From assembly GCF_001592735.1 (NCBI RefSeq), contig NZ_LUKE01000001.1, forward strand, positions 2,059,184 through 2,123,183: a stretch of DNA of 64,000 nucleotides. The letters are read 5' to 3'. The notes below the pieces were generated by a model. It was not told the origin of the DNA, made no database searches, and saw only the letters and a list, made by a program, of their open reading frames with translations. The stretch is from Bdellovibrio bacteriovorus (GTDB lineage: Bacteria; Bdellovibrionota; Bdellovibrionia; Bdellovibrionales; Bdellovibrionaceae). Both the position numbers and the translations under genes were made by a program. Positions 1 through 64,000 of the stretch are shown here, piece after piece (position 1 is the first letter of the stretch; each line of letters begins with the position of its first letter).

Positions 1-1450
1 CGCCCACGGTCTCAAGCTTAGCTCCGGTGACAGCACCATTTGCAATTTCCGTCGTATTTACACCCCCGGCCGCAATCGAAATCGTTCCCGAGGTGGTGAT
101 GGATCCTCCATCCAATCCGGTTCCGGCCGTCACGGATGTCACGGTTCCGCTCCCCCCAGCCGACGGAAGAGCACTGCAAGACCAACCGTTAGAGGTGTTC
201 CACACCAAAATTTCATTATTGCTGCATGTCTTATTGAAAAACTGTGTTCCGTTACGGACGACCACACCGGAATTTGCCGTCATCGTACTGGCAAAATTGA
301 GATCAACGACCCCAATGGTTCCATCTAATATTTTGGCGCTGTTCACGGCGTCTGTCGCAATGGTGGCGGTGGAGGCCCCCGGCCCTGAAGCAGTTACATC
401 TCCCGTTAAGGAAGCAATACCTGTATTCGGGGTGGCTACCCACGACGCGTCGGTTCCATTGGTTTGCAAAAAGAGACCGGAATTACCTGTTTGATCAGGT
501 AAAAGATTGTTAAGAGCATTTGCTCTTGAAGTGGCGCCGGTTCCGCCTTTAGAAATGGGAACTGTGGAAAGTGTTAAGATAGATGAGCCCGCAGAAGAGG
601 TAACATCGCCGGAAAATGCGGGCAGAGATGAGCTTGGCAAAGATCCCGTGGTGAGATGACTGGCATCAAGATTGGTCAGATTAGAACCATCGATAATTGG
701 AAGCTTATTACCTGTCGCTACTTGAAGAATTTTTCCGGTCGTGGTCCCGACATCGACACTCAAGGTGCCTGAAGTGGTGATGGTACCACCCACCAGTCCT
801 GTGCCTCCGGTCACGCTTGTTACGGTCCCCGTGGTTCCTGTTGCGAGAGTTGCAGGAACGAATTTCGAACCGTCGAACGAAAGAACTTTTCCAACCGAAT
901 TGCCCGTTAAATCTACGGGTACGCCTTTGATTTTGTCGACGGAGGTCAAAGTTTGCGGCCCACTCACGTCACCTGATAACAAACCGGTAAAGCCCGTCGA
1001 GAATCCTGCGTAAGGAACTGTGCGGATTTCGGAGTCAGGAGAGATTAACCTCCATCCCCGCCCATCCCAGAAAGAAACTCTTAAAAGTCTTCCGGCGTGT
1101 AAAGGCAACGTGACAGTGGATCCACCTTGGCAGGAAAGGCTCACGCCATTACGTAAGGAATCTAAAACCGTGAATACCCCCGTAGCGGGAAAAGAACGAC
1201 TTCCAGATCCAATCGCGGTATCAAAAATACCCTTAGAGTGAGTCATGTCATAGCCGTCAACCTGTTCTTGGTACACCACGCATGCGCCGCTGGGATCAGT
1301 GATTTGAAAAATAAAACTCACACTGGGATATTCAAGGGGGCTTCCGTCACTTTTGATGATACGCCCTTGATAAGTAAGCAAGGCTGGCGTCGCGTATGCA
1401 GAGAAACTTAAAAGTAATGCACCTAAAACAAACGTCCCAAATTTGTCCAT
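1..1450 (-). CDS. Tail-fibre/adhesin-like secreted protein, N-terminal part (runs off left edge)
   Basis: Partial gene reading leftward from an ATG at 1448-1450, preceded by the ribosome site GAGGGAAC; 483 codons are open to the window edge. A signal peptide ending near SFSAYA is followed by the motif LLTYQGRI and a compact N-terminal domain of about 130 residues. The rest is low-complexity beta-rich sequence with Gly/Thr/Ser/Val repeats such as TGTVTSVTGGTGL and GTVTSVTAGTGLDGG, typical of trimeric phage-tail-fibre-like shafts. The signal peptide, TYQGR domain and fibre-repeat layout match the fibre proteins that Bdellovibrio deploys as mosaic trimeric adhesins for prey recognition; that assignment is inference from layout. 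The C-terminal tip, which would define the ligand, lies outside the window. A FliA-like promoter lies just upstream. Rightward open frames here are shadows. Confidence 0.82.
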   Translation of the reverse strand, partial: MDKFGTFVLGALLLSFSAYATPALLTYQGRIIKSDGSPLEYPSVSFIFQITDPSGACVVYQEQVDGYDMTHSKGIFDTAIGSGSRSFPATGVFTVLDSLRNGVSLSCQGGSTVTLPLHAGRLLRVSFWDGRGWRLISPDSEIRTVPYAGFSTGFTGLLSGDVSGPQTLTSVDKIKGVPVDLTGNSVGKVLSFDGSKFVPATLATGTTGTVTSVTGGTGLVGGTITTSGTLSVDVGTTTGKILQVATGNKLPIIDGSNLTNLDASHLTTGSLPSSSLPAFSGDVTSSAGSSILTLSTVPISKGGTGATSRANALNNLLPDQTGNSGLFLQTNGTDASWVATPNTGIASLTGDVTASGPGASTATIATDAVNSAKILDGTIGVVDLNFASTMTANSGVVVRNGTQFFNKTCSNNEILVWNTSNGWSCSALPSAGGSGTVTSVTAGTGLDGGSITTSGTISIAAGGVNTTEIANGAVTGAKLETVG

Positions 1451-1476
1451 GTTCCCTCGGCTTCCCAATGGACGTC

Positions 1477-1504
1477 TTATCGGAAGTAGGATTTTGAAAA
1501 TTGA
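1477..1504 (-). promoter_or_regulatory. Sigma-28 (FliA)-like promoter of the fibre gene
   Basis: On the minus strand: TCAATTTT, 12 nt, TCCGATAA, compared with the enteric FliA consensus TAAAGTTT-N11-GCCGATAA. The -10 box ends 26 nt before the ATG, leaving a leader of about 20 nt that contains the ribosome site. Spacing equals that of the similar sites at 29121 and 32201. Confidence 0.6.
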
Positions 1505-1619
1505 GAACTCAAATTATTTAGTGATGAGTTAAGGGTGCATATAGGGGACTTGAAATTTAAGAAAACAAATAGTGTTTACTCAAAAAAATATCAGCGAACA
1601 GGACTCCTTAAGTGGGCAG

Positions 1620-2261
1620 TTACTGCTGCAGATCCATGACATGGCTTAATTTCTTCTTCATCTCGGTGGGGTTAAGTGTTGTGAACAAAATCCCGGTAAT
1701 GTAACGAGCGTTGACTGAGTCCGTTTCGTTCTTTGTTTCTCGCAGCATGAGATAGATTGCTTCATGAAAAATAAGGGCGGCTTTATTTATAGCCGCAATT
1801 TTTGATGAATACCAAAGCTGTTCACTGATCAAAATCCGCCCGTCCACGGTGAAGTTCGCGAACTGGGTGTATTTTATGTTCTCGGTAAAACAAAAGTCGT
1901 AACCGGGCTCGATGCGATTGTAAATATCTTCAATGGAGCGAAGTTTCGCATCAACGAAGTGAATATTTTTCTGAACTCTCTCAAGATAGGGCCTCAATAA
2001 ACTGTCTATTTGGGGCAGGTTTTCTTGTAACCACTTTTGACGGGATTTCAAGACACTTTCAGGAGTGTCTGAATACTGCCCTAAAATAACCGGCAACTCA
2101 AATTCGTTGCTTGCTTCATAAAGATCTACCAGAACGCCAAATTGCATTTCACCTTGAGCGTCATGACAAGTCCAAAGCCCCCCCCCGTTGCCAATCACCC
2201 GAGGGCCGGCGAATAAGGAAGCAGAATGCAAAAGTGTAAACAGAATTAAGACAAGTTTCAT
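1620..2261 (-). CDS. Secreted protein of unknown function with GNGGG and HEAIY motifs
   Basis: 213 residues with a clear signal peptide (cleavage near SLFAG). The mature protein begins with a RVIGNGGGLW segment, and a late helix carries FHEAIYLMLRE. Small exported proteins combining GNGGG with HEAxY are, as I recall, common in Bdellovibrio-type genomes, but I know no function. HEAIY is not a HExxH zinc motif, so I do not call a peptidase. The ATG overlaps the stop of the TIGR02147-type regulator gene by 4 bp (ATGA), so the two are translationally coupled. Confidence 0.8.
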   Translation of the reverse strand: MKLVLILFTLLHSASLFAGPRVIGNGGGLWTCHDAQGEMQFGVLVDLYEASNEFELPVILGQYSDTPESVLKSRQKWLQENLPQIDSLLRPYLERVQKNIHFVDAKLRSIEDIYNRIEPGYDFCFTENIKYTQFANFTVDGRILISEQLWYSSKIAAINKAALIFHEAIYLMLRETKNETDSVNARYITGILFTTLNPTEMKKKLSHVMDLQQ

Positions 2262-3091
2262 TTGTGATCACCTACGGGTAAATCTGTGCGAAAGAATTGC
2301 AGAGAGAGCTGATAAACGGAATCTTTTTCCGCATCTTGCTCATAAAAACGAGACGCAAACTGAGTTTGAAATTCGCGAAGGGCCTCTTTGGCTTCGGCCA
2401 CCTTCTTTTCATTGAAAGCAAAGGTCATGCTCATGTATTCACGTTTCATCACATCGTCGCGTACCAAGGCTTTAGCCGCTTCCGTCAGAACACTGCGATG
2501 AAAATCCTTGATTGCTGGCGAAGGTACATCGAAAGAAGACTGCGATTCCGCATGTCGGGCGGTATATTTTTGATCGATGATTTCAACCATCTTTAAAGAA
2601 ATCAACTGCGAAACAATTTTATCGGTAGCCATAGTGGAAAGTCCTAACCTTCGCGCAAACCACGTGATTGAGTGGTCACAGTCCTTTAATTCTAAAAGCT
2701 CAAGAAAAGTTAGATAGTGCCAACTGCGGATGACTTCGATTTCATTGCCCGCGAATTTTACTGTATTGTCCTGTCGCTTTTTCAAATTTTCTAACTCAGC
2801 CGCCGCGCCTTTTCTTTTTGTGGCCGATCGGCCGTGAGCCCCCACCGCACTCAGAACAAAAAATTTCTTGTTCTCAGCGTCGAGCTGAAGCTTTTTAGCA
2901 ATATTTCCCGCTTTTTTATCTGAGATGCCTTTAAGGCCACGTAATAAGTTCGACAATAAAGACGGGCTGATTTCCAAGTACTTGGCAAACGCCCGCAAAG
3001 AATAGGAAGGATTTTTTTTGCGACGTAAATTCAGTTCATCTTTAAGTACTTTAATATGATATTGCAGATTTTTACCGGTCATTCGCAGCAT
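2258..3091 (-). CDS. TIGR02147-type (DUF4423) regulatory protein
   Basis: 277 residues. Residues 1-60 form a helix-turn-helix-like segment (SLRAFAKYLEISPSLLSNLL), followed by a basic linker (AHGRSATKRKG). The C-terminal half contains a second winged-helix-like region (ITWFARRLGLSTMATDKIV) and the MTFAFNEKK strand typical of TIGR02147/DUF4423 proteins, a group expanded in Fibrobacter and Bdellovibrio. These are presumed transcription regulators with no known ligand. It is first in a two-gene operon with the secreted GNGGG protein, suggesting control of, or co-expression with, that protein. No good ribosome site distinguishes Met1 from Met4. Confidence 0.82.
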   Translation of the reverse strand: MLRMTGKNLQYHIKVLKDELNLRRKKNPSYSLRAFAKYLEISPSLLSNLLRGLKGISDKKAGNIAKKLQLDAENKKFFVLSAVGAHGRSATKRKGAAAELENLKKRQDNTVKFAGNEIEVIRSWHYLTFLELLELKDCDHSITWFARRLGLSTMATDKIVSQLISLKMVEIIDQKYTARHAESQSSFDVPSPAIKDFHRSVLTEAAKALVRDDVMKREYMSMTFAFNEKKVAEAKEALREFQTQFASRFYEQDAEKDSVYQLSLQFFRTDLPVGDHK

Positions 3092-3187
3092 TCTAGTAAA
3101 AAAATATTCAGAATCACAATAGGATTAAGAGTTCTGCCTGTGCGTCAAAACAGGATTGTTCTCTGAGCGACAACTCCGAGAACGGTG

Positions 3188-5749
3188 TTACAGCGAACGC
3201 AGGCTCGCCAACCATGGCGCAGCGATTTTTTCTAATTGAATCTGACTTGCGCGAGGTAAGTGCGGCTTTAGCTCCATTAAGGCGAGTAAGGTATTTACCT
3301 TCATCGGGAAATCCAAAGCCGATTTATCACCGTTGAGGTAAAATTTTTCTTGGCCATCGAAGAGCTGTTTGTTCATCGCAAAATAGATTTCTTGGGCCGA
3401 CCAAATATAGGCATCAATTTTAGAAATCTGCCAAGCCTTAAGCAGGGCGCGGATCGAGATTACCTGTTCTTCAACATTGTAAACCGGGTTGTTCGAGCGA
3501 GTCATTTGATGCAAATAGTATTGCGATTGAATCAATGCATTTTCTGAAACCAACTGATTGGAAATAAAATTAGCTAAGGCCACGACCAGAAGCTTTAAAT
3601 CGGCTCGCCCTTGGCGAAGCAAGCTGAGCGGTGTATCGCCGTTGGCGTCTTTTTCTAAAAGTAGAGGGGAACGAGTGTTCTCAAGTCCTTCTGTCGCCTC
3701 TAGAAACGTGGCAATGGCGACCAAAAACTGCGCGACGTCTTTAGAACGCACGATGTTTGATTTTTTACCATCTTTAATATCTACGATACCGCCCATGACG
3801 GCCGTTTCGTCACTGGTTGAATATTGATCGGCCCACACGATGTTATTATCAACGCTGACCAAGAAAACCGGTGTCGCCCGTTTTGTGATGTCTTGTAAAA
3901 GGACGGCCACGTCAGCGATGTTTAAGGCAAAAAGCATATCTTTAGGAAATAAAGATCGATTCAAGGCTTCGGACTGAATTTCATTTGTCAGTTCTTGGGC
4001 CTTGATATGACCCACTAAATGGTCATAGCTCGTGTTTTTCCAGTCAGCCGTGATGCGCAACATTTCACTTAGGCCTTTAATTTGATCCGCAAAGGCACTG
4101 GCCGAAAAATCTTTGGCGTAAGTGATATTTTGATTCGCGTGAAAGGCATCACGCAATTTAATTTTATCGGGAATACGGTAAGAATTTAAGTTCGCTGAAA
4201 AGTTCATAAGATCCAGCGGTGTCTTTTCATGACCTACGGGTGAAAGCAATGCCGGGATCAGCTTGTCATTTGTATCGCGGTAGCCACCGATACTGATTAA
4301 TTTATTGATTTGTGAAAGGGCGGATTGAAAAGCCAAAGAATCGCCAGAGGGACTGTGGGCCATTAACAGAGAATTCACCGACATTGAAGTTCCGGCGGTC
4401 GGAGCTTTTAAATCTTCCACCGCCCCGGAAGCTTGTAAAGATAAACCACTGCCGGATTTTAAATTAATTTGAATGTTAGAGGTTTCAAATCCATAAATTT
4501 TCCCTCCTTGAGAAGGCATTTTGCCTTTGCCCCAAGAAGACAACAGCGTTCCGAAATAACCTGGATAGTCTTTTTGTACTGACGACAATCGAGAGGCTTC
4601 TTTCATTAAGCCCGCATCGATACGTTGAGCGAAAATTCCCGGTATCTGTGGTAAATAGGATTGAGCATAACGACGAACGTCGGTCAAAACGTAGGCTTTG
4701 GTCTTTACATTCATTTCGTTTTGCAATTGCGAAATACCGTATTTTTTAATTTCTGGCAGGATGAATAGCTTTTTAGCGATGCCGTTAAACAGGCCACCCG
4801 AACAACCTTCTGTGCGCAAGCATTGGAGGTCTTTGTCGGACTGCTTACTTAAGAAATCATACAAAGAAGAACTTAAGGGTTTAAAATAAGAAGCTCGTTC
4901 TTGTGCGCTTAGCATGCGCCAAACATCCACCAAAACAGTCAGTCCCCCTTGGGCATCTTTGGCCGCATCAATGCTGCGACCTAACTGGCGACCTTGCTGT
5001 AAACTTGTGCGCAATGTTTTTGGAACTTCAAATCCAAATTGCGCTAAAGCTTCATCCAAGGCTTTAAGTGTTTGACTTAGGCTGCGTGCCTCATCCAGTC
5101 GGACGATGGACTTTTGCGCTTGTTGAAACATGGGGGTTGTTTGTTTTTTTAATTCGGCCGAAACGCCTTCGCTGATAATAGCGGGCAGATTCATCTGTGG
5201 AATTGCTTTTAGGACATTTTGGGTGAAATCTTCGACCTGTTGCAAAGCCGTACCCAATGGCGTGGGCTTTGCTGGCCATGGATGCCTTTTTCCCATGTTT
5301 AAGATGGTGCTGTTCAAAGTCTTTCTTGAAGCGGCTAACTCGTCGGCAACTTGATTTAAGCTGCCCATGACTTCGGTCTGAGTATACGCTGCCGCCATCG
5401 CCGCAAACGGGGATTGCGCCATATCCACATAACTTGTTACTTGTGGCTGTTGATAAAAATGACGAATCCAAGAAACGCCTTTTTGGCTAAGGTCACTGTC
5501 TTGCAGCGCTTGTCCTAAAAGGACGATATTTTCTGCTTGGCGGAAATAGCTGTCAGTGGAAACGACGCCTTGCCAAGAAAGTTGTACTGGTTCATTTTCA
5601 AAGGCACGTAAGTCCGAACTTAGATCAATATCTTGAGTCTTTGGACCGAAACCTTGTTTGGCTTGTCCGAAATCGCGCTCTTCCACGGCGGGCGCGCACG
5701 CGGATAAAATGAAGATGCTAAAAATGATGAGTTGAAATGTCTTTTTCAT
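3188..5749 (-). CDS. Large lipoprotein of unknown function
   Basis: 853 residues with lipoprotein signal (lipobox LSAC, Cys near 18). AAAGGAT precedes the ATG by a few bases. The mature part is mostly alpha-helical, soluble and poor in cysteine; I recognise no catalytic motif or family. The order of genes (outer-membrane protein upstream, then this lipoprotein 75 bp later on the same strand) suggests an envelope complex, as an inference. It is probably anchored in the outer membrane facing the periplasm, because there is no Asp at +2 after the lipid Cys (CAPA). Confidence 0.75.
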   Translation of the reverse strand: MKKTFQLIIFSIFILSACAPAVEERDFGQAKQGFGPKTQDIDLSSDLRAFENEPVQLSWQGVVSTDSYFRQAENIVLLGQALQDSDLSQKGVSWIRHFYQQPQVTSYVDMAQSPFAAMAAAYTQTEVMGSLNQVADELAASRKTLNSTILNMGKRHPWPAKPTPLGTALQQVEDFTQNVLKAIPQMNLPAIISEGVSAELKKQTTPMFQQAQKSIVRLDEARSLSQTLKALDEALAQFGFEVPKTLRTSLQQGRQLGRSIDAAKDAQGGLTVLVDVWRMLSAQERASYFKPLSSSLYDFLSKQSDKDLQCLRTEGCSGGLFNGIAKKLFILPEIKKYGISQLQNEMNVKTKAYVLTDVRRYAQSYLPQIPGIFAQRIDAGLMKEASRLSSVQKDYPGYFGTLLSSWGKGKMPSQGGKIYGFETSNIQINLKSGSGLSLQASGAVEDLKAPTAGTSMSVNSLLMAHSPSGDSLAFQSALSQINKLISIGGYRDTNDKLIPALLSPVGHEKTPLDLMNFSANLNSYRIPDKIKLRDAFHANQNITYAKDFSASAFADQIKGLSEMLRITADWKNTSYDHLVGHIKAQELTNEIQSEALNRSLFPKDMLFALNIADVAVLLQDITKRATPVFLVSVDNNIVWADQYSTSDETAVMGGIVDIKDGKKSNIVRSKDVAQFLVAIATFLEATEGLENTRSPLLLEKDANGDTPLSLLRQGRADLKLLVVALANFISNQLVSENALIQSQYYLHQMTRSNNPVYNVEEQVISIRALLKAWQISKIDAYIWSAQEIYFAMNKQLFDGQEKFYLNGDKSALDFPMKVNTLLALMELKPHLPRASQIQLEKIAAPWLASLRSL

Positions 5750-5785
5750 TTTATCCTTTCTTTAAGTCCAGCTCAATCCAGCTCC

Positions 5786-5801
5786 GCGGCCCCCTGGCCG
5801 C
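5786..5801. other. Intercistronic GC hairpin
   Basis: GCGGCC-CCCT-GGCCGC, a perfect 6-bp stem with a 4-nt loop, between the outer-membrane protein gene and the downstream large lipoprotein gene. No U-run follows on either strand, so it is more likely an mRNA processing or stabilising hairpin than a terminator. Confidence 0.5.
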
Positions 5802-5824
5802 TGCGCCTCTTGCCCACGGGGCGG

Positions 5825-7042
5825 CTAAAAAAACATCATGACGTTAAGTTCTTGTACTAACTGCCGCTCAACGTTGACTCCGGAGATCACGTCAGAAACC
5901 TCTAGCGAAACGATCATTGGCAAAACGGCAGACTTTTTAAAATACGATTTTACCGAGCTGTATGAGATCTCACCTTTAACGCGTTGGAACTGCGTGCGGG
6001 TGTTTGTGGCAAGTAAATCATAGCGAGAATTTTTGGAGCCTTTGAATTGATCGGCCTCTTTGGCGTTAATGTCGTATCCCGCACCCAGCGTCCAAGAATC
6101 AGAAGCTTCGTAAAAAAGATTTCCGCCGACGGTGGCCGTGTTGCCGATGTGACGGGTCACGTTTTCTTTGCTGGAGGCATCCGGCAGTGAGTCGTCGGCG
6201 TCTAATGGAACACGCATGGTGATGTCGTCAGGAATATTAAAGATATAGGAAGCGTAAGGAACCGCGATAAATCCACCACCTAAACGTTGAGAGAACGCAA
6301 AAGTGTTGTTGATGTTGGTACGGCCAAAGATATTTAAAGCCGCCAAGTCATCGGCATCATATTTAGGGCCTGTTGGTAAGGTTAGCTGCGCCTGATAGAT
6401 CAAAGCTTTGTCCGCGGTTTCAAAGAATTTATAGATACTCGCAACTTGAATATCTCCTAAGAAAGACTCGTTGCGATTATTAAGATCTTTATAGCCTTTA
6501 TTTTTTAATGTCTGACGAGCCGCTTGGCCCAGATCCGTATTTAATGCTTCATCCAATTCCGGGCTGATGCCTTTAAATTGCGAACGGTAATATTCGATAT
6601 TTGAAAACTGCTGAGATAGTGAAATGTCATTCTTATAAGACACAACCGGTAAACCGACGCCCAATGTCCATTGCTTTGTGATACCGCGAGCAAATATCGG
6701 AGCGAAATATTTAACTTGTGGTTTTGTGTCGACACGCAAAACACCAAGATTAAAATCATCACCCAGTTTGTGAGCACCGAAACGATTTAAGGCATCCACC
6801 AAACGTTTAGCGTCAGGATTGTATCTAGATAAAGTGGCTGAATCGAAAACGACAGAACGATAGTCGCCTAACTTCATCAGGCGGCCGTCTTCGGTGTATT
6901 TTTGATCAATGCCATCAATAGAGCCGAAGCGAAAAGACGGACTATTGATGTTTGCGGGAAGCGTGCTAGTTGACGTCAGGGCGTGGGCGCATACTGACAC
7001 CATGATCGTATAAAATACTGAAATTGCTAAGAAGATCCTCAC
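5825..7042 (-). CDS. Predicted outer-membrane beta-barrel protein
   Basis: 405 residues from a GTG start with AGAGG about 6 nt upstream. A signal peptide (cleavage near CAHA) is followed by alternating amphipathic strands: VKYFAPIFARGITKQWTLGVGLPVVSYK, split here as YFAPIFARGITKQWTLG and VGLPVVSYK; YKFFETADKALIYQAQLTLP; WTLGAGYDINAKEADQF. The last residues are aromatic (VMMFF), as expected of a barrel recognised by BamA. The layout resembles MetaPathway/phenol-degradation-type barrels found in many proteobacteria, but I cannot name the family with certainty. The gene sits between two lipoprotein genes on the same strand. Confidence 0.7.
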   Translation of the reverse strand: MRIFLAISVFYTIMVSVCAHALTSTSTLPANINSPSFRFGSIDGIDQKYTEDGRLMKLGDYRSVVFDSATLSRYNPDAKRLVDALNRFGAHKLGDDFNLGVLRVDTKPQVKYFAPIFARGITKQWTLGVGLPVVSYKNDISLSQQFSNIEYYRSQFKGISPELDEALNTDLGQAARQTLKNKGYKDLNNRNESFLGDIQVASIYKFFETADKALIYQAQLTLPTGPKYDADDLAALNIFGRTNINNTFAFSQRLGGGFIAVPYASYIFNIPDDITMRVPLDADDSLPDASSKENVTRHIGNTATVGGNLFYEASDSWTLGAGYDINAKEADQFKGSKNSRYDLLATNTRTQFQRVKGEISYSSVKSYFKKSAVLPMIVSLEVSDVISGVNVERQLVQELNVMMFF

Positions 7043-7244
7043 CCTAAACCTCTTAAATTTCTACGTTCAAACTAGGCAAGTAAGGCTAAAGCCAAATACG
7101 TGCCAAAGCTCGCAGTGGCGTTTTGAACACTTCGAGATGTCTACGAGGGTGATGAAAAGAAATTGGTACAAGAGGTGTAAAACAAATCTTCAGATTTAGT
7201 ATTTGCTCTTGAAACTAGAGCGAACTCTCTACTTATCAGGATTT

Positions 7245-7907
7245 CTATAAAATTCCTGTGCGTGATAAAATCAAACCGCTGGATTTTTTCGCCAGGCCTG
7301 TGAAGTTTTCTTTATAAGAGTCTATAAGGTTTTTCGAGACGGCAACGTTTGTGCATTTCTTGCCGGTATTAAAACTTAAATCTGTCGGAGAAAGTTGTAC
7401 GCGGCGTACAACTTCCTGCTTTTTAACGTCCCAAAGCTCACTTGAAAGTAAGAAATAACCTTGCAGTTCTGCCTTGGCTTCGCTGCGCGCACAGTACAAG
7501 CCATAGCCAGGAGTATAGCTAGCAAACATAGGATGAGGAGACGGATGAATAACTAAAAGATATTCGGCGTTTTGGGCGCTGGCTTGATCCAAAAAATATT
7601 TTTCTAATGTTTGATATCGATTTCCTAAATAAATATCTTTTAAGGCCAATGCTTGTTCGCGTTCTGCGGTGACAATTTTGCTGTCAACTTGCAATTCAAA
7701 AGAGTTTTTGTTCGAGCTTTTGAGGGAGACCAAAGTTTCCTGGGTGATAACCTGATCGGTGTTCGTCAGAGGATTTGTCGGAGCATCCATCACCGAAATC
7801 ACCGCGATGTTATTAAAATTCTTCGGATCATTAGCGGTTGTTGTTTTTTGCGAAGCGCAGCCAAAAGTAAATATGCAGATCAAAAATGCTAAAGGTAGAT
7901 TCTTCAT
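7245..7907 (-). CDS. Small lipoprotein of unknown function
   Basis: 220 residues with a lipoprotein signal (lipobox FGCASQ, Cys near 17). The mature part has mixed alpha/beta composition, with strands such as NNIAVISVMD and EYLLVIHPSPHP. That arrangement recalls outer-membrane assembly-type lipoproteins that sense or report stress, but no family can be named. About 200 bp separate it from the next gene downstream, so it may end a transcript that includes the aminopeptidase-like gene 62 bp upstream. Confidence 0.7.
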   Translation of the reverse strand: MKNLPLAFLICIFTFGCASQKTTTANDPKNFNNIAVISVMDAPTNPLTNTDQVITQETLVSLKSSNKNSFELQVDSKIVTAEREQALALKDIYLGNRYQTLEKYFLDQASAQNAEYLLVIHPSPHPMFASYTPGYGLYCARSEAKAELQGYFLLSSELWDVKKQEVVRRVQLSPTDLSFNTGKKCTNVAVSKNLIDSYKENFTGLAKKSSGLILSRTGIL

Positions 7908-7969
7908 GGCAACCTCTCTCGGGAGTTACCGATCAAGAATATTCTTTTTTAGATTTCAAGTCTACAGGA

Positions 7970-9043
7970 CTAGATGGAATTTGTCGCTGGTAGGGTTGAC
8001 TCTGAAATGAGCTTTTTTAGCGCCGTGGCAGGGTCTTGTGCGGACTCTAAGTTTTTGCAACGTTGAATGAATTCTGAAAAATTCCGTCCCGACAACTCAT
8101 ACAGCTTTTCAAAGTCGCTCAAGTCCTGCATATAGGTTTTATACAAAAGCAGACGGGCATTGTTGAGTTTGAGCTCTGGAAAATGATCAAAATTCTTAGT
8201 TTTAAGGCGAGGCTTTAAATTTTTGGTAAAGCGTTCTTGGATTTGACGGATGCGCGCGACACGATTTTCTTCGACTCGATCGGAAGCTTTTAAACTTTGG
8301 TACCAAACTTTAAGTTCATCCAGTTCGGCAGAAATGAATTCTGAAAAAAGTTTGCTGTCTTCACCTTCGTCTTTCAGCTGCTTCAGTGTCGGGGATTCTA
8401 AGCCTTCTTTTTTTTGATAAAAAAGCTCAGCCCCCTTTGTGCCGGTGAATGTGGCAAGACGTTCATTGAAATCGGCCTCATGCTTGATGAATAAGGTGGC
8501 ATGCACGGTTTCATGAATGATGGTGTTAACCAAATCATAATCGTCATAGCGAAGCATGGAGCTTAAAATGGGATCATTAAACCAGCCCAAGGTGCTATAT
8601 GCCGAAACGCCGCGCATGTAGGTGTCTAACCCTTTGCCCTGCATTTCTTTTTCTTCTTCTAAAGCATCCGGTTCGCTGAAGTAACCTTTATAAGGCATTT
8701 TTCCCATAAACGGATAAGACCACTGATAGGTTTTTAATTCCCATTTTTCGGCGGCACTCACCACATAGGTGACATAGGGGCGACCTAGTTCGACATAAGA
8801 GGTGTAATTTTTGGTGGGCTTTAGGTGAAGATCTTTTTCCGCGAACTCACGCGCCTCAAGCGCCAAGCGCAGTTTTGATTTTTTTTCTTCTTCAAGCTTT
8901 GGGTCGGCCAAGGCTTCGTTGATGGGAACGCGGCTATGAAGCAGCTTCATTTGTCCCACGCCGGATTTCATAATGTAACCTAACTGGCAACCACTTAAGA
9001 CGAACATCAAAGATGAAAGAGCCAGCAGAGATTTTTTGTTCAT
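7970..9043 (-). CDS. Predicted zinc aminopeptidase lipoprotein (COG4324 / Aminopep family)
   Basis: 357 residues; lipobox LSGC (Cys near 19). The key signature is HETVH within IIHETVHATLF, followed by NERLATFTG: the two histidines plus the Glu of NERLA form a gluzincin-type zinc site, and the Glu of HExxH is the general base. This matches Pfam 'Putative aminopeptidase' (PF10023), a family of bacterial lipoproteins without a well-defined substrate. The conserved GVSAYSTLGWFNDPILSSM stretch before the zinc motif is also family-like. The ATG overlaps the preceding stop (TAATG), so it is coupled to the small barrel gene. Confidence 0.85.
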   Translation of the reverse strand: MNKKSLLALSSLMFVLSGCQLGYIMKSGVGQMKLLHSRVPINEALADPKLEEEKKSKLRLALEAREFAEKDLHLKPTKNYTSYVELGRPYVTYVVSAAEKWELKTYQWSYPFMGKMPYKGYFSEPDALEEEKEMQGKGLDTYMRGVSAYSTLGWFNDPILSSMLRYDDYDLVNTIIHETVHATLFIKHEADFNERLATFTGTKGAELFYQKKEGLESPTLKQLKDEGEDSKLFSEFISAELDELKVWYQSLKASDRVEENRVARIRQIQERFTKNLKPRLKTKNFDHFPELKLNNARLLLYKTYMQDLSDFEKLYELSGRNFSEFIQRCKNLESAQDPATALKKLISESTLPATNSI

Positions 9044-9615
9044 TACAGAATCCAGGTCACTCCGGCACGGATGGAGGAGTCATCCGTTTGGGCGCCACCA
9101 TCAAGGGGCGTTTTCCAAACATCGTAACTGAATTTTAAACCGAAAGTTTCTGTCAGTTGAATTTTCATGCCGGCCCCGTAACTGGGAACCGTGGCTGTTT
9201 CCGGGTCAATAGAAGCTGTTCCCGCACCTTCAATCACCGCCGTCTGACTGCGTTTGATTTGCGCGCCTCCGCCTTTGACGTAGGGTTGGAAAAGGGCTTT
9301 CTTATCGGCAAAGGCCAAAATTAAGTCAGCGCCCAGAATTTGGGATTTTTGAGTCGTGGTACGGCGAGGATCCGTTAAGCTTGCTTTTTCTTTTTTAACG
9401 CCGGTGGCATCAGTGTAGCTCAGCTCTAATGCCATGCGCTCTAAGAAGTAAATTGAAAGAGAACCCGTGATGGATTCCGTATCAAAAGAGTTTTCTTGGT
9501 CAAACGTGGTCGTTTTTCTGCCATAAGAGGCGCCCAGCTCGGTATAGAAAGCATGCGCGTAAGAACTTAGAGTCATCGTTGCCAGTAAGCCAAGTGTAGA
9601 AATGATTTTATTCAT
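9043..9615 (-). CDS. Small outer-membrane beta-barrel protein (OmpA/OmpX-like fold)
   Basis: 190 residues from the Met that begins a standard signal peptide (MNKIISTLGLLATM, cleavage near YAHA). Upstream in-frame starts at 9624 and 9651 are possible; none has a strong ribosome site. About eight predicted strands alternate hydrophobic residues (FGLKFSYDVWK, SIRAGVTWIL) and the chain ends in an aliphatic/aromatic strand, as in OmpW/OmpX-size barrels. First gene of a coupled pair with the aminopeptidase-like lipoprotein. Function unknown. Confidence 0.72.
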   Translation of the reverse strand: MNKIISTLGLLATMTLSSYAHAFYTELGASYGRKTTTFDQENSFDTESITGSLSIYFLERMALELSYTDATGVKKEKASLTDPRRTTTQKSQILGADLILAFADKKALFQPYVKGGGAQIKRSQTAVIEGAGTASIDPETATVPSYGAGMKIQLTETFGLKFSYDVWKTPLDGGAQTDDSSIRAGVTWIL

Positions 9616-9706
9616 ATCCATCATATTACCAGGGCTCGTGGCGCATGACATGATTCTCGAGCATCTCTGGACTTAAGCAACTAGACTAAGGTAGTTTAGA
9701 GCCATT

Positions 9707-10135
9707 ATGTCAGAGAAAATCCTAAAATGCGGCCTTCCAAACGATGAAAAAGAACTGAGAAAACTTCTAACTCCGGAGCAATACCGGATCATGGTTGAAA
9801 ACGGCACGGAACGTCCTTTTCAAAATGAGTACTGGGATAACCACGAGCCAGGCCTTTATGTCGATGCGATTTCGGGTGTTCCACTTTTCTCGAGTGATGA
9901 TAAATTTGACTCAGGATCCGGCTGGCCCAGTTTCACTAAACCGGTTTCGCCTGATGCAGTGGTTGAATTTAGAGATGAAAGCCATGGAATGATTCGCGTG
10001 GAAGTCAGAGCGAAAGTTTCAAACTCTCACCTAGGACATGTCTTTGACGACGGTCCCGCGCCGACGGGTTTGCGCTATTGTATCAACTCGGCTTCTTTAA
10101 AGTTCATCCCTAAAAAGCCCAGTGAAAGAGAATAG
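9707..10135 (+). CDS. msrB: Peptide-methionine (R)-S-oxide reductase
   Basis: 142 residues, the length of a single-domain MsrB. It reduces methionine-R-sulfoxide in proteins. Seen: [32 protein letters not shown] and the catalytic-Cys motif [11 protein letters not shown], all diagnostic. The two CxxC zinc pairs of zinc-type MsrB are absent (the stretch before PLFSS has no Cys), so this is a zinc-less form. The only other Cys is residue 8 (LKCGLP), which might act as resolving Cys. No signal peptide: cytoplasmic. Monocistronic, followed by a terminator-like hairpin. Confidence 0.95.
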
Positions 10136-10237
10136 CGGTCTTCGGCCCTTGTCGAAAACTTTGACACCTAAAATCAGTTAAAACTCTTAAAAATTAGCTA
10201 TTGAGGGCATCACGATTGCATCCCTAAGGACTCGGCA

Positions 10238-10273
10238 AGCCTCGCGAATTTAATTCGGGGAGGCTCGCTTTTT
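10238..10273 (+). terminator. Terminator-like hairpin in the leader of the next gene
   Basis: AGCCTC (10238-10243) pairs with GAGGCT (10260-10265), with an inner CGAATT/AATTCG stem, followed by GCTTTTTG. It lies 102 nt after the msrB stop and only 18 nt before the GTG of the next gene, whose ribosome site (AGGAAAGGG) begins right after it. It could terminate msrB or act as an attenuator. Confidence 0.6.
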
Positions 10274-10290
10274 GAGGAAAGGGTGATTTT

Positions 10291-11124
10291 GTGAGGCTCG
10301 GTCTAAACTCTTATCTGTTGGTTGTGGCTGCATTTTTATTGCAGGTTCCTGCGGCGCAAGCTTCATTAAACTGTTCTAAGATTTTTGATCCGAATTGGAA
10401 AACCTTGTCTATTCATGAATTCGCTGACCAATATCCTGAAGCCTTGCAAAATTTAAAATTACGAGCTTCCGAAAAAGAACTTTTATCAAGCAAAGTCGTC
10501 CCGGCGATTGCGAACATCCAAACGAACTCGCGCCGTATTTCTTGGCTTTCGAAGCCTGAAGTGGTCATCAATAAAAAAGATGTTTTATTAGTGATGCCGG
10601 CTGAAAACAAAAATCCTGCCGACTTAAAGGCATGGATGATTGATCCAGAAACGCAAAGCTGGATCAACCCCACAACGGTGAACGGAAAGATCCTCTTAGC
10701 CGACGGCACACGCCTGGTGACTTACAAAACCGATGAACTAGCCCCAGGCGCGACGTATGCTTGGTCGGCTTCCGCGATTAGATATTCAAATATAAAATTT
10801 AAAGAACGCAAGGGCAGCCTGGATGTTAAAAAATTCATCCAAGAAAACTTAAAAACGTTCAACGAATTGGTCGATGCCACTGAATATATCTCTTCTGAAA
10901 ATGTGGGTCAGCTAGGCCTGTATATAGCAAAATCTCAATTAGGTCGCGAGGTGTTAATATTGGCCACGCCGTCGGGCCTACGTCAGGCGCACGAAGGTAT
11001 TTTCATTTTTGATCTTAAGACTAAAACGTTTGAATTTGCTAATGACATTAAGAAATTCGATAAGTTCTTCTTACCCGATATCCAAATGTCTTTATTTGTG
11101 GGTGGCGACCCGCTTTGGCAATAG
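10291..11124 (+). CDS. Exported protein of unknown function
   Basis: 277 residues from GTG, with AGGAAAGGG upstream and a signal peptide (cleavage near AAQAS). I recognise no domain. The mature protein has mixed composition with several Trp/Asp-rich turns (PADLKAWMIDPETQSWINP, FVGGDPLWQ at the end). It is 10 bp upstream of the candidate Cys peptidase gene, so the two probably form an operon and act together in the periplasm or outside the cell. Confidence 0.72.
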   Translation: MRLGLNSYLLVVAAFLLQVPAAQASLNCSKIFDPNWKTLSIHEFADQYPEALQNLKLRASEKELLSSKVVPAIANIQTNSRRISWLSKPEVVINKKDVLLVMPAENKNPADLKAWMIDPETQSWINPTTVNGKILLADGTRLVTYKTDELAPGATYAWSASAIRYSNIKFKERKGSLDVKKFIQENLKTFNELVDATEYISSENVGQLGLYIAKSQLGREVLILATPSGLRQAHEGIFIFDLKTKTFEFANDIKKFDKFFLPDIQMSLFVGGDPLWQ

Positions 11125-11134
11125 AGGAGTTACT

Positions 11135-12463
11135 ATGCTTCGTCGTTTCGTTCAATTAGCGGCTCTTTCGGTACCCTTCATCGTGGGTTCAATTTCTCAT
11201 GCGGCTGTTTGGAAAGTTACCAATGGTTGGAATGCCCAATGGGAAAAAGCTTTTGGCAAATACATCAATGAATTACCATTAGATTATTTCAATCACCCAG
11301 GTACTCCGTATTATAATATTCCCACCGATTGTGCCGATGCCGCTTACACATTGCGTGTGATCTTTGCCGCTGAAAATGGCTTGCCAGTAAACTTTTATAA
11401 CTGGAACGGTCTTAATCTTTCTGATCGTAACACTCAATTTGATAGTATTTCTGATGACACCGAACGCTTAAGAAAATTTATTCGTTTAGTGAATCTTAAC
11501 ACGGATACAGGGACATTGATTTCAGAAACCTATCCAATTGCCATCAATCGTGGCAGTGTGATTCCGGGAACAATGCTTTTGCACTCTCCGAAAAAAGAAA
11601 TGAAAAATGGTGTGAATTGGACGCCGCCAGTACTTGCTTCCAATCACGTTTTTTACGTACAAAATGTTTCAGCAAGTGGACTTGTGGCTTATATCAGCTC
11701 CACCGTGCCAGCGGCCGTCAGAAATTTGAACGTGCGCAACGGTTATGTGTACGCTCCGTTTAATGAAAACTCAGGCTATCGTGCATGGAAGTGGCCCTAT
11801 ACAGAAGGTCAGCCTTTGGAAAGCCGTTTAAACGGAAGCATGGAACAATTCGGTTTGGCGAACTGGGTTTCGGCTATCTTTGCGACAAAAGACACGGTGG
11901 TTGCGGGGCGTAAGGCAATGTGGGCTCAGGATAAAGCTTGGTCTGACGTAGTTCGCTCGCGTTTGCAGGGAAAGGGCGCGGGACGCGAAATTAATCCGAC
12001 GGAAGAGCTTAATGCCGTCATGGGAAATATCAATAACGGCTTGAATGATCGTATCAAAGTTGTCTTGGAAGGATGGAACGCCTATCAATCCAGATATAAT
12101 GGGCGTAGCTGCATGAGTCCCGATGATTACGATGGTTTCTCGACACCAACTCGCGACACTCGCATTCAAACCGAGCTTGCTTATTTGCCCGCGGCAGCGA
12201 TGCGCTATTTGAAAAGTAAACGTATTTCACCGACGCCTAAGCAGCTGGAGAAGTTCTATTCTCAGTACAAATATGAAGTGGCGCCGGGGACGATTGTTAA
12301 CTTGAATCAGATTCTGTCGGCGTTCAAGGGGCGCAAAGCCCTATCCATCAGTGAGCCTGAGCATTCGCCTTTAATTCGTTGGGGTGTTACTGAATACACG
12401 TCTTCGAAACAATGGCCATGCCCTCAGCACGCCAAGAAGTACTTGGGATCTGACAACTTCTAG
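11135..12463 (+). CDS. Exported candidate cysteine peptidase/amidase (NlpC/P60-like layout)
   Basis: 442 residues from ATG 11135, with GAGGAG 6 nt upstream; a longer open frame begins inside the previous gene and is rejected. Signal peptide cleavage near ISHA. Cys66 in PTDCADAAYTLR starts a helix, and His171 in ASNHVFYVQNVS starts a strand. That is the order and context of the Cys and His of NlpC/P60- or CHAP-like peptidases acting on peptidoglycan peptides. This is inference from motif layout; overall similarity was not tested. The C-terminal 200 residues are unassigned. It ends by overlapping the convergent TonB-like gene by 4 bp. Confidence 0.72.
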   Translation: MLRRFVQLAALSVPFIVGSISHAAVWKVTNGWNAQWEKAFGKYINELPLDYFNHPGTPYYNIPTDCADAAYTLRVIFAAENGLPVNFYNWNGLNLSDRNTQFDSISDDTERLRKFIRLVNLNTDTGTLISETYPIAINRGSVIPGTMLLHSPKKEMKNGVNWTPPVLASNHVFYVQNVSASGLVAYISSTVPAAVRNLNVRNGYVYAPFNENSGYRAWKWPYTEGQPLESRLNGSMEQFGLANWVSAIFATKDTVVAGRKAMWAQDKAWSDVVRSRLQGKGAGREINPTEELNAVMGNINNGLNDRIKVVLEGWNAYQSRYNGRSCMSPDDYDGFSTPTRDTRIQTELAYLPAAAMRYLKSKRISPTPKQLEKFYSQYKYEVAPGTIVNLNQILSAFKGRKALSISEPEHSPLIRWGVTEYTSSKQWPCPQHAKKYLGSDNF

Positions 12464-13347
12464 TTGTCTTCAGAACGTGCAAACCACTTTGGATTGTAGT
12501 TCACCGTGAAGGCGATGTTGATATGAATAAACCCGTCCTCCTGAACCATTTCAGGGGGAGGGTTGGGGATCACGCGAGCATCTTTAAAAGCAGCCGGTCC
12601 CGTCAAATCAAAAGACGGCATCCCTGAAAGCTTCATGATTTTTGCTTTTTGCACATTGCCGTGCTTATCCAATAAAAATTCGACTTGAGTTTCCCACGAG
12701 GTGGTTCCACGCGGAGCCAGTGCGGGATTTAAAGTTTCCATGGCCTGCATCACACGGGTTTCCCAACGATAGCGAATCAATTCTTCCATGCGTGAATAAA
12801 AAGAATAAAACAAATGGCGATCGGTATTCAGGGCAGTGAATGAACCCACTTTGACTTCAAGCCTGTCGCCGACAGTGGACATGCCCTCTAACTGATTCAT
12901 CTGGCGCAAATCATCGGTGATGTCGACGGGCTTATAACCATCGGGATCACGTTCGGTGTTTTTATCTGCGGCACGCTTGGTTTTTTCAGTAACGGCTTGA
13001 TCTGGTTTTTCTTGGCTAGGGCTGGCTGTATTTGCGCGATTGGCGGTCATGCCCGTTTCAGAAGCTTGAGTTTGCTCACGCACACGCTGTTTTTCTGCGG
13101 ATAAAAGCTTTGCCAAAGTTTCGTCGTCTTTAACTTTTAACTTTTCAGGCACCAAAGCTTGGCGCACGACTTGGCGTTTTTTTTCTGCCGGCAAAAGGGC
13201 CTCTAAAATACGACCTTCGGGATAGAGTTCTACTTGGATGGTTTCTGGTGGAGCTTTAGGCGCAAGTAATGGAGCCAGCCAGACCAAGCAGATAATGGCT
13301 AAAATATGAAACCCAGAACTGAATAAAATCGCGCGAATCACAGGCAT
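12460..13347 (-). CDS. TonB-like energy-transducer family protein
   Basis: 295 residues from ATG 13347; a TTG 36 bp upstream is a weaker start. One N-terminal membrane helix (ILFSSGFHILAIICLVWL) is followed by a charged Lys/Glu/Gln-rich linker to about residue 140, then a C-terminal domain with SYSRMEELIRYRWETR-like helix (seen FYSRMEELIRYRWE) and strands VEFLLDKHGNVQKAKIM and FIHINIAFTVNYN. This is the TonB/TolA pattern of inner-membrane anchor, spanning linker and outer-membrane-contact domain. No exbB/exbD is adjacent, so the partner is unknown. Confidence 0.75.
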   Translation of the reverse strand: MPVIRAILFSSGFHILAIICLVWLAPLLAPKAPPETIQVELYPEGRILEALLPAEKKRQVVRQALVPEKLKVKDDETLAKLLSAEKQRVREQTQASETGMTANRANTASPSQEKPDQAVTEKTKRAADKNTERDPDGYKPVDITDDLRQMNQLEGMSTVGDRLEVKVGSFTALNTDRHLFYSFYSRMEELIRYRWETRVMQAMETLNPALAPRGTTSWETQVEFLLDKHGNVQKAKIMKLSGMPSFDLTGPAAFKDARVIPNPPPEMVQEDGFIHINIAFTVNYNPKWFARSEDN

Positions 13348-13389
13348 CTGTCTCAATGTAAGACAAACTAGACTTTGGTGCAAGACGGC

Positions 13390-13416
13390 TAAAGTTGAAA
13401 CGTTTTTTTCCGATAA
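13390..13416 (+). promoter_or_regulatory. Sigma-28 (FliA)-like promoter of the PilZ gene
   Basis: TAAAGTTG, 11 nt, TCCGATAA: two mismatches to the enteric FliA consensus with the exact spacer. It predicts a start near 13424 and a leader of about 16 nt that carries the GGGGGAAA ribosome site of the ATG at 13440. Confidence 0.7.
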
Positions 13417-13439
13417 GTTTTTATCTACCAGGGGGAAAA

Positions 13440-13949
13440 ATGGGGAAAGTTCTAGATATCACGTCACGTCTAAAATCTCAAAATTCTGTGGAAAATGAGA
13501 GAGTTACGACGGCGGCCGATGTCCACGATATTACAGCGGCTCGTCAGGAAATTTTAAGCCGTGACCGACGCCATGTAAAAAGAACCATTTTAACTGAATT
13601 CGTAGGGGCTTTCGTAGTCCTTCCAGAGAAGGGCCTTTTAAAGGCCGCACTCTATGACATCTCTGACAGCGGTTTGGCTTTTGACCTTGAATTGCTCGAA
13701 GGCGGATTTGCTTCGGGTGAAGAAGTAGCAATGCGTGTGTACCTAAATCACTCAACATATTTTCCGTTCACGATCCGTGTGACAAACGCGCGTGCGATTG
13801 AAGATGAGGGCGTTGTTCGTCACGGGGCTAACTTCATCAAAGGCAGTGTGAATGATGTCGCACTTCATCATTTTATTAAATTCATCGAAACGGTCAGCGC
13901 AAGTCTGAAAACAGACTCTGGCGACGTTCAAGTCAGTCACATCTCTTAA
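13440..13949 (+). CDS. PilZ-domain protein (c-di-GMP effector candidate)
   Basis: 169 residues from ATG 13440 (GGGGGAAAA just upstream). A polar N-terminal tail of about 40 residues precedes the PilZ barrel. The c-di-GMP-binding motifs are both present: RRHVKR (RxxxR) and DISDSG (D/NxSxxG) about 25-30 residues later, so binding is likely. C-terminal helix ends near VSASLKTD. No enzyme domain is attached, so it presumably acts by protein contact. The FliA-like promoter suggests expression with motility genes. Followed by a strong terminator. Confidence 0.88.
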   Translation: MGKVLDITSRLKSQNSVENERVTTAADVHDITAARQEILSRDRRHVKRTILTEFVGAFVVLPEKGLLKAALYDISDSGLAFDLELLEGGFASGEEVAMRVYLNHSTYFPFTIRVTNARAIEDEGVVRHGANFIKGSVNDVALHHFIKFIETVSASLKTDSGDVQVSHIS

Positions 13950-14005
13950 TTCGTTCTAATACGGCTTTTCCGTAGACTTTGGTCCTGCAATTTGTTGCAA
14001 TTTAA

Positions 14006-14034
14006 GAAGAGATCCCAGTGAGGGGGTCTCTTTA
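14006..14034 (+). terminator. Rho-independent terminator after the PilZ gene
   Basis: AAGAGATCCC pairs with GGGGTCTCTT over 10 bp (one T-G wobble) around a 5-6-nt loop and runs into TTT. It isolates the PilZ gene from the PhoH-like gene, which starts 25 nt later. Confidence 0.7.
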
Positions 14035-14058
14035 GACCATTACTACGGAGGGTCGTCC

Positions 14059-15375
14059 TTGAGTAAAGTAAAGCGCAGAAAAATTGTAGTTGATACCAAT
14101 GTTATTCTTTTCGATTCTCAAGCCATTTTGCGTTTTGGGGACGCCGATGTTCATATTCCTATTTCCGTCATTGAAGAAGTAGACAAGTTTAAACGTGACC
14201 AAGGTGAAAATGGACGAAATGCTCGTCAGTTCAGCCGCTTTATCGACGTGCTAAGAGCAAAAGGTTCTTTAGCGAGTGGTGTGCAAATTGAAAACTCAGA
14301 GACGATGGTTTACATCAATACCGATTTGATGTTGGCCGGCATGCCTTCCGAGTTGGATCAGCAAAAAGCTGATAATCGTATCTTAAATACGGCTTTGGCT
14401 TTGCAAAAACAACATCCGCGTTTAAAGGTTGAACTGATCACCAAAGACATCAATCTTCGTATTAAGGCCGATGTTTACGGCGTGATCGCCAATGATTACG
14501 ACGCCAACGATATCAACCGCGATGATCTTTATGAAGGCTATCAAGAGATCATGGTCAACCCGACACAGATTGATGCTTTTTATCGCGAAAAGCGCTTTGT
14601 TCCGGACATGAAACTTTATGCCAATCAATACGTGATCATGAAAGATGCGAGCAATCCGAATCACTCGGCGATTGGTCGTTTTAGTGACGCGGAAAAAGCG
14701 ATTGTCCCATTGGTACAAGCGGCGGATTCAATCTGGGGAGTGCATGCTCGCAACGTCGAACAAGCGTTTGCTTTAGATTGTTTGTTAAACGATGAAATCA
14801 TGTTTATCTCTTTGGTCGGTAAGGCCGGTACGGGTAAAACCTTGATGGCGATTGCTGCCGGTTTGCATAAAACTTTAGATCAAGGACAATTCCAAAGATT
14901 GTTAGTTTCTCGTCCGATTTTTCCAATGGGTCGAGACATTGGTTATTTGCCAGGGGACATCGAACAAAAGTTGAACCCTTGGATGCAACCGATTTTTGAC
15001 AATGTGGAATTCCTGATGGGTGCGGACAAAAAAGCCGCAGGGCGTGCTCAAGAGTTGATCAATCAAGGTATGCTGAACATTGAACCGCTGACATACATTC
15101 GCGGTCGCAGCATTCCGAAGCAATACCTGATTGTTGACGAGGCACAAAACTTGACTCCGCATGAAATCAAGACGATCGTTACTCGCGCAGGTCAAGGCAC
15201 GAAAGTGGTTTTGACGGGGGACGTTTATCAGATCGACAACCCCTATGTGGATTCCGCAAACAGCGGTTTGACATATGCTGTTGAGCGTTTCAAGGGTCAC
15301 CCTATCGCGGCCCATGTGACACTCACAAAAGGTGAACGATCTGCTTTGGCCGAGTTGGCTGCGAATATTCTGTAG
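14059..15375 (+). CDS. PIN-PhoH protein (PhoH2/YlaK-type RNA-processing ATPase)
   Basis: 438 residues from TTG 14059, with GGAGGG upstream. Residues 1-140 are a PIN ribonuclease domain: VVDTNVILFD, acidic SVIEEVDKF, and TKDINLRIKADVYG supply the acidic metal ligands. Residues 200-438 are a PhoH ATPase domain with Walker A GKAGTGKT and Walker B YLIVDEAQNLTP. In PhoH2 proteins the pair works as an ATP-dependent RNA helicase/nuclease, often acting as a toxin-type RNA processor. No separate antitoxin gene (phoAT) precedes it here. Probably leads an operon with phaJ and the BLUF gene (11-bp gaps). Confidence 0.93.
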   Translation: MSKVKRRKIVVDTNVILFDSQAILRFGDADVHIPISVIEEVDKFKRDQGENGRNARQFSRFIDVLRAKGSLASGVQIENSETMVYINTDLMLAGMPSELDQQKADNRILNTALALQKQHPRLKVELITKDINLRIKADVYGVIANDYDANDINRDDLYEGYQEIMVNPTQIDAFYREKRFVPDMKLYANQYVIMKDASNPNHSAIGRFSDAEKAIVPLVQAADSIWGVHARNVEQAFALDCLLNDEIMFISLVGKAGTGKTLMAIAAGLHKTLDQGQFQRLLVSRPIFPMGRDIGYLPGDIEQKLNPWMQPIFDNVEFLMGADKKAAGRAQELINQGMLNIEPLTYIRGRSIPKQYLIVDEAQNLTPHEIKTIVTRAGQGTKVVLTGDVYQIDNPYVDSANSGLTYAVERFKGHPIAAHVTLTKGERSALAELAANIL

Positions 15376-15386
15376 GAGTTTGAGTA

Positions 15387-15797
15387 ATGGGTCATCATAT
15401 CGACGTAGGGCATACAGCAGTAATTGAAGTAAAAGTGACGGATAAAATGGTTCGTCAGTTTGCAGAAATGTCTGGGGATCATAATCCCATTCATTTGGAT
15501 GATGCTTATGCCGCAAAAACCCGTTTTGGTAAACGTATCGCTCACGGGATGATCGTCGGGGCCTTGATTTCCCGCTCTTTGGTAGATGGCATTGGTGGCG
15601 GCGGTATTTACCTAGGACAAACACTGAAATTTGTGAATCCCGTATTTATCGACGATACTATTGTCATCACCATTAAGGTGACCGGCATTCGTAAAGAAAA
15701 AGGCATTTGCACGGTCGAAACGAATGTCGCAAAACCAAATGGTGATGTGGTCGTCAAAGGCGATGCTGTCATCATGTTGATGGCGCCACCAGCGTAG
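15387..15797 (+). CDS. phaJ: MaoC-type (R)-specific enoyl-CoA hydratase
   Basis: 136 residues, a single hot-dog domain. The hydratase-2 motif is intact: SGDHNPIHLDDAYAAKTRFG, in which the Asp and His of DHNPIH are the catalytic pair, followed by IAHGMIVGALIS. PhaJ enzymes convert trans-2-enoyl-CoA to (R)-3-hydroxyacyl-CoA, feeding polyhydroxyalkanoate or fatty-acid metabolism. No PHA synthase is in the window, so its pathway here is unproven. Starts 11 bp after the PhoH gene. Confidence 0.9.
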   Translation: MGHHIDVGHTAVIEVKVTDKMVRQFAEMSGDHNPIHLDDAYAAKTRFGKRIAHGMIVGALISRSLVDGIGGGGIYLGQTLKFVNPVFIDDTIVITIKVTGIRKEKGICTVETNVAKPNGDVVVKGDAVIMLMAPPA

Positions 15798-15808
15798 GAG
15801 AGAGGATT

Positions 15809-16228
15809 ATGGGAGAGATTTTCCAACTGGTTTACTTCAGTGAAGCCGCGGATGATCTCTCTTATACCGACATCAAGGAAATTCTTGAAGTCTCAAGAAC
15901 TCACAACGCCAAGGCCGAAATCACGGGTTTACTCATTTATAAAGACGGCCACTTCTTGCAACTTCTAGAAGGCCAAGAAGAAAAAGTAAGAACGACCTTA
16001 GAGCGAATTCGTCATGACGACCGCAACTACAAAGTAAAAATTCTGATCGAAGGCCCGGCCAAACAAAGACTCTTCCCCACATGGTCCATGGCCTTCCACG
16101 ACGGCGACATCGCCTCAAACCCAAATCCTGCAGTCGAAAAACTTTTCACCGCCCCAAAAACAATGAAGCCCGCAGACATCCTGCCGCTGCTTCAATCTTT
16201 TCGCGACCACACTGACGAATTTCACTGA
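15809..16228 (+). CDS. Stand-alone BLUF blue-light photoreceptor
   Basis: 139 residues, essentially one BLUF domain, which binds FAD and senses blue light. The key residues match AppA spacing exactly: Tyr9, Asn33 (+24) and Gln51 (+18), with Trp92 and Met94 in PTWSMAF at the semi-conserved positions. The flavin hydrogen-bond switch should therefore work. There is no output domain, so signalling must go through a partner, as in PixD-type short BLUFs. The C-terminal 40 residues form a helical cap. Last gene before the 737-bp gene-free region. Confidence 0.92.
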   Translation: MGEIFQLVYFSEAADDLSYTDIKEILEVSRTHNAKAEITGLLIYKDGHFLQLLEGQEEKVRTTLERIRHDDRNYKVKILIEGPAKQRLFPTWSMAFHDGDIASNPNPAVEKLFTAPKTMKPADILPLLQSFRDHTDEFH

Positions 16229-16245
16229 CCGTTCCTCACACGACG

Positions 16246-16397
16246 ATCTTTTTGGGGGTAGGGCCTTGGCTTTTTCCTAAACGGGGGACGCCATCCGGGC
16301 TCAGTCGTCGCCGTCCCTAAAGGGCCGGTTCGCGCCATCGTGGCGCCGACGAAGCCCCCTTTTTAGAAAAAAGCCAAGGCCCTACCCCCAAAAAGAT
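16246..16397 (+). repeat. Structured repeat, copy 1: conserved core inside 30-bp inverted arms
   Basis: Arms 16246-16275 and 16368-16397 are perfect inverted repeats of 30 bp (ATCTTTTTGGGGGTAGGGCC is the outer part). The core 16283-16359 begins GGGGGACGCCATCCGGGCTC. It folds as GGGCT (16297-16301) with AGCCC (16353-16357), TCGTCG (16305-16310) with CGACGA (16347-16352), and two inner hairpins: CCC-TAAA-GGG (16315-16324) and GCGCCA-TCG-TGGCGC (16332-16346). Copy 2 shows compensatory changes in both inner hairpins, which supports a selected RNA or ssDNA structure. Confidence 0.85.
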
Positions 16398-16585
16398 TTA
16401 GTGATAAACGATCCGCGAAATTCACGCGAGGGGAAACGAAAAATCAGCGACAGGAAAAAGTGGGTTACATTTTTTTTCGTGAAGAAAAAAATCTCACAGC
16501 AGAATTTAAATTTAGAAATGCCGTCATGGAATTTTTCTAGCGCAAACCAATCACAAGCGCAGCGAGTGATGTCGGATTTAGCACA

Positions 16586-16729
16586 GATATTAGAGGGGAA
16601 GTGGGGGCTTTGTTCTAAAGGGGGCTTCGTCGGCGCATGGATGCGCGAACCGATGCCATTGGCAGCGGCGACGACTGAGCCCGGATGGCGTCCCCCGTAG
16701 AGCAAAGCCCCCACTTCCCCTCTAATATC
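16586..16729 (-). repeat. Structured repeat, copy 2 (opposite orientation, different arms)
   Basis: Arms 16586-16612 and 16703-16729 are perfect inverted repeats of 27 bp (GATATTAGAGGGGAAGTGGG is the outer part), extendable by 5 bp with one wobble. Their sequence is unrelated to the arms of copy 1. Read on the minus strand, the core begins GGGGGACGCCATCCGGGCTC and keeps TCGTCG/CGACGA and GGGCT/AGCCC. Hairpin 1 is now TGCC-AAT-GGCA (16654-16664) and hairpin 2 GCGCAT-CC-ATGCGC (16633-16646). Both are re-paired versions of the copy 1 hairpins. Confidence 0.85.
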
Positions 16730-16965
16730 CGTCGTTCGAAGCCCATCCTCGCGATGGTCGTCGCTCGAAGCAGTCGTGCAGAAAAGGTTGAGAAGATAAG
16801 AGGTAAACACGCGAATACGAGAGGGAAATAAGGAAAACGAAGAACATTTTGACACAAAAGTTTTCTGGAATGGCAATGTGTTAGTCGCTTTTTTCTCAGA
16901 GTGAGATTCGCTTGTAATCCGCGCCAGTTGGCCGAAAATTAGAGTTAGGGATAGGGAGAAAAGGT

Positions 16966-18552
16966 ATGAGAAATCTTGGATTGATGACAGTGTTGCTTGC
17001 GGGGCTGATGCTCACCGGATGTTTGAGCGATAACGGCAGCACCGAAGTTCCGTCAACGGGATTGAACAACGAAGATTTCAGTGTGATCACGGATCCAAAT
17101 CCGCCGCCATCTGATAATAGTGGTGGAGTCGTCACACCTCCCGGAACGGAAATTGAAGGCTTCGACCTTAACAAAGGCGCGGTGCTTACGGCTTCCACAT
17201 CTTTGCAATTGGATTTCTTCCCTCCATTTGCGGCAGCCTATACCTCTATCTCTGAAGATGAAAAATGCAGTAGCACGGCGTGGAGAGATTACGATGACGC
17301 TGCCGTTTATAGCAGCGTTAAGAAGAATCAACTTGTCCCCATCAGCGTAAGATACCGAGATGACGACGGACGTTTAAGCCCTTGTTATGTGCGCAGTATC
17401 TACATCGATCAAATCGGTCCAAATATCGTGTTTGCGAAATATCCGACAGCACCGGTGGAAGAAGGCGCGGACGTTGAAATCATTTTCAACGTCACAGATG
17501 ATGGCGCGGGTGTTGATGCCGTCGAATGTAAGTTTGCAGGAATCAGCAAAGCTTGCGGCGCAGGTCAAAACAAAGTCATTATTCCTAAAATGGCTGCGGG
17601 CGATTACACTCTTTCGGTAGCGGCAAAAGATAAATTGGGCTTCAGCTCTTCGGGTTCAATTTCTTTCAAAGTAACTTCGCTCTATAAAAACATGGTTCAC
17701 AACGTAAAAGTGAATGAATACAACAAAGTCGACATCTTGTTTGTCATCGATAACTCGGGCTCCATGGAATACGAACAAAAAAGCATGGCTTCTCGCGTGC
17801 GTAATTTCCTTGATGTCGTAAAAGGTTTGGATTGGCAGATCGCAGTGACCACAACAGACCCAGCAAATAAAACTTATGGTGACGGTCGTTTAGTAACAAT
17901 GAAGGGTCTAACAAATACTTACATCTTGAATTCCGGCATGGCCGATGCGACATCGCGTACTGTATTAAGTAATACACTTCAACGTACCGAAACCGGGTCG
18001 GGTTCAGAGCAAGGTATTTATGCTGCTTACCGTGCCGTAGAACGTTCGGTTGCCGGTACGAACGCAAACTTTATCCGCAACGATGCTCAATTAGCCGTTG
18101 TCTTGATTTCGGATGAAGATGAATCCGCTAATGGGGTGAAAAACGATCCATCAAATTTTGTGAAATACATCCAGACTCAGTTCAACGGTCAAAAAGCGAT
18201 GAGTTTCCATTCGGTCATCACTCGTCCTGGCGACGAGGCTTGTTTAAAGGGCGAGGGTTATTCTTATGGCCATCGTTTCGCGGCGATGGCTGAAATGACC
18301 GGTGGTGTGATTGGGGACGTGTGCGCGTCTGATTATTCAGCCCAAGTTCAAGGGATTGCGGAAGGTGTGCGTAACACTCTTAAGTCGATCACTCTTAGCT
18401 GTGCTCCGATCGTGGATGTTAGTCATGAAGTCGTCGTTAAAAAAGACGGAGTGATTTACACCGGATCTCGCCAAGTGCAAGGGTTGAATGTGGTGTTTGA
18501 CCAAATGTTGCCTGCAGGCAATTACGAAGTTAATTATTCTTGCTTGAAATAG
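16966..18552 (+). CDS. Lipoprotein with von Willebrand factor A domain
   Basis: 528 residues with lipobox LTGC (Cys near 19). A Ser/Pro/Gly-rich spacer to about residue 60 is followed by two Ig-like or bacterial surface-type segments. A VWA domain begins near residue 255: VDILFVIDNSGSMEYEQ carries the MIDAS motif DxSxS, and SDEDESANG is a later metal-proximal loop. Such lipoproteins bind protein or surface ligands through a metal ion at the MIDAS site. A C-terminal strand-rich tail has paired cysteines. Monocistronic, with a terminator directly after it. Confidence 0.85.
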   Translation: MRNLGLMTVLLAGLMLTGCLSDNGSTEVPSTGLNNEDFSVITDPNPPPSDNSGGVVTPPGTEIEGFDLNKGAVLTASTSLQLDFFPPFAAAYTSISEDEKCSSTAWRDYDDAAVYSSVKKNQLVPISVRYRDDDGRLSPCYVRSIYIDQIGPNIVFAKYPTAPVEEGADVEIIFNVTDDGAGVDAVECKFAGISKACGAGQNKVIIPKMAAGDYTLSVAAKDKLGFSSSGSISFKVTSLYKNMVHNVKVNEYNKVDILFVIDNSGSMEYEQKSMASRVRNFLDVVKGLDWQIAVTTTDPANKTYGDGRLVTMKGLTNTYILNSGMADATSRTVLSNTLQRTETGSGSEQGIYAAYRAVERSVAGTNANFIRNDAQLAVVLISDEDESANGVKNDPSNFVKYIQTQFNGQKAMSFHSVITRPGDEACLKGEGYSYGHRFAAMAEMTGGVIGDVCASDYSAQVQGIAEGVRNTLKSITLSCAPIVDVSHEVVVKKDGVIYTGSRQVQGLNVVFDQMLPAGNYEVNYSCLK

Positions 18553-18578
18553 TAGATCTAAAAAAATTTAAATGCTTT

Positions 18579-18612
18579 AAGCCCATGACAGGATGTTATG
18601 GGCTTTTTATTT
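18579..18612. terminator. Terminator between convergent genes
   Basis: AAGCCCAT (18579-18586) pairs with ATGGGCTT (18598-18605), followed by TTTATTTT on the plus strand. An A-rich left flank gives a T-rich tail on the minus strand, so it can serve both the VWA gene and the transglycosylase gene. Confidence 0.8.
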
Positions 18613-18618
18613 TAAGAT

Positions 18619-20067
18619 CTATTGATTGCGAATCTCGTTAGACGAAACGTCGCTTTGGCTGACCTTGGTAGGTTCGCTTTGCGTGTCTTTGGTTAAAAGA
18701 CCTTTTAGAACTAGGCGTGACGGTGTGTCCACCATGATTGAAAATCCGGATGGGATCGGGTGATTTTTTTCCACGGCATTTTTTAAGTCTGGGTTGTAAG
18801 CCAAGAAATCCTCTTGGGTTAAACCACTACGACTTAACAGATCCCTAGCGCGTGTCTTTTTAGCTAACTTAACGACATGCAGGTCCAAGGTTTCTTCATA
18901 ATTAAGATCTTTAAAGATTTGATCATGGTACTTTTCCGCATAAAGGGCGGCTAAGAATTCACAATAAAAATTTGAAGAAGCGAAATCAAAAGACTTGGAT
19001 TGGTATCTTTCGATAATCAAAGCAAGATCCGTGGTGCCTGCGGCTTTTGCGGCTTTGCGGATTCCTGCTGGGCCATGATTCCACGCCGTGATCGCCATCG
19101 GCCAAGACCGACGTAAAATCAGGTGATTTTCTTTTAGCAAACGTGCGGCGGCTACGGTCGCCTTAAACGGAGAACGGCGTTCATCGATATGATCGTTGAC
19201 GGTCATAAAGTTTTTGCCCGTGTAATCCATAAATTGCCAGATGCCGGAAGCGCCGACTTTACTTGTGGCGTGTTTATTAAAGCTAGATTCAACAAACGGT
19301 AAGCGAGTCAGTTCCGTCGGTAACTTATGATCACGGAAGATTTCTTCCATGCCTGGTAAATAACGGGGGCTGACTTGAAGTCCGTTAGCAAAGAAGTTCT
19401 TTTGGCCGGTTTGCACGCGAACGGCTTCATAAGCGACGCGGGCTTTTTTGCGTAAAGTCCCTTTAAGTGGTTCAAGTGCGGCTTTGACTGACTGATGATA
19501 AGGATTGGCATCATTGTATTTAGAACCTGCCGCCAGCTCCTTTAGCGCCTGTTTGATTTTGCGATATTCTGCCGTGACATGATCGTCGGCTTTCATATTA
19601 CGCATCCAACGAAATTTGGGTTTGTCAGAATTAATGATGTCGCTGACATCTACGACCTTAAAGATAATCCATGGAAAATCAGCGTGATGGATCACGCGGT
19701 TATTTGCATCATAACGAGTATAAATATCAAACCAGAACCCGACACGATCACGTAAACCCACCGGAACATCAAAGTCCTTACTAATACGGTCTTCATAGTC
19801 ATTAAGGATTTCTTCACGGTGATAAACGATATTTGGATCACGAGTTAAAACTTCGCCTTCTAAAACCAGCTTAGCCGGTTCAGGGCTTAATTCTCCTTCA
19901 GCTAAGGCCTCAGGGGTTGGAAGCTCTGCAGAGTCTTCTAAAAGCGTCATTGGCGAATTAAACGCCACCATCAAGCCGGTCGCTACAATAAGGCAGCCAG
20001 CGATCGCACGAGTGCTTCGTTTTGAGATGATTTTTTTAGAAGAATTCATATTTTCTGAGTTATCCAT
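18619..20067 (-). CDS. MltD-like membrane-anchored lytic transglycosylase
   Basis: 482 residues from ATG 20067. A TTG at 20100 and an ATG at 20049 are alternatives, all with weak ribosome sites. One N-terminal membrane helix (AIAGCLIVATGLMVAF) anchors it, and a long helical region follows. The SLT domain starts near residue 240, with catalytic Glu in RLPFVESSFN and KVGASGIWQFM, then TAWNHGPAGIRKAA, all typical of family 1D transglycosylases. These cleave the MurNAc-GlcNAc bond to give 1,6-anhydro ends. A degenerate LysM-like segment (KKTRARDLLSRSGL) lies near the C terminus. Confidence 0.88.
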   Translation of the reverse strand: MDNSENMNSSKKIISKRSTRAIAGCLIVATGLMVAFNSPMTLLEDSAELPTPEALAEGELSPEPAKLVLEGEVLTRDPNIVYHREEILNDYEDRISKDFDVPVGLRDRVGFWFDIYTRYDANNRVIHHADFPWIIFKVVDVSDIINSDKPKFRWMRNMKADDHVTAEYRKIKQALKELAAGSKYNDANPYHQSVKAALEPLKGTLRKKARVAYEAVRVQTGQKNFFANGLQVSPRYLPGMEEIFRDHKLPTELTRLPFVESSFNKHATSKVGASGIWQFMDYTGKNFMTVNDHIDERRSPFKATVAAARLLKENHLILRRSWPMAITAWNHGPAGIRKAAKAAGTTDLALIIERYQSKSFDFASSNFYCEFLAALYAEKYHDQIFKDLNYEETLDLHVVKLAKKTRARDLLSRSGLTQEDFLAYNPDLKNAVEKNHPIPSGFSIMVDTPSRLVLKGLLTKDTQSEPTKVSQSDVSSNEIRNQ

Positions 20068-20388
20068 GCTTTGGGATAGAGCAAGAGTGGTGCTAGCCAA
20101 TACAGCCTGGGTTGGCCATTAAGCTGTTCCGGTGTCGAAGAATGTTCCAGCAGTTACAATTTTGGGCGACGATTCCCGTTTTAGCGCGATTTCGTCAAGT
20201 TTCGGTTTTCTGTGACAAAACATCTCTCACGTTGTCAGAATGGCACTTTTTTAGAGCTCAACTTTGCGATCCTGCAGAGTGGGTTTTGTTTTTAGACGGG
20301 GTCGGTTGTGAAAAAAACCTTTTTCAAAAATGATAATCCTCGTTGAACACGAACGTTCACAATCAGAACTCAAAAAACAGGAGGAGTT
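20068..20388. other. Divergent promoter region
   Basis: About 320 bp between the transglycosylase gene and the next gene on the plus strand. A 73-codon open frame inside it lacks a ribosome site and looks random. TTGTGA (20306) and GATAAT (20332) are 20 nt apart, too wide for a convincing sigma-70 promoter. A strong ribosome site (AGGAGGAG) precedes the ATG at 20389. Confidence 0.5.
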
Positions 20389-20949
20389 ATGAAAAAAAGC
20401 GCATTAGTTCTTGGGGCATTGTTGATGATGGCAGGCGGATACGCCGCGGCTTACCCAGAAGTGGGCGATGAAGGTAAATGGGCCGGCACTTACAAAGAAG
20501 GTACTAATCCTGAAAAAACGGTCGAGCTGACAGCAAAAGTTATTTCTCATGATGTCGCGGATCAAGAATGGGATATTCAAATGGATTGGACAATGGATGG
20601 ACAAACTAAGTCCGAAGTTGAAGATATCGACGAAGATAAAATGTGGTCTGAAGCGATGTGGACCAAAGTTCAATCTGAATGCGTTGCTAAAGGTGGAACA
20701 TTAGAGGATGTGACAGTTCCTGCAGGGACATTTGCTTCTTGCCACATGACCAAAACTTGGGGACCAAAAACAATGGAAGTTTGGTTGGCGGGTGTTCCAT
20801 TTGGTATCGTGAAAGCGAACAAAATGGATTCAGTAAAAATGAAAGAATTGAAAATGGAATTGCAAAGCTTCACCGCGATGCCAGTGCCAACACCACCAGA
20901 ACAACCCGTTCCACCAACGCCAACTCCAGAGCCAGAATTGATTTTCTAA
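20389..20949 (+). CDS. Secreted protein of unknown function with Pro-rich tail
   Basis: 186 residues with a signal peptide (cleavage near GGYAAA). The mature part is a small acidic beta-rich domain (VELTAKVISHDVADQEWDIQ, FGIVKANKMDSVKMK) with two cysteines (ECVAKG and ASCHMT) that could form a disulfide. The C-terminal 25 residues are Pro/Thr/Glu-rich. The strong ribosome site and isolated promoter region suggest high expression. I do not recognise the family. It is followed by a strong bidirectional terminator. Confidence 0.72.
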   Translation: MKKSALVLGALLMMAGGYAAAYPEVGDEGKWAGTYKEGTNPEKTVELTAKVISHDVADQEWDIQMDWTMDGQTKSEVEDIDEDKMWSEAMWTKVQSECVAKGGTLEDVTVPAGTFASCHMTKTWGPKTMEVWLAGVPFGIVKANKMDSVKMKELKMELQSFTAMPVPTPPEQPVPPTPTPEPELIF

Positions 20950-20950
20950 A

Positions 20951-20989
20951 AAAAAAGGCCACTCCTTGTTTAAAAGGAATGGCCTTTTT
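20951..20989. terminator. Bidirectional terminator between convergent genes
   Basis: AAAAGGCCACTCCTT pairs with AAGGAATGGCCTTTTT around TGTTTAA (one mismatch), with an A-run on the left and a T-run on the right, so it works in both directions for the secreted-protein gene and the lpdA gene. Confidence 0.9.
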
Positions 20990-21002
20990 AAATGAGTAAA
21001 AA

Positions 21003-22427
21003 CTATTTGTGTAAAGGCTTTTGGATGATGTGAATGGCGTGGCCCAATGTGGCCTCAGCCCCTTCCATCATAGCTTCGCCCAGTGTTGGATGCGGATGGA
21101 TCGACAAAGCAAGGTCTTCCATGCGAGCGCCCATTTCAATCGCTAAAACCGCTTCTGAAATCAAGTTAGAAGCTTCTGGTCCTACGATGTGAACGCCTAA
21201 AAGAACATGTGTCTTTTTATCAGCGATCATTTTCACGAAACCTTCAGTTTCCATCATGCTCACGGCGCGGCCATTCGCACCAAACGGAAATTTACCAATC
21301 AATAAATCATTAAAACCTTTGGCCTTAGCTTCTGCTTCCGTCATACCTGCAGAGGCGATTTCAGGGTCGGTAAACACCACGGCTGGAACTGTTTTTGCGT
21401 CGTAAACCCGGTTCGCGCCACCAATAACTTCCGCCACTAAAACACCTTCGTGAGAAGCTTTATGCGCCAACATCGGTTGCCCACAGATATCGCCAATCGC
21501 AAAGATGTTAGAAACATTCGTGCGACGTTGAGCATCGACTTTAACAAAACCGCGTTCGTCAACGGCGATGCCTGCGGCTTTAAGATTTGCCTGGTCACCG
21601 TTAGGACGACGTCCCACGGTGACTAAAATCTTATCAGCTTTAACGACTTCTTCTTTGCCATTTACTTCCACGGTCACTTCGTAACCGTCTTTCACTTTTT
21701 TCTGACCTTTGGCTTTTGCGCCGTACATGATGTTAACACCAGCTTTATTCAGCTTACGTACCACGATGTTCGCGCAATCAGGATCAACCACGCCTGCCAA
21801 TAAAGAGCTTTGCGCCTCGATCACAGTCACTTCTGAGCCTAGCTTGCGCAAGTACGAAGAGATTTCTAAACCGATGTAACCACCGCCGATAACGGCGATG
21901 CGTTTTGGAATAGCATCAAAAGCAAGTGCCCCTGTTGAAGAGCAGATGTCTTTTTCATCAAATTTAAATCCCGGGATTTCAATCGGACGTGAACCTGTGG
22001 CGACAATAAAATATTTTGCCGTAACTGATTCGGTGCCTGCAGATGATTTCACCGAGATTTCTTTAGAGGATTTAAATTCAGCGTCGCCTTTGATCACGGT
22101 GGCGCCGTAACCTTTAAGAAGTTGCGAAACGCCGCCCGACATTTTATCTGAAACGGATTGCTTCCACTTTACTAATTGCTTCATATCAACGTCGATATCG
22201 CCTTTGATATTTAAGCCCATTTCCTTAAAGTTATGCTGAGCCTTGTGCAACAAGTGCGTCGCCGTGATCATGGCCTTAGAAGGAATACATCCCACGTTTA
22301 AGCACACGCCACCAAGGTATTCTCTTTCCACGACGGCTGTTTTAAATCCCAATTGAGCGGCGCGGATAGCGGCTACGTAACCACCAGGACCTGCGCCAAT
22401 TACTACTACGTCAAAACTTTGAGCCAT
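21003..22427 (-). CDS. lpdA: Dihydrolipoyl dehydrogenase (E3)
   Basis: 474 residues, full length. Reoxidises dihydrolipoamide on E2 of 2-oxoacid dehydrogenases, passing electrons to NAD+. Seen: FAD-binding VVVIGAGPGGYVAAIRAAQL, redox-active disulfide GGVCLNVGCIPSK, NAD-binding IAVIGGGYIGLEISSYLRKL, and the interface His-Glu pair in SIHPHPTLGE. It lies 64 bp downstream of the E2 gene and is presumably cotranscribed with it. A perfect hairpin sits in the gap. Confidence 0.97.
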   Translation of the reverse strand: MAQSFDVVVIGAGPGGYVAAIRAAQLGFKTAVVEREYLGGVCLNVGCIPSKAMITATHLLHKAQHNFKEMGLNIKGDIDVDMKQLVKWKQSVSDKMSGGVSQLLKGYGATVIKGDAEFKSSKEISVKSSAGTESVTAKYFIVATGSRPIEIPGFKFDEKDICSSTGALAFDAIPKRIAVIGGGYIGLEISSYLRKLGSEVTVIEAQSSLLAGVVDPDCANIVVRKLNKAGVNIMYGAKAKGQKKVKDGYEVTVEVNGKEEVVKADKILVTVGRRPNGDQANLKAAGIAVDERGFVKVDAQRRTNVSNIFAIGDICGQPMLAHKASHEGVLVAEVIGGANRVYDAKTVPAVVFTDPEIASAGMTEAEAKAKGFNDLLIGKFPFGANGRAVSMMETEGFVKMIADKKTHVLLGVHIVGPEASNLISEAVLAIEMGARMEDLALSIHPHPTLGEAMMEGAEATLGHAIHIIQKPLHK

Positions 22428-22453
22428 ATATATATTCCTTAAAAGTAAGTCCA

Positions 22454-22474
22454 GCGGTCGCTTTAAGCGACCGC
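22454..22474 (-). other. Intercistronic hairpin between E2 and E3 genes
   Basis: GCGGTCGCTT and AAGCGACCGC pair over 10 bp with a single T between them; a realistic loop opens the inner pairs. No U-run follows on the minus strand, so it is more likely an mRNA stability or processing element than a terminator; it would let E2 and E3 levels differ. Confidence 0.55.
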
Positions 22475-22491
22475 CTCCTCGGCGTCCGCCG

Positions 22492-24153
22492 TTATAGCAT
22501 CTCCACTAACATTTTACCTGGGTTCTCGATGCGACCGATGAAGGCCGCCAAGAAGCGCGCAGCCACCGCGCCATCAATCAAGCGGTGATCCGCGGTCATG
22601 GTGAAGTTCATCACTTTGATCGCTTTTAATTGACCGTCTTTGATCACAGGTTTTTCGTCAATTTTGTACATGCCCAAGATCGCCACTTCGGGATGGTTGA
22701 TCACTGGGGTGGCGTAAGTACCACCGATAGAACCGATGTTCGTCACCGTGATCGTGGCACCTTTCATTTCATCCACTTTCAACTTACCATCACGGGCACG
22801 TTTAGAAAGATCGATGATCTCTTTAGAGATTTCCATGATGGATTTTTGGTCTGCGTTTTTAATAACAGGAACCACAAGTCCGTTTGGAGTGTCGGCCGCA
22901 AAACCGATGTTGAAGTATTTTTTGTAAACCAATTCACCCGCAGCATCGTCAATAGATGCGTTGAACATGGGGAACTCACGGATCGTGGCGATCATCGCTT
23001 TCATCACAATAGGCAGATAGGTGATTTTTGTTCCGTGTTTTTCGGCGTGTTCTTTTAAGGATTCGCGCATCGCAACCATTGAATCGACCTTAGCTTCATC
23101 CATGATCGTGAAATGCGGAATGATGTGTTTTGAACGCTGCATGTTTTCGGCAATCTTTTTACGGATACCGATAAGTGGTACGCGTTCTTCAGCCGCACCA
23201 GCAGGGCCTTGGTAGGCTGGTTTAGGGATGGAAATTCCGCCCGAAGATTTCGCCGCGGCCGGAGCAGAGCTAGCTCCTCCTTTAGCCGAAAGAACATCTT
23301 CACGAGTTACGCGACCCGCAAGACCTGATCCTGAAAGACCATTGATATCGATGTTCATTTCGCGAGCCAAACGACGAGTCGCTGGAGTCGCTAAAACTTT
23401 TGAATCCGCCACTGGAGGAAAAATACCCGGAGACGCCGAAGCACCCGCTGGAGGTTGTGGACGAGATGCTGATGGCGTCGGAGCCGAAGCCGCCGCAAAG
23501 TTCGCGTGAGCTGATGCTGGAACTTCGCGAGAAGCACCTGCAGGTGCTGAAGCTGCGGCTGATCCGCCACCTTCAACCGTGATCATCACAGATCCTACTT
23601 TGACGACATCACCAGATTTAAATTTAAGATCTTTAACAGTTCCGGCAATGGGAGTCGGAACTTCAACGGTGGCTTTGTCCGTTAAAACTTCAGCGATCGC
23701 TTGATCGGCTTTAACGGCATCGCCTGGTTTTACCAACCATTTAACAAGTTCACCTTCAGTGACACCTTCACCGAGTTCAGGAAGTTTAACGTCTTGAGAA
23801 CCGCCCGCCGTCGCTGAAGCTTTGGCGGGGCTTGCGCCCGCACTTGAAGGCGTCGATGCTGATGGGGCTGCTGGTTTAGAAGCGGCTGCCGGAGCAGGAG
23901 CCGAAGCTGAGGCGGCGCCCGCCTCAAGAGTGATCATCGTCGATCCTACTTTAACAACATCGCCGGCTTTAAATTTTAAGTCTTTAACGGTCCCCGCGGT
24001 AGGTGATGGGACCTCAACAGTGGCTTTGTCCGTTAAAACTTCAGCGATCGGCTGATCGGCTTTCACCGAGTCACCTGGTTTTACCAACCATTTTACCAAT
24101 TCACCTTCTGTAACACCTTCACCTAATTCAGGAAGTTTGACGTCTGTAGCCAT
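22492..24153 (-). CDS. aceF: Dihydrolipoyllysine acetyltransferase (E2) with two lipoyl domains
   Basis: 553 residues. Two lipoyl domains (about 1-77 and 122-196) have lipoylated Lys in TDKATVEVP. Ala/Pro/Ser-rich linkers join them to a peripheral-subunit-binding domain near 255-290 (TPATRRLAREMNIDI) and a catalytic domain from about 325 with active-site DHRLIDGA. This architecture is typical of pyruvate dehydrogenase E2, although branched-chain E2 proteins look similar, so the substrate call is likely rather than certain. Usually E1 (aceE or pdhAB) precedes E2; here the upstream gene is sfsA on the other strand. Confidence 0.92.
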   Translation of the reverse strand: MATDVKLPELGEGVTEGELVKWLVKPGDSVKADQPIAEVLTDKATVEVPSPTAGTVKDLKFKAGDVVKVGSTMITLEAGAASASAPAPAAASKPAAPSASTPSSAGASPAKASATAGGSQDVKLPELGEGVTEGELVKWLVKPGDAVKADQAIAEVLTDKATVEVPTPIAGTVKDLKFKSGDVVKVGSVMITVEGGGSAAASAPAGASREVPASAHANFAAASAPTPSASRPQPPAGASASPGIFPPVADSKVLATPATRRLAREMNIDINGLSGSGLAGRVTREDVLSAKGGASSAPAAAKSSGGISIPKPAYQGPAGAAEERVPLIGIRKKIAENMQRSKHIIPHFTIMDEAKVDSMVAMRESLKEHAEKHGTKITYLPIVMKAMIATIREFPMFNASIDDAAGELVYKKYFNIGFAADTPNGLVVPVIKNADQKSIMEISKEIIDLSKRARDGKLKVDEMKGATITVTNIGSIGGTYATPVINHPEVAILGMYKIDEKPVIKDGQLKAIKVMNFTMTADHRLIDGAVAARFLAAFIGRIENPGKMLVEML

Positions 24154-24374
24154 GCGGAATCCTTTCGAAGTCGCTTAAAAAACTTATGAGTAAAGTAAAC
24201 ACTCTTTCTTAGTCCTCTCGGGGCTGATTTGCACCGCATTACGCCGCGCATAAAACGAGAGAAATACGATGTTCTTTGCAATGAACTCGGGATGTGGCTA
24301 TTTATTTGTTCAAATTTGCTTCAGTTTCGCGGCCGGTGGCCGCTCCACTCTGCTGGAGAAGCCGTGAGGTGCCC

Positions 24375-25100
24375 ATGAAATACTCAAAAAAATTACATCA
24401 AGGTGTGTTCTTAAAGCGCTACAAGCGCTTCTTTGCCGACGTCGACTTTCAAGGCCAGCAGGTGGTGGCCCATGTCCCGAATACCGGCAGCCTTAAAAGT
24501 GTTAACAACCCAGGGCAAGCGTGCCTTATTTCAGAAAGCGACAATCCAGAAAGAAAACTGAAATTCACCTTAGAAATGATTCAAGCGCCGTCGGGGGCAT
24601 GGGTCGGGGTGAATACGTCCACCCCGAATTCGGTGGTGCGTGAAACATTGTTGTCCGTCGTGGGACAAAATCATCAAGGGGCTTTTGCGCATTGGGCGGC
24701 CTTTGATGAAGTGAAGCCAGAATATAAAATCAGCGCTGAAACTCGTTTGGACTTTGCTTTAAAAAAGAAGAACTCGGATAAAATCCATTTTATCGAAGTA
24801 AAGAATGTCACTTTGGCGGAGCTAGAAACCGCCCAATTTCCCGACGCGGTTTCCGAACGTGCGCAAAAACATGTGCGTGAATTAATGTCCTTAATGGACC
24901 AAGGTCACACGGCAGAGCTCATCTTTACGATCCAACGAAATGACTGTAAGAAGTTTTCTCCTGCCGATCATATTGATGCGGAATATGGCAAGCTTTTGCG
25001 CGAGGCTATGAGCAAAGGACTGCGGGTAAGTCCTTTGGTGGTTCATCTTAGTCATGAAACAGCCGAGCTATCAGAAACTCTTTTGCCCGTTGAAATTTGA
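24375..25100 (+). CDS. sfsA: SfsA family DNA/RNA nuclease
   Basis: 241 residues from ATG 24375 (GAGGTGCCC upstream); 27 upstream codons of open frame are discounted. N-terminal OB-like part includes LKRYKRFFADVDF and HVPNTGSLKS. The catalytic PD-(D/E)xK-like core includes RLDFALK and IHFIEVKNVTL, followed by FPDAVSERAQKHV, diagnostic of SfsA. Once called a sugar fermentation stimulation protein, SfsA homologues act as nucleases and nucleic-acid binding proteins. Cytoplasmic and monocistronic. Confidence 0.95.
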   Translation: MKYSKKLHQGVFLKRYKRFFADVDFQGQQVVAHVPNTGSLKSVNNPGQACLISESDNPERKLKFTLEMIQAPSGAWVGVNTSTPNSVVRETLLSVVGQNHQGAFAHWAAFDEVKPEYKISAETRLDFALKKKNSDKIHFIEVKNVTLAELETAQFPDAVSERAQKHVRELMSLMDQGHTAELIFTIQRNDCKKFSPADHIDAEYGKLLREAMSKGLRVSPLVVHLSHETAELSETLLPVEI

Positions 25101-25196
25101 TTGCAGAATCTTCATCTGCACTTTTAAAAATGGGCTTGTTATCTTGCATATGGCTTGTGATACGCAATGTTTTTAAAGTGTCCATAGGTGGGATTT

Positions 25197-27929
25197 ATGG
25201 AAACACAGTTTAATCCTCTGCTTGTTACGGTTTCGATTCTCGTAGCGATTTTTGCGTCCTATGTTGCGTTAAATTTGGCGTATAACGGAACTTTAGTTCA
25301 AGGGCGAAAACAAGCCTGGTGGTTAAGTGCGGGTGCCCTGGCAATGGGCATGGGAATTTGGAGCATGCATTTTGTCGGTATGTTGGCCTTTGAAATGCCG
25401 GGCATGGCAATGGCTTACGATGTTCCGTTGATGGTGCTCTCCGTTGTTGTGGCCATCAGCGCTTCCGCATTGGCGTTTTATATCACCAGTCGTCCTGAAG
25501 TCTCGATAAAATCTATAGTGTTTGGTGGGGCCGCGATGGCAGTGGCGATCGCAGGGATGCATTATATCGGAATGTATTCCATGCGCATGGAAGCAGTCAT
25601 TGAATGGAACTACTTTTTGGTTTTCATTTCCATCGTGATTGCCTTGGTCGCTTCCTGGGGCGCGTTGTGGATGCTCATTCGTATGCGCCATCAGGCGGCA
25701 CATTTTTCAGAAATCATTATTGCTAGCGTGGTCATGGGATTTGCGGTGTCCGGGATGCACTATACTGGTATGTATGCGGCAAAATTCCATCACGCAGATA
25801 CGGAGGGAATTCAAAGCTCTAATCTTTTAGTTTCCTCTGGGTTGGCGGTGACCGTTATCGCCACAACATTATTAATTTTGTTCGTCGGTTTGATTAGCTC
25901 AGTTTTGCAAAAAATGTGGGTGCGCGAAAGCGAAGGTGCCAAAGAATCTCTTGGAAAAAGCGAAGAAAAATTTCGTCATCTGATCAATGCTGTTAAAGAC
26001 TATGCGATTTTCATGCTGGATTTAAACGGCCATATCACGACCTGGAACTCCGGCGCGGAACGCATTACGGGCTATAAAGAAGAAGAGGTTCTGGGCAAAC
26101 ACATCTCGATCTTTTTCGTGGATGAAGAGGCGGGCCGAAGGACGGCAGAGCAAGAGTTGTTGGGAGCTAAAAACTTGGGCCGTTATGAGGCGGAAGTTCA
26201 GCAAGTAAGAAAAGACGGTTCTCGGTATTGGGCCAGTATCGTGTTAACGCCACTGTATGATGCTTACGAAAATATCTCTGGGTATTCTAAAGTCATCCGG
26301 GATATCACCGAATTTAAAGAGGCAGACCGAAAATTAAGACAGCTCAATGAAGAGTTGGAAATACGTGTGCGCGCGCGAACCGAGGCCTTGGCTCATCGGG
26401 AAAGACAATTGCGCACAATCACGAATGCTTCGCCCATTTTAATTGCCGAAATTGATATTAATGAAAGATTTCTTTTTGCCAATGAGGCCTTCTGCAAATA
26501 CTTCCAATATCCTGGCAATGATATTATCGATAAAACTCTGACGAACGTCATCGGGGCGCAACGCCGTGAAGAAGCTGATGATCTGATAAGAAGAGTTTTT
26601 CAAGGGGAACAAGTGGGCTACGAGCGACGTTCCCGCCATGATGGCATTAATACCTATTTAGCATCGACGTTGATTCCGGAATTTTCAGAAAGCAATAAAG
26701 TGATCGGCTTTATTTATATTGGCACGGATGTCACGAAATATAAAGAGATCCAAGCGGAGTTAGAAAAAGCAAAATTGGCGGCAGAGTCGGCCAACTCAAC
26801 GAAGAGTGCTTTCTTGGCAAATATGAGTCATGAGATTCGCACCCCATTAGGAGCGATCTTAGGGTTTTCGGAGCTTTTAGCAAGTAACGAGATGAGTCCT
26901 TCTGAACGCGTTAACAGTGCCGAAGTCATAAAACGCAATGGACGTCTTCTTTCAAATATCATCAACGACATCTTAGATCTTTCGAAAGTAGAAGCTGGTA
27001 AAATGCAGGTTGAAAAAGTCGAAGTGCCCTTCAGTGATGTCATGAAAGAAATCGGTTCGGTGCTAAGCTTAGAGGCTGCCGAAAAAGGCATCGAGCTTAA
27101 AGTGACATCGGAAGGTGCGATTCCAGAACAGATTAAGACAGACCCATTGCGATTAAGACAAGTTATTTTTAATATTGTGGGGAATGCGATCAAGTTTACA
27201 AGTCATGGATCTGTCGTGGTCAACGTCACGTTATTACCCAGTGGAAAAAATACGAAGCTGGCCTTTATCGTTAAAGATACCGGCGAAGGAATTAGTCGCG
27301 AACAGGCGTCGAATCTTTTCACGCCGTTTACTCAGGCAGATGTCTCGACAACGCGAAGATTTGGTGGCACGGGTTTGGGCCTAGTGCTTTCTAAAAAGTT
27401 AGCTCATGCTTTGGGTGGTGACGTGGTTTTAACTGAATCTACACCCGGCAAAGGAAGTACCTTTACGATCACAATTGACCCCGGCGTAAATCAAAAAGTT
27501 TTATTTGAAAGTTCAGTCGCTAAAAAAGAAACGATCGAATTCCCGTTGCATCCGGGACGAACGGATTTAAACTCGTTAAAAGTTCTGGTCGTTGATGACA
27601 GTATGGACAACTTGGCGTTGATCAGAAAAATTTTGATTTTAGCTGGGGCCCGTGTGGACATTGCCAGCAATGGTAAAGAGGGCATTGAAAAAGCCTTGCG
27701 TGGAAACTTTGATTTGATCCTTATGGATTTGCAAATGCCTGAAATGGATGGTTATGAAGCAAATCGTAAGCTGCGCGAATCGGGTTTCAAAAAGCCCATC
27801 ATCGCTTTAACTGCCCACGCGATGAAAGAAGAAAAACTGCGGACATTACGCAGTGGTTTTGATGATCATTTAACCAAGCCTATTGATCAAGGGGCCTTAA
27901 TAAAAACTTTGGCGACATACGCGATTTAA
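25197..27929 (+). CDS. MHYT-PAS-PAS hybrid sensor histidine kinase
   Basis: 910 residues from ATG 25197 (AGGTGGGA upstream; a GTG 9 bp earlier is less likely). Residues 1-240 are a seven-helix MHYT sensor with three motif copies: SMHFVGM, GMHYIGM and GMHYTGM, thought to bind copper and sense O2, CO or NO. Two PAS domains (about 255-375, 405-520) follow, then HisKA with SHEIRTPLG, HATPase with [17 protein letters not shown] and GGTGLGL, and a C-terminal receiver with [14 protein letters not shown]. Phosphate therefore moves within the protein first; the partner Hpt or regulator is not in the window. Confidence 0.95.
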
Positions 27930-27992
27930 CAAAGCGGTATAGACTTCGAGATGTTTTTAGAGAAAGATCTAATCTTCTTAAAAGGAGTTTTT

Positions 27993-29039
27993 ATGCCGAC
28001 GACAGTGCAAGCATTTGCCGCTCTTAAAGCCAAAGAAGCTTTGAAACCATTTTCATTTGAACGTCGCGATCCCGGGGCTCACGATGTGGCCATCGACATT
28101 CACTATTGCGGTGTTTGCCATTCAGATTTACATCAAGTTCGTGATGAATGGGGAGGCTCTCGTTTTCCGATGGTTCCAGGACATGAGATTGTCGGTAAAG
28201 TCACCGCCGTGGGTTCTTCCGTTAAAAAATTTAAAATCGGTGACTCCGTAGGTGTAGGTTGCATGGTGGATTCTTGCCAAGAATGTGCTTCGTGTGCCGA
28301 AGGCTTAGAACAATACTGTGAAAAAGGGATGACGGGCACTTACAACTCGGTTGAGCGTGATGGAAAAACACCTACTCAAGGTGGTTATTCCACGAAAATT
28401 GTGGTCAGCGAAAAATTCGTTTTAAAAATTGATCCGAAACTTCCTTTGGATAAAGCGGCACCTCTTTTGTGTGCGGGAATCACGACCTACTCGCCTCTTC
28501 GTCATTGGAATATCGGCAAAGGCAGCAAAGTGGCCGTGATGGGCTTAGGCGGTCTTGGTCATATGGCGGTGAAGCTCGCGGCCGCCATGGGAGCGGAAGT
28601 TACGGTATTAAGTTCTTCCATGAAAAAGAAAGAAGACGCGATCCGTTTAGGCGCCACAAATTATGCCGTCGGTGGTGACGAAACCTTTAAAAAATACAAT
28701 CGCTATTTTGATTTGATCATTAATACGGTTTCTGCCGGTCTGGATCTGAATACTTATTTGGGAATGGTTAAATTAAATGGCACGATGGTTCTTTTAGGTA
28801 TTCCCGAAGCGCCAGAGCCGGTGCATCCGTTTCCTTTAATCATGGGTCGTCGCAGTTTAGCAGGCTCCTTGATTGGCGGGATTAAAGAAACCCAAGAGAT
28901 GTTGGATTTCTGTGCGGCTCACAATATCGCTTCCGATATCGAGTTGATCCCGGCGCAAAAAATCAATGAAGCTTACGAGCGTATGTTGAAAGGTGATGTA
29001 CGCTATCGTTTCGTGATTGATTTGGCCTCTTTAAAATAA
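27993..29039 (+). CDS. Zinc-dependent NADPH alcohol/aldehyde dehydrogenase (YahK/CAD-like)
   Basis: 348 residues from ATG 27993 with AAGGAG upstream. Catalytic zinc ligands: Cys in YCGVCHSD, His-Glu in PGHEIVG, and Cys in PLLCAGIT. Structural zinc cluster: four cysteines in [18 protein letters not shown]. Rossmann motif GLGGLGH. The set matches the cinnamyl-alcohol-dehydrogenase/YahK branch, which reduces many aldehydes with NADPH. Followed by a terminator. Substrate unknown. Confidence 0.92.
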
Positions 29040-29051
29040 TATTTCGACACC

Positions 29052-29091
29052 GCCTTAAGACTCGCTCTGGCTGGGGTTTTTAAGGCTTTTT
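29052..29091 (+). terminator. Terminator after the dehydrogenase gene
   Basis: GCCTTAA (29052-29058) pairs with TTAAGGC (29080-29086), followed by five T. The loop of 21 nt is long but the position after the stop is right. Confidence 0.72.
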
Positions 29092-29120
29092 GTCTAAGTA
29101 TCTAGCGTTTTTTAAGACAT

Positions 29121-29148
29121 TCAAGTTTTCTAAAAAGTCCTCCGATTC
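29121..29148 (+). promoter_or_regulatory. Sigma-28 (FliA)-like promoter of the L,D-transpeptidase-like gene
   Basis: TCAAGTTT, 12 nt, TCCGATTC. Predicted start near 29156, leaving about 19 nt that contain the strong AAGGAGGA ribosome site of the ATG at 29175. Confidence 0.6.
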
Positions 29149-29174
29149 CTCCTTATCCACTAAGGAGGATCGGA

Positions 29175-29918
29175 ATGCAAAAACTCGTAAAACTCCTTTT
29201 GCCCGTTGCGATGACTTTAACTTTGGCTGCTTGCGGTTCTGGTATGCCGGTGGCTTTGCCGGATGATCCTAATAATGAACCCGCAGCGACTGCTCCGGTG
29301 GATGACGACAATCAATCCGCGGGTGAAGTCGAGCTGCCGTCAACCACTCCGGATGTTCCTGCGGTCGGTCTTTCAGAGCGCGAACAGATTTTAAAATTGT
29401 ATAATCACTTGGATCCCTCACGTCTTGTTCCGACTAAGGGTTTAGAAGAAGCGGTTTTATATTTTCACAAGAATAAATCTTCGCTTAAAAATCAGAAGGT
29501 GATTTCGGTTTTAGATTTCAGCCAAAGTTCCACAAAAAAGCGTTGGTATTTTATCGACATAAAAACGGGCAGTGTTTGGAATGTGCATGTTTCTCATGGC
29601 AAGGGTTCGGATGCCAACCATGATGGTTTTGCAGAAAAATTCAGCAATGTTTCGGGTTCCAATGCCAGCTCGTTGGGCTTTTATAAAACGGCCGAAACTT
29701 ATCAGGGCAGCAACGGATATTCTTTGCGTTTAGATGGACTTTCTTCGACCAACTCGAACGCCCGTCCGCGTGCGATCGTCGTGCATGGGGCAGACTATGT
29801 TCAAGATCAGGCGGTGATTCAAGGTCGCAGCTGGGGATGTCCGGCGGTTTCTCAAGCCAACCGTGATAAAGTGATCAATCTGATCAAAGGTGGCAGTTTG
29901 ATTTATGCCTATAAATAA
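29175..29918 (+). CDS. Lipoprotein with L,D-transpeptidase-type catalytic domain (YkuD_2 family)
   Basis: 247 residues, lipobox LAAC (Cys near 20). An acidic Pro/Asp-rich spacer to residue 65 precedes the catalytic domain. The motif set is HGADYVQDQ followed by GRSWGCPAV, i.e. the His and the S-x-G-C of L,D-transpeptidases with Cys as nucleophile; the VLDFSQSS...KRWYFIDIKTG start is typical of the YkuD_2 variant. Such enzymes form or exchange 3-3 crosslinks in peptidoglycan. Bdellovibrio uses L,D-transpeptidases to modify prey and self wall; whether this one does is unknown. Confidence 0.88.
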   Translation: MQKLVKLLLPVAMTLTLAACGSGMPVALPDDPNNEPAATAPVDDDNQSAGEVELPSTTPDVPAVGLSEREQILKLYNHLDPSRLVPTKGLEEAVLYFHKNKSSLKNQKVISVLDFSQSSTKKRWYFIDIKTGSVWNVHVSHGKGSDANHDGFAEKFSNVSGSNASSLGFYKTAETYQGSNGYSLRLDGLSSTNSNARPRAIVVHGADYVQDQAVIQGRSWGCPAVSQANRDKVINLIKGGSLIYAYK

Positions 29919-29924
29919 AAGCAA

Positions 29925-29948
29925 AAAGCTCCTTTTAAAGGAGCTTTA
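29925..29948. terminator. Terminator overlapping the convergent HEPN gene's stop
   Basis: AAAGCTCCTTT pairs with AAAGGAGCTTT around a 1-2-nt core that opens to a normal loop. The TAA of the minus-strand HEPN gene (29935-29937) lies inside the hairpin, so the two genes share this element. Confidence 0.8.
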
Positions 29949-30318
29949 GTTGTTCGCCGACTAATCTTTTAAGCTCTTCGACGTAACCTACGTATTCTTC
30001 CATATCCAAACGGTCATCAGGACGAATATGGGCGCGTGTGTTGTTGTATTGAGTGAGCTCAATAACGTCGGCGTGGGAGGAGATCGCCGGGAAGTTGCCT
30101 TCTTCTAAAACTTGCATCAAGGCATCTAAGTCATTGGCTTCTTCCTCATCGGGGTAATCAAGGCCGCGCATTTCGATAAGGGCTTTCAAGTATTTTTCGC
30201 AAGCTTGCGCTAAATTGTAACCGACAAGGTCATGCTGTTTTTCATCGTGCAAATTCTTTTTGGCTAAATCGAGGTCGTCTTGAGCTTTCAGAATCAAAGA
30301 CTTTGCGTGAGCCGTCAT
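29935..30318 (-). CDS. HEPN-domain protein, probably non-catalytic
   Basis: 127 residues from ATG 30318, preceded by AAGGAG; the open frame continues upstream without support. A helical bundle with AQACEKYLKALIEMRG and LMQVLEEGNF matches the HEPN family. HEPN ribonucleases carry R-x4-6-H; here the equivalent helix has NNTRAHIRPDD with only one residue between R and H, so RNase activity is unlikely. HEPN proteins often pair with a MNT nucleotidyltransferase, but no such gene is adjacent. Role unknown; possibly a regulator of RNA or a signalling protein. Confidence 0.8.
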   Translation of the reverse strand: MTAHAKSLILKAQDDLDLAKKNLHDEKQHDLVGYNLAQACEKYLKALIEMRGLDYPDEEEANDLDALMQVLEEGNFPAISSHADVIELTQYNNTRAHIRPDDRLDMEEYVGYVEELKRLVGEQLKLL

Positions 30319-30410
30319 GAGGTGATCTCCTTGGTGGTAACTTTCCCTAAAATGTAAGCGAGAACGGCCAGAGATCCAAATGATTTTGAGATTTTTTTTG
30401 AGTTCGAAAA

Positions 30411-30450
30411 ACAAAAAGCTCATGAGGTCACCATGAGCTTTTTTATTTTT
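30411..30450 (-). terminator. Terminator of the DsbA-like gene
   Basis: AAAAAGCTCATG (30413-30424) pairs with CATGAGCTTTTTT (30432-30444); read on the minus strand the hairpin is followed by TTTTTGTTTTT. It also has a T-run on the plus strand. Confidence 0.82.
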
Positions 30451-30489
30451 ATTAGAAACTGTCCGCCGTAGCTTCAGCGAAGGAGGAAA

Positions 30490-31287
30490 CTATTCCGTTT
30501 TTTTCTCGCCACCTTTACCAAGATGACGATCGATGATTTCTTTAAACTCTGGGAACGGATAAGCACCACGAAGTGACACACCGTTGATCAAGAAGCCTGG
30601 CGTTCCAGAGAAGTTGAACTTACGAGCTTCTTCCATGTCTGCTTCGATGCGTTTCGTGATCGCTTCAGAGTTAAGGTCTTTTTCAACTTTCTTCATGTCC
30701 GCACCAGCTCTTTTCGCAGCATCTTTTAAGAAACCTTCTTTTTTAGAGCGAAGATCGCCTTGGTTTTCAAAAATGATGTCATAGAATTTTTTAGCTTTAG
30801 CGCCGTCCTGCATAGCAACCGCTTCAAAGTAACGAGCTGCTGGCATTGCCATTGGATGGAAATCAAGAGGCAAGTGCTTGAAAACAACTTTCACGTCTTG
30901 CGGGTAAGCCTTCATAACTTCTTCAACAGTTGAATGACCTTTTGCGCAGTATGGGCACTCGAAGTCAGAGTATTCGATGATAGTTACTTTGGCGTCTTTA
31001 GGTCCCCATACAACGCGGCCTTCTTCAACAGCAGGCTTCAATGGATTAGCAAACTCTTCATCGCGCTTTTTGCCTTCTTCAGCAACCGCTTTTTCTTGAG
31101 CTTGTTTTTGAGCGTTTTGGGCCGCTTTGTTCACCACTTCGATGAATTGCTCAGGAGCTTTTTCGATTGCTGCGAAAACGATGCTTGGATCTTTTTCTAC
31201 AGCTTCTTTCAATTGTTTAGCAGATGGAGCACAGTTCACTAGAGACAATGCCAACGCGCCGATACCGAATAACTTAAGTGCTTTCAA
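30490..31287 (-). CDS. DsbA-like thioredoxin-fold lipoprotein
   Basis: 265 residues with lipobox VNCAP (Cys near 19). A charged coiled segment (about 25-80) precedes a thioredoxin fold with active-site EYSDFECPYCAKGH (CPYC), cis-Pro in SGTPGFLING. This is the layout of DsbA-family oxidoreductases (Pfam Thioredoxin_4). It is presumably attached to a membrane and introduces or isomerises disulfides in periplasmic proteins. No DsbB-like gene is nearby. Single gene with its own terminator; gene and promoter are separated from neighbours on both sides. Confidence 0.93.
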   Translation of the reverse strand: MKALKLFGIGALALSLVNCAPSAKQLKEAVEKDPSIVFAAIEKAPEQFIEVVNKAAQNAQKQAQEKAVAEEGKKRDEEFANPLKPAVEEGRVVWGPKDAKVTIIEYSDFECPYCAKGHSTVEEVMKAYPQDVKVVFKHLPLDFHPMAMPAARYFEAVAMQDGAKAKKFYDIIFENQGDLRSKKEGFLKDAAKRAGADMKKVEKDLNSEAITKRIEADMEEARKFNFSGTPGFLINGVSLRGAYPFPEFKEIIDRHLGKGGEKKTE

Positions 31288-31466
31288 TGGTTCCTCCGAG
31301 ATGGATGATTAAATAAGTTTGAAGCCACTTTATTTGACATTATTTTCAAATCAGCCTCAAACAAAAAAGCTTCCAGGAGGGATATTTAGCGGCCAGTCAA
31401 AGCCCGAGACATAAGTCTAGGTATTCTGGGCTTGCGTGTCGAGAGAGACCGCATAAACTTAATAAT

Positions 31467-32105
31467 ATGAAAAAAGCAAATCTACTTTTAACAGTTTTCA
31501 CTTTTGTATTTTGTCTGGAAGCGCAGGCAGGATTGTTATTCAACTACTCTCAACTGGCATTGAAAGACCTCGATCAAATGAATCAATTGGTCTTAGACAA
31601 AGTCAAAGAGTCAAAAAAGTCTTCCAGTGGAAAAGTCGTTCCGTTGAAGGAAGCGTTGCAGGCCGTGTATTCAAGACCCAATGACGACGACATGATTGAA
31701 AAAGTCATTGCTCCTTTGCGGACCAACTTAGATGAACAAGAGGCCTGGGAAAAAACTCTCAGTCAATTAACTGACGAAGCGATCAATGCTTTAAAAAATC
31801 CGAAAGCATTCAAACCCGTGGTTCAAGTCACGTATATTGTTTTCCTGGAAAATCTTTTGGCAGAGATCAAACCTTACTTAAAAAATGATGCTGGCTTTGA
31901 ACGCAAACTCGTTGAGAGAGTGCAAAAGGCGGGTATTGAGATCACCAAGGAGGCGGCCAATGAGCGCCGTTTGCGCACAATGAAATCTTCAGTGTCTCCT
32001 TCTGAAATTGCCGAAAAAGTCTTAGAGCAAAGCAAACAAAAGCCGTCTTCTGACAAGGCGGCACCGTCTGAAAGTTCCTCAGAAGTCCCGGAAAACGGGC
32101 AATAA
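31467..32105 (+). CDS. Secreted helical protein of unknown function
   Basis: 212 residues with a signal peptide (cleavage near EAQAG). The mature part is mainly helical, with Lys/Glu-rich segments (FERKLVERVQKAGIEIT) and a low-complexity Ser/Pro/Glu tail. No cysteines in the mature part, no catalytic motif. I recognise no family. The ATG has little leader; the stretch after it (32106-32286) holds a GC-rich segment and the next gene's promoter. Confidence 0.65.
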   Translation: MKKANLLLTVFTFVFCLEAQAGLLFNYSQLALKDLDQMNQLVLDKVKESKKSSSGKVVPLKEALQAVYSRPNDDDMIEKVIAPLRTNLDEQEAWEKTLSQLTDEAINALKNPKAFKPVVQVTYIVFLENLLAEIKPYLKNDAGFERKLVERVQKAGIEITKEAANERRLRTMKSSVSPSEIAEKVLEQSKQKPSSDKAAPSESSSEVPENGQ

Positions 32106-32200
32106 TTTCCCAGACCGCCTGGCCGAAAGGCGTCGTCGGACCCTTGGCCAGCGTCAAATGATAGACCTCCTCAACAATCGAAAAATCGCCTCAAATTGAC

Positions 32201-32228
32201 TCAAGTTCTCACGAACTCTTACCGATAG
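32201..32228 (+). promoter_or_regulatory. Sigma-28 (FliA)-like promoter of the 32287-34181 operon
   Basis: TCAAGTTC, 12 nt, ACCGATAG. Start predicted near 32236, giving a leader of about 50 nt to the ATG at 32287. Same half-sites and spacing as at 29121 and 1477. Confidence 0.6.
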
Positions 32229-32286
32229 AAACTAGGGAAGGGCTGGATGCCCTTTTGGAGCAAGACTGAGCAGCGAGGAGGATCCG

Positions 32287-32565
32287 ATGTTTCTGCAAGG
32301 CGATTTACAAATAGTGTTTGATGCACTTTACACCATAGGTGCAATAGACCCTGTTTTGAAATTGGATTGGAATGAAATCACCAAAGAAATGATGTCACAA
32401 CCTGGCGTCATGAGTGAGGCCTTCCAAGTCATTAATGCCTGCCGCGGAGATAAAGACCTGCTGATTCAGAAACTCCACCTGATGGATCCTAGATCCGTGA
32501 ATTATATCGCAATGGAGGTGGCGCGTGAGTTTTGTGAGTTCCAAGATCGCACAGAATTGCACTAA
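32287..32565 (+). CDS. Small cytoplasmic protein of unknown function
   Basis: 92 residues with GAGGAGGATCCG before the ATG. No signal peptide or membrane helix; acidic helical protein (DWNEITKEMMSQPGVM, ACRGDKDLLIQKLHLMDP). The length, strong ribosome site and tight linkage support a real gene. Its 3' end overlaps the start of the cupredoxin-like gene by 41 bp, and the GTG of that gene has its ribosome site (GGAGGTGG) inside this coding region, which implies coupling. Confidence 0.78.
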   Translation: MFLQGDLQIVFDALYTIGAIDPVLKLDWNEITKEMMSQPGVMSEAFQVINACRGDKDLLIQKLHLMDPRSVNYIAMEVAREFCEFQDRTELH

Positions 32566-33046
32566 AGTAGCTTTGCTACTGTTATTCACATCAAATGCAA
32601 TGGCTTGGGAAATTGATTTTTCTCGTCGCCAAGTTGAGTTTAACAAAGTTAAAAACGAAGATCGTTTGCCGGCGAGTATCCAAGAAGATCAATCGGCAAC
32701 AATCCTGAACAAAGTCTTCGAATCGGTAGAGCCGACTCAAGACATCGTGATTATGAATACGGAAAAAGGCTTCGTGCCGGAACAAGTGCGCCTGCGTAAA
32801 GGTGGCAACTATCGTATTCACGTCGTGAATGTGAATGGGAAAGAAAAAAATGTCAGCTTTGTGCTGGATGCTTTTTCGGAACACCACAACACGGTTTTTG
32901 GTGAACAAAAAACTTTTTACGTAACTCCTAAGACAGATGGAATTTTCTCTTACCAATGCCCGGAAACAGCGGTGCAGGGTAAGTTCATCATTTACAGTGA
33001 TGTGGCGGGTACGGCGGGTGACCGCAAACCAGCTTCGGCAAAATAA
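32525..33046 (+). CDS. Secreted cupredoxin-fold protein
   Basis: 173 residues from GTG 32525. Signal peptide cleavage near NAMA. The mature domain has the cupredoxin signature strands: DIVIMNTEKGFVPEQVRLRK, YRIHVVNVNGKEKNVSFVLD and DGIFSYQCPETAVQGKFII. Potential copper ligands are Cys in YQCPE and His in SEHHN, but the usual second His/Met after the Cys are not obvious, so binding is uncertain. Gene order: small protein, cupredoxin, CpaF-type ATPase; a shared promoter suggests a joint role. Confidence 0.75.
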   Translation: MSFVSSKIAQNCTKVALLLLFTSNAMAWEIDFSRRQVEFNKVKNEDRLPASIQEDQSATILNKVFESVEPTQDIVIMNTEKGFVPEQVRLRKGGNYRIHVVNVNGKEKNVSFVLDAFSEHHNTVFGEQKTFYVTPKTDGIFSYQCPETAVQGKFIIYSDVAGTAGDRKPASAK

Positions 33047-33071
33047 TTTTTCTTGGATGAAGTAGGGCCTT

Positions 33072-34181
33072 ATGTCGAACGATAGATCCGATGTTTTCAG
33101 ACAGACGATCCAGCAAAATCTGGGTCCTATCTTAAAATATTTGGACGACAAGGGCGTCTCCGAGATTCTCGTTAATGGTCACAAAGAAATTTTCGTCGAA
33201 AGAAAAGGAAAACTGGAAAGAGTTCCGGATTCCTTTTTATCTGAAGACGATTTGCGTGCGGCGGTCAACTCGATCGCCCAATCGGTCGGTCGTCGCATAG
33301 ATGACGAATCCCCTCGTTTGGATGCGCGCTTGCCCGATGGTTCGCGTATTGCGGCGGTGATCCCACCGATGTCGCGCAAGGGCACCACGTTATCCATTCG
33401 TAAATTTACTAATAATAAAATCTCTTTTGCGGACTATATCAAGCTAGGTGCGATCAATGAAGATGGTGCAAGGTTCTTGGATATCTGCATGTTTTTAGGA
33501 AAAAATATCATCGTGTCGGGCGGTACGGGTTCAGGTAAAACAACGCTGTTGTCGTTGCTGTGTACAAGAATTCCAAAAGGCCAACGAGTGATGGTGATCG
33601 AGGATTCGTCAGAGCTGCAAGTCGATTACGAACACGTGGTGATGTTTGAAACCAGACAAGCCGATCAATTGGGAAAAGGCGAAGTGTCGATCAAAGATCT
33701 TTTAAAGAGTGCTCTTCGTCTGCGCCCGGATCGCATCATCGTGGGTGAGGTTCGGTCTAGTGAAGCTTTGGAATTATTAAACGCGATGAATACGGGTCAT
33801 AAGGGGTGTATGGGCACGGTCCATGCGAATACGCCAGAAGATGCGATCGTCCGTTTAGAGGCGCTCGCCCAAGGGGGGGATGCGAAAATCTCCGAAAAAG
33901 CCTTACGCTCGCAAGTGATCTCTGCCATCGACATCATTGTTCAAGTCAGCCGGTACAGCGATGGATCTCGCCGCATCGCAGCTATTTCGGAAGTCCTCGG
34001 AATCAATAGCGATGGTTCATACCACGTTGAACCCATCTTCGACATGTCCAGAATGACGCGTAAGCCCGACGGTGCTTTGGAAGGAAAACTCCAACCCACC
34101 GGCTACATCCCGTCGTTCATGGAAGAAATAATCGACAACAACCTCCCCTTCCCCAAAGCCAAATTCAACAAGGCCGCTTAG
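33072..34181 (+). CDS. CpaF/TadA-type secretion ATPase
   Basis: 369 residues. VirB11/CpaF-type ATPase: N-terminal domain with VSEILVNGHKEIFVERKG and RLDARLPDGSR, Walker A SGGTGSGKTT near 155-163, ASP/His boxes EDSSELQ and LRPDRIIVGEVRSSEAL, and MNTGHKGCMGTVHANTPEDA. It powers Tad pilus or related type II/IV secretion. No other tad/cpa genes are in the window, so it is an orphan here. An inverted repeat element begins at its stop codon. Confidence 0.93.
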   Translation: MSNDRSDVFRQTIQQNLGPILKYLDDKGVSEILVNGHKEIFVERKGKLERVPDSFLSEDDLRAAVNSIAQSVGRRIDDESPRLDARLPDGSRIAAVIPPMSRKGTTLSIRKFTNNKISFADYIKLGAINEDGARFLDICMFLGKNIIVSGGTGSGKTTLLSLLCTRIPKGQRVMVIEDSSELQVDYEHVVMFETRQADQLGKGEVSIKDLLKSALRLRPDRIIVGEVRSSEALELLNAMNTGHKGCMGTVHANTPEDAIVRLEALAQGGDAKISEKALRSQVISAIDIIVQVSRYSDGSRRIAAISEVLGINSDGSYHVEPIFDMSRMTRKPDGALEGKLQPTGYIPSFMEEIIDNNLPFPKAKFNKAA

Positions 34182-34327
34182 AAGGTGCCTGGCTCTTTTT
34201 TCGGACCCATGCGCGTCAAAGACTGTTGTTTAAGCATGGGAACTAATTAACCGACATTAAACTTAGAGTCGTTTTCTCTCCTCTGAAAATGCTGCGCTAT
34301 GGTCCTAAAAAAGAGCCAGGCACTTTT
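34182..34327. repeat. Palindromic MITE/REP-like element
   Basis: Terminal inverted arms: GTGCCTGGCTCTTTTTT, then GGACC and CAT (34186-34210), against 34299-34323, with two mismatches or gaps in 25 bp. The 88-bp interior is A+T-richer and has no open frame. The left end abuts the CpaF-type gene stop (34179-34181) and the right end lies about 50 bp before the next gene. The size and arms fit a non-autonomous mobile or extragenic palindromic element. Confidence 0.75.
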
Positions 34328-34374
34328 TGATTTTTTAGGTGTATTGCGGGGGGAAGTTCGATTAAATCTTTTCC

Positions 34375-35406
34375 GTGCATTTTAGCTGTAAGATTTCCAA
34401 CGCAGTATTAACGATTTTAGAGGAGCAGGGTGAAGACCTGACGCCTCTTTATGAGCAAACTCACCTTGCCGTTGAGTTGCTGCGCGATTCCTCTTACTGG
34501 GTGTCGGCACCCGACATGGAAATGTTTTTGGAGACCGCACTTCGTTTGCCGCTAAAACAAGATGGCAACATCTTGCAAAGAGCCGGTCATGAAGGACCAA
34601 ACTTACGCGCGTGGGGAGTTCTCGATAGCGTTCTGCGCATGATGCCGCGGCCGCAAGAGATCTTCAATCAGCCCGAACAATTTCTTTCGTACTTTATTTC
34701 GCCAAAGCCACCGATTGATAATCTTCGCCGTGATGCGAATAGCATCGCCTTTGATCTTCCATTGCCGGCAGAGCAATACCCCTTAGTCACGACCTACCTT
34801 AAGGCCGCTTTTGAATCTTTACCGGTTTATGTGGGGCAACCACTTGCGCGTTGCGAGTGGGACGGCATCACGATCACTTTGAATTGGTCCACCCAGCAAA
34901 GTAGCATCTTTAACGACCAGGCTGAAAACATCGGGCATCAAGTCAGCCCCGATCTTTTTAAAAGCCTGATCGAAGATTTGCAAAGCACACAGCGTGAACG
35001 CGAAGACTTGCAAAAATACGTTGGGGATTTAGAAGAAAAAATTCGTGATTTAGAAAAACAAAAACTGCAGCAAGCTGTCGTTTCGGTTGAGCAAGCCGTG
35101 GCCGATAAATCCTCTTTGCTTCCTCAAGAGGGAAGCATGTCACATTTGAACTTTGATAGTCAGGCACCAGGTTATGTTTTAAATCAGAATCTGGCACGGA
35201 TGCATGATTACATGGTGCGCGCGCAGCAGTTGATCACGATGTTGGTCGCTCAAGGCAAAATGACCCCGGCGGTTAAAGAGGCTATGCGCCGAGTGGATTG
35301 GGAGCATGTAAAAACCCAATACCCACGCACTGTTTTTGAAAGTATGGAATTAGTAAAAAAAGCAAACAACAAGCAAACTCACTCTGAAGGAAGCTCTCAT
35401 GTCTGA
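34375..35406 (+). CDS. Sensor-like cytoplasmic protein with coiled coil, upstream of eno
   Basis: 343 residues from GTG 34375; a TAA lies 12 nt upstream, and the G-rich candidate ribosome site (GGGGGGAAG) is unusually far (about 19 nt). The N-terminal 170 residues ([31 protein letters not shown]) recall small-molecule-sensor domains at the front of AraC-type or signalling proteins, a weak resemblance only. A coiled coil follows near 195-235 ([19 protein letters not shown]). No DNA-binding or enzyme domain is visible. It overlaps eno by 8 bp, so both are coupled. Confidence 0.72.
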
Positions 35407-36667
35407 AATCATCAGCTTAGTATCTCGTGAAATCTTGGATAGCCGTGGAAATCCAACCATCGAAGTGGAAGTAAAAACCGCAGATGGCAATATGGGCCGT
35501 GCCGCGGTTCCATCGGGCGCCTCTACCGGTGCTCATGAAGCTTACGAGCTTCGCGACGGAGACAAAAATCGTTTCCTGGGAAAAGGTGTTTTCAAAGCGG
35601 TTGATAACGTGCGCGAAAAAATCGCTCCGGAAATCATTGGCCTGAATGTGACTGAGCAAGTTTATATCGATAAAATTTTGCGTGAACTTGATGGTTCAGA
35701 AAATAAATCAAACCTGGGTGCCAATGCGATCTTGGGAGTGTCACTAGCTGTGGCGAAAGCCGCTGCGGCGGACGTGAACTTGCCATTGTATCGTTACGTC
35801 GGTGGATCACAAGCTTGCCGCTTGCCGGTTCCATTGATGAACGTTCTTAATGGTGGCGCGCATGCCAACAACGGTTTGGACATTCAAGAGTTCATGATCG
35901 TTCCGACCGTGAATAACTCTTACGCAGAATCTTTACGTGCGGGGGCGGAGATCTTTCACACGCTGAAAAAAATCCTAGGCAAAAAAGGTCTTTCCACAGC
36001 CGTGGGTGATGAAGGTGGTTTTGCTCCGAAATTAGGATCAAACCAAGAAGCTTTGGACTTGTTGATGAATGCGATCGTGGATGCTGGTTATGATCCAGGT
36101 CAAAACGTGTTCTTGGCGTTAGACGTTGCAGCGACGGAAATGTACAAAGACGGAACTTACGAATGGCAAGGCAGCCGTATTTCGGCAACAGAGCTTTTGG
36201 GTATCTACAAATCATGGACTGAAAAGTATCCCATGATTTCGATCGAAGATGGATTTTCAGAAGATGATTGGGATGGATGGGTCAAAGCAACCGCAGAGCT
36301 GGGCCAAACATGCCAACTAGTAGGTGATGATTTGTTCGTAACAAATCCAAAACGCTTGCGTATGGGCTTAGAAAAGAGAGCCGCCAACGCGTTGCTAGTG
36401 AAGGTAAATCAAATCGGAACTTTGACTGAAACTTTTGAGGCCGTAAACTTGGCGCAAAGAAATCGTTATAAAACTGTGATGTCTCACCGTTCAGGTGAAA
36501 CGGAAGACGTGACGATTGCCGATCTTGCGGTGGCCTTGAACTGCCATCAAATTAAAACCGGCAGCTTGTGCCGTGGTGAGCGTACAGCCAAATACAACCA
36601 GCTTCTAAGAATCGAAGAAGATTTGGGTGGGATGGGATTGTACTGGGATAAAGCCGCCTTTAGATAG
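35399..36667 (+). CDS. eno: Enolase
   Basis: 422 residues, full length. Converts 2-phosphoglycerate to phosphoenolpyruvate in glycolysis; also part of the degradosome in some bacteria. Seen: [60 protein letters not shown], catalytic-Lys region [11 protein letters not shown] and the signature [18 protein letters not shown]. All metal-binding and catalytic residues appear intact. Starts inside the last 8 bp of the upstream gene. Followed by a GC hairpin without U-run. Confidence 0.98.
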
Positions 36668-36682
36668 GCGGCTCGTGAAAAT

Positions 36683-36708
36683 GGCCCGATCGACTGCGTT
36701 GTCGGGCC
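36683..36708 (+). other. Hairpin after eno
   Basis: GGCCCGA (36683-36689) pairs with TCGGGCC (36702-36708) over 7 bp, 16 nt after the eno stop. No T-run follows, so it is at most a weak terminator or an mRNA 3'-end stabiliser. Confidence 0.45.
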
Positions 36709-36734
36709 TCGCCTTGTTCGGTTGGGTCTTTTAT

Positions 36735-37514
36735 TTAATCACCTAATTTGTAATAAAGCTCAAAGCGAATGTTGTCCTCAGAGTACAGGCGTACGAGGGT
36801 GTTGCTGCAGCTGACATCACTATCGGATACATAGGCGATGGCGTGGGTGATTCCGGTTTTTTGTGACAGCCGTTTTATTTTCTCAGCCGTTTCTTTATCA
36901 AAGTTATGTTCAGCGATCAGTTTTAAAATTGTCGGAAAATCTTCGACCATTTCCCAGGTGCATTGCTCCCAGTTTTGACCTTCTTCAATAAGTTCATTTT
37001 TTTCTTCAGACATATTCAGTGAGCGGCCATCAAAGCGAGTGAATTCATAGCCGCCGTTGCCTAGGCTGGCGTTGTTGCCGATTTTTTCAAAAGTCTTTTC
37101 TGTCGTCGTCATGGGTTCATATTCGCTGATGATTTTGGTTTCTTTGCAGTTTTCTAAAACACCGCCGCGAGTATAGCGTCCCGGTGCGGTTTGAATAGAA
37201 ATATGAAAGCTGTCGTTGTAGGCGTTGATATATCCGGAGTCCGAAGCAGCCAAAAGTTCGCCGTTAGAGCGGCCTTCGCCAAAGAGAAAATAATATCCTT
37301 GGTTTGCCGGGGCATTAATAAAAGCGCCATCGATTTTACGAGTGATGGTGATTTCGTTAAGATCCACGAGCTGCACATCAAAGGCTTGATTTGCTCCGAT
37401 GGCGGCGGAGTCTGCACTAGAGACGCAGGTATACACTCGTTCGTCTCGACCATAGCGCTTAGCAAAGACGGATGAGGAGGAAAGCACGATTATTAGAGCT
37501 AAAAGGGGACGCAT
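36735..37514 (-). CDS. Secreted protein of unknown function
   Basis: 259 residues with a signal peptide (cleavage near SVFA). Three or more cysteines in the mature part (YTCVSS, ENCKETK, EQCTWEM, VSCSNTL) may form disulfides. Beta-rich in the first half, with GEGRSNGELLAASDSGYINA; the C-terminal half has helical DFPTILKLIAEHNFDKETA. I recognise no family. It converges with eno and is separated from the ftsB-like gene by a divergent promoter region. Confidence 0.7.
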   Translation of the reverse strand: MRPLLALIIVLSSSSVFAKRYGRDERVYTCVSSADSAAIGANQAFDVQLVDLNEITITRKIDGAFINAPANQGYYFLFGEGRSNGELLAASDSGYINAYNDSFHISIQTAPGRYTRGGVLENCKETKIISEYEPMTTTEKTFEKIGNNASLGNGGYEFTRFDGRSLNMSEEKNELIEEGQNWEQCTWEMVEDFPTILKLIAEHNFDKETAEKIKRLSQKTGITHAIAYVSDSDVSCSNTLVRLYSEDNIRFELYYKLGD

Positions 37515-37647
37515 TGGAACTCCTTGAATGCGGTCTTTTTAGCTCAATGGCCTAAGTATTAAAAATGTATAAATATCTTTGTTATATTCTTAAACCGCAT
37601 ATAAAATAAGACGGCCTCAATGCCGAGTGAAACAACCTCTATCGTGA

Positions 37648-37683
37648 CTTCTGCCAGACTAGACCATGCAAAGCTGGCAGAAG
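37648..37683 (+). promoter_or_regulatory. Perfect 10-bp hairpin upstream of the ftsB-like gene
   Basis: CTTCTGCCAG (37648-37657) pairs perfectly with CTGGCAGAAG (37674-37683), with a 16-nt loop, 26 nt before the ATG at 37710. No T-run follows. It could be an operator (perfect half-sites) or a leader structure. Confidence 0.5.
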
Positions 37684-37709
37684 AATTCAGGGACTGATTA
37701 AATAATTAC

Positions 37710-38015
37710 ATGTCTTACAGTAAGTTCGCGATCGGTCTTCGTCGTTTTTTAAATCATCCCGCAAAAGTGGCGTTGTGCTGTCTGGGGATTTTTGTTGTTT
37801 CCATTATCTTGAATGGAAATCTATTTCGCTTGTGGAGCTTGCACCGTGATTTTGATCGAATCACTGTGGACATTTCTCAAGCAAAAGCGAACATTGCGAG
37901 CCTTTCTGACCAACTGAAGCAAGCCAAAGATCCAGCCTTTATTGAGCGCCAGGCCCGCGATAAATTAGATCTGGCGGGTGAGCATGATCTGGTTTTTGTT
38001 TTTCCTGAACAATAG
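37710..38015 (+). CDS. ftsB: FtsB/DivIC-type septum formation protein
   Basis: 101 residues. One membrane helix (ALCCLGIFVVSIILNG) is followed by a periplasmic coiled coil (ITVDISQAKANIASLSDQLK) and the family signature FIERQARDKLDLAGEHDLVF. FtsB with FtsL and FtsQ activates septal peptidoglycan synthesis. The downstream neighbours eno (upstream) and FtsB are a common pair in proteobacteria, here interrupted by a convergent gene. Ftsl/Q are not in the window. Confidence 0.88.
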   Translation: MSYSKFAIGLRRFLNHPAKVALCCLGIFVVSIILNGNLFRLWSLHRDFDRITVDISQAKANIASLSDQLKQAKDPAFIERQARDKLDLAGEHDLVFVFPEQ

Positions 38016-38051
38016 TCTAGCAACACGTCGCATAATCGAGTGTCTCTGCGC

Positions 38052-38057
38052 TATAAT
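38052..38057 (+). promoter_or_regulatory. Candidate -10 box for the XRE gene
   Basis: A perfect TATAAT hexamer about 100 bp upstream of the ATG at 38159. The region 17 nt upstream has no good -35 match, so this is weak evidence. Confidence 0.35.
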
Positions 38058-38158
38058 ACCACTAGTATTCTGGCTCTAGTTACCTGCCAGATGGCCAATG
38101 AATTTAGATCTTTAGGTTGATCAAATCTTCAAGTGTGTTCGTTGGCAGAGAGGTTATT

Positions 38159-38461
38159 ATGATTGAAAATCAAGCGCCCCGCTGGACGAAAGAAAACATC
38201 CGCTCTTTGCGTCTTCGTCTGGGCTGGAGCAAATCTGAACTTGCTTATCGTCTTCACTGTTCACCCGCTCAAGTCGACCAATGGGAAAACCAAAGCTCTT
38301 CCGCGATGGACCCTAATATCTCATCGGCCTTAGAAATCATCCTTCGACAGGCCGAAGCTTGCAGTGAAGAAGTTCACTTCACTCCCGCTGCTGAAAATCA
38401 ATGCGATAAAAAAGCGTTAGAGCAAATCGACTTTTCATTGGTGAAAGCCGAGCTCGAATAA
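38159..38461 (+). CDS. Small XRE-family helix-turn-helix regulator
   Basis: 100 residues from ATG 38159 (GAGAGG upstream; the longer open frame has no support). HTH near 8-60: NIRSLRLRLGWSKSELAYRL and HCSPAQVDQWE, which is the classical XRE recognition helix order. The C-terminal 40 residues are acidic. It sits 59 bp upstream of polA; a near-perfect palindrome (38500-38515) lies in that gap, which may be its operator. Regulon unknown. Confidence 0.82.
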   Translation: MIENQAPRWTKENIRSLRLRLGWSKSELAYRLHCSPAQVDQWENQSSSAMDPNISSALEIILRQAEACSEEVHFTPAAENQCDKKALEQIDFSLVKAELE

Positions 38462-38499
38462 GCTCAGAAAATACGATCAATCGTCGACAATCAAAGGCT

Positions 38500-38515
38500 C
38501 TGGGTGTACACCTAG
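38500..38515. promoter_or_regulatory. 16-bp palindrome in the polA leader
   Basis: CTGGGTGTACACCTAG: seven of eight pairs match and one is G-T. It ends 5 nt before the ATG at 38521 and occupies the place of a ribosome site. Possible operator or translational control element. Confidence 0.5.
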
Positions 38516-38520
38516 TGCCT

Positions 38521-41100
38521 ATGAAAAAGCTCTATCTTATCGATGTGAGCGCGATGTTTTTTCGCGCCTTTTATGCCATCCGCCCTTTAACTTCTCCGTC
38601 AGGAGTTCCGGTCAACGCGGTTTATGGTTTTCTTTCCATGCTTATCAAGTTGATGAAAGAAGAAAAACCGGAATATTTGGTTTTTTGTTACGACCGAAAA
38701 GAAGCCTCCTTCCGTAAAGATCTTTATGATGGGTACAAAGCTCATCGCACGGAAATGCCGGATGACTTACAAAAACAAGTTCCTTACATCAAAAAATTGG
38801 CAGAGCTTTTAGGGATTCCGGCGCTCGAAGTTCCCGGCTATGAAGCCGACGATATTATCGGCGCATTAACCAAATGGGGCCGCCATCACGACATGGAAGT
38901 TTTCATCGTCAGTGGCGATAAAGATTTCGGTCAGCTGGTGCAACCTCACGTATGGCTTTACGATACGATGAAAGAAGTCCGTTATGATGCGGCCGGCGTT
39001 TTGGCTAAATGGGGAGTTCGCCCTGATCAGTTCATCGATTATCTTTCCATCGTCGGCGATGCTTCGGATAATGTTCCGGGAGTTAAAGGTATTGGTGAAA
39101 AAGGGGCCGTTAAGCTTTTGCAGCAATTTAAATCTCTTGAGGATATTTACGAAAATATCGATCAGGTGGAAGGCAAAAGTGTTAAAGAAAAACTGATCGC
39201 TTCTAAAGACAACGCCCTTCTATCCAAAAAATTAGTTACCATCGTCGATTCTGTGCAAGTACCAGAAGCTTATGAAGCCTACCGTTTACAGCCTTGGAAA
39301 ACCGACGAATTAAGAGCATTGCTGCAAGAGCTGAATTTTAAAACTTTCGAAAAGAATCTTTTTGGCTCTAATGCCGACACGGTGACAGCACCCAGCTTTG
39401 TTTCCACGGCGAGCACGACGGCCGTCGCCGCGGCACCAAAAGAATCAGAAGAAGTCACTCCTGTTCTTGTCATTGCCAAAGATGATCGTGAATTTAATCA
39501 GCGTTCGATGAATACGCGTGAATTGGCAGAGTTCTTACACGAAGACCAGCATCTGTGGGGTTTTTCGGATACGCGTGGAGTGTTTGTTGGGACAGACACC
39601 GACCTTATCGAAGTCAGCGATTTTGAATACCTAGGAAAACTCACGGACACGTTCAAGGTTCGTTGGTGCGGTTTTGATTTGAAATCTTTCTGGCACAAAA
39701 TGGGGGCAAGAACGCCCATCGCCTCTTGGGATTCGCAATTGGCGGCTTATGTGCTTAAGGCCGGCGACGTTTCTGACTTTGGCAAGGTGTACACCAAGTA
39801 CATGGCCGATGTTTTGCCAGAGCTGGCATCACCCACTCAGCTTTTCAATGCCCATCGCAATTTTGCCGCGACAATGAAAGATCATTTGCACAAAGTAAAT
39901 GGTCAAAAAGTCTTTGAAGATTTCGACTTGCCATTAGCCCGCATTCTTTTGTCGATGGAACGACTTGGAATCCGCATTGATACAGATTTATTAAAGAAAC
40001 AAAGTGCCGATCTGCAAACAGAAATTGCCGCCTTAGAAAAAGCCATTCACGCGGAATCGGGTGAAAGCTTTAACATCGGAAGTCCTAAGCAATTAGGTGT
40101 CATTCTGTTTGAAAAAATGAAGTTGCCAGCAGGTAAAAAAACCAAAACAGGCTATTCAACAGATGAAGAAGTGCTTTTGGGTTTAGAGCATCCCATTGCT
40201 AAATTAATTCTGCAATGGCGTGAGCTATCAAAATTGAAATCTACATATGTCGATGCATTGCCAACCATGGTCAGCCCCAAAGACGATCGCGTGCACACTA
40301 CGTTTAATCAGGCGCTGACGACCACGGGCCGACTTTCAAGTACGGCGCCGAATTTACAAAATATTCCAATTCGCACGGCGCGCGGGCAACAGGTTCGTAA
40401 GGCCTTTATCGCCGCTCCACGTATGAAGCTTTTGTCGGTCGACTATTCGCAAATTGAACTGCGTATTTTAGCCCATATTTCTGAAGATCCAAATCTGTGT
40501 AAAGCTTTTGCGGAAGATTTAGATATTCATGCGGCGACCGCGGCTGAAATTTACGGCGTGGAACTTAAAGATGTTACTTCCGATTTACGTCGTTCCGCCA
40601 AAGCCGTAAACTTCGGGATCGCCTATGGGCAGGGGGCTTTCGGTTTAGCGGAAAACTTAGGAATTTCGCGCACGGAAGCTAAAGACATCATCGATCGCTA
40701 TTTCACTCGATTTAAAAATGTGCGTGAATATATCGACAACACGATCAAGCTGGCTCACGAAAAGGGATATGTTGAAACCTTATTTGGCCGTCGTCGTTAC
40801 ATTGATGAACTTCATTCTAAAAACATGGCTTTAAAAAAGTTCGGGGAACGCGCTGCGATCAATGCCCCTATCCAAGGAACGGCCGCGGATCTGGTAAAAA
40901 AGGCCATGATCGAGGTTCACGAAAAAGTTCCAGTGCGAATGCTATTGCAAGTGCATGACGAATTGATTTTCGAAGAAACGGAAGAAAATCTTTTGAAATA
41001 TGCACCGCAAGTCGTTTCCCTCATGGAATCCGTGACGCCGTTACGAGTGCCTTTGAAAGTAAATTATGCGATTGGGAATAATTGGGACGAGTCGCACTAG
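38521..41100 (+). CDS. polA: DNA polymerase I
   Basis: 859 residues from ATG 38521 (GTG 38515 possible). Fills gaps and removes RNA primers. The 5'-nuclease domain is intact: FCYDRKEASFRK, GYEADDIIG, VSGDKDFGQL, GDASDNVPGVKGIG. Polymerase motifs A (VDYSQIELRIL), B (RRSAKAVNFGIAYGQ) and C (LLQVHDELIFE) are intact. The 3'-5' exonuclease domain is present by length but lacks the acidic exo I motif DxE (the strand reads LWGFSDTRGVFVG), so proofreading is probably lost. Monocistronic; 3 bp from a convergent gene. Confidence 0.97.
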   Translation: MKKLYLIDVSAMFFRAFYAIRPLTSPSGVPVNAVYGFLSMLIKLMKEEKPEYLVFCYDRKEASFRKDLYDGYKAHRTEMPDDLQKQVPYIKKLAELLGIPALEVPGYEADDIIGALTKWGRHHDMEVFIVSGDKDFGQLVQPHVWLYDTMKEVRYDAAGVLAKWGVRPDQFIDYLSIVGDASDNVPGVKGIGEKGAVKLLQQFKSLEDIYENIDQVEGKSVKEKLIASKDNALLSKKLVTIVDSVQVPEAYEAYRLQPWKTDELRALLQELNFKTFEKNLFGSNADTVTAPSFVSTASTTAVAAAPKESEEVTPVLVIAKDDREFNQRSMNTRELAEFLHEDQHLWGFSDTRGVFVGTDTDLIEVSDFEYLGKLTDTFKVRWCGFDLKSFWHKMGARTPIASWDSQLAAYVLKAGDVSDFGKVYTKYMADVLPELASPTQLFNAHRNFAATMKDHLHKVNGQKVFEDFDLPLARILLSMERLGIRIDTDLLKKQSADLQTEIAALEKAIHAESGESFNIGSPKQLGVILFEKMKLPAGKKTKTGYSTDEEVLLGLEHPIAKLILQWRELSKLKSTYVDALPTMVSPKDDRVHTTFNQALTTTGRLSSTAPNLQNIPIRTARGQQVRKAFIAAPRMKLLSVDYSQIELRILAHISEDPNLCKAFAEDLDIHAATAAEIYGVELKDVTSDLRRSAKAVNFGIAYGQGAFGLAENLGISRTEAKDIIDRYFTRFKNVREYIDNTIKLAHEKGYVETLFGRRRYIDELHSKNMALKKFGERAAINAPIQGTAADLVKKAMIEVHEKVPVRMLLQVHDELIFEETEENLLKYAPQVVSLMESVTPLRVPLKVNYAIGNNWDESH

Positions 41101-41103
41101 GTG

Positions 41104-41736
41104 CTACTCAGTCTCCCAGCCCACCACGCGACCGGCTTCAAAATAGACCATGCGGGTTTCTTGACGGAACCCTTGCGAGGTTGAAACTTGTCGTTGGTAT
41201 TTCCAGCGTTCGTTTTTGTAAATAGGATTGCCAGACACTTCAACGCTGGCGGGCTCGCCCCAGGATTTACGCACATAATCTTGTGGCATTCCCACAGCGA
41301 TATCTTGAGTTTCAATAAGATCTTTCATTTCTTGTTTGGGCGCTTGCGAGCGTGACCAAATATTTTGCTTATTCATCCACTGCTGACGGCCTTCAACCGA
41401 AGGAATGCTTAAGAAGGCGGCCTTTTCTTCGTCATTGCGCAGCCAAGGTAAAACTTTGGAATACTGTTCGCGCTCTTTTCTGGATCCCAAGGTGCGTTCC
41501 AGATCGCGCACTTTTTGGCGATCACGAATCTGGGTGAGGTCATTCGCCGACAAAGAGCTGGGGTCTTTTCCTAATTCATAAGCCGTCTTAGCCGTATTAC
41601 GGTCATAACGAGGTCGGGGATTGGAGTCAGCATATTGAAGTTCGTCTTGATAGCCACTGTAACCACTGCTCGCGGAACGTTGCATGTGAGCACAACCGGC
41701 TAAGCCCAAAAGTGAAATCAAAAGCCAAAACTTCAT
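41104..41736 (-). CDS. Lipoprotein with BamE/SmpA-like C-terminal domain
   Basis: 210 residues; lipobox LAGC (Cys near 15). The middle is charged and helical; the C-terminal 70 residues have GMPQDYVRKSWGEPASVEVS, RWKYQR and MVYFEAGRVVGWE, the strand order of SmpA/BamE-like outer-membrane lipoproteins. This is a fold-level resemblance; role unproven. Its stop is 3 bp from that of polA, so their transcripts converge. Probably anchored in the outer membrane (CAHM, no Asp at +2). Confidence 0.72.
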   Translation of the reverse strand: MKFWLLISLLGLAGCAHMQRSASSGYSGYQDELQYADSNPRPRYDRNTAKTAYELGKDPSSLSANDLTQIRDRQKVRDLERTLGSRKEREQYSKVLPWLRNDEEKAAFLSIPSVEGRQQWMNKQNIWSRSQAPKQEMKDLIETQDIAVGMPQDYVRKSWGEPASVEVSGNPIYKNERWKYQRQVSTSQGFRQETRMVYFEAGRVVGWETE

Positions 41737-41841
41737 AGTGTGTCCTTCCCTATGTATTTATCCTAGCCTATGACAAAGTGTTTATAAATTGTTCTTGCGG
41801 GCGATTTGGTTCTTTTCTTACAATCGTCTTGGGAGAACGTA

Positions 41842-42816
41842 TTGGCTGATACTGAAAACACGACCAAAGGCGAGGACACATCTTCGGAATCCGCAGAGGA
41901 TCTCGAGGGATCTTTATCGCTTGATGATTTGGATTCCGCCATTGCGCAAGAAGATCCCGAGTTTGCTGCTTCGCTTGACGGCATTGGGCCCGACGATCCA
42001 AAGCATGTTATTTACGAAGAGGGCATCGAATTAGAGTACCGCCCCGAAGATGAATTAAAACTGTGGACCGAAAGCACGGGTTGGCGGGCGAAAGCCATCA
42101 AGATTTTTCCTTTCTTGCCGCGAATTTCTTATTTTATAAAAATGAAGCGAACGGTGGCCCGTTTTGCCTGGCAAAAATGGAAAGCCAAGGCCCGCGAATC
42201 CATTAAAAGCGCCCCGAAAAATTTCTTAGCTTGGATCAAAGCACAACTCGCGGCCTTTAAAGGCAAGATAGGCGAGGGACTTGGTGTTTTTAAAACCTAT
42301 TCACTGGTTAAAAAGCTGGGGTTCGTCGGTTTAGTACTCGTGACCGGCGCGGCTATTTTTTTAGGATATCGTATCGGAACCAAAGGCTTGATTGGCCCGG
42401 ACGAAAATCTTTTTGTGGGCTCTTTGGCCGAATGGTCACAAGGCCAATACATTTATGATCCCGCGGCTCAGCAAGAATCTTTTTACGAATCCACCCGCAC
42501 GTCACAAAATGTTTTATTACTTAGAAAACTTGTCGCGAATTTGAAAAGATCTGCAAATTCGGGCGACAACCCGATGGGTGCTTTTGAGTTTTACGTAGAA
42601 GGTACGGTCTCTGAAGTCGTCATTGAAATCAAAGACCGCGAGTCAGAAATCGAAGATCTTTTTTTAAGAACCATCGAAGAAACCACTTTTGATCAAGCGG
42701 CTTCAGGTGAAGGAAAAAGACTTCTTTGCGATCGTCTTCGCAAAGAAGTCAATAAGGTGCTGACCACCGGATTTGTTCGTAGGATCTTTATTAAAAACGC
42801 GATTATTAAACCTTAA
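41842..42816 (+). CDS. FliL-like membrane protein with long cytoplasmic N terminus
   Basis: 324 residues from TTG 41842 (GGGAGAA 5 nt upstream); a TTG at 41806 has no ribosome site. Residues 1-75 are very acidic, 75-165 are basic and helical, then a membrane helix (FVGLVLVTGAAIFLGYRIG). The periplasmic end resembles FliL: EFYVEGTVSEVVIEIKDRES, LFLRTIEETTFDQAASGEGK and [13 protein letters not shown]. FliL binds stator units at the flagellar motor. The extended N terminus is unusual. No flagellar gene is adjacent, so it may serve another stator-driven system such as gliding. The 3' end overlaps a convergent regulator by 11 bp. Confidence 0.72.
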   Translation: MADTENTTKGEDTSSESAEDLEGSLSLDDLDSAIAQEDPEFAASLDGIGPDDPKHVIYEEGIELEYRPEDELKLWTESTGWRAKAIKIFPFLPRISYFIKMKRTVARFAWQKWKAKARESIKSAPKNFLAWIKAQLAAFKGKIGEGLGVFKTYSLVKKLGFVGLVLVTGAAIFLGYRIGTKGLIGPDENLFVGSLAEWSQGQYIYDPAAQQESFYESTRTSQNVLLLRKLVANLKRSANSGDNPMGAFEFYVEGTVSEVVIEIKDRESEIEDLFLRTIEETTFDQAASGEGKRLLCDRLRKEVNKVLTTGFVRRIFIKNAIIKP

Positions 42817-44038
42817 AATTTCCAATATCGATGTTGTAGTATTTCAGTCGATCATGCAGCGTGCTCTTTGGCATGCCCAGGTCCGAAGCTGTCCGCCGTT
42901 GGTTGCCTTTATTGGCAGTCAAGCGTTTGATGATCATCTGTTTTTCAATTTCTTTGATGACCGGCAGATTTTGATGAAGATTTTGTTCATCTTCGTTTTG
43001 CAAGAACGTGCGATCAATTAATTTCTCAATATGGTTTTCGGTGATTTGTTCTTTAGGGAAAAGGGCGGCCGCACGACTGACGAGGTTTTTCAACTCACGA
43101 ATATTGCCGGGCCAAGAGTGTTTTTTTAAGCGTAAGATAGCACCGTGGGAAAAACGAACTCGTTGGACTTTTGCAAAAGAGTAAAGAAGATCTTCAAAGT
43201 CCTCCATACGGAAACATAAAGCGGGTGGGGTCACCGTAATAACATTCAAACGGAAATAAAGGTCCGAACGGAATTCACCCTCGCGGATTTTTTGCGCCAA
43301 ATCCTGATGGGTGGCGGCAATCACGCGAACATCGGTCATCACGTTGTGGTCGGCACCGACGGGGCGAATCTCGCCATTTTCTAAAGCCCGTAAGAGTTTG
43401 GCTTGCAGGGAATAACTCAGATCGCCAATTTCATCTAAGAACAGTGTGCCTCCGCGAGCGGCCTCAAAGGCTCCTTTACGATCATTCATGGCGCCGGTGA
43501 AACTGCCCCGGACGTGGCCGAAAAGCTCACTTTCGATCAGGGTTTCACTTAAGGCACTGCAATTGACAGAGACATAATTTCCTTGCACGCGATTGCTAGA
43601 TTCATGCAAGGCTTTGGCGATCACATCTTTACCGGTGCCCGACGGACCCAGGATCAAGACGGGATCTTTTCTTTTAGCGACGTGAACGAGCGATTGAAGT
43701 TCTTGATTCCAAACTTCGTTGCGGCTTTTGATTGGAAACTGGTTGCGGATGTCTGCTTCAAGTCCGAACACCAACTCTTGGGATCCGAGTTGAATGATGT
43801 CGCCATCGTGTAAATAAGCTTCTAAAACTTGGGCTCCGTTAACCAAAGTCCCTTGGTTGGATCGTAGGTCGCGGATCAGATAACCGCGGTCCTTCTTTTC
43901 GATGCGAGCGTGGCGTTCCGAAATATCTTCGCTTTTGATTTGGACCTGGCAGTGGTCATCACTGCCGATGGTGCTGAACTCGTCGAGGTTAAAGATGGTC
44001 TTTTTTTCGTTTAAAAACTTTAAAAATGGCTTCTGCAT
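42806..44038 (-). CDS. FHA-domain sigma-54 activator
   Basis: 410 residues from ATG 44038 (GGGAGGGCGC upstream; an ATG at 44056 is less likely). The FHA domain (1-95) has [16 protein letters not shown] and [11 protein letters not shown], so it reads a phosphothreonine. The AAA+ domain has Walker [15 protein letters not shown] instead of GAFTGA (the sigma-54 contact loop, conservative change), Walker [11 protein letters not shown] and an R-finger region. The C-terminal Fis-type HTH reads [20 protein letters not shown]. It should activate sigma-54 promoters in answer to Ser/Thr kinase signals. Target unknown; the FliL-like gene is a candidate. Confidence 0.93.
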
Positions 44039-44192
44039 GCGCCCTCCCTTATGCATTGCGCCTTATTCAAGGTCCTTGCCGATCCCAGAACGAATAAAAC
44101 GAGTTCCGGACGCTTTTCGACTCAGCAGATTATTCAAGTTGCGACCCTCGTCTGAGAATTGAGAAATGCCATCTGCTCTGGTAGTCTATGTC

Positions 44193-44764
44193 ATGCCTAA
44201 GTATATCCAATTTATGAAAAGCGCCGTCCTGGCCAAAGACTATCCCGTGCACAAAATGGCCGAAGTGGCTATTGCCGGACGATCTAACGCTGGAAAATCT
44301 TCTTTCATCAATGCGCTGACTCGCGACAAGGTGGCGAAGGTCAGTTCGACGCCAGGGAAAACTCGCTTGCTGAATTTCTTTAACATGGCGGACTCTTATG
44401 TTTTGGTGGATATGCCGGGGTACGGATTTGCGTCGCGTTCGCATTCTGAAGTTTTAGAATGGCATGAAATGATTGAAGCATATCTGATGACCCGTGAAAA
44501 TCTGGTAGGTTTGATTTTGGTGATGGATATTCGCCGTGAATGGACTGCCGATGAAGAGCTGCTTAAAAAATTCTCGGACGAACGGGGCTTTCCTTTGGCT
44601 ATCGTTTTAACTAAAGCAGACAAGATGTCTCGCAATCAGATGATGTCGGCAGCGATGAAGATGAAAAAGGTTTCGGGGCTTAGTGCTGTGTTCCCGGTGT
44701 CCTCATTGAAAAAAACCGGCCAAGATGAAATCGAACGTTATGTTTTTGAAAATTGGGTGAAGCA

Positions 44765-44768
<4 letters not shown>
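44193..44768 (+). CDS. engB: Ribosome biogenesis GTPase YihA/YsxC
   Basis: 191 residues from ATG 44193, chosen because the N-terminal length before G1 then matches other EngB proteins; ATG 44166 is possible. G1 AGRSNAGKSS, G3 VDMPGYGFA, G4 TKADK and G5 VSSLKK are all present. EngB helps assemble the large ribosomal subunit. Its stop overlaps the kdsB start by 4 bp (ATGA), so it heads an engB-kdsB-pyrG-kdsD operon. Confidence 0.93.
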
Positions 44769-47196
<2,428 letters not shown>

Positions 47197-47210
47197 TTCT
47201 AGAGGTATAA

Positions 47211-48191
47211 ATGTCCAAGATTATAGAGCAAGGTTTGAAAGTATTGGAAGTCGAAGCGCAGGCCATCTTAGGTTTGCGTGAACGCATCGGTGCTGACTTC
47301 GAAAAGGTCGTTAAAATGGTTACCGCTTGTAAAGGCAAACTCATCCTTACGGGAATGGGAAAGTCTGGACAGATTGCGCGTAAGCTTGCCAGTACATTTT
47401 CTTCTACCGGAACACCGGCGGTTTATTTACATCCAGGGGAAAGTTCTCATGGGGACATGGGCGTTATCGAAAACGATGACCTTATCATTGCGCTGTCTTA
47501 TGGCGGTGAGGTTCCCGAATTCGGTGCGCTTTATAAGTTTATCGCGCGCAAAGGTTTGCCTTTGGTGGCCATCACGGGAAAGGCAGAGTCTTCTTTAGCA
47601 AAATCGGCGCAAGCTGTTTTAAATGTACATGTTCCGGAAGAAGCTTGTCCTTTGGGCTTAGCTCCTACGGCAAGCAGCACAGCCACACTGGCAATGGGTG
47701 ATGCTGTAGCTATGGCCGTCATGGCTGAAAAAGGATTCAGCTCGGAGGATTTTGCGATCTTCCATCCAGGTGGCAGCTTGGGCTATCGTCTTTTAACTTT
47801 GGTGAAAGATGTCATGCACACGGGGGACGCTTTACCTACGGTGAAACTTGAGACGCCGATTCGCGAAGTGTTTTCAATTATGACCCACAAAGATGTGCGT
47901 GGTGCTGCGGGTGTGGTGGACGAAAAAGGGGACCTAGTAGGAGTGATCACCGACGGTCAGATTCGTCGTCGCTTAGAAAAAAGCAATGATCCGCTGACAG
48001 GTTTTGCAAAAGATCTTATGACCACCAACCCTCGCACCGTGGATGCTAACGAGTTGGCGGAAAAAGCACTCTTTGTCATGGAGCAGTTCCAGATCAATAT
48101 GTTGTTCGTTTTGGATAAAGATGCCACCCAGGCTCGCAAGCCCGTGGGTATTTTACATGTCCAAGATCTCTTGCGCGCGAAAGTGCGCTAG
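47211..48191 (+). CDS. kdsD: Arabinose-5-phosphate isomerase (KpsF/GutQ type)
   Basis: 326 residues. Interconverts ribulose-5-phosphate and arabinose-5-phosphate, the first step of Kdo synthesis. SIS domain with GKLILTGMGKSGQIARKL, GESSHGDMG and APTASSTATLAMGDA, followed by GFSSEDFAIFHPGGSLG and two CBS domains (VMHTGDALPTV; DLMTTNPRTVDANEL). Last gene of the engB-kdsB-pyrG operon. kdsA, which often sits between pyrG and kdsD, is missing. Overlaps the convergent ppk2 gene by 4 bp. Confidence 0.95.
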   Translation: MSKIIEQGLKVLEVEAQAILGLRERIGADFEKVVKMVTACKGKLILTGMGKSGQIARKLASTFSSTGTPAVYLHPGESSHGDMGVIENDDLIIALSYGGEVPEFGALYKFIARKGLPLVAITGKAESSLAKSAQAVLNVHVPEEACPLGLAPTASSTATLAMGDAVAMAVMAEKGFSSEDFAIFHPGGSLGYRLLTLVKDVMHTGDALPTVKLETPIREVFSIMTHKDVRGAAGVVDEKGDLVGVITDGQIRRRLEKSNDPLTGFAKDLMTTNPRTVDANELAEKALFVMEQFQINMLFVLDKDATQARKPVGILHVQDLLRAKVR

Positions 48192-49057
48192 TCTTTTAAG
48201 CGTTTTCGTAAAGACTTTAAATGTTTAATTTCTGCAGATTTGAGTTTAGGGAAATCTAAATTCAGCTCTGCCATTTTTTCGGTGATAATTTTTGAAGCGA
48301 TTAAGCGCGCCGTGGGTTTATCGTCCGCGGGGATGATATACCAAGGCGCTGCTTTGTGACTGGTCTTAGACAGGCAGAACTCATAGGCCTTTTGATATTT
48401 ATCCCATAATCCGCGCGCGGTAATATCGGCTTCTTCGACTTTCCAGTTTTTGCTAGCGTCATCAAAACGAGCCAAAAGACGATTTTTTTGTTCTTTTTTT
48501 GAAAGATGCAAAAAGATTTTAATAACTAAAATGCCTTGATTCGCCAGGTAGCGTTCATGACTGACGATATCTTCACAGCGATCTTTTAAAAGGTTTTTAG
48601 ATGTTCGTATTTTTTCCGGCAGACGGCTTGAATCTAAGATTTCGGGCATGACGTAAGGGACGATGACATCCTCATAATAAGAGCGATTGAAAACTTTAAT
48701 TTCTCCGCGCACGGCCATGGGGGTATGGGTCCGCCATAAAAAATCGTGCTTTAATTCTTCGCCGGAGGGTTTTTTAAAGCTGGTGACCGAACATCCTTGA
48801 GGATCGACGTCTTTAAGAACATGCTTGATAAGACCATCTTTTCCTGCGGTGTCCATTCCCTGCAATACGATTAAAACGGCCCATGTCGATTGAGCATAAA
48901 GGCGTTGCTGATGTTCCGCGATATCTTTTTGAATCTCTTTTAAAAGTTCGTCGCCGTCGGCGTCCGTTTTATATAACGGCTTGACCCCTGTTTTGGTTTT
49001 TTTTAAAGAAACCTCTCGGCCAGGTTTTACAATAAATTCCGATGCCTTCAATTTCAT
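48188..49057 (-). CDS. ppk2: PPK2-family polyphosphate:nucleotide phosphotransferase
   Basis: 289 residues, single-domain PPK2. Transfers phosphate between polyphosphate and nucleoside (di)phosphates. Walker A VLQGMDTAGKDG, lid region DFLWRTHTPMAVRGEIKVFN, Walker B and FNRSYYEDV are typical of the family. The substrate class (AMP, ADP or GDP) cannot be decided from sequence by eye. Its start overlaps the stop of the HutD-like gene by 4 bp; both are cotranscribed. Its end overlaps the kdsD end on the opposite strand. Confidence 0.93.
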   Translation of the reverse strand: MKLKASEFIVKPGREVSLKKTKTGVKPLYKTDADGDELLKEIQKDIAEHQQRLYAQSTWAVLIVLQGMDTAGKDGLIKHVLKDVDPQGCSVTSFKKPSGEELKHDFLWRTHTPMAVRGEIKVFNRSYYEDVIVPYVMPEILDSSRLPEKIRTSKNLLKDRCEDIVSHERYLANQGILVIKIFLHLSKKEQKNRLLARFDDASKNWKVEEADITARGLWDKYQKAYEFCLSKTSHKAAPWYIIPADDKPTARLIASKIITEKMAELNLDFPKLKSAEIKHLKSLRKRLKD

Positions 49058-49620
49058 TCTAAATTCCTTCTGTTAACGGAAATGATCAGCAACTTCGAAG
49101 CCGAACGAGCGCGAATACGAATATCGCGAGAACCCGTTACTTTAAAAGTATCGCCGGTTTCTACACTTTGATCATCAATAGTTAAAGAGCCCTTGCAGCA
49201 AAACAGATAAAACCACCCCTCACCGAATTGCAAGGTGTCGGTCACATCGGCGGCAAATGTTTCTAAATCCATATAAGCGACGTATTTTTCGCGATTATAA
49301 ATGATTCCTAAATCGACAACTTCCCCGGCAGAGGTGCTGAAAATTTCTTTCTCACCCGCGAATGAAAAAGGCTGCAAGGGTTCATAGCGTACATTATTGA
49401 TTACCAAGCCATCGCCTTGCCAAACGGCCAAGATGCGATCAAAACCCGGAAACTTTGAAAATGCGGAAGGTGCGCGAACCAAAGCCGAGCTAACGCGAAA
49501 ATCGAAATCGTTTTTCGAGAAATCTGAATTTGGGGGATAGATTTCAATTTCGTTGGTCACGCCTTCGCCATTTTTCCATGGCATTGATTTATAATCTGAA
49601 GATTTAATAAGTTTATTCAT
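49054..49620 (-). CDS. HutD/Ves-family cupin protein
   Basis: 188 residues, cupin barrel. The N-terminal KSMPWKNGEGVTNEIEIYP is diagnostic of HutD/Ves. The family is a small, poorly understood group linked to histidine use (HutD) or environmental stress (Ves). No hut genes are present here. RBS before the ATG is weak. Leads an operon with ppk2; a TGACGTCA-like palindrome precedes it, not assigned. Confidence 0.87.
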   Translation of the reverse strand: MNKLIKSSDYKSMPWKNGEGVTNEIEIYPPNSDFSKNDFDFRVSSALVRAPSAFSKFPGFDRILAVWQGDGLVINNVRYEPLQPFSFAGEKEIFSTSAGEVVDLGIIYNREKYVAYMDLETFAADVTDTLQFGEGWFYLFCCKGSLTIDDQSVETGDTFKVTGSRDIRIRARSASKLLIISVNRRNLE

Positions 49621-49657
49621 GATGACATCATTCTGACGTCACCATGAAGTCTTGTCA

Positions 49658-50422
49658 CTAGTGAGAGTGAGATTTATCGCCGTCGTCGTGAATTTTTAAT
49701 TCGACGGTCATTTGGATGGTGCCGACGTCTGTTTTAGGATCGTAGGCTTTAAATGGATCATCTTTAAGATCCTTAGCTGCTTTTTGCTTAATCCATAATA
49801 CATAGTCTTCATCTAGATCCCATTGCACGAAATCGGCTTTGCGATCTGTGGGTTCACCTAAAGCGAAATTGCGAATCGCCGTTTGGACCGCATCGGCCAT
49901 CGAAGTGGGGCCGGGTTGAAATTCAAAAGACATGTGTTGCACGAAAGGTTTGTTATTTTCATCCGTAAAATATTGCGCATGAAAATAACGAGTCCCGGGA
50001 AGGGGGCTTTGGGTGCGGATGATAAACATATCCCCGCTGGCCGGATTGCTGTCCCGAGTGACGACGGGATTTTGTCCTGACTTTTTTAAATCTGAAACGA
50101 TACGTTCAAAGTTTTTATTTCCGCGAGCGGCATCTAACAAAAAATAACTCATTTTGCTTAATGAAGCTTTGGCATTTCCATTGCTTTTTGAATCGCTGAC
50201 CGTGTTTGTTGCGGCCTGCTTTGATGGGGGACCTTGTTGAGTTTGGCCTTGGGGTTGAGCTTGAGCCGAGGTTTCACCTGCTGTTGCCGAGCCGTTGCCA
50301 CTCTGGCCGGTAAGAAAGTCTGAAGTCGTCGCGGGTGTTTGTGAGCGCTTCATTTGCTCTCGACCCCAAAGGCCCAGAGCAATAACGGCAACAATAAGTA
50401 ATGGTACTAGGGCTCTATTCAT
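49658..50422 (-). CDS. Membrane-anchored protein of unknown function
   Basis: 254 residues. One N-terminal membrane helix (VPLLIVAVIALGLWG) is followed by a low-complexity Gln/Ser/Thr/Gly stretch to about residue 90 and a soluble domain (FVQWDLDEDYVLWIKQKAA, VGTIQMTVELKIHDDGDKS). No recognised family. It ends with a His-rich tail (SHSH), which might bind metal. Located 37 bp from the convergent end of the 49054-49620 gene's upstream and 14 bp after the M23-like gene on the same strand; that gap suggests cotranscription. Confidence 0.68.
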   Translation of the reverse strand: MNRALVPLLIVAVIALGLWGREQMKRSQTPATTSDFLTGQSGNGSATAGETSAQAQPQGQTQQGPPSKQAATNTVSDSKSNGNAKASLSKMSYFLLDAARGNKNFERIVSDLKKSGQNPVVTRDSNPASGDMFIIRTQSPLPGTRYFHAQYFTDENNKPFVQHMSFEFQPGPTSMADAVQTAIRNFALGEPTDRKADFVQWDLDEDYVLWIKQKAAKDLKDDPFKAYDPKTDVGTIQMTVELKIHDDGDKSHSH

Positions 50423-50436
50423 AACGACTCTTTAGC

Positions 50437-52257
50437 TTAATAAGAAGTTCCGAATTGGTTTTTTTCCCACTTCAATAAATATTTGGTTGGGTCCATCAAA
50501 TCACTTCTGCGACCAAATTTATTTCCTCGGGCAGAAAGGCCGCCTTTCTTGGTACCGCTATACAATTCAAAATGAAGCATCGCCGGGCAGCAGTTCGAAC
50601 TCACTGTTCCAATATAGCCCATCACTTGACCACGAGTGACTTTCGCACCGGTTGAGACACCTTTAGCGGCTTTTCCGGTCAACTCGCCATAACGAGCTAC
50701 AAAACCACCCGGATATTGAACATCCAAAGCGTAAGTGTTTTGATAGAAGTAATAAAGTCCACGAGACACTTTACCGTCGGCAATCGACACGGCGGCTTCA
50801 CCATGATAGCGGTATAAGTCACACGCGGCGTGCAGACGTTTCCCTTTACTGCGACCCGCTTTAAAGCGGCGCATGCCAGACAAGTAAGATTGAGTCGGTC
50901 TTTTTATTGTCGGAAAACCGCAACAAGCCGCATCGTTAATATTTTTGATTGGACCTTTAGGAATGGGTGTCATGCGCGTGGCGGACGAGTCTTCGTCAGC
51001 CTTTTTAGCAACAGAACATTGGCCCTCAAGTTTTACGTAATCTTGAGCCAGCCATCCAATGTTTTCCCCTTCTTTTTCCGGGAATTGGATTTTAACAAAA
51101 GTGTATTCCTTGCCATTAATAACTTTCTTTTTCGTATCAGCTGCGCCCCAGCTTTGAAATGGCAAAACAGTTTCGTTTTTCTCGGCCTTGAAAAGAACTT
51201 TCTCAAGGCTTTCATCGCGCACATTCAAAGTGTCTTCATTAATACAAACAACATGCTCTTGCTTGCTGTTGATCAATTTCAAATCTTCATCTTCGGTTTC
51301 TTCATCGTCAGCGGCATCGTCTTTTTGAACGGGGGCCGTGTCGACAGCGGCTTGCGCACTTTGTTTATTTTCAGTGGTCACCGCAGGAGGGGTCTGAGTT
51401 TTTGAACCTTCCGCGAAAGGCTTATTCACAAGCTTTTCTTGGGCTTCTTTTTGCGCTTTGATTTCATCGGCGGCGGCTTTTGTAACTTCTAACGGAGACG
51501 CGGCCACGGATCCAGAGCTGCCCACGCCACTTTCTAAAGATTGACGGCTGCCCGTAGGAGCTTGGTCCATGCGAGAATCTAAAACAACATCCGCCTCTGA
51601 TGGGAGGTGAGTTAAGATAGAGCGGAAAATTCCGGTATGATCGGCATTGACCCCCACGCGTGCGACGGGGTTGCTTGAGTTTGCGGTGAAGACTTCAAAG
51701 ATCATGAAGTTTCTAGCTTTTCCATCAATCGTGCAGGTAAAGGATTGTACTTGGTCTTTTTCGGTCGCTAATTGCCAGAACGTACCTACGGTTGGAATTT
51801 TTATCCCGGGGATTTCTTTGACGCTGACGCCAGATTTGATTTCAATGACATAGTCTTCCAGATTTTTAAGCGAAGATTCTGCGATATATCCATTGTCCAT
51901 GCGATCGGCAAACCACTTATTAGTCTGCGCTTTGGGAGTTTGAGAGACGCCGATGACGTCGACGTATTTATATCCTGGGCGAGTTTTCGCCTCTGTTGAA
52001 ATGCGAACTAGAGATCTATTTAATAGAAAAGATTTGCGAGAACCCTTAGGTGTTTGCAACTCGGTTTTTTCTAAAGACGAAACATTCTTTCCTTGAGAAA
52101 TATAGAAAGGAATTTCTTTAAGCGATGTGATCTGACATTTTGAAGCGGAAACAAAACCTGCATTATTATGCCAGTAAAGATCCACCGGTGCCGCGTGAGC
52201 AAATGAGGATAGGCACACTAGACTAAGCATTGAAAACAGGCCAGATTTATAATTCAT
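50437..52257 (-). CDS. Secreted M23-like protein, catalytic His replaced
   Basis: 606 residues from ATG 52257 (GAGGG 7 nt upstream; longer frame unsupported). Signal peptide cleavage near FAHA. Two N-terminal segments of unknown fold, an SH3-like domain near 335-410 (NVRDESLEKVLFKAEKNE) and a C-terminal M23 (LytM) domain: zinc motif HAACD (His476, Asp480) and LHFELY with zinc His562. The M23 HxH motif should supply the catalytic His two residues before that His; here the residue is Met560 (PAMLHFE). The protein may therefore bind but not cut peptidoglycan, like EnvC-type activators. Confidence 0.82.
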   Translation of the reverse strand: MNYKSGLFSMLSLVCLSSFAHAAPVDLYWHNNAGFVSASKCQITSLKEIPFYISQGKNVSSLEKTELQTPKGSRKSFLLNRSLVRISTEAKTRPGYKYVDVIGVSQTPKAQTNKWFADRMDNGYIAESSLKNLEDYVIEIKSGVSVKEIPGIKIPTVGTFWQLATEKDQVQSFTCTIDGKARNFMIFEVFTANSSNPVARVGVNADHTGIFRSILTHLPSEADVVLDSRMDQAPTGSRQSLESGVGSSGSVAASPLEVTKAAADEIKAQKEAQEKLVNKPFAEGSKTQTPPAVTTENKQSAQAAVDTAPVQKDDAADDEETEDEDLKLINSKQEHVVCINEDTLNVRDESLEKVLFKAEKNETVLPFQSWGAADTKKKVINGKEYTFVKIQFPEKEGENIGWLAQDYVKLEGQCSVAKKADEDSSATRMTPIPKGPIKNINDAACCGFPTIKRPTQSYLSGMRRFKAGRSKGKRLHAACDLYRYHGEAAVSIADGKVSRGLYYFYQNTYALDVQYPGGFVARYGELTGKAAKGVSTGAKVTRGQVMGYIGTVSSNCCPAMLHFELYSGTKKGGLSARGNKFGRRSDLMDPTKYLLKWEKNQFGTSY

Positions 52258-52403
52258 AGACAAACCCTCGCTTTGACGAATACGGGGTTTATTCCAAATC
52301 TCATGCCGTCTCAAATTGGAATAAATTCAGTGTGGAGGCCTTATAATGTCCATAAACTCTACACTCGTGCGCAAGTCGTCGCATTAAGCCCAGAAAGGTC
52401 CAG

Positions 52404-52450
52404 AATATTACCCGGGTGATATTGACTTTGGATAATACCCGGGTAATATT
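52404..52450 (+). promoter_or_regulatory. Two palindromic operators over the MFS-gene promoter
   Basis: Site 1: ATATTACCCGGGTGATAT (52405-52422). Site 2: ATAATACCCGGGTAATAT (52432-52449). Both centre on CCCGGG, 27 bp apart, on about the same helix face at 2.5 turns. TTGACT (52422-52427) and AATATT (52445-52450) form a sigma-70-like promoter of 17-bp spacing that site 1 abuts and site 2 covers. Confidence 0.75.
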
Positions 52451-52473
52451 ACCTTTAAGCAAAGGAAACACCT

Positions 52474-53709
52474 ATGGAAGCAACGATCCCTTCACCCAGC
52501 ACCGGATTTACCGGATACCAAAAATTCATTATCGCGATCTTAGCCTTTTTGCAGTTTACGATTATTTTGGACTTTATGATCTTGTCTCCCTTAGGAGCTA
52601 TCTTAATGCCCGCACTTAAAGTCACGACGATGCAGTTCGGGGCCGTGGTCTCTGGCTATGCAATCAGCGCCGGTCTTTCAGGATTTTTGACGGCGGGATT
52701 TGCCGACAGGTTTGATCGTAAGAAACTGCTTTTGTTTTTCTATGGTGGTTTTATCTTGGGAACATTCTTATGCGGTATTGCGCCCAATTATGAATTCTTA
52801 TTAGGAGCGCGAATCGTGACCGGTCTTTTTGGCGGCGTGATTGGGTCTATCGTATTTGCGATCTTGACGGATTTATTTCCGATGCACCAACGCGGACGGG
52901 TCATGGGTTTTTTGCAAACGGCTTTTGCTGCTAGTCAGGTCTTAGGATTGCCGGCCGGTTTATATCTATCTAATCATTGGGGATGGCATATGCCGTTTAT
53001 GATGATCGTGGTGATTAGTTTAATTGCGGGGGTGTTCATTGTTTTATACATGAAACCCATTAACGCACATCTAGCGTTGCAAACCGATAAAAAAGCTTAT
53101 CAACATTTACTTCATACCATCCAAGTGCCGAAGTATTTGCTAGCCTTTGCGGCGACGGCATTATTGTCTATCGGTGGATTTATGATCATGCCTTTTTCAA
53201 GTGCGTTTACAGTGAATAATTTAGGCATTCATCAAGACCAGTTGCCGATCATTTATTTGATTACCGGTATTGCTTCTATCCTGATCGGACCGTTGGTCGG
53301 AAAAGCCAGTGATAGCTTGGGAAAATTCAACGTCTTTATCTTTGGATCCTTAGTGAGCATGGTGATGGTCATGGTATACACCCATTTGGGTGTCACTCCG
53401 CTGGTCGTGGTGATCTTGGTAAATACGGTGATGTTCGTGGGCATTTTCTCGCGCATGATTCCTTCGCAAGCTTTGATGTCCGCAATTCCAACACCGGCTA
53501 ATCGCGGGGCCTTTATGTCCATCAGTTCGTCATTACAGTCTTTAGCGGGGGGCTTGGGATCTATCATCGCGGGCCTGATTGTGGTGCAAGAGGCTGATGG
53601 TATGATTCGACACTTTGAAACCATCGGTTATGTGATGGTGGGACTGTCCCTTTTCACTCTGGTGATGATGTATATGATTAACCGCATGGTGCAAAATGAA
53701 AATAGATAG
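52474..53709 (+). CDS. MFS efflux transporter
   Basis: 411 residues, 12 predicted membrane helices. Motif A-like loop GFADRFDRKKLL after helix 2, and ARIVTGLFGGVIGSIVFAIL in helices 4-5 fit the DHA1 drug:proton antiporter type. AAAGGAAA precedes the ATG. Substrate unknown. Overlaps the downstream DUF2239 gene by 14 bp, so both share the doubly-operated promoter. Confidence 0.9.
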   Translation: MEATIPSPSTGFTGYQKFIIAILAFLQFTIILDFMILSPLGAILMPALKVTTMQFGAVVSGYAISAGLSGFLTAGFADRFDRKKLLLFFYGGFILGTFLCGIAPNYEFLLGARIVTGLFGGVIGSIVFAILTDLFPMHQRGRVMGFLQTAFAASQVLGLPAGLYLSNHWGWHMPFMMIVVISLIAGVFIVLYMKPINAHLALQTDKKAYQHLLHTIQVPKYLLAFAATALLSIGGFMIMPFSSAFTVNNLGIHQDQLPIIYLITGIASILIGPLVGKASDSLGKFNVFIFGSLVSMVMVMVYTHLGVTPLVVVILVNTVMFVGIFSRMIPSQALMSAIPTPANRGAFMSISSSLQSLAGGLGSIIAGLIVVQEADGMIRHFETIGYVMVGLSLFTLVMMYMINRMVQNENR

Positions 53710-54274
53710 AACATATTCGGCCTTTGCCGAGTCAAAAAAAATAGCCACGGGGGATGTCCTGGAAGTGGCGAGCAGGGTCAAAAAGTTTTTGACCAAAGAG
53801 GCTAAAGCACAAGTTCTGATTTTTGATGATTCAACCAGCAATCAAATAGAAATCGACTTTCGTGGAACCCCCGAAAATGTCACTCGTCGTTTAGAGGCGT
53901 TGCTAGAAAATACGCAAGAGGGTGAAAAAAAGTCGGGCCCCGGCCGCCCAAAATTAGGTGTCGTCGCAAAAGAAGTAACCTTGTTGCCGGATCATTGGGA
54001 ATGGCTGGCTCGTCAACCTGGTGGGGCTTCGGTCACTTTGCGTAAGCTCGTGGAAGAAGCTAAGAAAAAGAATTTAGCTAAAGACCAAATCAGAATGTCG
54101 CAAGAGGCGACCTATAAGTTTATGACCGTGATGGCCGGTGACCTGCCTGATTACGAAGAGGCTTTAAGGGCTTTATATGCAGGTGATGCCAAGAAATTTG
54201 AGAAACTGATCACCGCGTGGCCAAAGGATATTCAAGACCACACGATGATGTTGGCAAAGGCTTCTTGGAAGTAA
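53696..54274 (+). CDS. DUF2239-family protein, candidate regulator
   Basis: 192 residues. DUF2239 signature: GPGRPKLGVVAKEVTLLPDH and LARQPGGASVTLRKLVEEAK. The GPGRPKLG segment is AT-hook-like, so DNA binding is plausible but unproven. The function is unknown. It is translationally coupled to the MFS pump; in such operons the partner is often the repressor, so this protein is my candidate for the CCCGGG-centred operators. It is the last gene before a convergent gene on the minus strand. Confidence 0.78.
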   Translation: MKIDRTYSAFAESKKIATGDVLEVASRVKKFLTKEAKAQVLIFDDSTSNQIEIDFRGTPENVTRRLEALLENTQEGEKKSGPGRPKLGVVAKEVTLLPDHWEWLARQPGGASVTLRKLVEEAKKKNLAKDQIRMSQEATYKFMTVMAGDLPDYEEALRALYAGDAKKFEKLITAWPKDIQDHTMMLAKASWK

Positions 54275-54295
54275 TTTCTTAGGCGTAGGGAACCC

Positions 54296-55456
54296 CTACG
54301 CCATTTTTGCTCTAAGAATGATGTATTCTTCGAGAGCATTCACGATGTGATACAGCGAACTTGATTTCGAAGAATCACCACTGAAGGTGTCTGTCTCTGA
54401 AAGCTGGTCGTACCACATGCCCGGAGTGGGAGTCGTAAAGAACTTAAATAAAGTTTCTAAGGCATCGTCCGCGGCTTTGGCATAAGGGCCTTGTAATTCT
54501 TTAACAACTTCATTTCCTAAACGAACTGCGGCTTTGATGCGCTCACACTGAGGCCAGAAACGAGAAGAGATCTTTTTGGGTGTCCAATCACTCCAAACTT
54601 CATCAAAGGCAATTTTTCTTTGGGGAGATGTGCCGTATTTTTCCGCCAAGTTGAAAATACGATGGCGAATATCTTTTAGATCCTGACCACTTAAATCTTC
54701 ATATAAAGACATAAGCCAAGACCATTCATATTGATGGCCCGGTTCAAAAATAAATCGACCATTTTCAAACTTGTGATTCCACGAAGAGTCAAAGTACTCT
54801 CCGATCACGCCCGTTTTTTGATCAATGAATTTTTCTAAGCACAATGTGATCAGTTCGCGACCTAAATCTTTCCAGCGTGGATCTGGATCAATTTGCATCC
54901 AAGCGATCGCTGATTCGAACATGTGCATATGGGGATTTGACTTATAAGATTTGTTTCCCTGGTCATCAAGTTCAGTAAAGCCGCCTCCTGGCACAGTCCT
55001 TTCACGTCTTAGATAATCTAAAAGCTGAATAGCGCGATCTTTGGTTTTGGGATCTTTGGTGATGGAATACTCTTGAGCCAAGCCAAATAAGGCGAAAGCT
55101 TGAGTGTACAAATCCGGAGTGTCGTTTTTTGGTGTGCCATTGATTTCAATCGAATAGCGAAAGGCCCCTGACGGCAGGGAGAACTTATCTACCAAATATT
55201 TTGTGCCTAAGATCACGTGTTGGTGGGCCCAGTTAGGGGGGCACGACCCAAGTCTAGCTCCGGTCAGGAATGAATAAATTTGACGGCACTGAACCATAGC
55301 TCTGCGAGGAAGTGGCAAGGCTTCTCCAGAAAAGGAAAGGCTTTCAACAAAACCACCGTTGACCTTATCCACCCCGATATCGCCCCAAAGAGGATAGACG
55401 TTATGGCTCAGCCATTTTTTAGCATAATCGATATTCTTTTGTACTTCGTTAGTCAT
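54296..55456 (-). CDS. AGE-family epimerase/isomerase
   Basis: 386 residues from ATG 55456; a GTG at 55501 is possible. An (alpha/alpha)6-barrel family whose members are N-acylglucosamine 2-epimerases or mannose/glucose isomerases. Seen: RAMVQCRQIYSFLTGA, HMHMFESAIAW, FEPGHQYEWSW, FWPQCERIKAAVRLG and GMWYDQLSETDTF. His residues in HMHMFE and GHQYEW fit the catalytic pair. Substrate uncertain: mannose-6-phosphate-type and GlcNAc-type members cannot be separated by eye. Confidence 0.85.
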   Translation of the reverse strand: MTNEVQKNIDYAKKWLSHNVYPLWGDIGVDKVNGGFVESLSFSGEALPLPRRAMVQCRQIYSFLTGARLGSCPPNWAHQHVILGTKYLVDKFSLPSGAFRYSIEINGTPKNDTPDLYTQAFALFGLAQEYSITKDPKTKDRAIQLLDYLRRERTVPGGGFTELDDQGNKSYKSNPHMHMFESAIAWMQIDPDPRWKDLGRELITLCLEKFIDQKTGVIGEYFDSSWNHKFENGRFIFEPGHQYEWSWLMSLYEDLSGQDLKDIRHRIFNLAEKYGTSPQRKIAFDEVWSDWTPKKISSRFWPQCERIKAAVRLGNEVVKELQGPYAKAADDALETLFKFFTTPTPGMWYDQLSETDTFSGDSSKSSSLYHIVNALEEYIILRAKMA

Positions 55457-55508
55457 GAAACCACATTGAACTTTACCTGAAAAGAGGTCAAGAGCTAACA
55501 CCCCATGC

Positions 55509-55536
55509 TTGACACTCTCAAGCGGGGGCCTATCCT
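55509..55536 (+). promoter_or_regulatory. Sigma-70-type promoter
   Basis: TTGACA (55509-55514), 16-bp spacer, TATCCT (55531-55536), 31 bp upstream of the ATG at 55567, in the gap between divergent genes. Perfect -35. Confidence 0.65.
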
Positions 55537-55566
55537 AAACCAAATTCACATTTGTCAGGAAATTTA

Positions 55567-56031
55567 ATGACGGCCACCATTGCAAAAATTCTGGGTTCGA
55601 TTTTGCGCAGTATGTTTATCTCTATCGTTATGCTGGTCATCGCGTTGTCGGTGATTACAGGGCAATTCCCTCCGGATTTTGAAAAGCTGCAAAAAACCTA
55701 CTCCAGCGTGCAAGAGCTCGCACAGCTGAGTAATGGTTTTCATGAACGCAAAAATATCGATGCGGCTACATCAACTATGGGCTCCGCGGGGTCTATGGAA
55801 GAAGACGACATTCGCCGGCTTGAAGAAATCAATGCGAAGCGAGCAGAAATTGGCGCAAATCTTTTGCCCCATGCTTCTGACAATGGATCTGCTTCTAAAG
55901 TGACGACGGTGGCGCAAGGTAAGACCCAAGAACAGCTTGAAGGTAAAATTCGTGACTTACAGCAAGACCTCTTTCGTCTGCAAGAGCGAGTCAATAGACT
56001 TGAAAGTCAAAGCAGAGGTGAGACCCCATGA
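55567..56031 (+). CDS. Membrane protein with periplasmic coiled coil
   Basis: 154 residues from ATG 55567 (TCAGGAAA upstream). One membrane helix (MFISIVMLVIALSVITG) and a C-terminal coiled coil (QLEGKIRDLQQDLFRLQERV). A disordered Ser/Gly region lies between. No recognised family. Its stop overlaps the start of the thioesterase gene (ATGA). Heads the run of genes that ends in the gliding cluster; whether it takes part is unknown. Confidence 0.68.
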   Translation: MTATIAKILGSILRSMFISIVMLVIALSVITGQFPPDFEKLQKTYSSVQELAQLSNGFHERKNIDAATSTMGSAGSMEEDDIRRLEEINAKRAEIGANLLPHASDNGSASKVTTVAQGKTQEQLEGKIRDLQQDLFRLQERVNRLESQSRGETP

Positions 56032-56561
56032 ATTTGTTCTTTCGCTTATTATGTATTCTTCTTTTTTCGCGCTTTCGTTCTGAAGTGAACGTTTTAGGTG
56101 AATGCTCGACACCTTTTACGGTGTTACCTACTGATCTTGATGTGCTCATGCACATGAACAATGGGGTTTATTTGTCGCTCCAGGATTTGGCACGCATGGA
56201 CTATATGATCCGCGCCCAAGCGTTAAAAAAGATTTCGGCTCGTGATTGGTATCCCGTCGTCGCTTCAGAGATGATTCGTTTTCGTCGCTCCTTAGGGTTG
56301 TTTAAAAAATTCGAATTAAGAACACGTCTTATAAGTTGGGATGATCGTTATCTTTATATGGAACACAAATTTGTTAGCGGCAATGAAGTCATGGCTTTAG
56401 GGATGATTCGTGCCCGATTTTTAAGTAAAAAAGGCGGGGCGGTTTCGCCACAAGAATTAATGCAAGCTTTGGATCTTGATCTCAAGGCACCGGATTTTCC
56501 ACCTCACCTCATTGAATGGTTGGCCGCAGATCAGGATCATTCCAAATTCACAGGTCTTTAG
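56028..56561 (+). CDS. Hot-dog thioesterase (4HBT/THEM6-like)
   Basis: 177 residues; the N terminus may be a membrane anchor (LFFRLLCILLFSRF). Hot-dog domain with TVLPTDLDVLMHMNNGVYLS, in which Asp in DLDV and the HMNN stretch are the 4HBT signature; a strand LYMEHKFVSGNEVMALGMIR follows. Similar to THEM6/acyl-thioesterase-type proteins. Substrate unknown. Coupled to the coiled-coil gene. Confidence 0.83.
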   Translation: MNLFFRLLCILLFSRFRSEVNVLGECSTPFTVLPTDLDVLMHMNNGVYLSLQDLARMDYMIRAQALKKISARDWYPVVASEMIRFRRSLGLFKKFELRTRLISWDDRYLYMEHKFVSGNEVMALGMIRARFLSKKGGAVSPQELMQALDLDLKAPDFPPHLIEWLAADQDHSKFTGL

Positions 56562-56641
56562 TCTAGAGCTGTTCTTATCCCAAAGTCCTGTATCAAGGTA
56601 CTACGCTTGCCGCCTAGAGTTTTATTTTTCACAATGATTCA

Positions 56642-57142
56642 GTGGGATTAGAAGTATCAAAATTGAAAAATATCAAGATGTTGGTGCTCGACGTCGACGG
56701 CGTTTTAACTGACACACGGCTATGGTTTGATGGAAAAGAATGGCGACGTTTTTTTTCCATTCGAGATGGCGTGGGCATAAAACGCCTTATAGATGGCGGT
56801 TATCAAATCGCGATTATCACTGGCAGTCGCGCTGAGGACATTCGGGCGCGGGTGAAATCTCTTGGTATTCAATTTTTTTACGAAGGTGCTTTGGACAAAG
56901 AGCCTTCTTTCTTACAGCTGCAAAAGGATTCCGGAGTAAAGCCAGATGAGATGGCTTATGTCGGTGACGACATCTTCGATATTCCTTTACTGCAGACAGT
57001 GGCCTTTGGTGCCACGGTGCCAGAAGCCGTTGATGAAGTTTTAGAAGTAGCAGAGTACGTCACACGTCGACCAGGTGGTTGCGGGGCTGTTCGTGAAGTG
57101 TGTGATTATATCTATAAATATGGGGCATTTTCCTCTAGGTAG
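56642..57142 (+). CDS. kdsC: Kdo-8-phosphate phosphatase
   Basis: 166 residues from GTG 56642, no good ribosome site. HAD IIIA (KdsC) family: motif I LVLDVDGVLTD, motif II ITGSRAE, Lys in DKEPSFLQL, motif IV VGDDIFDIPLL. C-terminal RRPGGCGAVREVCDYIY is the KdsC tail. Dephosphorylates Kdo-8-P to Kdo, the third step toward CMP-Kdo made by KdsB. Separated from the other kds genes by 8.5 kb. It sits 6 bp upstream of the gliding-type outer-membrane gene, with which it may be cotranscribed. Confidence 0.92.
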   Translation: MGLEVSKLKNIKMLVLDVDGVLTDTRLWFDGKEWRRFFSIRDGVGIKRLIDGGYQIAIITGSRAEDIRARVKSLGIQFFYEGALDKEPSFLQLQKDSGVKPDEMAYVGDDIFDIPLLQTVAFGATVPEAVDEVLEVAEYVTRRPGGCGAVREVCDYIYKYGAFSSR

Positions 57143-57148
57143 GTTTGC

Positions 57149-57874
57149 ATGTTTAAAAATGGTCTTAAAGCCGTCTTAATTATTGTTGCAGCATTGATTC
57201 TGCATAAGACAGCCTTTGCGGCTGAGGCGGTAGATCTTCCGACGGACGAGCTAGCTCGAGAATCAGTATTGCCGATTTTTGATAAACCGGTGAGTGTAAA
57301 AAACCGCAGCGTTGTCACAGAGAAACGCTTTGATGCGAATGTGTTTTACGGTTATGCGATGACAGAAGCTATTGCCAATGTCAGTAAACTCGGCGTGGGT
57401 ATTTATTATAATCCCAATGAATCAAGTGCTTGGGGTTTGCTATTGGCAAAAAACTTTTCCGGTCTTTCTAGTTACGCCAATCAATTGGATTCCCAATACA
57501 ATTTAAAGTTTGATCGCGCCCCGGCCCCTGAGTTGACGGCGATGCTTGATTACAATCTCAAGGCCTTTTACGGCAAAATGAGTGTGACGAAATCATGGGT
57601 GCTAAACACGATTCTTTATGGTTCGGCTTCCGGCGGGATTATTAAATACGTTCACAAGACTTATCCGGCCGTAGCTCTGGGGATCGGACAAAAATTTTAT
57701 TTCTCTAAAAATTGGTCGTTGCGCGCTGATTTCCGTATTTACGCCAATCAAGCGCCGGTTCCTTTCTTGCCAAATCGTATGAAAGAGGGCGATCCGGTAC
57801 CAAGTTACGATCAATTCGAAGATAAATTCGCAACATCGACCACGCTTGATGTGGGCTTATCTTACTTGTTTTAG
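57149..57874 (+). CDS. Outer-membrane beta-barrel, gliding-cluster type (GltA/GltB-like)
   Basis: 241 residues with a signal peptide (cleavage near AFAA). The mature part has a short helical start and about 10 predicted strands (NVFYGYAMTEAIANVSKLG, YFSKNWSLRADFRI) ending STTLDVGLSYLF, with a C-terminal Phe for BamA recognition. In Myxococcus, GltA and GltB are barrels of the gliding outer-membrane complex encoded next to a TPR gene, as here. This is assigned from gene order and size, not alignment. Confidence 0.75.
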   Translation: MFKNGLKAVLIIVAALILHKTAFAAEAVDLPTDELARESVLPIFDKPVSVKNRSVVTEKRFDANVFYGYAMTEAIANVSKLGVGIYYNPNESSAWGLLLAKNFSGLSSYANQLDSQYNLKFDRAPAPELTAMLDYNLKAFYGKMSVTKSWVLNTILYGSASGGIIKYVHKTYPAVALGIGQKFYFSKNWSLRADFRIYANQAPVPFLPNRMKEGDPVPSYDQFEDKFATSTTLDVGLSYLF

Positions 57875-57884
57875 GAGCTGACAG

Positions 57885-58679
57885 ATGATGATGAAATTAA
57901 AACCAGCCCTGATTCTGCTCTTAGCCCTAGCGACTCCACTGACGGTGTTGGCGCAAACGGGTGATAACGAAGAGCTGAATATTATTGAAATGGAAATTGA
58001 TCGTGAGGCGCCCAAGGCGGCTCCCGCAAATGCGACCGAAAGTTTTTCTGAAACCCGATCTTCGGATAATACATTATCTGATTTTTCAGGTTTAACCGGT
58101 CTTTCGCCGTTTCAAGAAGTCAGCGTCATTCAAAGACGTTACCTGCCAAAAACGGGACGGTTCCAGTTGTTTGGTGGTTTCACAATGGTGACCAATGATC
58201 CGTTTTATATGACTTACGGGGGTGTGGCGAAAGCCAGCTATTTCCTGAGTGAAAAATGGGGCGTGGAGCTGAATTATTTCGCTCTCTCTACGTCGACTCG
58301 TTCCGTGACCGAAGATTTAAAATCCACGCAAGGGGTCGCAACAGAAAATCTAGTCTATGCCAAGTCCTATATGGGTTTGGATTTGATGTACATTCCAATT
58401 TACGGAAAAATGGCGTGGTTTAACGAAAAGATCGTTCCGTTTGATCTTTATTTTTCTGCGGGTTACGGAACGACAAATACCCAGTCTGGCGAAAATCCTG
58501 GGACCTTGCATTTAGCCACTGGGCAGATTTTTGCAATTTCTAAATCGTATGCATTTCGCTGGGATTTCAGCTGGAATCTGTTCACGGCTAAGGGCATTGA
58601 TAATAGTGACTCGACCTTCAACAATCTTTTCCTCACTGTAGGAATGAGCTGGTTCTTCCCGGAGGCTAGTTACCGATGA
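57885..58679 (+). CDS. Outer-membrane beta-barrel, gliding-cluster type (GltA/GltB-like)
   Basis: 264 residues with signal peptide (cleavage near LAQT). AGGAGC precedes the ATG. Acidic disordered part to about residue 65, then strands: RFQLFGGFTMVTNDPFYMTYG, WGVELNYFALS, SYAFRWDFSWNLF, NLFLTVGMSWFF, ending FPEASYR. Barrel of similar build to the gene upstream; together they form a tandem pair like GltA/GltB. Overlaps the following TPR gene by 4 bp. Confidence 0.75.
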   Translation: MMMKLKPALILLLALATPLTVLAQTGDNEELNIIEMEIDREAPKAAPANATESFSETRSSDNTLSDFSGLTGLSPFQEVSVIQRRYLPKTGRFQLFGGFTMVTNDPFYMTYGGVAKASYFLSEKWGVELNYFALSTSTRSVTEDLKSTQGVATENLVYAKSYMGLDLMYIPIYGKMAWFNEKIVPFDLYFSAGYGTTNTQSGENPGTLHLATGQIFAISKSYAFRWDFSWNLFTAKGIDNSDSTFNNLFLTVGMSWFFPEASYR

Positions 58680-60268
58680 AAAAAGTTATATCATTCTTAA
58701 TTATCGCAAGTTTTATCGTCCCTGTAACAAGTTCGGCGCAACGGACGCGCAAAAGAACTGTCACGACACCTGCTAAGAAAGCGGCGACGCCGTATTTCCA
58801 AGGAAGTTCACGTGAAGGAGCGATGAAGGGGCAATTGAGCGATGCGCTTCGTATGGCCCAAAGTGGTCAGTATGAAAATGCGGCCAATGCTTTATTCAGT
58901 TTAGGTCGTCGTCCGGAACTTGCAGCCGAGCGCCCACAAATCAAATACATTCTGGGAACTATGTTGGTGGAATTAAAACTTTACCAAACAGCAGCCTTCC
59001 AGTTCGTGGATGTGATTCGCAGCAAACATCCCAAATATTCAAAACTGGCGATCGAAAAGCTTTCGGTGGTGGCCGATACCTTGGGTGATGACACAATCTT
59101 AAACTATGCGATCTCGCGCGTGGACTTAAATGATTTTCCGGCGGCTTTAAAGGACATGATTCATTTCCGTATGGGTGAAATCCGTATGAGAAATCATGAA
59201 TACGCAAAAGCTTCGGAACTTTTCTCGCGCGTTCATTCCGGTAGCAGCACCTACTTCCAAGCTCAGTTCAATAAGGGTTTGGCAGAACTTGAAGCCAACC
59301 AACCGGGCCTGGCGATCGGCACTTACACGCGCATGATCGAAGCTCGAGGGCGCGCCCCGGTGACGGACACTAACAAAGTTGCCGCTCAATTAGGTTTGGC
59401 TCGGTCATATTACCAAAAACAAGATTGGGATCAAGCTATCGAAGTGTATTCGCAAATTCCACGCGATACTTTGATGTGGCATGATGCGGTTTTTGAGCAA
59501 AGCTGGGCGATGTTCCGCGCGGCCCGCTTCCGTTCGGCATTAAGTAATTTTCAAACTCTCCACTCGGCATATTATGAAGACTTTTATATGCCGGAGGGTT
59601 TACTTCTGCGTGCCATTGTTTACCTTTATATCTGTAAATACGACGAGATGGAAAAGGTCTTAAGTCTTTTTGAAAAGACCTATGGCCCGGTACGGTCTAA
59701 AATTGGCGATTTCCTAAAATCGACCAACGAGGCGAGTGCATTCTATGCCGAAGTTGAAAAAGCTCAAATGATTAAAACCACCGACCGTTCTGCAAATCTT
59801 CGCCTTCCGTACATCGTCTTGCGCAATGTTTTGGATGAAGGAGATGTGAAACGTGCGATGAACTATATCGACCGTTTAGCGCAAGAGCGTGCCCGTGTAG
59901 ATAGCAACCGTGCATTTAAAGCTTCGGCATTAGGCCAATATGCGACCAAAATTTTAGCTAATCGCAGTCGTAACGCCAAATTTGCGGTGGGTGACATGGT
60001 AAAAGCGCATTTACAAAATATGCGTGTTGAGCTTCGTGATCTTTATGAACAAGCCGGCTTTATCCGTTATGAAATGATTAACGGCCGTAAAGAAAGCATG
60101 AAGAAAAAATTGGCGGGTCGTGATTTAGGTGAAACGCAAATTGACGATAAAATTGATCGCGAATTCTATATCCAAAACGGTTACGAATACTACCCATTCC
60201 AAGGAGAGTTCTGGCTCGATGAAGTCGGCAACTACCATTACCTTGGTAAGCAAAGTTGTGAGCAATAG
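58676..60268 (+). CDS. TPR periplasmic protein, GltC-like
   Basis: 530 residues, signal peptide (cleavage near SSAQ). A basic Thr/Lys-rich spacer precedes about eight TPR-like helical pairs: YENAANALFSLGR, YAKASELFSRVHSGSST, DWDQAIEVYSQIPRD. The C terminus is a long helical region (VELRDLYEQAGFIRYEMING). By order and TPR content it matches GltC of the Myxococcus gliding complex, a periplasmic protein bound at the outer membrane. Inference; no alignment was done. Its own stop lies 3 bp before the next ATG. Confidence 0.78.
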   Translation: MKKVISFLIIASFIVPVTSSAQRTRKRTVTTPAKKAATPYFQGSSREGAMKGQLSDALRMAQSGQYENAANALFSLGRRPELAAERPQIKYILGTMLVELKLYQTAAFQFVDVIRSKHPKYSKLAIEKLSVVADTLGDDTILNYAISRVDLNDFPAALKDMIHFRMGEIRMRNHEYAKASELFSRVHSGSSTYFQAQFNKGLAELEANQPGLAIGTYTRMIEARGRAPVTDTNKVAAQLGLARSYYQKQDWDQAIEVYSQIPRDTLMWHDAVFEQSWAMFRAARFRSALSNFQTLHSAYYEDFYMPEGLLLRAIVYLYICKYDEMEKVLSLFEKTYGPVRSKIGDFLKSTNEASAFYAEVEKAQMIKTTDRSANLRLPYIVLRNVLDEGDVKRAMNYIDRLAQERARVDSNRAFKASALGQYATKILANRSRNAKFAVGDMVKAHLQNMRVELRDLYEQAGFIRYEMINGRKESMKKKLAGRDLGETQIDDKIDREFYIQNGYEYYPFQGEFWLDEVGNYHYLGKQSCEQ

Positions 60269-60271
60269 ACT

Positions 60272-63200
60272 ATGAAAAGAAGCCACCGTATTTCCCTTCT
60301 GCTGACCCTTGTAGCCTCGGTTGCTACGCAATCTGCGTTCGCGCAATCGCGTACCAGAACATCCAAAACCACCACCGTAAAAAAACAAACGGTCGGGGAA
60401 TACTTGTCGCAAGCCAATGATCGCAGTCGTGGCGGGGGTGTACAGGCTCAAGGAACAAAAGCGGACACTTCTTTGCCGTCTTCAAATTTAGGTTTTAAAG
60501 AAGAAGTGAAACAGGTGAATTTGGATTCCGTTAAGCCACCGCGTTCTTCTGAATTCATGCAAAAAGAAAAAGGCAACCGTGCAGCAGAATACGAACGCAT
60601 CTTGGATCAGCAGATTCGTGAGCTTTATAAACTGACGCAAAAGTTTAAAACCAGCCCAAATCGGGGTGAATTGTGGTTGCGCTTGGCAGAGCTTTACGTG
60701 GAAAAAGCGGGGATCGTCGACGGTCGTAAGCAAGACGATTACGATGCAAGACTGCGCGCCTTTCAAACAGGTAAATCTAAAGTAAAACCTAAAATGGATG
60801 ACAAAGAGGCCCGTGAATACAACCGTAAAGCGGTCCAATTATATGAGTGGTTCCAACGCGACTTCCCTAAAGATGAAAAAATGCCTCAAGCGCTATTCTT
60901 CTTGGGTTACAACTACTTTGAATTGGGCGATGTCCGACGGGGGGCAGAGTATTATGAAAAACTCACTCGTGGTTATCCCAATTCACCGTTTGTCGGCGAA
61001 GCCCATTTTGCCTTAGCGGAATATTACTTTGAAAACGAAAGATGGTCTGAGGCTTATAAAGAGTATTCGCATCTGATTAAAGAAAAGAAACACCGTTTGC
61101 ACACTTTTGCTTTGTATAAAGGGGCATGGTGCTTATTCCGTTTAAACAAAGTTCAGCAAGCAATGAATTACTTAGAGTACATCATCAAAACGGGTAAAGC
61201 TGACGCGGCCGCTGCAGAAGCAGGACAAAAACGTGTGAATCGCAATCGTCTTGAGGGTGAAGCCCAACGTGATATCGTCGTTTTTTATGCCGAAGGTGGC
61301 GATCCGACGAAAGCTTATGGATACTTCAAGAACCTTATCGGTGGGGATGTTAGCCCTTATCTTGAAAGATTGGCTTATCAGTATTCAAGCCGGGGGGATA
61401 AAGAGGCTTCTCGCGAGGTCTTTAAAGTCCTTATTGCGCAAAATCCCACATCACCCAAGTCATTTGAGTTCCAATACCAAATCGTCCAGAACTTTTATTA
61501 CGCTAAAAACACCACACGCTTTAAAGCTGAGCTTTACAGCTGGATTAAAGATTACAATCAAAGCAGTGCTTGGTATGCGCAAAATAAAAACAATAAAGAG
61601 CTGATTGAAAACTCGTACAAATTGCGCGAAACAACTTTGCGTAACTACGTATTGCAACAGCATCAAACGGCTCAGAACTCTCGTTCACCTTCAGTGCAAG
61701 CTAACACCAGTGATGCCTACAACCTTTACTTAAAAGAATTCCCAGATTCAGCGGCCGCGGGCGACATGCACTTTTATTATGGTGAGTTGCTTTACGATAT
61801 GGGTAAATACGACGAGGCCTCAGCTCAATATAAATGGGTGGTTGATAATGCCCCGCAAAGCAAGTTTTACAGCAAAGCCGCGCAAAACTTAATCCTCTCT
61901 GTTGAGCGTAGCATCCCGACAGACCAAGAAATGCAAAAGCGTATTGGTCAAAGCTTAGACCCGGTTCCATTAGAGCCGCGTGTGGATAAATTTATTAAGG
62001 CCGGAAACTGGTACGTTGAAAAATTCCCTAACTCTGAAAAGTCAGTGGAAATCAAATTCCGTATTGGTCGCTTGTACTATCAAAGCAATCACTTTGATGA
62101 GGCAACAAAGTCATTCAAAGACATCGTCCAGAAAAATCCCAACACGAAATATGCGGAATATTCAGCCAATCTTCTTTTGGATATTTATAACTTAAGAAAA
62201 GACTATGCGGGCTTAGAAAAAGTCGGTGCGGAACTTTTAACTGTTCCATCGATCGCCTCTTCTAAAGCCGGTTCCGATATTCGCGGTGTCTTAGAAAAAG
62301 CATCGTTTAAACGTGGTCAAGATCTCGAGGTTGCCAAGAAATACGGAGAGAGCGGCCAGGCATTTGAATCCTTTGCGAAACAAAATCCGAAATCAGAACT
62401 GGCTGTCACGGCCCTCTTTAATGCCGGGGTCAACTATGAGCGGGCGGGGATGAATTTGCAAGCCATCGGAGCTTATCAAGAAGTTCTTAACTCTAAAAGC
62501 CCTTCGGCGGCCCAGTTTAAAACCAGAACTCAGCGTCTTTTGGCAAAACAATACCAAGACTCTGCCAGATTTGAGGAAGCGGCGAAATTATATCGCCAAG
62601 TGGCCCAAGAAAATCCAACCGATCCTCTATCGCCGAACATGATCTTTAATGCGGCGGTATTGTATGAAGTTTTAGGTCGTTCTGAAGAAGCCATTCGCAC
62701 TTATAACGAGTTCATGAAAGTGAATAAGAAAAAGTCTGAAAATGCTGAGATCATCTATGCCATGGCGACAATTCATCGCAAAGCTGGTCAAACAGCCGCT
62801 GCGGTGGGACGTTACATGGAATATGTTGAGGGTGGCGGACGAGATCAAGAGAAAGTCGTAGAAAGTGCTTACTGGGTTCACGAACTTTCCAAAAAACAAA
62901 ATGCAATCACCCGTTCAAAAGAATGGGGTCAAAAGACGATGCAAATTCAACGTCGGTTTGCTCCAAACAAAAAAGGTGTGGGCGCTTCTTACGCGGCTAA
63001 AATCCGTTTCCAAGAGGCTTTAGAAGTCTTTAGGGAAATGAAAGCCGTGACCTTCCCGAAAGATCCGAACAAGCAAAAAGCGGCCGCCGACAAAAAAGTG
63101 GCTCTGTTGACGAAACTTGCGAGCGAACTTGCTGATGTCATTAAATACGACAGTGGCGAAGAAATCGTAAGCTCTTTGGCGGTTTTGGCGGAAGCGAACT

Positions 63201-63481
63201 TAAACATGGCTCAGGCCATCATCAATGCGCCATTGCCTCCAGGCTTAAACGCAGAAGAAACAAAACAGTATAAAGCGGGTGTCGAAAAATTCGCCGAGCC
63301 ATTCAATACCAAAGTCCGGGAAAGTTACAAGTTGGCGGTGGATCGAGGATTAGAACTCGAAGTTTACAACAATGCTTATCGCGAGGCTTACCAGTACATG
63401 AGCCAAGTCGATCCGAAGACGTATTATAATGGCGGCGAAGTGGCGACGGATATGCGCGCGGTGAATTGGATGGGTCAATAA
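60272..63481 (+). CDS. Very large TPR protein, AgmU/GltD-like
   Basis: 1069 residues with signal peptide (cleavage near SAFAQ). The mature chain is almost entirely TPR-like: ARYYxx-type repeats such as FFLGYNYFELGDVRRGAEYY, EAHFALAEYYFENERWSEA, DMHFYYGELLYDMGKYDEA and NAAVLYEVLGRSEEAIRTYN. More than 15 units are visible. Myxococcus AgmU (GltD) is a periplasmic TPR giant of similar size that joins inner-membrane motor and outer-membrane barrels. The order barrel-barrel-TPR-giant-TPR-lipoprotein supports that role. Overlaps the next gene (TAATG). Confidence 0.85.
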   Translation: MKRSHRISLLLTLVASVATQSAFAQSRTRTSKTTTVKKQTVGEYLSQANDRSRGGGVQAQGTKADTSLPSSNLGFKEEVKQVNLDSVKPPRSSEFMQKEKGNRAAEYERILDQQIRELYKLTQKFKTSPNRGELWLRLAELYVEKAGIVDGRKQDDYDARLRAFQTGKSKVKPKMDDKEAREYNRKAVQLYEWFQRDFPKDEKMPQALFFLGYNYFELGDVRRGAEYYEKLTRGYPNSPFVGEAHFALAEYYFENERWSEAYKEYSHLIKEKKHRLHTFALYKGAWCLFRLNKVQQAMNYLEYIIKTGKADAAAAEAGQKRVNRNRLEGEAQRDIVVFYAEGGDPTKAYGYFKNLIGGDVSPYLERLAYQYSSRGDKEASREVFKVLIAQNPTSPKSFEFQYQIVQNFYYAKNTTRFKAELYSWIKDYNQSSAWYAQNKNNKELIENSYKLRETTLRNYVLQQHQTAQNSRSPSVQANTSDAYNLYLKEFPDSAAAGDMHFYYGELLYDMGKYDEASAQYKWVVDNAPQSKFYSKAAQNLILSVERSIPTDQEMQKRIGQSLDPVPLEPRVDKFIKAGNWYVEKFPNSEKSVEIKFRIGRLYYQSNHFDEATKSFKDIVQKNPNTKYAEYSANLLLDIYNLRKDYAGLEKVGAELLTVPSIASSKAGSDIRGVLEKASFKRGQDLEVAKKYGESGQAFESFAKQNPKSELAVTALFNAGVNYERAGMNLQAIGAYQEVLNSKSPSAAQFKTRTQRLLAKQYQDSARFEEAAKLYRQVAQENPTDPLSPNMIFNAAVLYEVLGRSEEAIRTYNEFMKVNKKKSENAEIIYAMATIHRKAGQTAAAVGRYMEYVEGGGRDQEKVVESAYWVHELSKKQNAITRSKEWGQKTMQIQRRFAPNKKGVGASYAAKIRFQEALEVFREMKAVTFPKDPNKQKAAADKKVALLTKLASELADVIKYDSGEEIVSSLAVLAEANLNMAQAIINAPLPPGLNAEETKQYKAGVEKFAEPFNTKVRESYKLAVDRGLELEVYNNAYREAYQYMSQVDPKTYYNGGEVATDMRAVNWMGQ

Positions 63482-64000
63482 TGAAAAAGTTTATTATTCT
63501 TTCCCTTTTAGTATTGGCAGGATGTTCTTCAAGTCCAGTGAAGGACTCGTCAGAGGAGGTCGATTCGGCTCCAGCCCCTGAGGTGAGTGGCGAAGTTCGT
63601 GAAGAAAAGGCCACTCCAGCTAAGGCGTCCAAGGCGGAAGAACCGGTCCGTCCAGCGACACCGATGGCGCCATCTCAGTATGCGGGCCTTAATGACGCGA
63701 TTAAGTCCCAAAGTGATGAGAAAATCTATCAAACCGCGACTCAGATTTTATCGCAGTCCCCAAATGATGGCCGGGCTTTGAATGCTTTGGCGATGTATCA
63801 CTTTAAAAAAGGTCGTCATGATTTAAGTCGATATCTTTTGAACAAAGGTATTGCGGCCAATGCTCGTATGTCCGAACTTCATTCGAATATGGGGATTGTG
63901 CAGCTTTCAGAAAACGAGCGTCGCGAAGCGATCAAATCATTCCGTAAGGCATTAGAGATCAATAATGGTGACGGTATCGCGGCCGCCAACCTAGCGGCGA
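63481..64000 (+). CDS. TPR lipoprotein, AglT/GltE-like (runs off right edge)
   Basis: Partial, 173 codons in the window. Lipobox LAGC (MKKFIILSLLVLAGCSSS). An Ala/Pro/Glu-rich spacer to about residue 65, then TPRs: YQTATQILSQSPNDGRALNA, HFKKGRHDLSRYLLNKG, AIKSFRKALEINNGDGIAA. AglT (GltE) is a TPR outer-membrane lipoprotein encoded after AgmU in Myxococcus. The start overlaps the stop of the large TPR gene, so it is coupled. More gliding genes should follow to the right. Confidence 0.85.
   Translation, partial: MKKFIILSLLVLAGCSSSPVKDSSEEVDSAPAPEVSGEVREEKATPAKASKAEEPVRPATPMAPSQYAGLNDAIKSQSDEKIYQTATQILSQSPNDGRALNALAMYHFKKGRHDLSRYLLNKGIAANARMSELHSNMGIVQLSENERREAIKSFRKALEINNGDGIAAANLAA

Follow-up and report, generated by a model that had tools for sequence, protein, structure and literature searches.

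Genomes of Bdellovibrio carry a palindrome family that is real, genus-wide and, as far as the literature covered shows, undescribed. The typical element measures ~190 nt and consists of a conserved folded head closed by copy-specific arms of 25-40 bp; among the copies read, the fold of the head is conserved and its sequence largely so. We judge it reasonably probable that these are DNA palindromes whose arms are rewritten by template switching, whose head is selected as folded DNA, and whose dispersal was an old, non-autonomous spread.

Two copies lie in the window, the 64,000-nt stretch of Bdellovibrio bacteriovorus DNA analyzed here, and we located both as the initial annotation had described them: structured repeats with a shared core, each enclosed by perfect 27-30-bp arms that are unrelated between the copies. 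Copy 1 (16246-16397, plus strand) has a 30-bp left arm (16246-16275) that is the perfect inverted partner of its 30-bp right arm (16368-16397), and between them a conserved head of 77 nt (16283-16359), formed by a closing stem and three inner hairpins, that scores 100.2 bits with our covariance model R1. Copy 2 (16586-16729) lies on the minus strand, so that the two copies face each other; its head (16620-16696) scores 87.3 bits, and its perfect 27-bp arms occupy 16703-16729 (the element's left arm, minus strand) and 16586-16612 (its right arm, minus strand). The left arm of copy 1 starts 18 nt past the stop codon of a BLUF-domain (blue-light sensor) gene (15809-16228, plus strand; Pfam PF04940, E=4e-31), a neighbor outside the element, and the downstream neighbor of the copy pair is a VWA-domain lipoprotein-like gene (16966-18552). 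The VWA-domain gene partially matches the NCBIfam MIDAS family adhesin of Bdellovibrio, at E=3e-29 and below the cut-off.

The core is not confined to the window. Searching this and related genomes with a covariance model, as the initial annotation had suggested, gave 10 copies in the 3.93-Mb source genome (similarity search plus R1) and ~280 copies genus-wide, spread over 22 of 24 genomes at 2-30 per genome. Outside the genus, R1 found 4 copies in one other genus of the same family and no match among the other members of the order that were examined; the named records that hold true copies are Bdellovibrio. Matches to a 23-base head pattern in Paenibacillus and Rhizobium look like chance, being GC-rich DNA without the remaining fold. 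No Rfam family was matched at the gathering score, which also counts against an RNA family, and a relaxed threshold added nothing beyond long-hairpin miRNA models and the like, all sub-threshold. The suspicion that no element of this layout had been described is in keeping with the literature on Bdellovibrio repeats or MITEs, in which we found no description of such a family, in a survey made without a web search and with most subscription journals uncovered.

Arms are complementary in nearly all copies: 162 of 165 exceed the 95th percentile for arms paired across copies, and the own-arm alignment score has a median of 70, against 16 for such cross-copy pairs. The arms elsewhere are thus copy-specific, as in the window, and not one common sequence. 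Many copies in the genus do carry a conserved base, inner-loop motifs and a weak consensus in their arms, and recently duplicated copies within one genome (G013) have arms in common. In the clade G012/G022/G021 the arms (for example at L132, L134, L234 and L239) have their own conserved internal loop, GTCCCATCG on the left and CGCTGTGCC on the right, which was not seen outside that clade. One head (L347; G012:1636200-1638100) bears an insertion of ~60 nt with further small hairpins.

We then considered whether the conserved fold belongs to RNA or to DNA. The initial annotation had read the differences between the two heads as compensatory substitution, and the wider family bears this out: across 96 distinct copies and 25 pairs, 96.6% of pair cells hold standard pairs, 418 cells have changed on both sides, and covariation lies above that of 500 of 500 shuffles. 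Covariation of this strength would suit a structured noncoding RNA, or a 3'-UTR or terminator RNA family read from the upstream gene, with its fold under selection; so would the copies that lie directly behind stop codons, with the 5' side of the element turned to that gene in ~70%, and the conserved GGGG/TTTT base of some copies, which would form G.U pairs in plus-strand RNA. The composition of the pairs argues against that reading. G.U fills only 6 of ~2300 head cells (0.26%) and A.C fills 10, whereas the control, RNase P RNA taken from 23 genomes in the genus and analyzed in the same way, has 171 G.U (7.4%) and 7 A.C. This contrast is somewhat inflated because RNAalifold, with which the RNase P structure was predicted, allows G.U pairs, yet it is about thirtyfold. 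Double transversions outnumber double transitions in the heads (244 against 173, with 5 one-sided changes), whereas RNase P has 47 transversions, 82 transitions and 113 one-sided changes. If both strands folded as RNA, wobble could be barred between convergent genes, but tandem genes flank close to half of the classified copies, and G.U pairs, with contexts pooled, would be too few for a separate rule at tandem sites. Because G.U is nearly absent on either strand, pairing appears to be kept in DNA, with the RNA of neither strand favored, and we consider an RNA family, a small RNA being one reading offered by the initial annotation, quite unlikely. Stems of only 3-5 bp in the head follow the same no-wobble rule; since such short stems are poorly explained by template switching alone, selection on the folded head is likely to act too. 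The complementarity of head and arms is probably held at the level of DNA, not RNA.

How the arms change can be followed between species because copies hold their position. The copies read fall into 38 orthologous groups of up to 7 genomes each, and orthologues in sister species have the same site, orientation and head, with arms that diverge by matching changes on both sides. In 33 sister-species pairs, each compared as four rows (two arms in two species), we counted 989 conserved paired columns, 149 compensated columns and 153 columns mismatched in one species. The compensated columns are clustered (49 adjacent against 32 expected; 0 of 2000 permutations). In addition, the two arms mirror each other in 10 gap columns, a symmetry that again tells against an RNA fold. 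At one site (L122/L108) the left arms are identical, and the right arm copies the left arm in only one of the two species. Template switching between inverted repeats homogenizes their arms and gives multi-base changes (PMC8604942). Since mirrored, clustered changes are what this process produces, we infer that arms are copied, and quasi-palindrome template switching is most likely what keeps them matched; selection for DNA pairing by way of unseen intermediates is a possible alternative. In the pair G012/G022 the arms have diverged further than the flanks (0.79, compared with 0.89 and 0.85); in the closer pair G001/G018 arm and flank divergence are about equal. Isolated arm mismatches include 48 G.U and 73 A.C. 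On the plus strand they are pyrimidine-pyrimidine in 149 cases and purine-purine in 24; internal loops conserved within a single clade account for part of this strand asymmetry, which is not fully explained.

These comparisons divide an early claim about the relation of core and arms. Arms do differ between copies, as had been noted, but an evolution separate from the core is not supported: because orthologues retain head and site while the arms drift in mirror, the arms are part of the element and change along with it. The same observation weighs against the proposal that local DNA supplies the arms, either as palindromes already present that the head enters or as material from which it builds them. 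The unrelated arms of non-orthologous copies would be expected from such a process, but orthologues keep head, site and orientation, recent copies in G013 have the same arms, and the single empty site that we found (G018, opposite the G001 copy L120) holds no palindrome of the L120 arm sequence. Taken together, these results make an origin from local palindromes highly improbable.

That empty site came from the comparison between sisters that the initial annotation had proposed, in which most copies proved common to both. In G001, L120 takes up 241 bp within a terminator's T-tract; in G018 it is absent and the terminator is intact. Insertion is the simpler reading of this site, which holds a TATTTT repeat, and slippage deletion between TATTTT repeats could be the alternative. 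The L116 and L196 sites of G018 are occupied in G001 too, so that copy turnover between G001 and G018 seems low. At the sister sites L344 and L346 the head is lost and the outer arms remain, which we read as internal deletions. At solo copies, target-site duplications are in no excess relative to shuffled pairs; those of old copies may have disappeared.

Copies adjoin stop codons or terminator T-tracts and seldom sit between divergent genes. The gene pairs around classified copies are convergent in 63 cases, tandem in 70 and divergent in 9, on approximate gene calls taken as the longest open frames and with 23 copies under a long spurious-looking frame left out. In most copies the upstream gene on the element's left side points toward the element. 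TTTTT runs are most frequent 60-100 nt ahead of the head, where the left arm has its outer edge; of 100 non-redundant copies, 22 have a terminator-like hairpin plus T-tract at this place, against 7 in an opposite-orientation control. The neighboring genes, among them groEL- and ribonucleotide-reductase-like frames recognized by eye, have no common theme.

The recently duplicated copies in G013 also have in common a neighboring 290-aa frame that resembles IS1-family transposases (NCBIfam IS1, E=2e-11, 44 bits, curated cut-off 100) and weakly matches an IS1/IS1595-type zinc ribbon. Transposase homologues of at least 58% identity occur in G010, G014 and G011, with the hairpin 60-110 nt behind the gene and facing it; in all four genomes an IS1-like transposon has the hairpin within its terminal inverted repeat, and in G019 the same transposon position holds a palindrome without a recognizable head. 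By eye, the ends of the transposon read AACTGATC, with AAACTGCGCC in G010, and transposon-linked copies have both the terminal inverted repeats and the 8-9-bp target duplications of IS1-type ends, here 9 bp long: GAGTGCTTT (L277), GAAGTGATC (L276) and TTAATCTTT (L278). The single-frame IS1-like transposon with AACTGATC-type ends is found at L274, L275, L276, L277 and L278, its transposases ~58-63% identical to the G013 copy. The family match, the zinc ribbon and the duplications liken this hairpin-bearing transposon to the IS1 family; its score below the cut-off, its single 290-aa frame and the long hairpin in one end set it apart.

Solo copies might accordingly be decayed ends, or miniature derivatives, of such a transposon. 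The hairpins inside its terminal inverted repeat in four genomes, with 9-bp duplications in some, speak for this descent, as does L047, which retains the transposon end sequence together with remnants of the transposase. The end sequence AACTGAT[CT], however, stands beside only 3 of ~168 copies read, and most copies in the genus are without both transposon ends and the transposase gene. Moreover, such a transposase is absent from many genomes that hold 10-30 copies, and around more distant transposase homologues (36-43%) no hairpin lies within 1.5 kb. We regard transposon descent as unlikely; the transposon may instead have captured a hairpin. As for a link to Y1/RAYT enzymes, no copy lies within 1.5 kb of any of 30 Y1 genes, and G008, G013 and G016 hold 6-14 copies each and no Y1 gene. 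Because copies adjoin no Y1/RAYT gene and occur in genomes without the IS1-like transposase, we assign no mobilizing enzyme to the family.

ERIC- and IRU-type elements are imperfect palindromes of 100-200 bp that are intergenic, old and mostly vertically inherited, and ERIC copies are alike in sequence over their whole length. The Bdellovibrio family resembles them as an intergenic palindrome that is probably old and mostly vertical, but its arms share almost no sequence between copies. Like MITEs, it is short, non-coding, multi-copy and built on inverted repeats, with a related autonomous IS in some genomes; unlike MITEs, its solo copies have neither a shared terminal inverted repeat nor an excess of target duplications. 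Its extragenic placement, mostly at gene ends and rarely between divergent genes, is that of REPs, and with REP/BIME elements and REPINs it has in common multiple copies, DNA-kept pairing, facing pairs and an association with IS elements, REPs being known to serve as IS targets (PMC1525189). It differs from these RAYT-mobilized elements in its length of ~190 nt, its complex conserved head, its long copy-specific arms, the lack of an adjacent RAYT gene and positions conserved between species. In quasi-palindromes subject to polymerase template switching, arms are kept identical by copying and acquire multi-base mirrored changes (PMC8604942; PMC7202029); in Bdellovibrio, by comparison, the process would act repeatedly on ~280 dispersed related palindromes throughout a genus. 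The family is best called an extragenic palindrome variant with arms matched by DNA-level copying.

In the mechanism that we propose, a replication or repair polymerase would switch onto the opposite arm of an extruded hairpin and rewrite the partner arm, which would keep the arms perfect while their sequence drifts. The head would be kept by selection on folded DNA, as a single strand or a cruciform, recognized by a putative protein. The family would have spread long ago as a putative non-autonomous mobile element, entering gene ends at terminator T-tracts or close by; today vertical inheritance would account for most of its copies, and internal deletion for their loss. The family is probably an old non-autonomous mobile element, with a mobility and a function that we infer. 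More tentatively, it may represent a new folded-DNA element, an enzyme-recognized head on arms continually re-synthesized from each other, whose shape is kept and whose sequence is not; we hold this possible, if doubtful. If it is true, structure would be inherited by self-templating and not by compensatory selection, and covariation alone would be no proof of RNA.

The family provides a large natural data set of palindromes with arms evolving in concert, from which one could learn, by reading genomes, how fast template switching proceeds in a bacterium and how long its tracts are. It also calls for caution: covariation statistics would call it a very strong RNA, yet the tests on wobble pairs and on transitions speak for DNA. 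Other families could be checked just as simply for a lack of G.U that is symmetric between the strands.

Facing copies like those in the window recur, ~200-720 bp apart, in at least 8 genomes, and we found the facing pair at none of the BLUF loci of other species in the genus searched to 1.5 kb. In two cases (L155 versus L041 and L203 versus L085) orthologues lie in opposite orientation. For L155/L041 we considered inversion of the hairpin and rejected it: gene distances and a weak second copy in L044 point to an ancestral facing pair, of which each species has kept a different copy.
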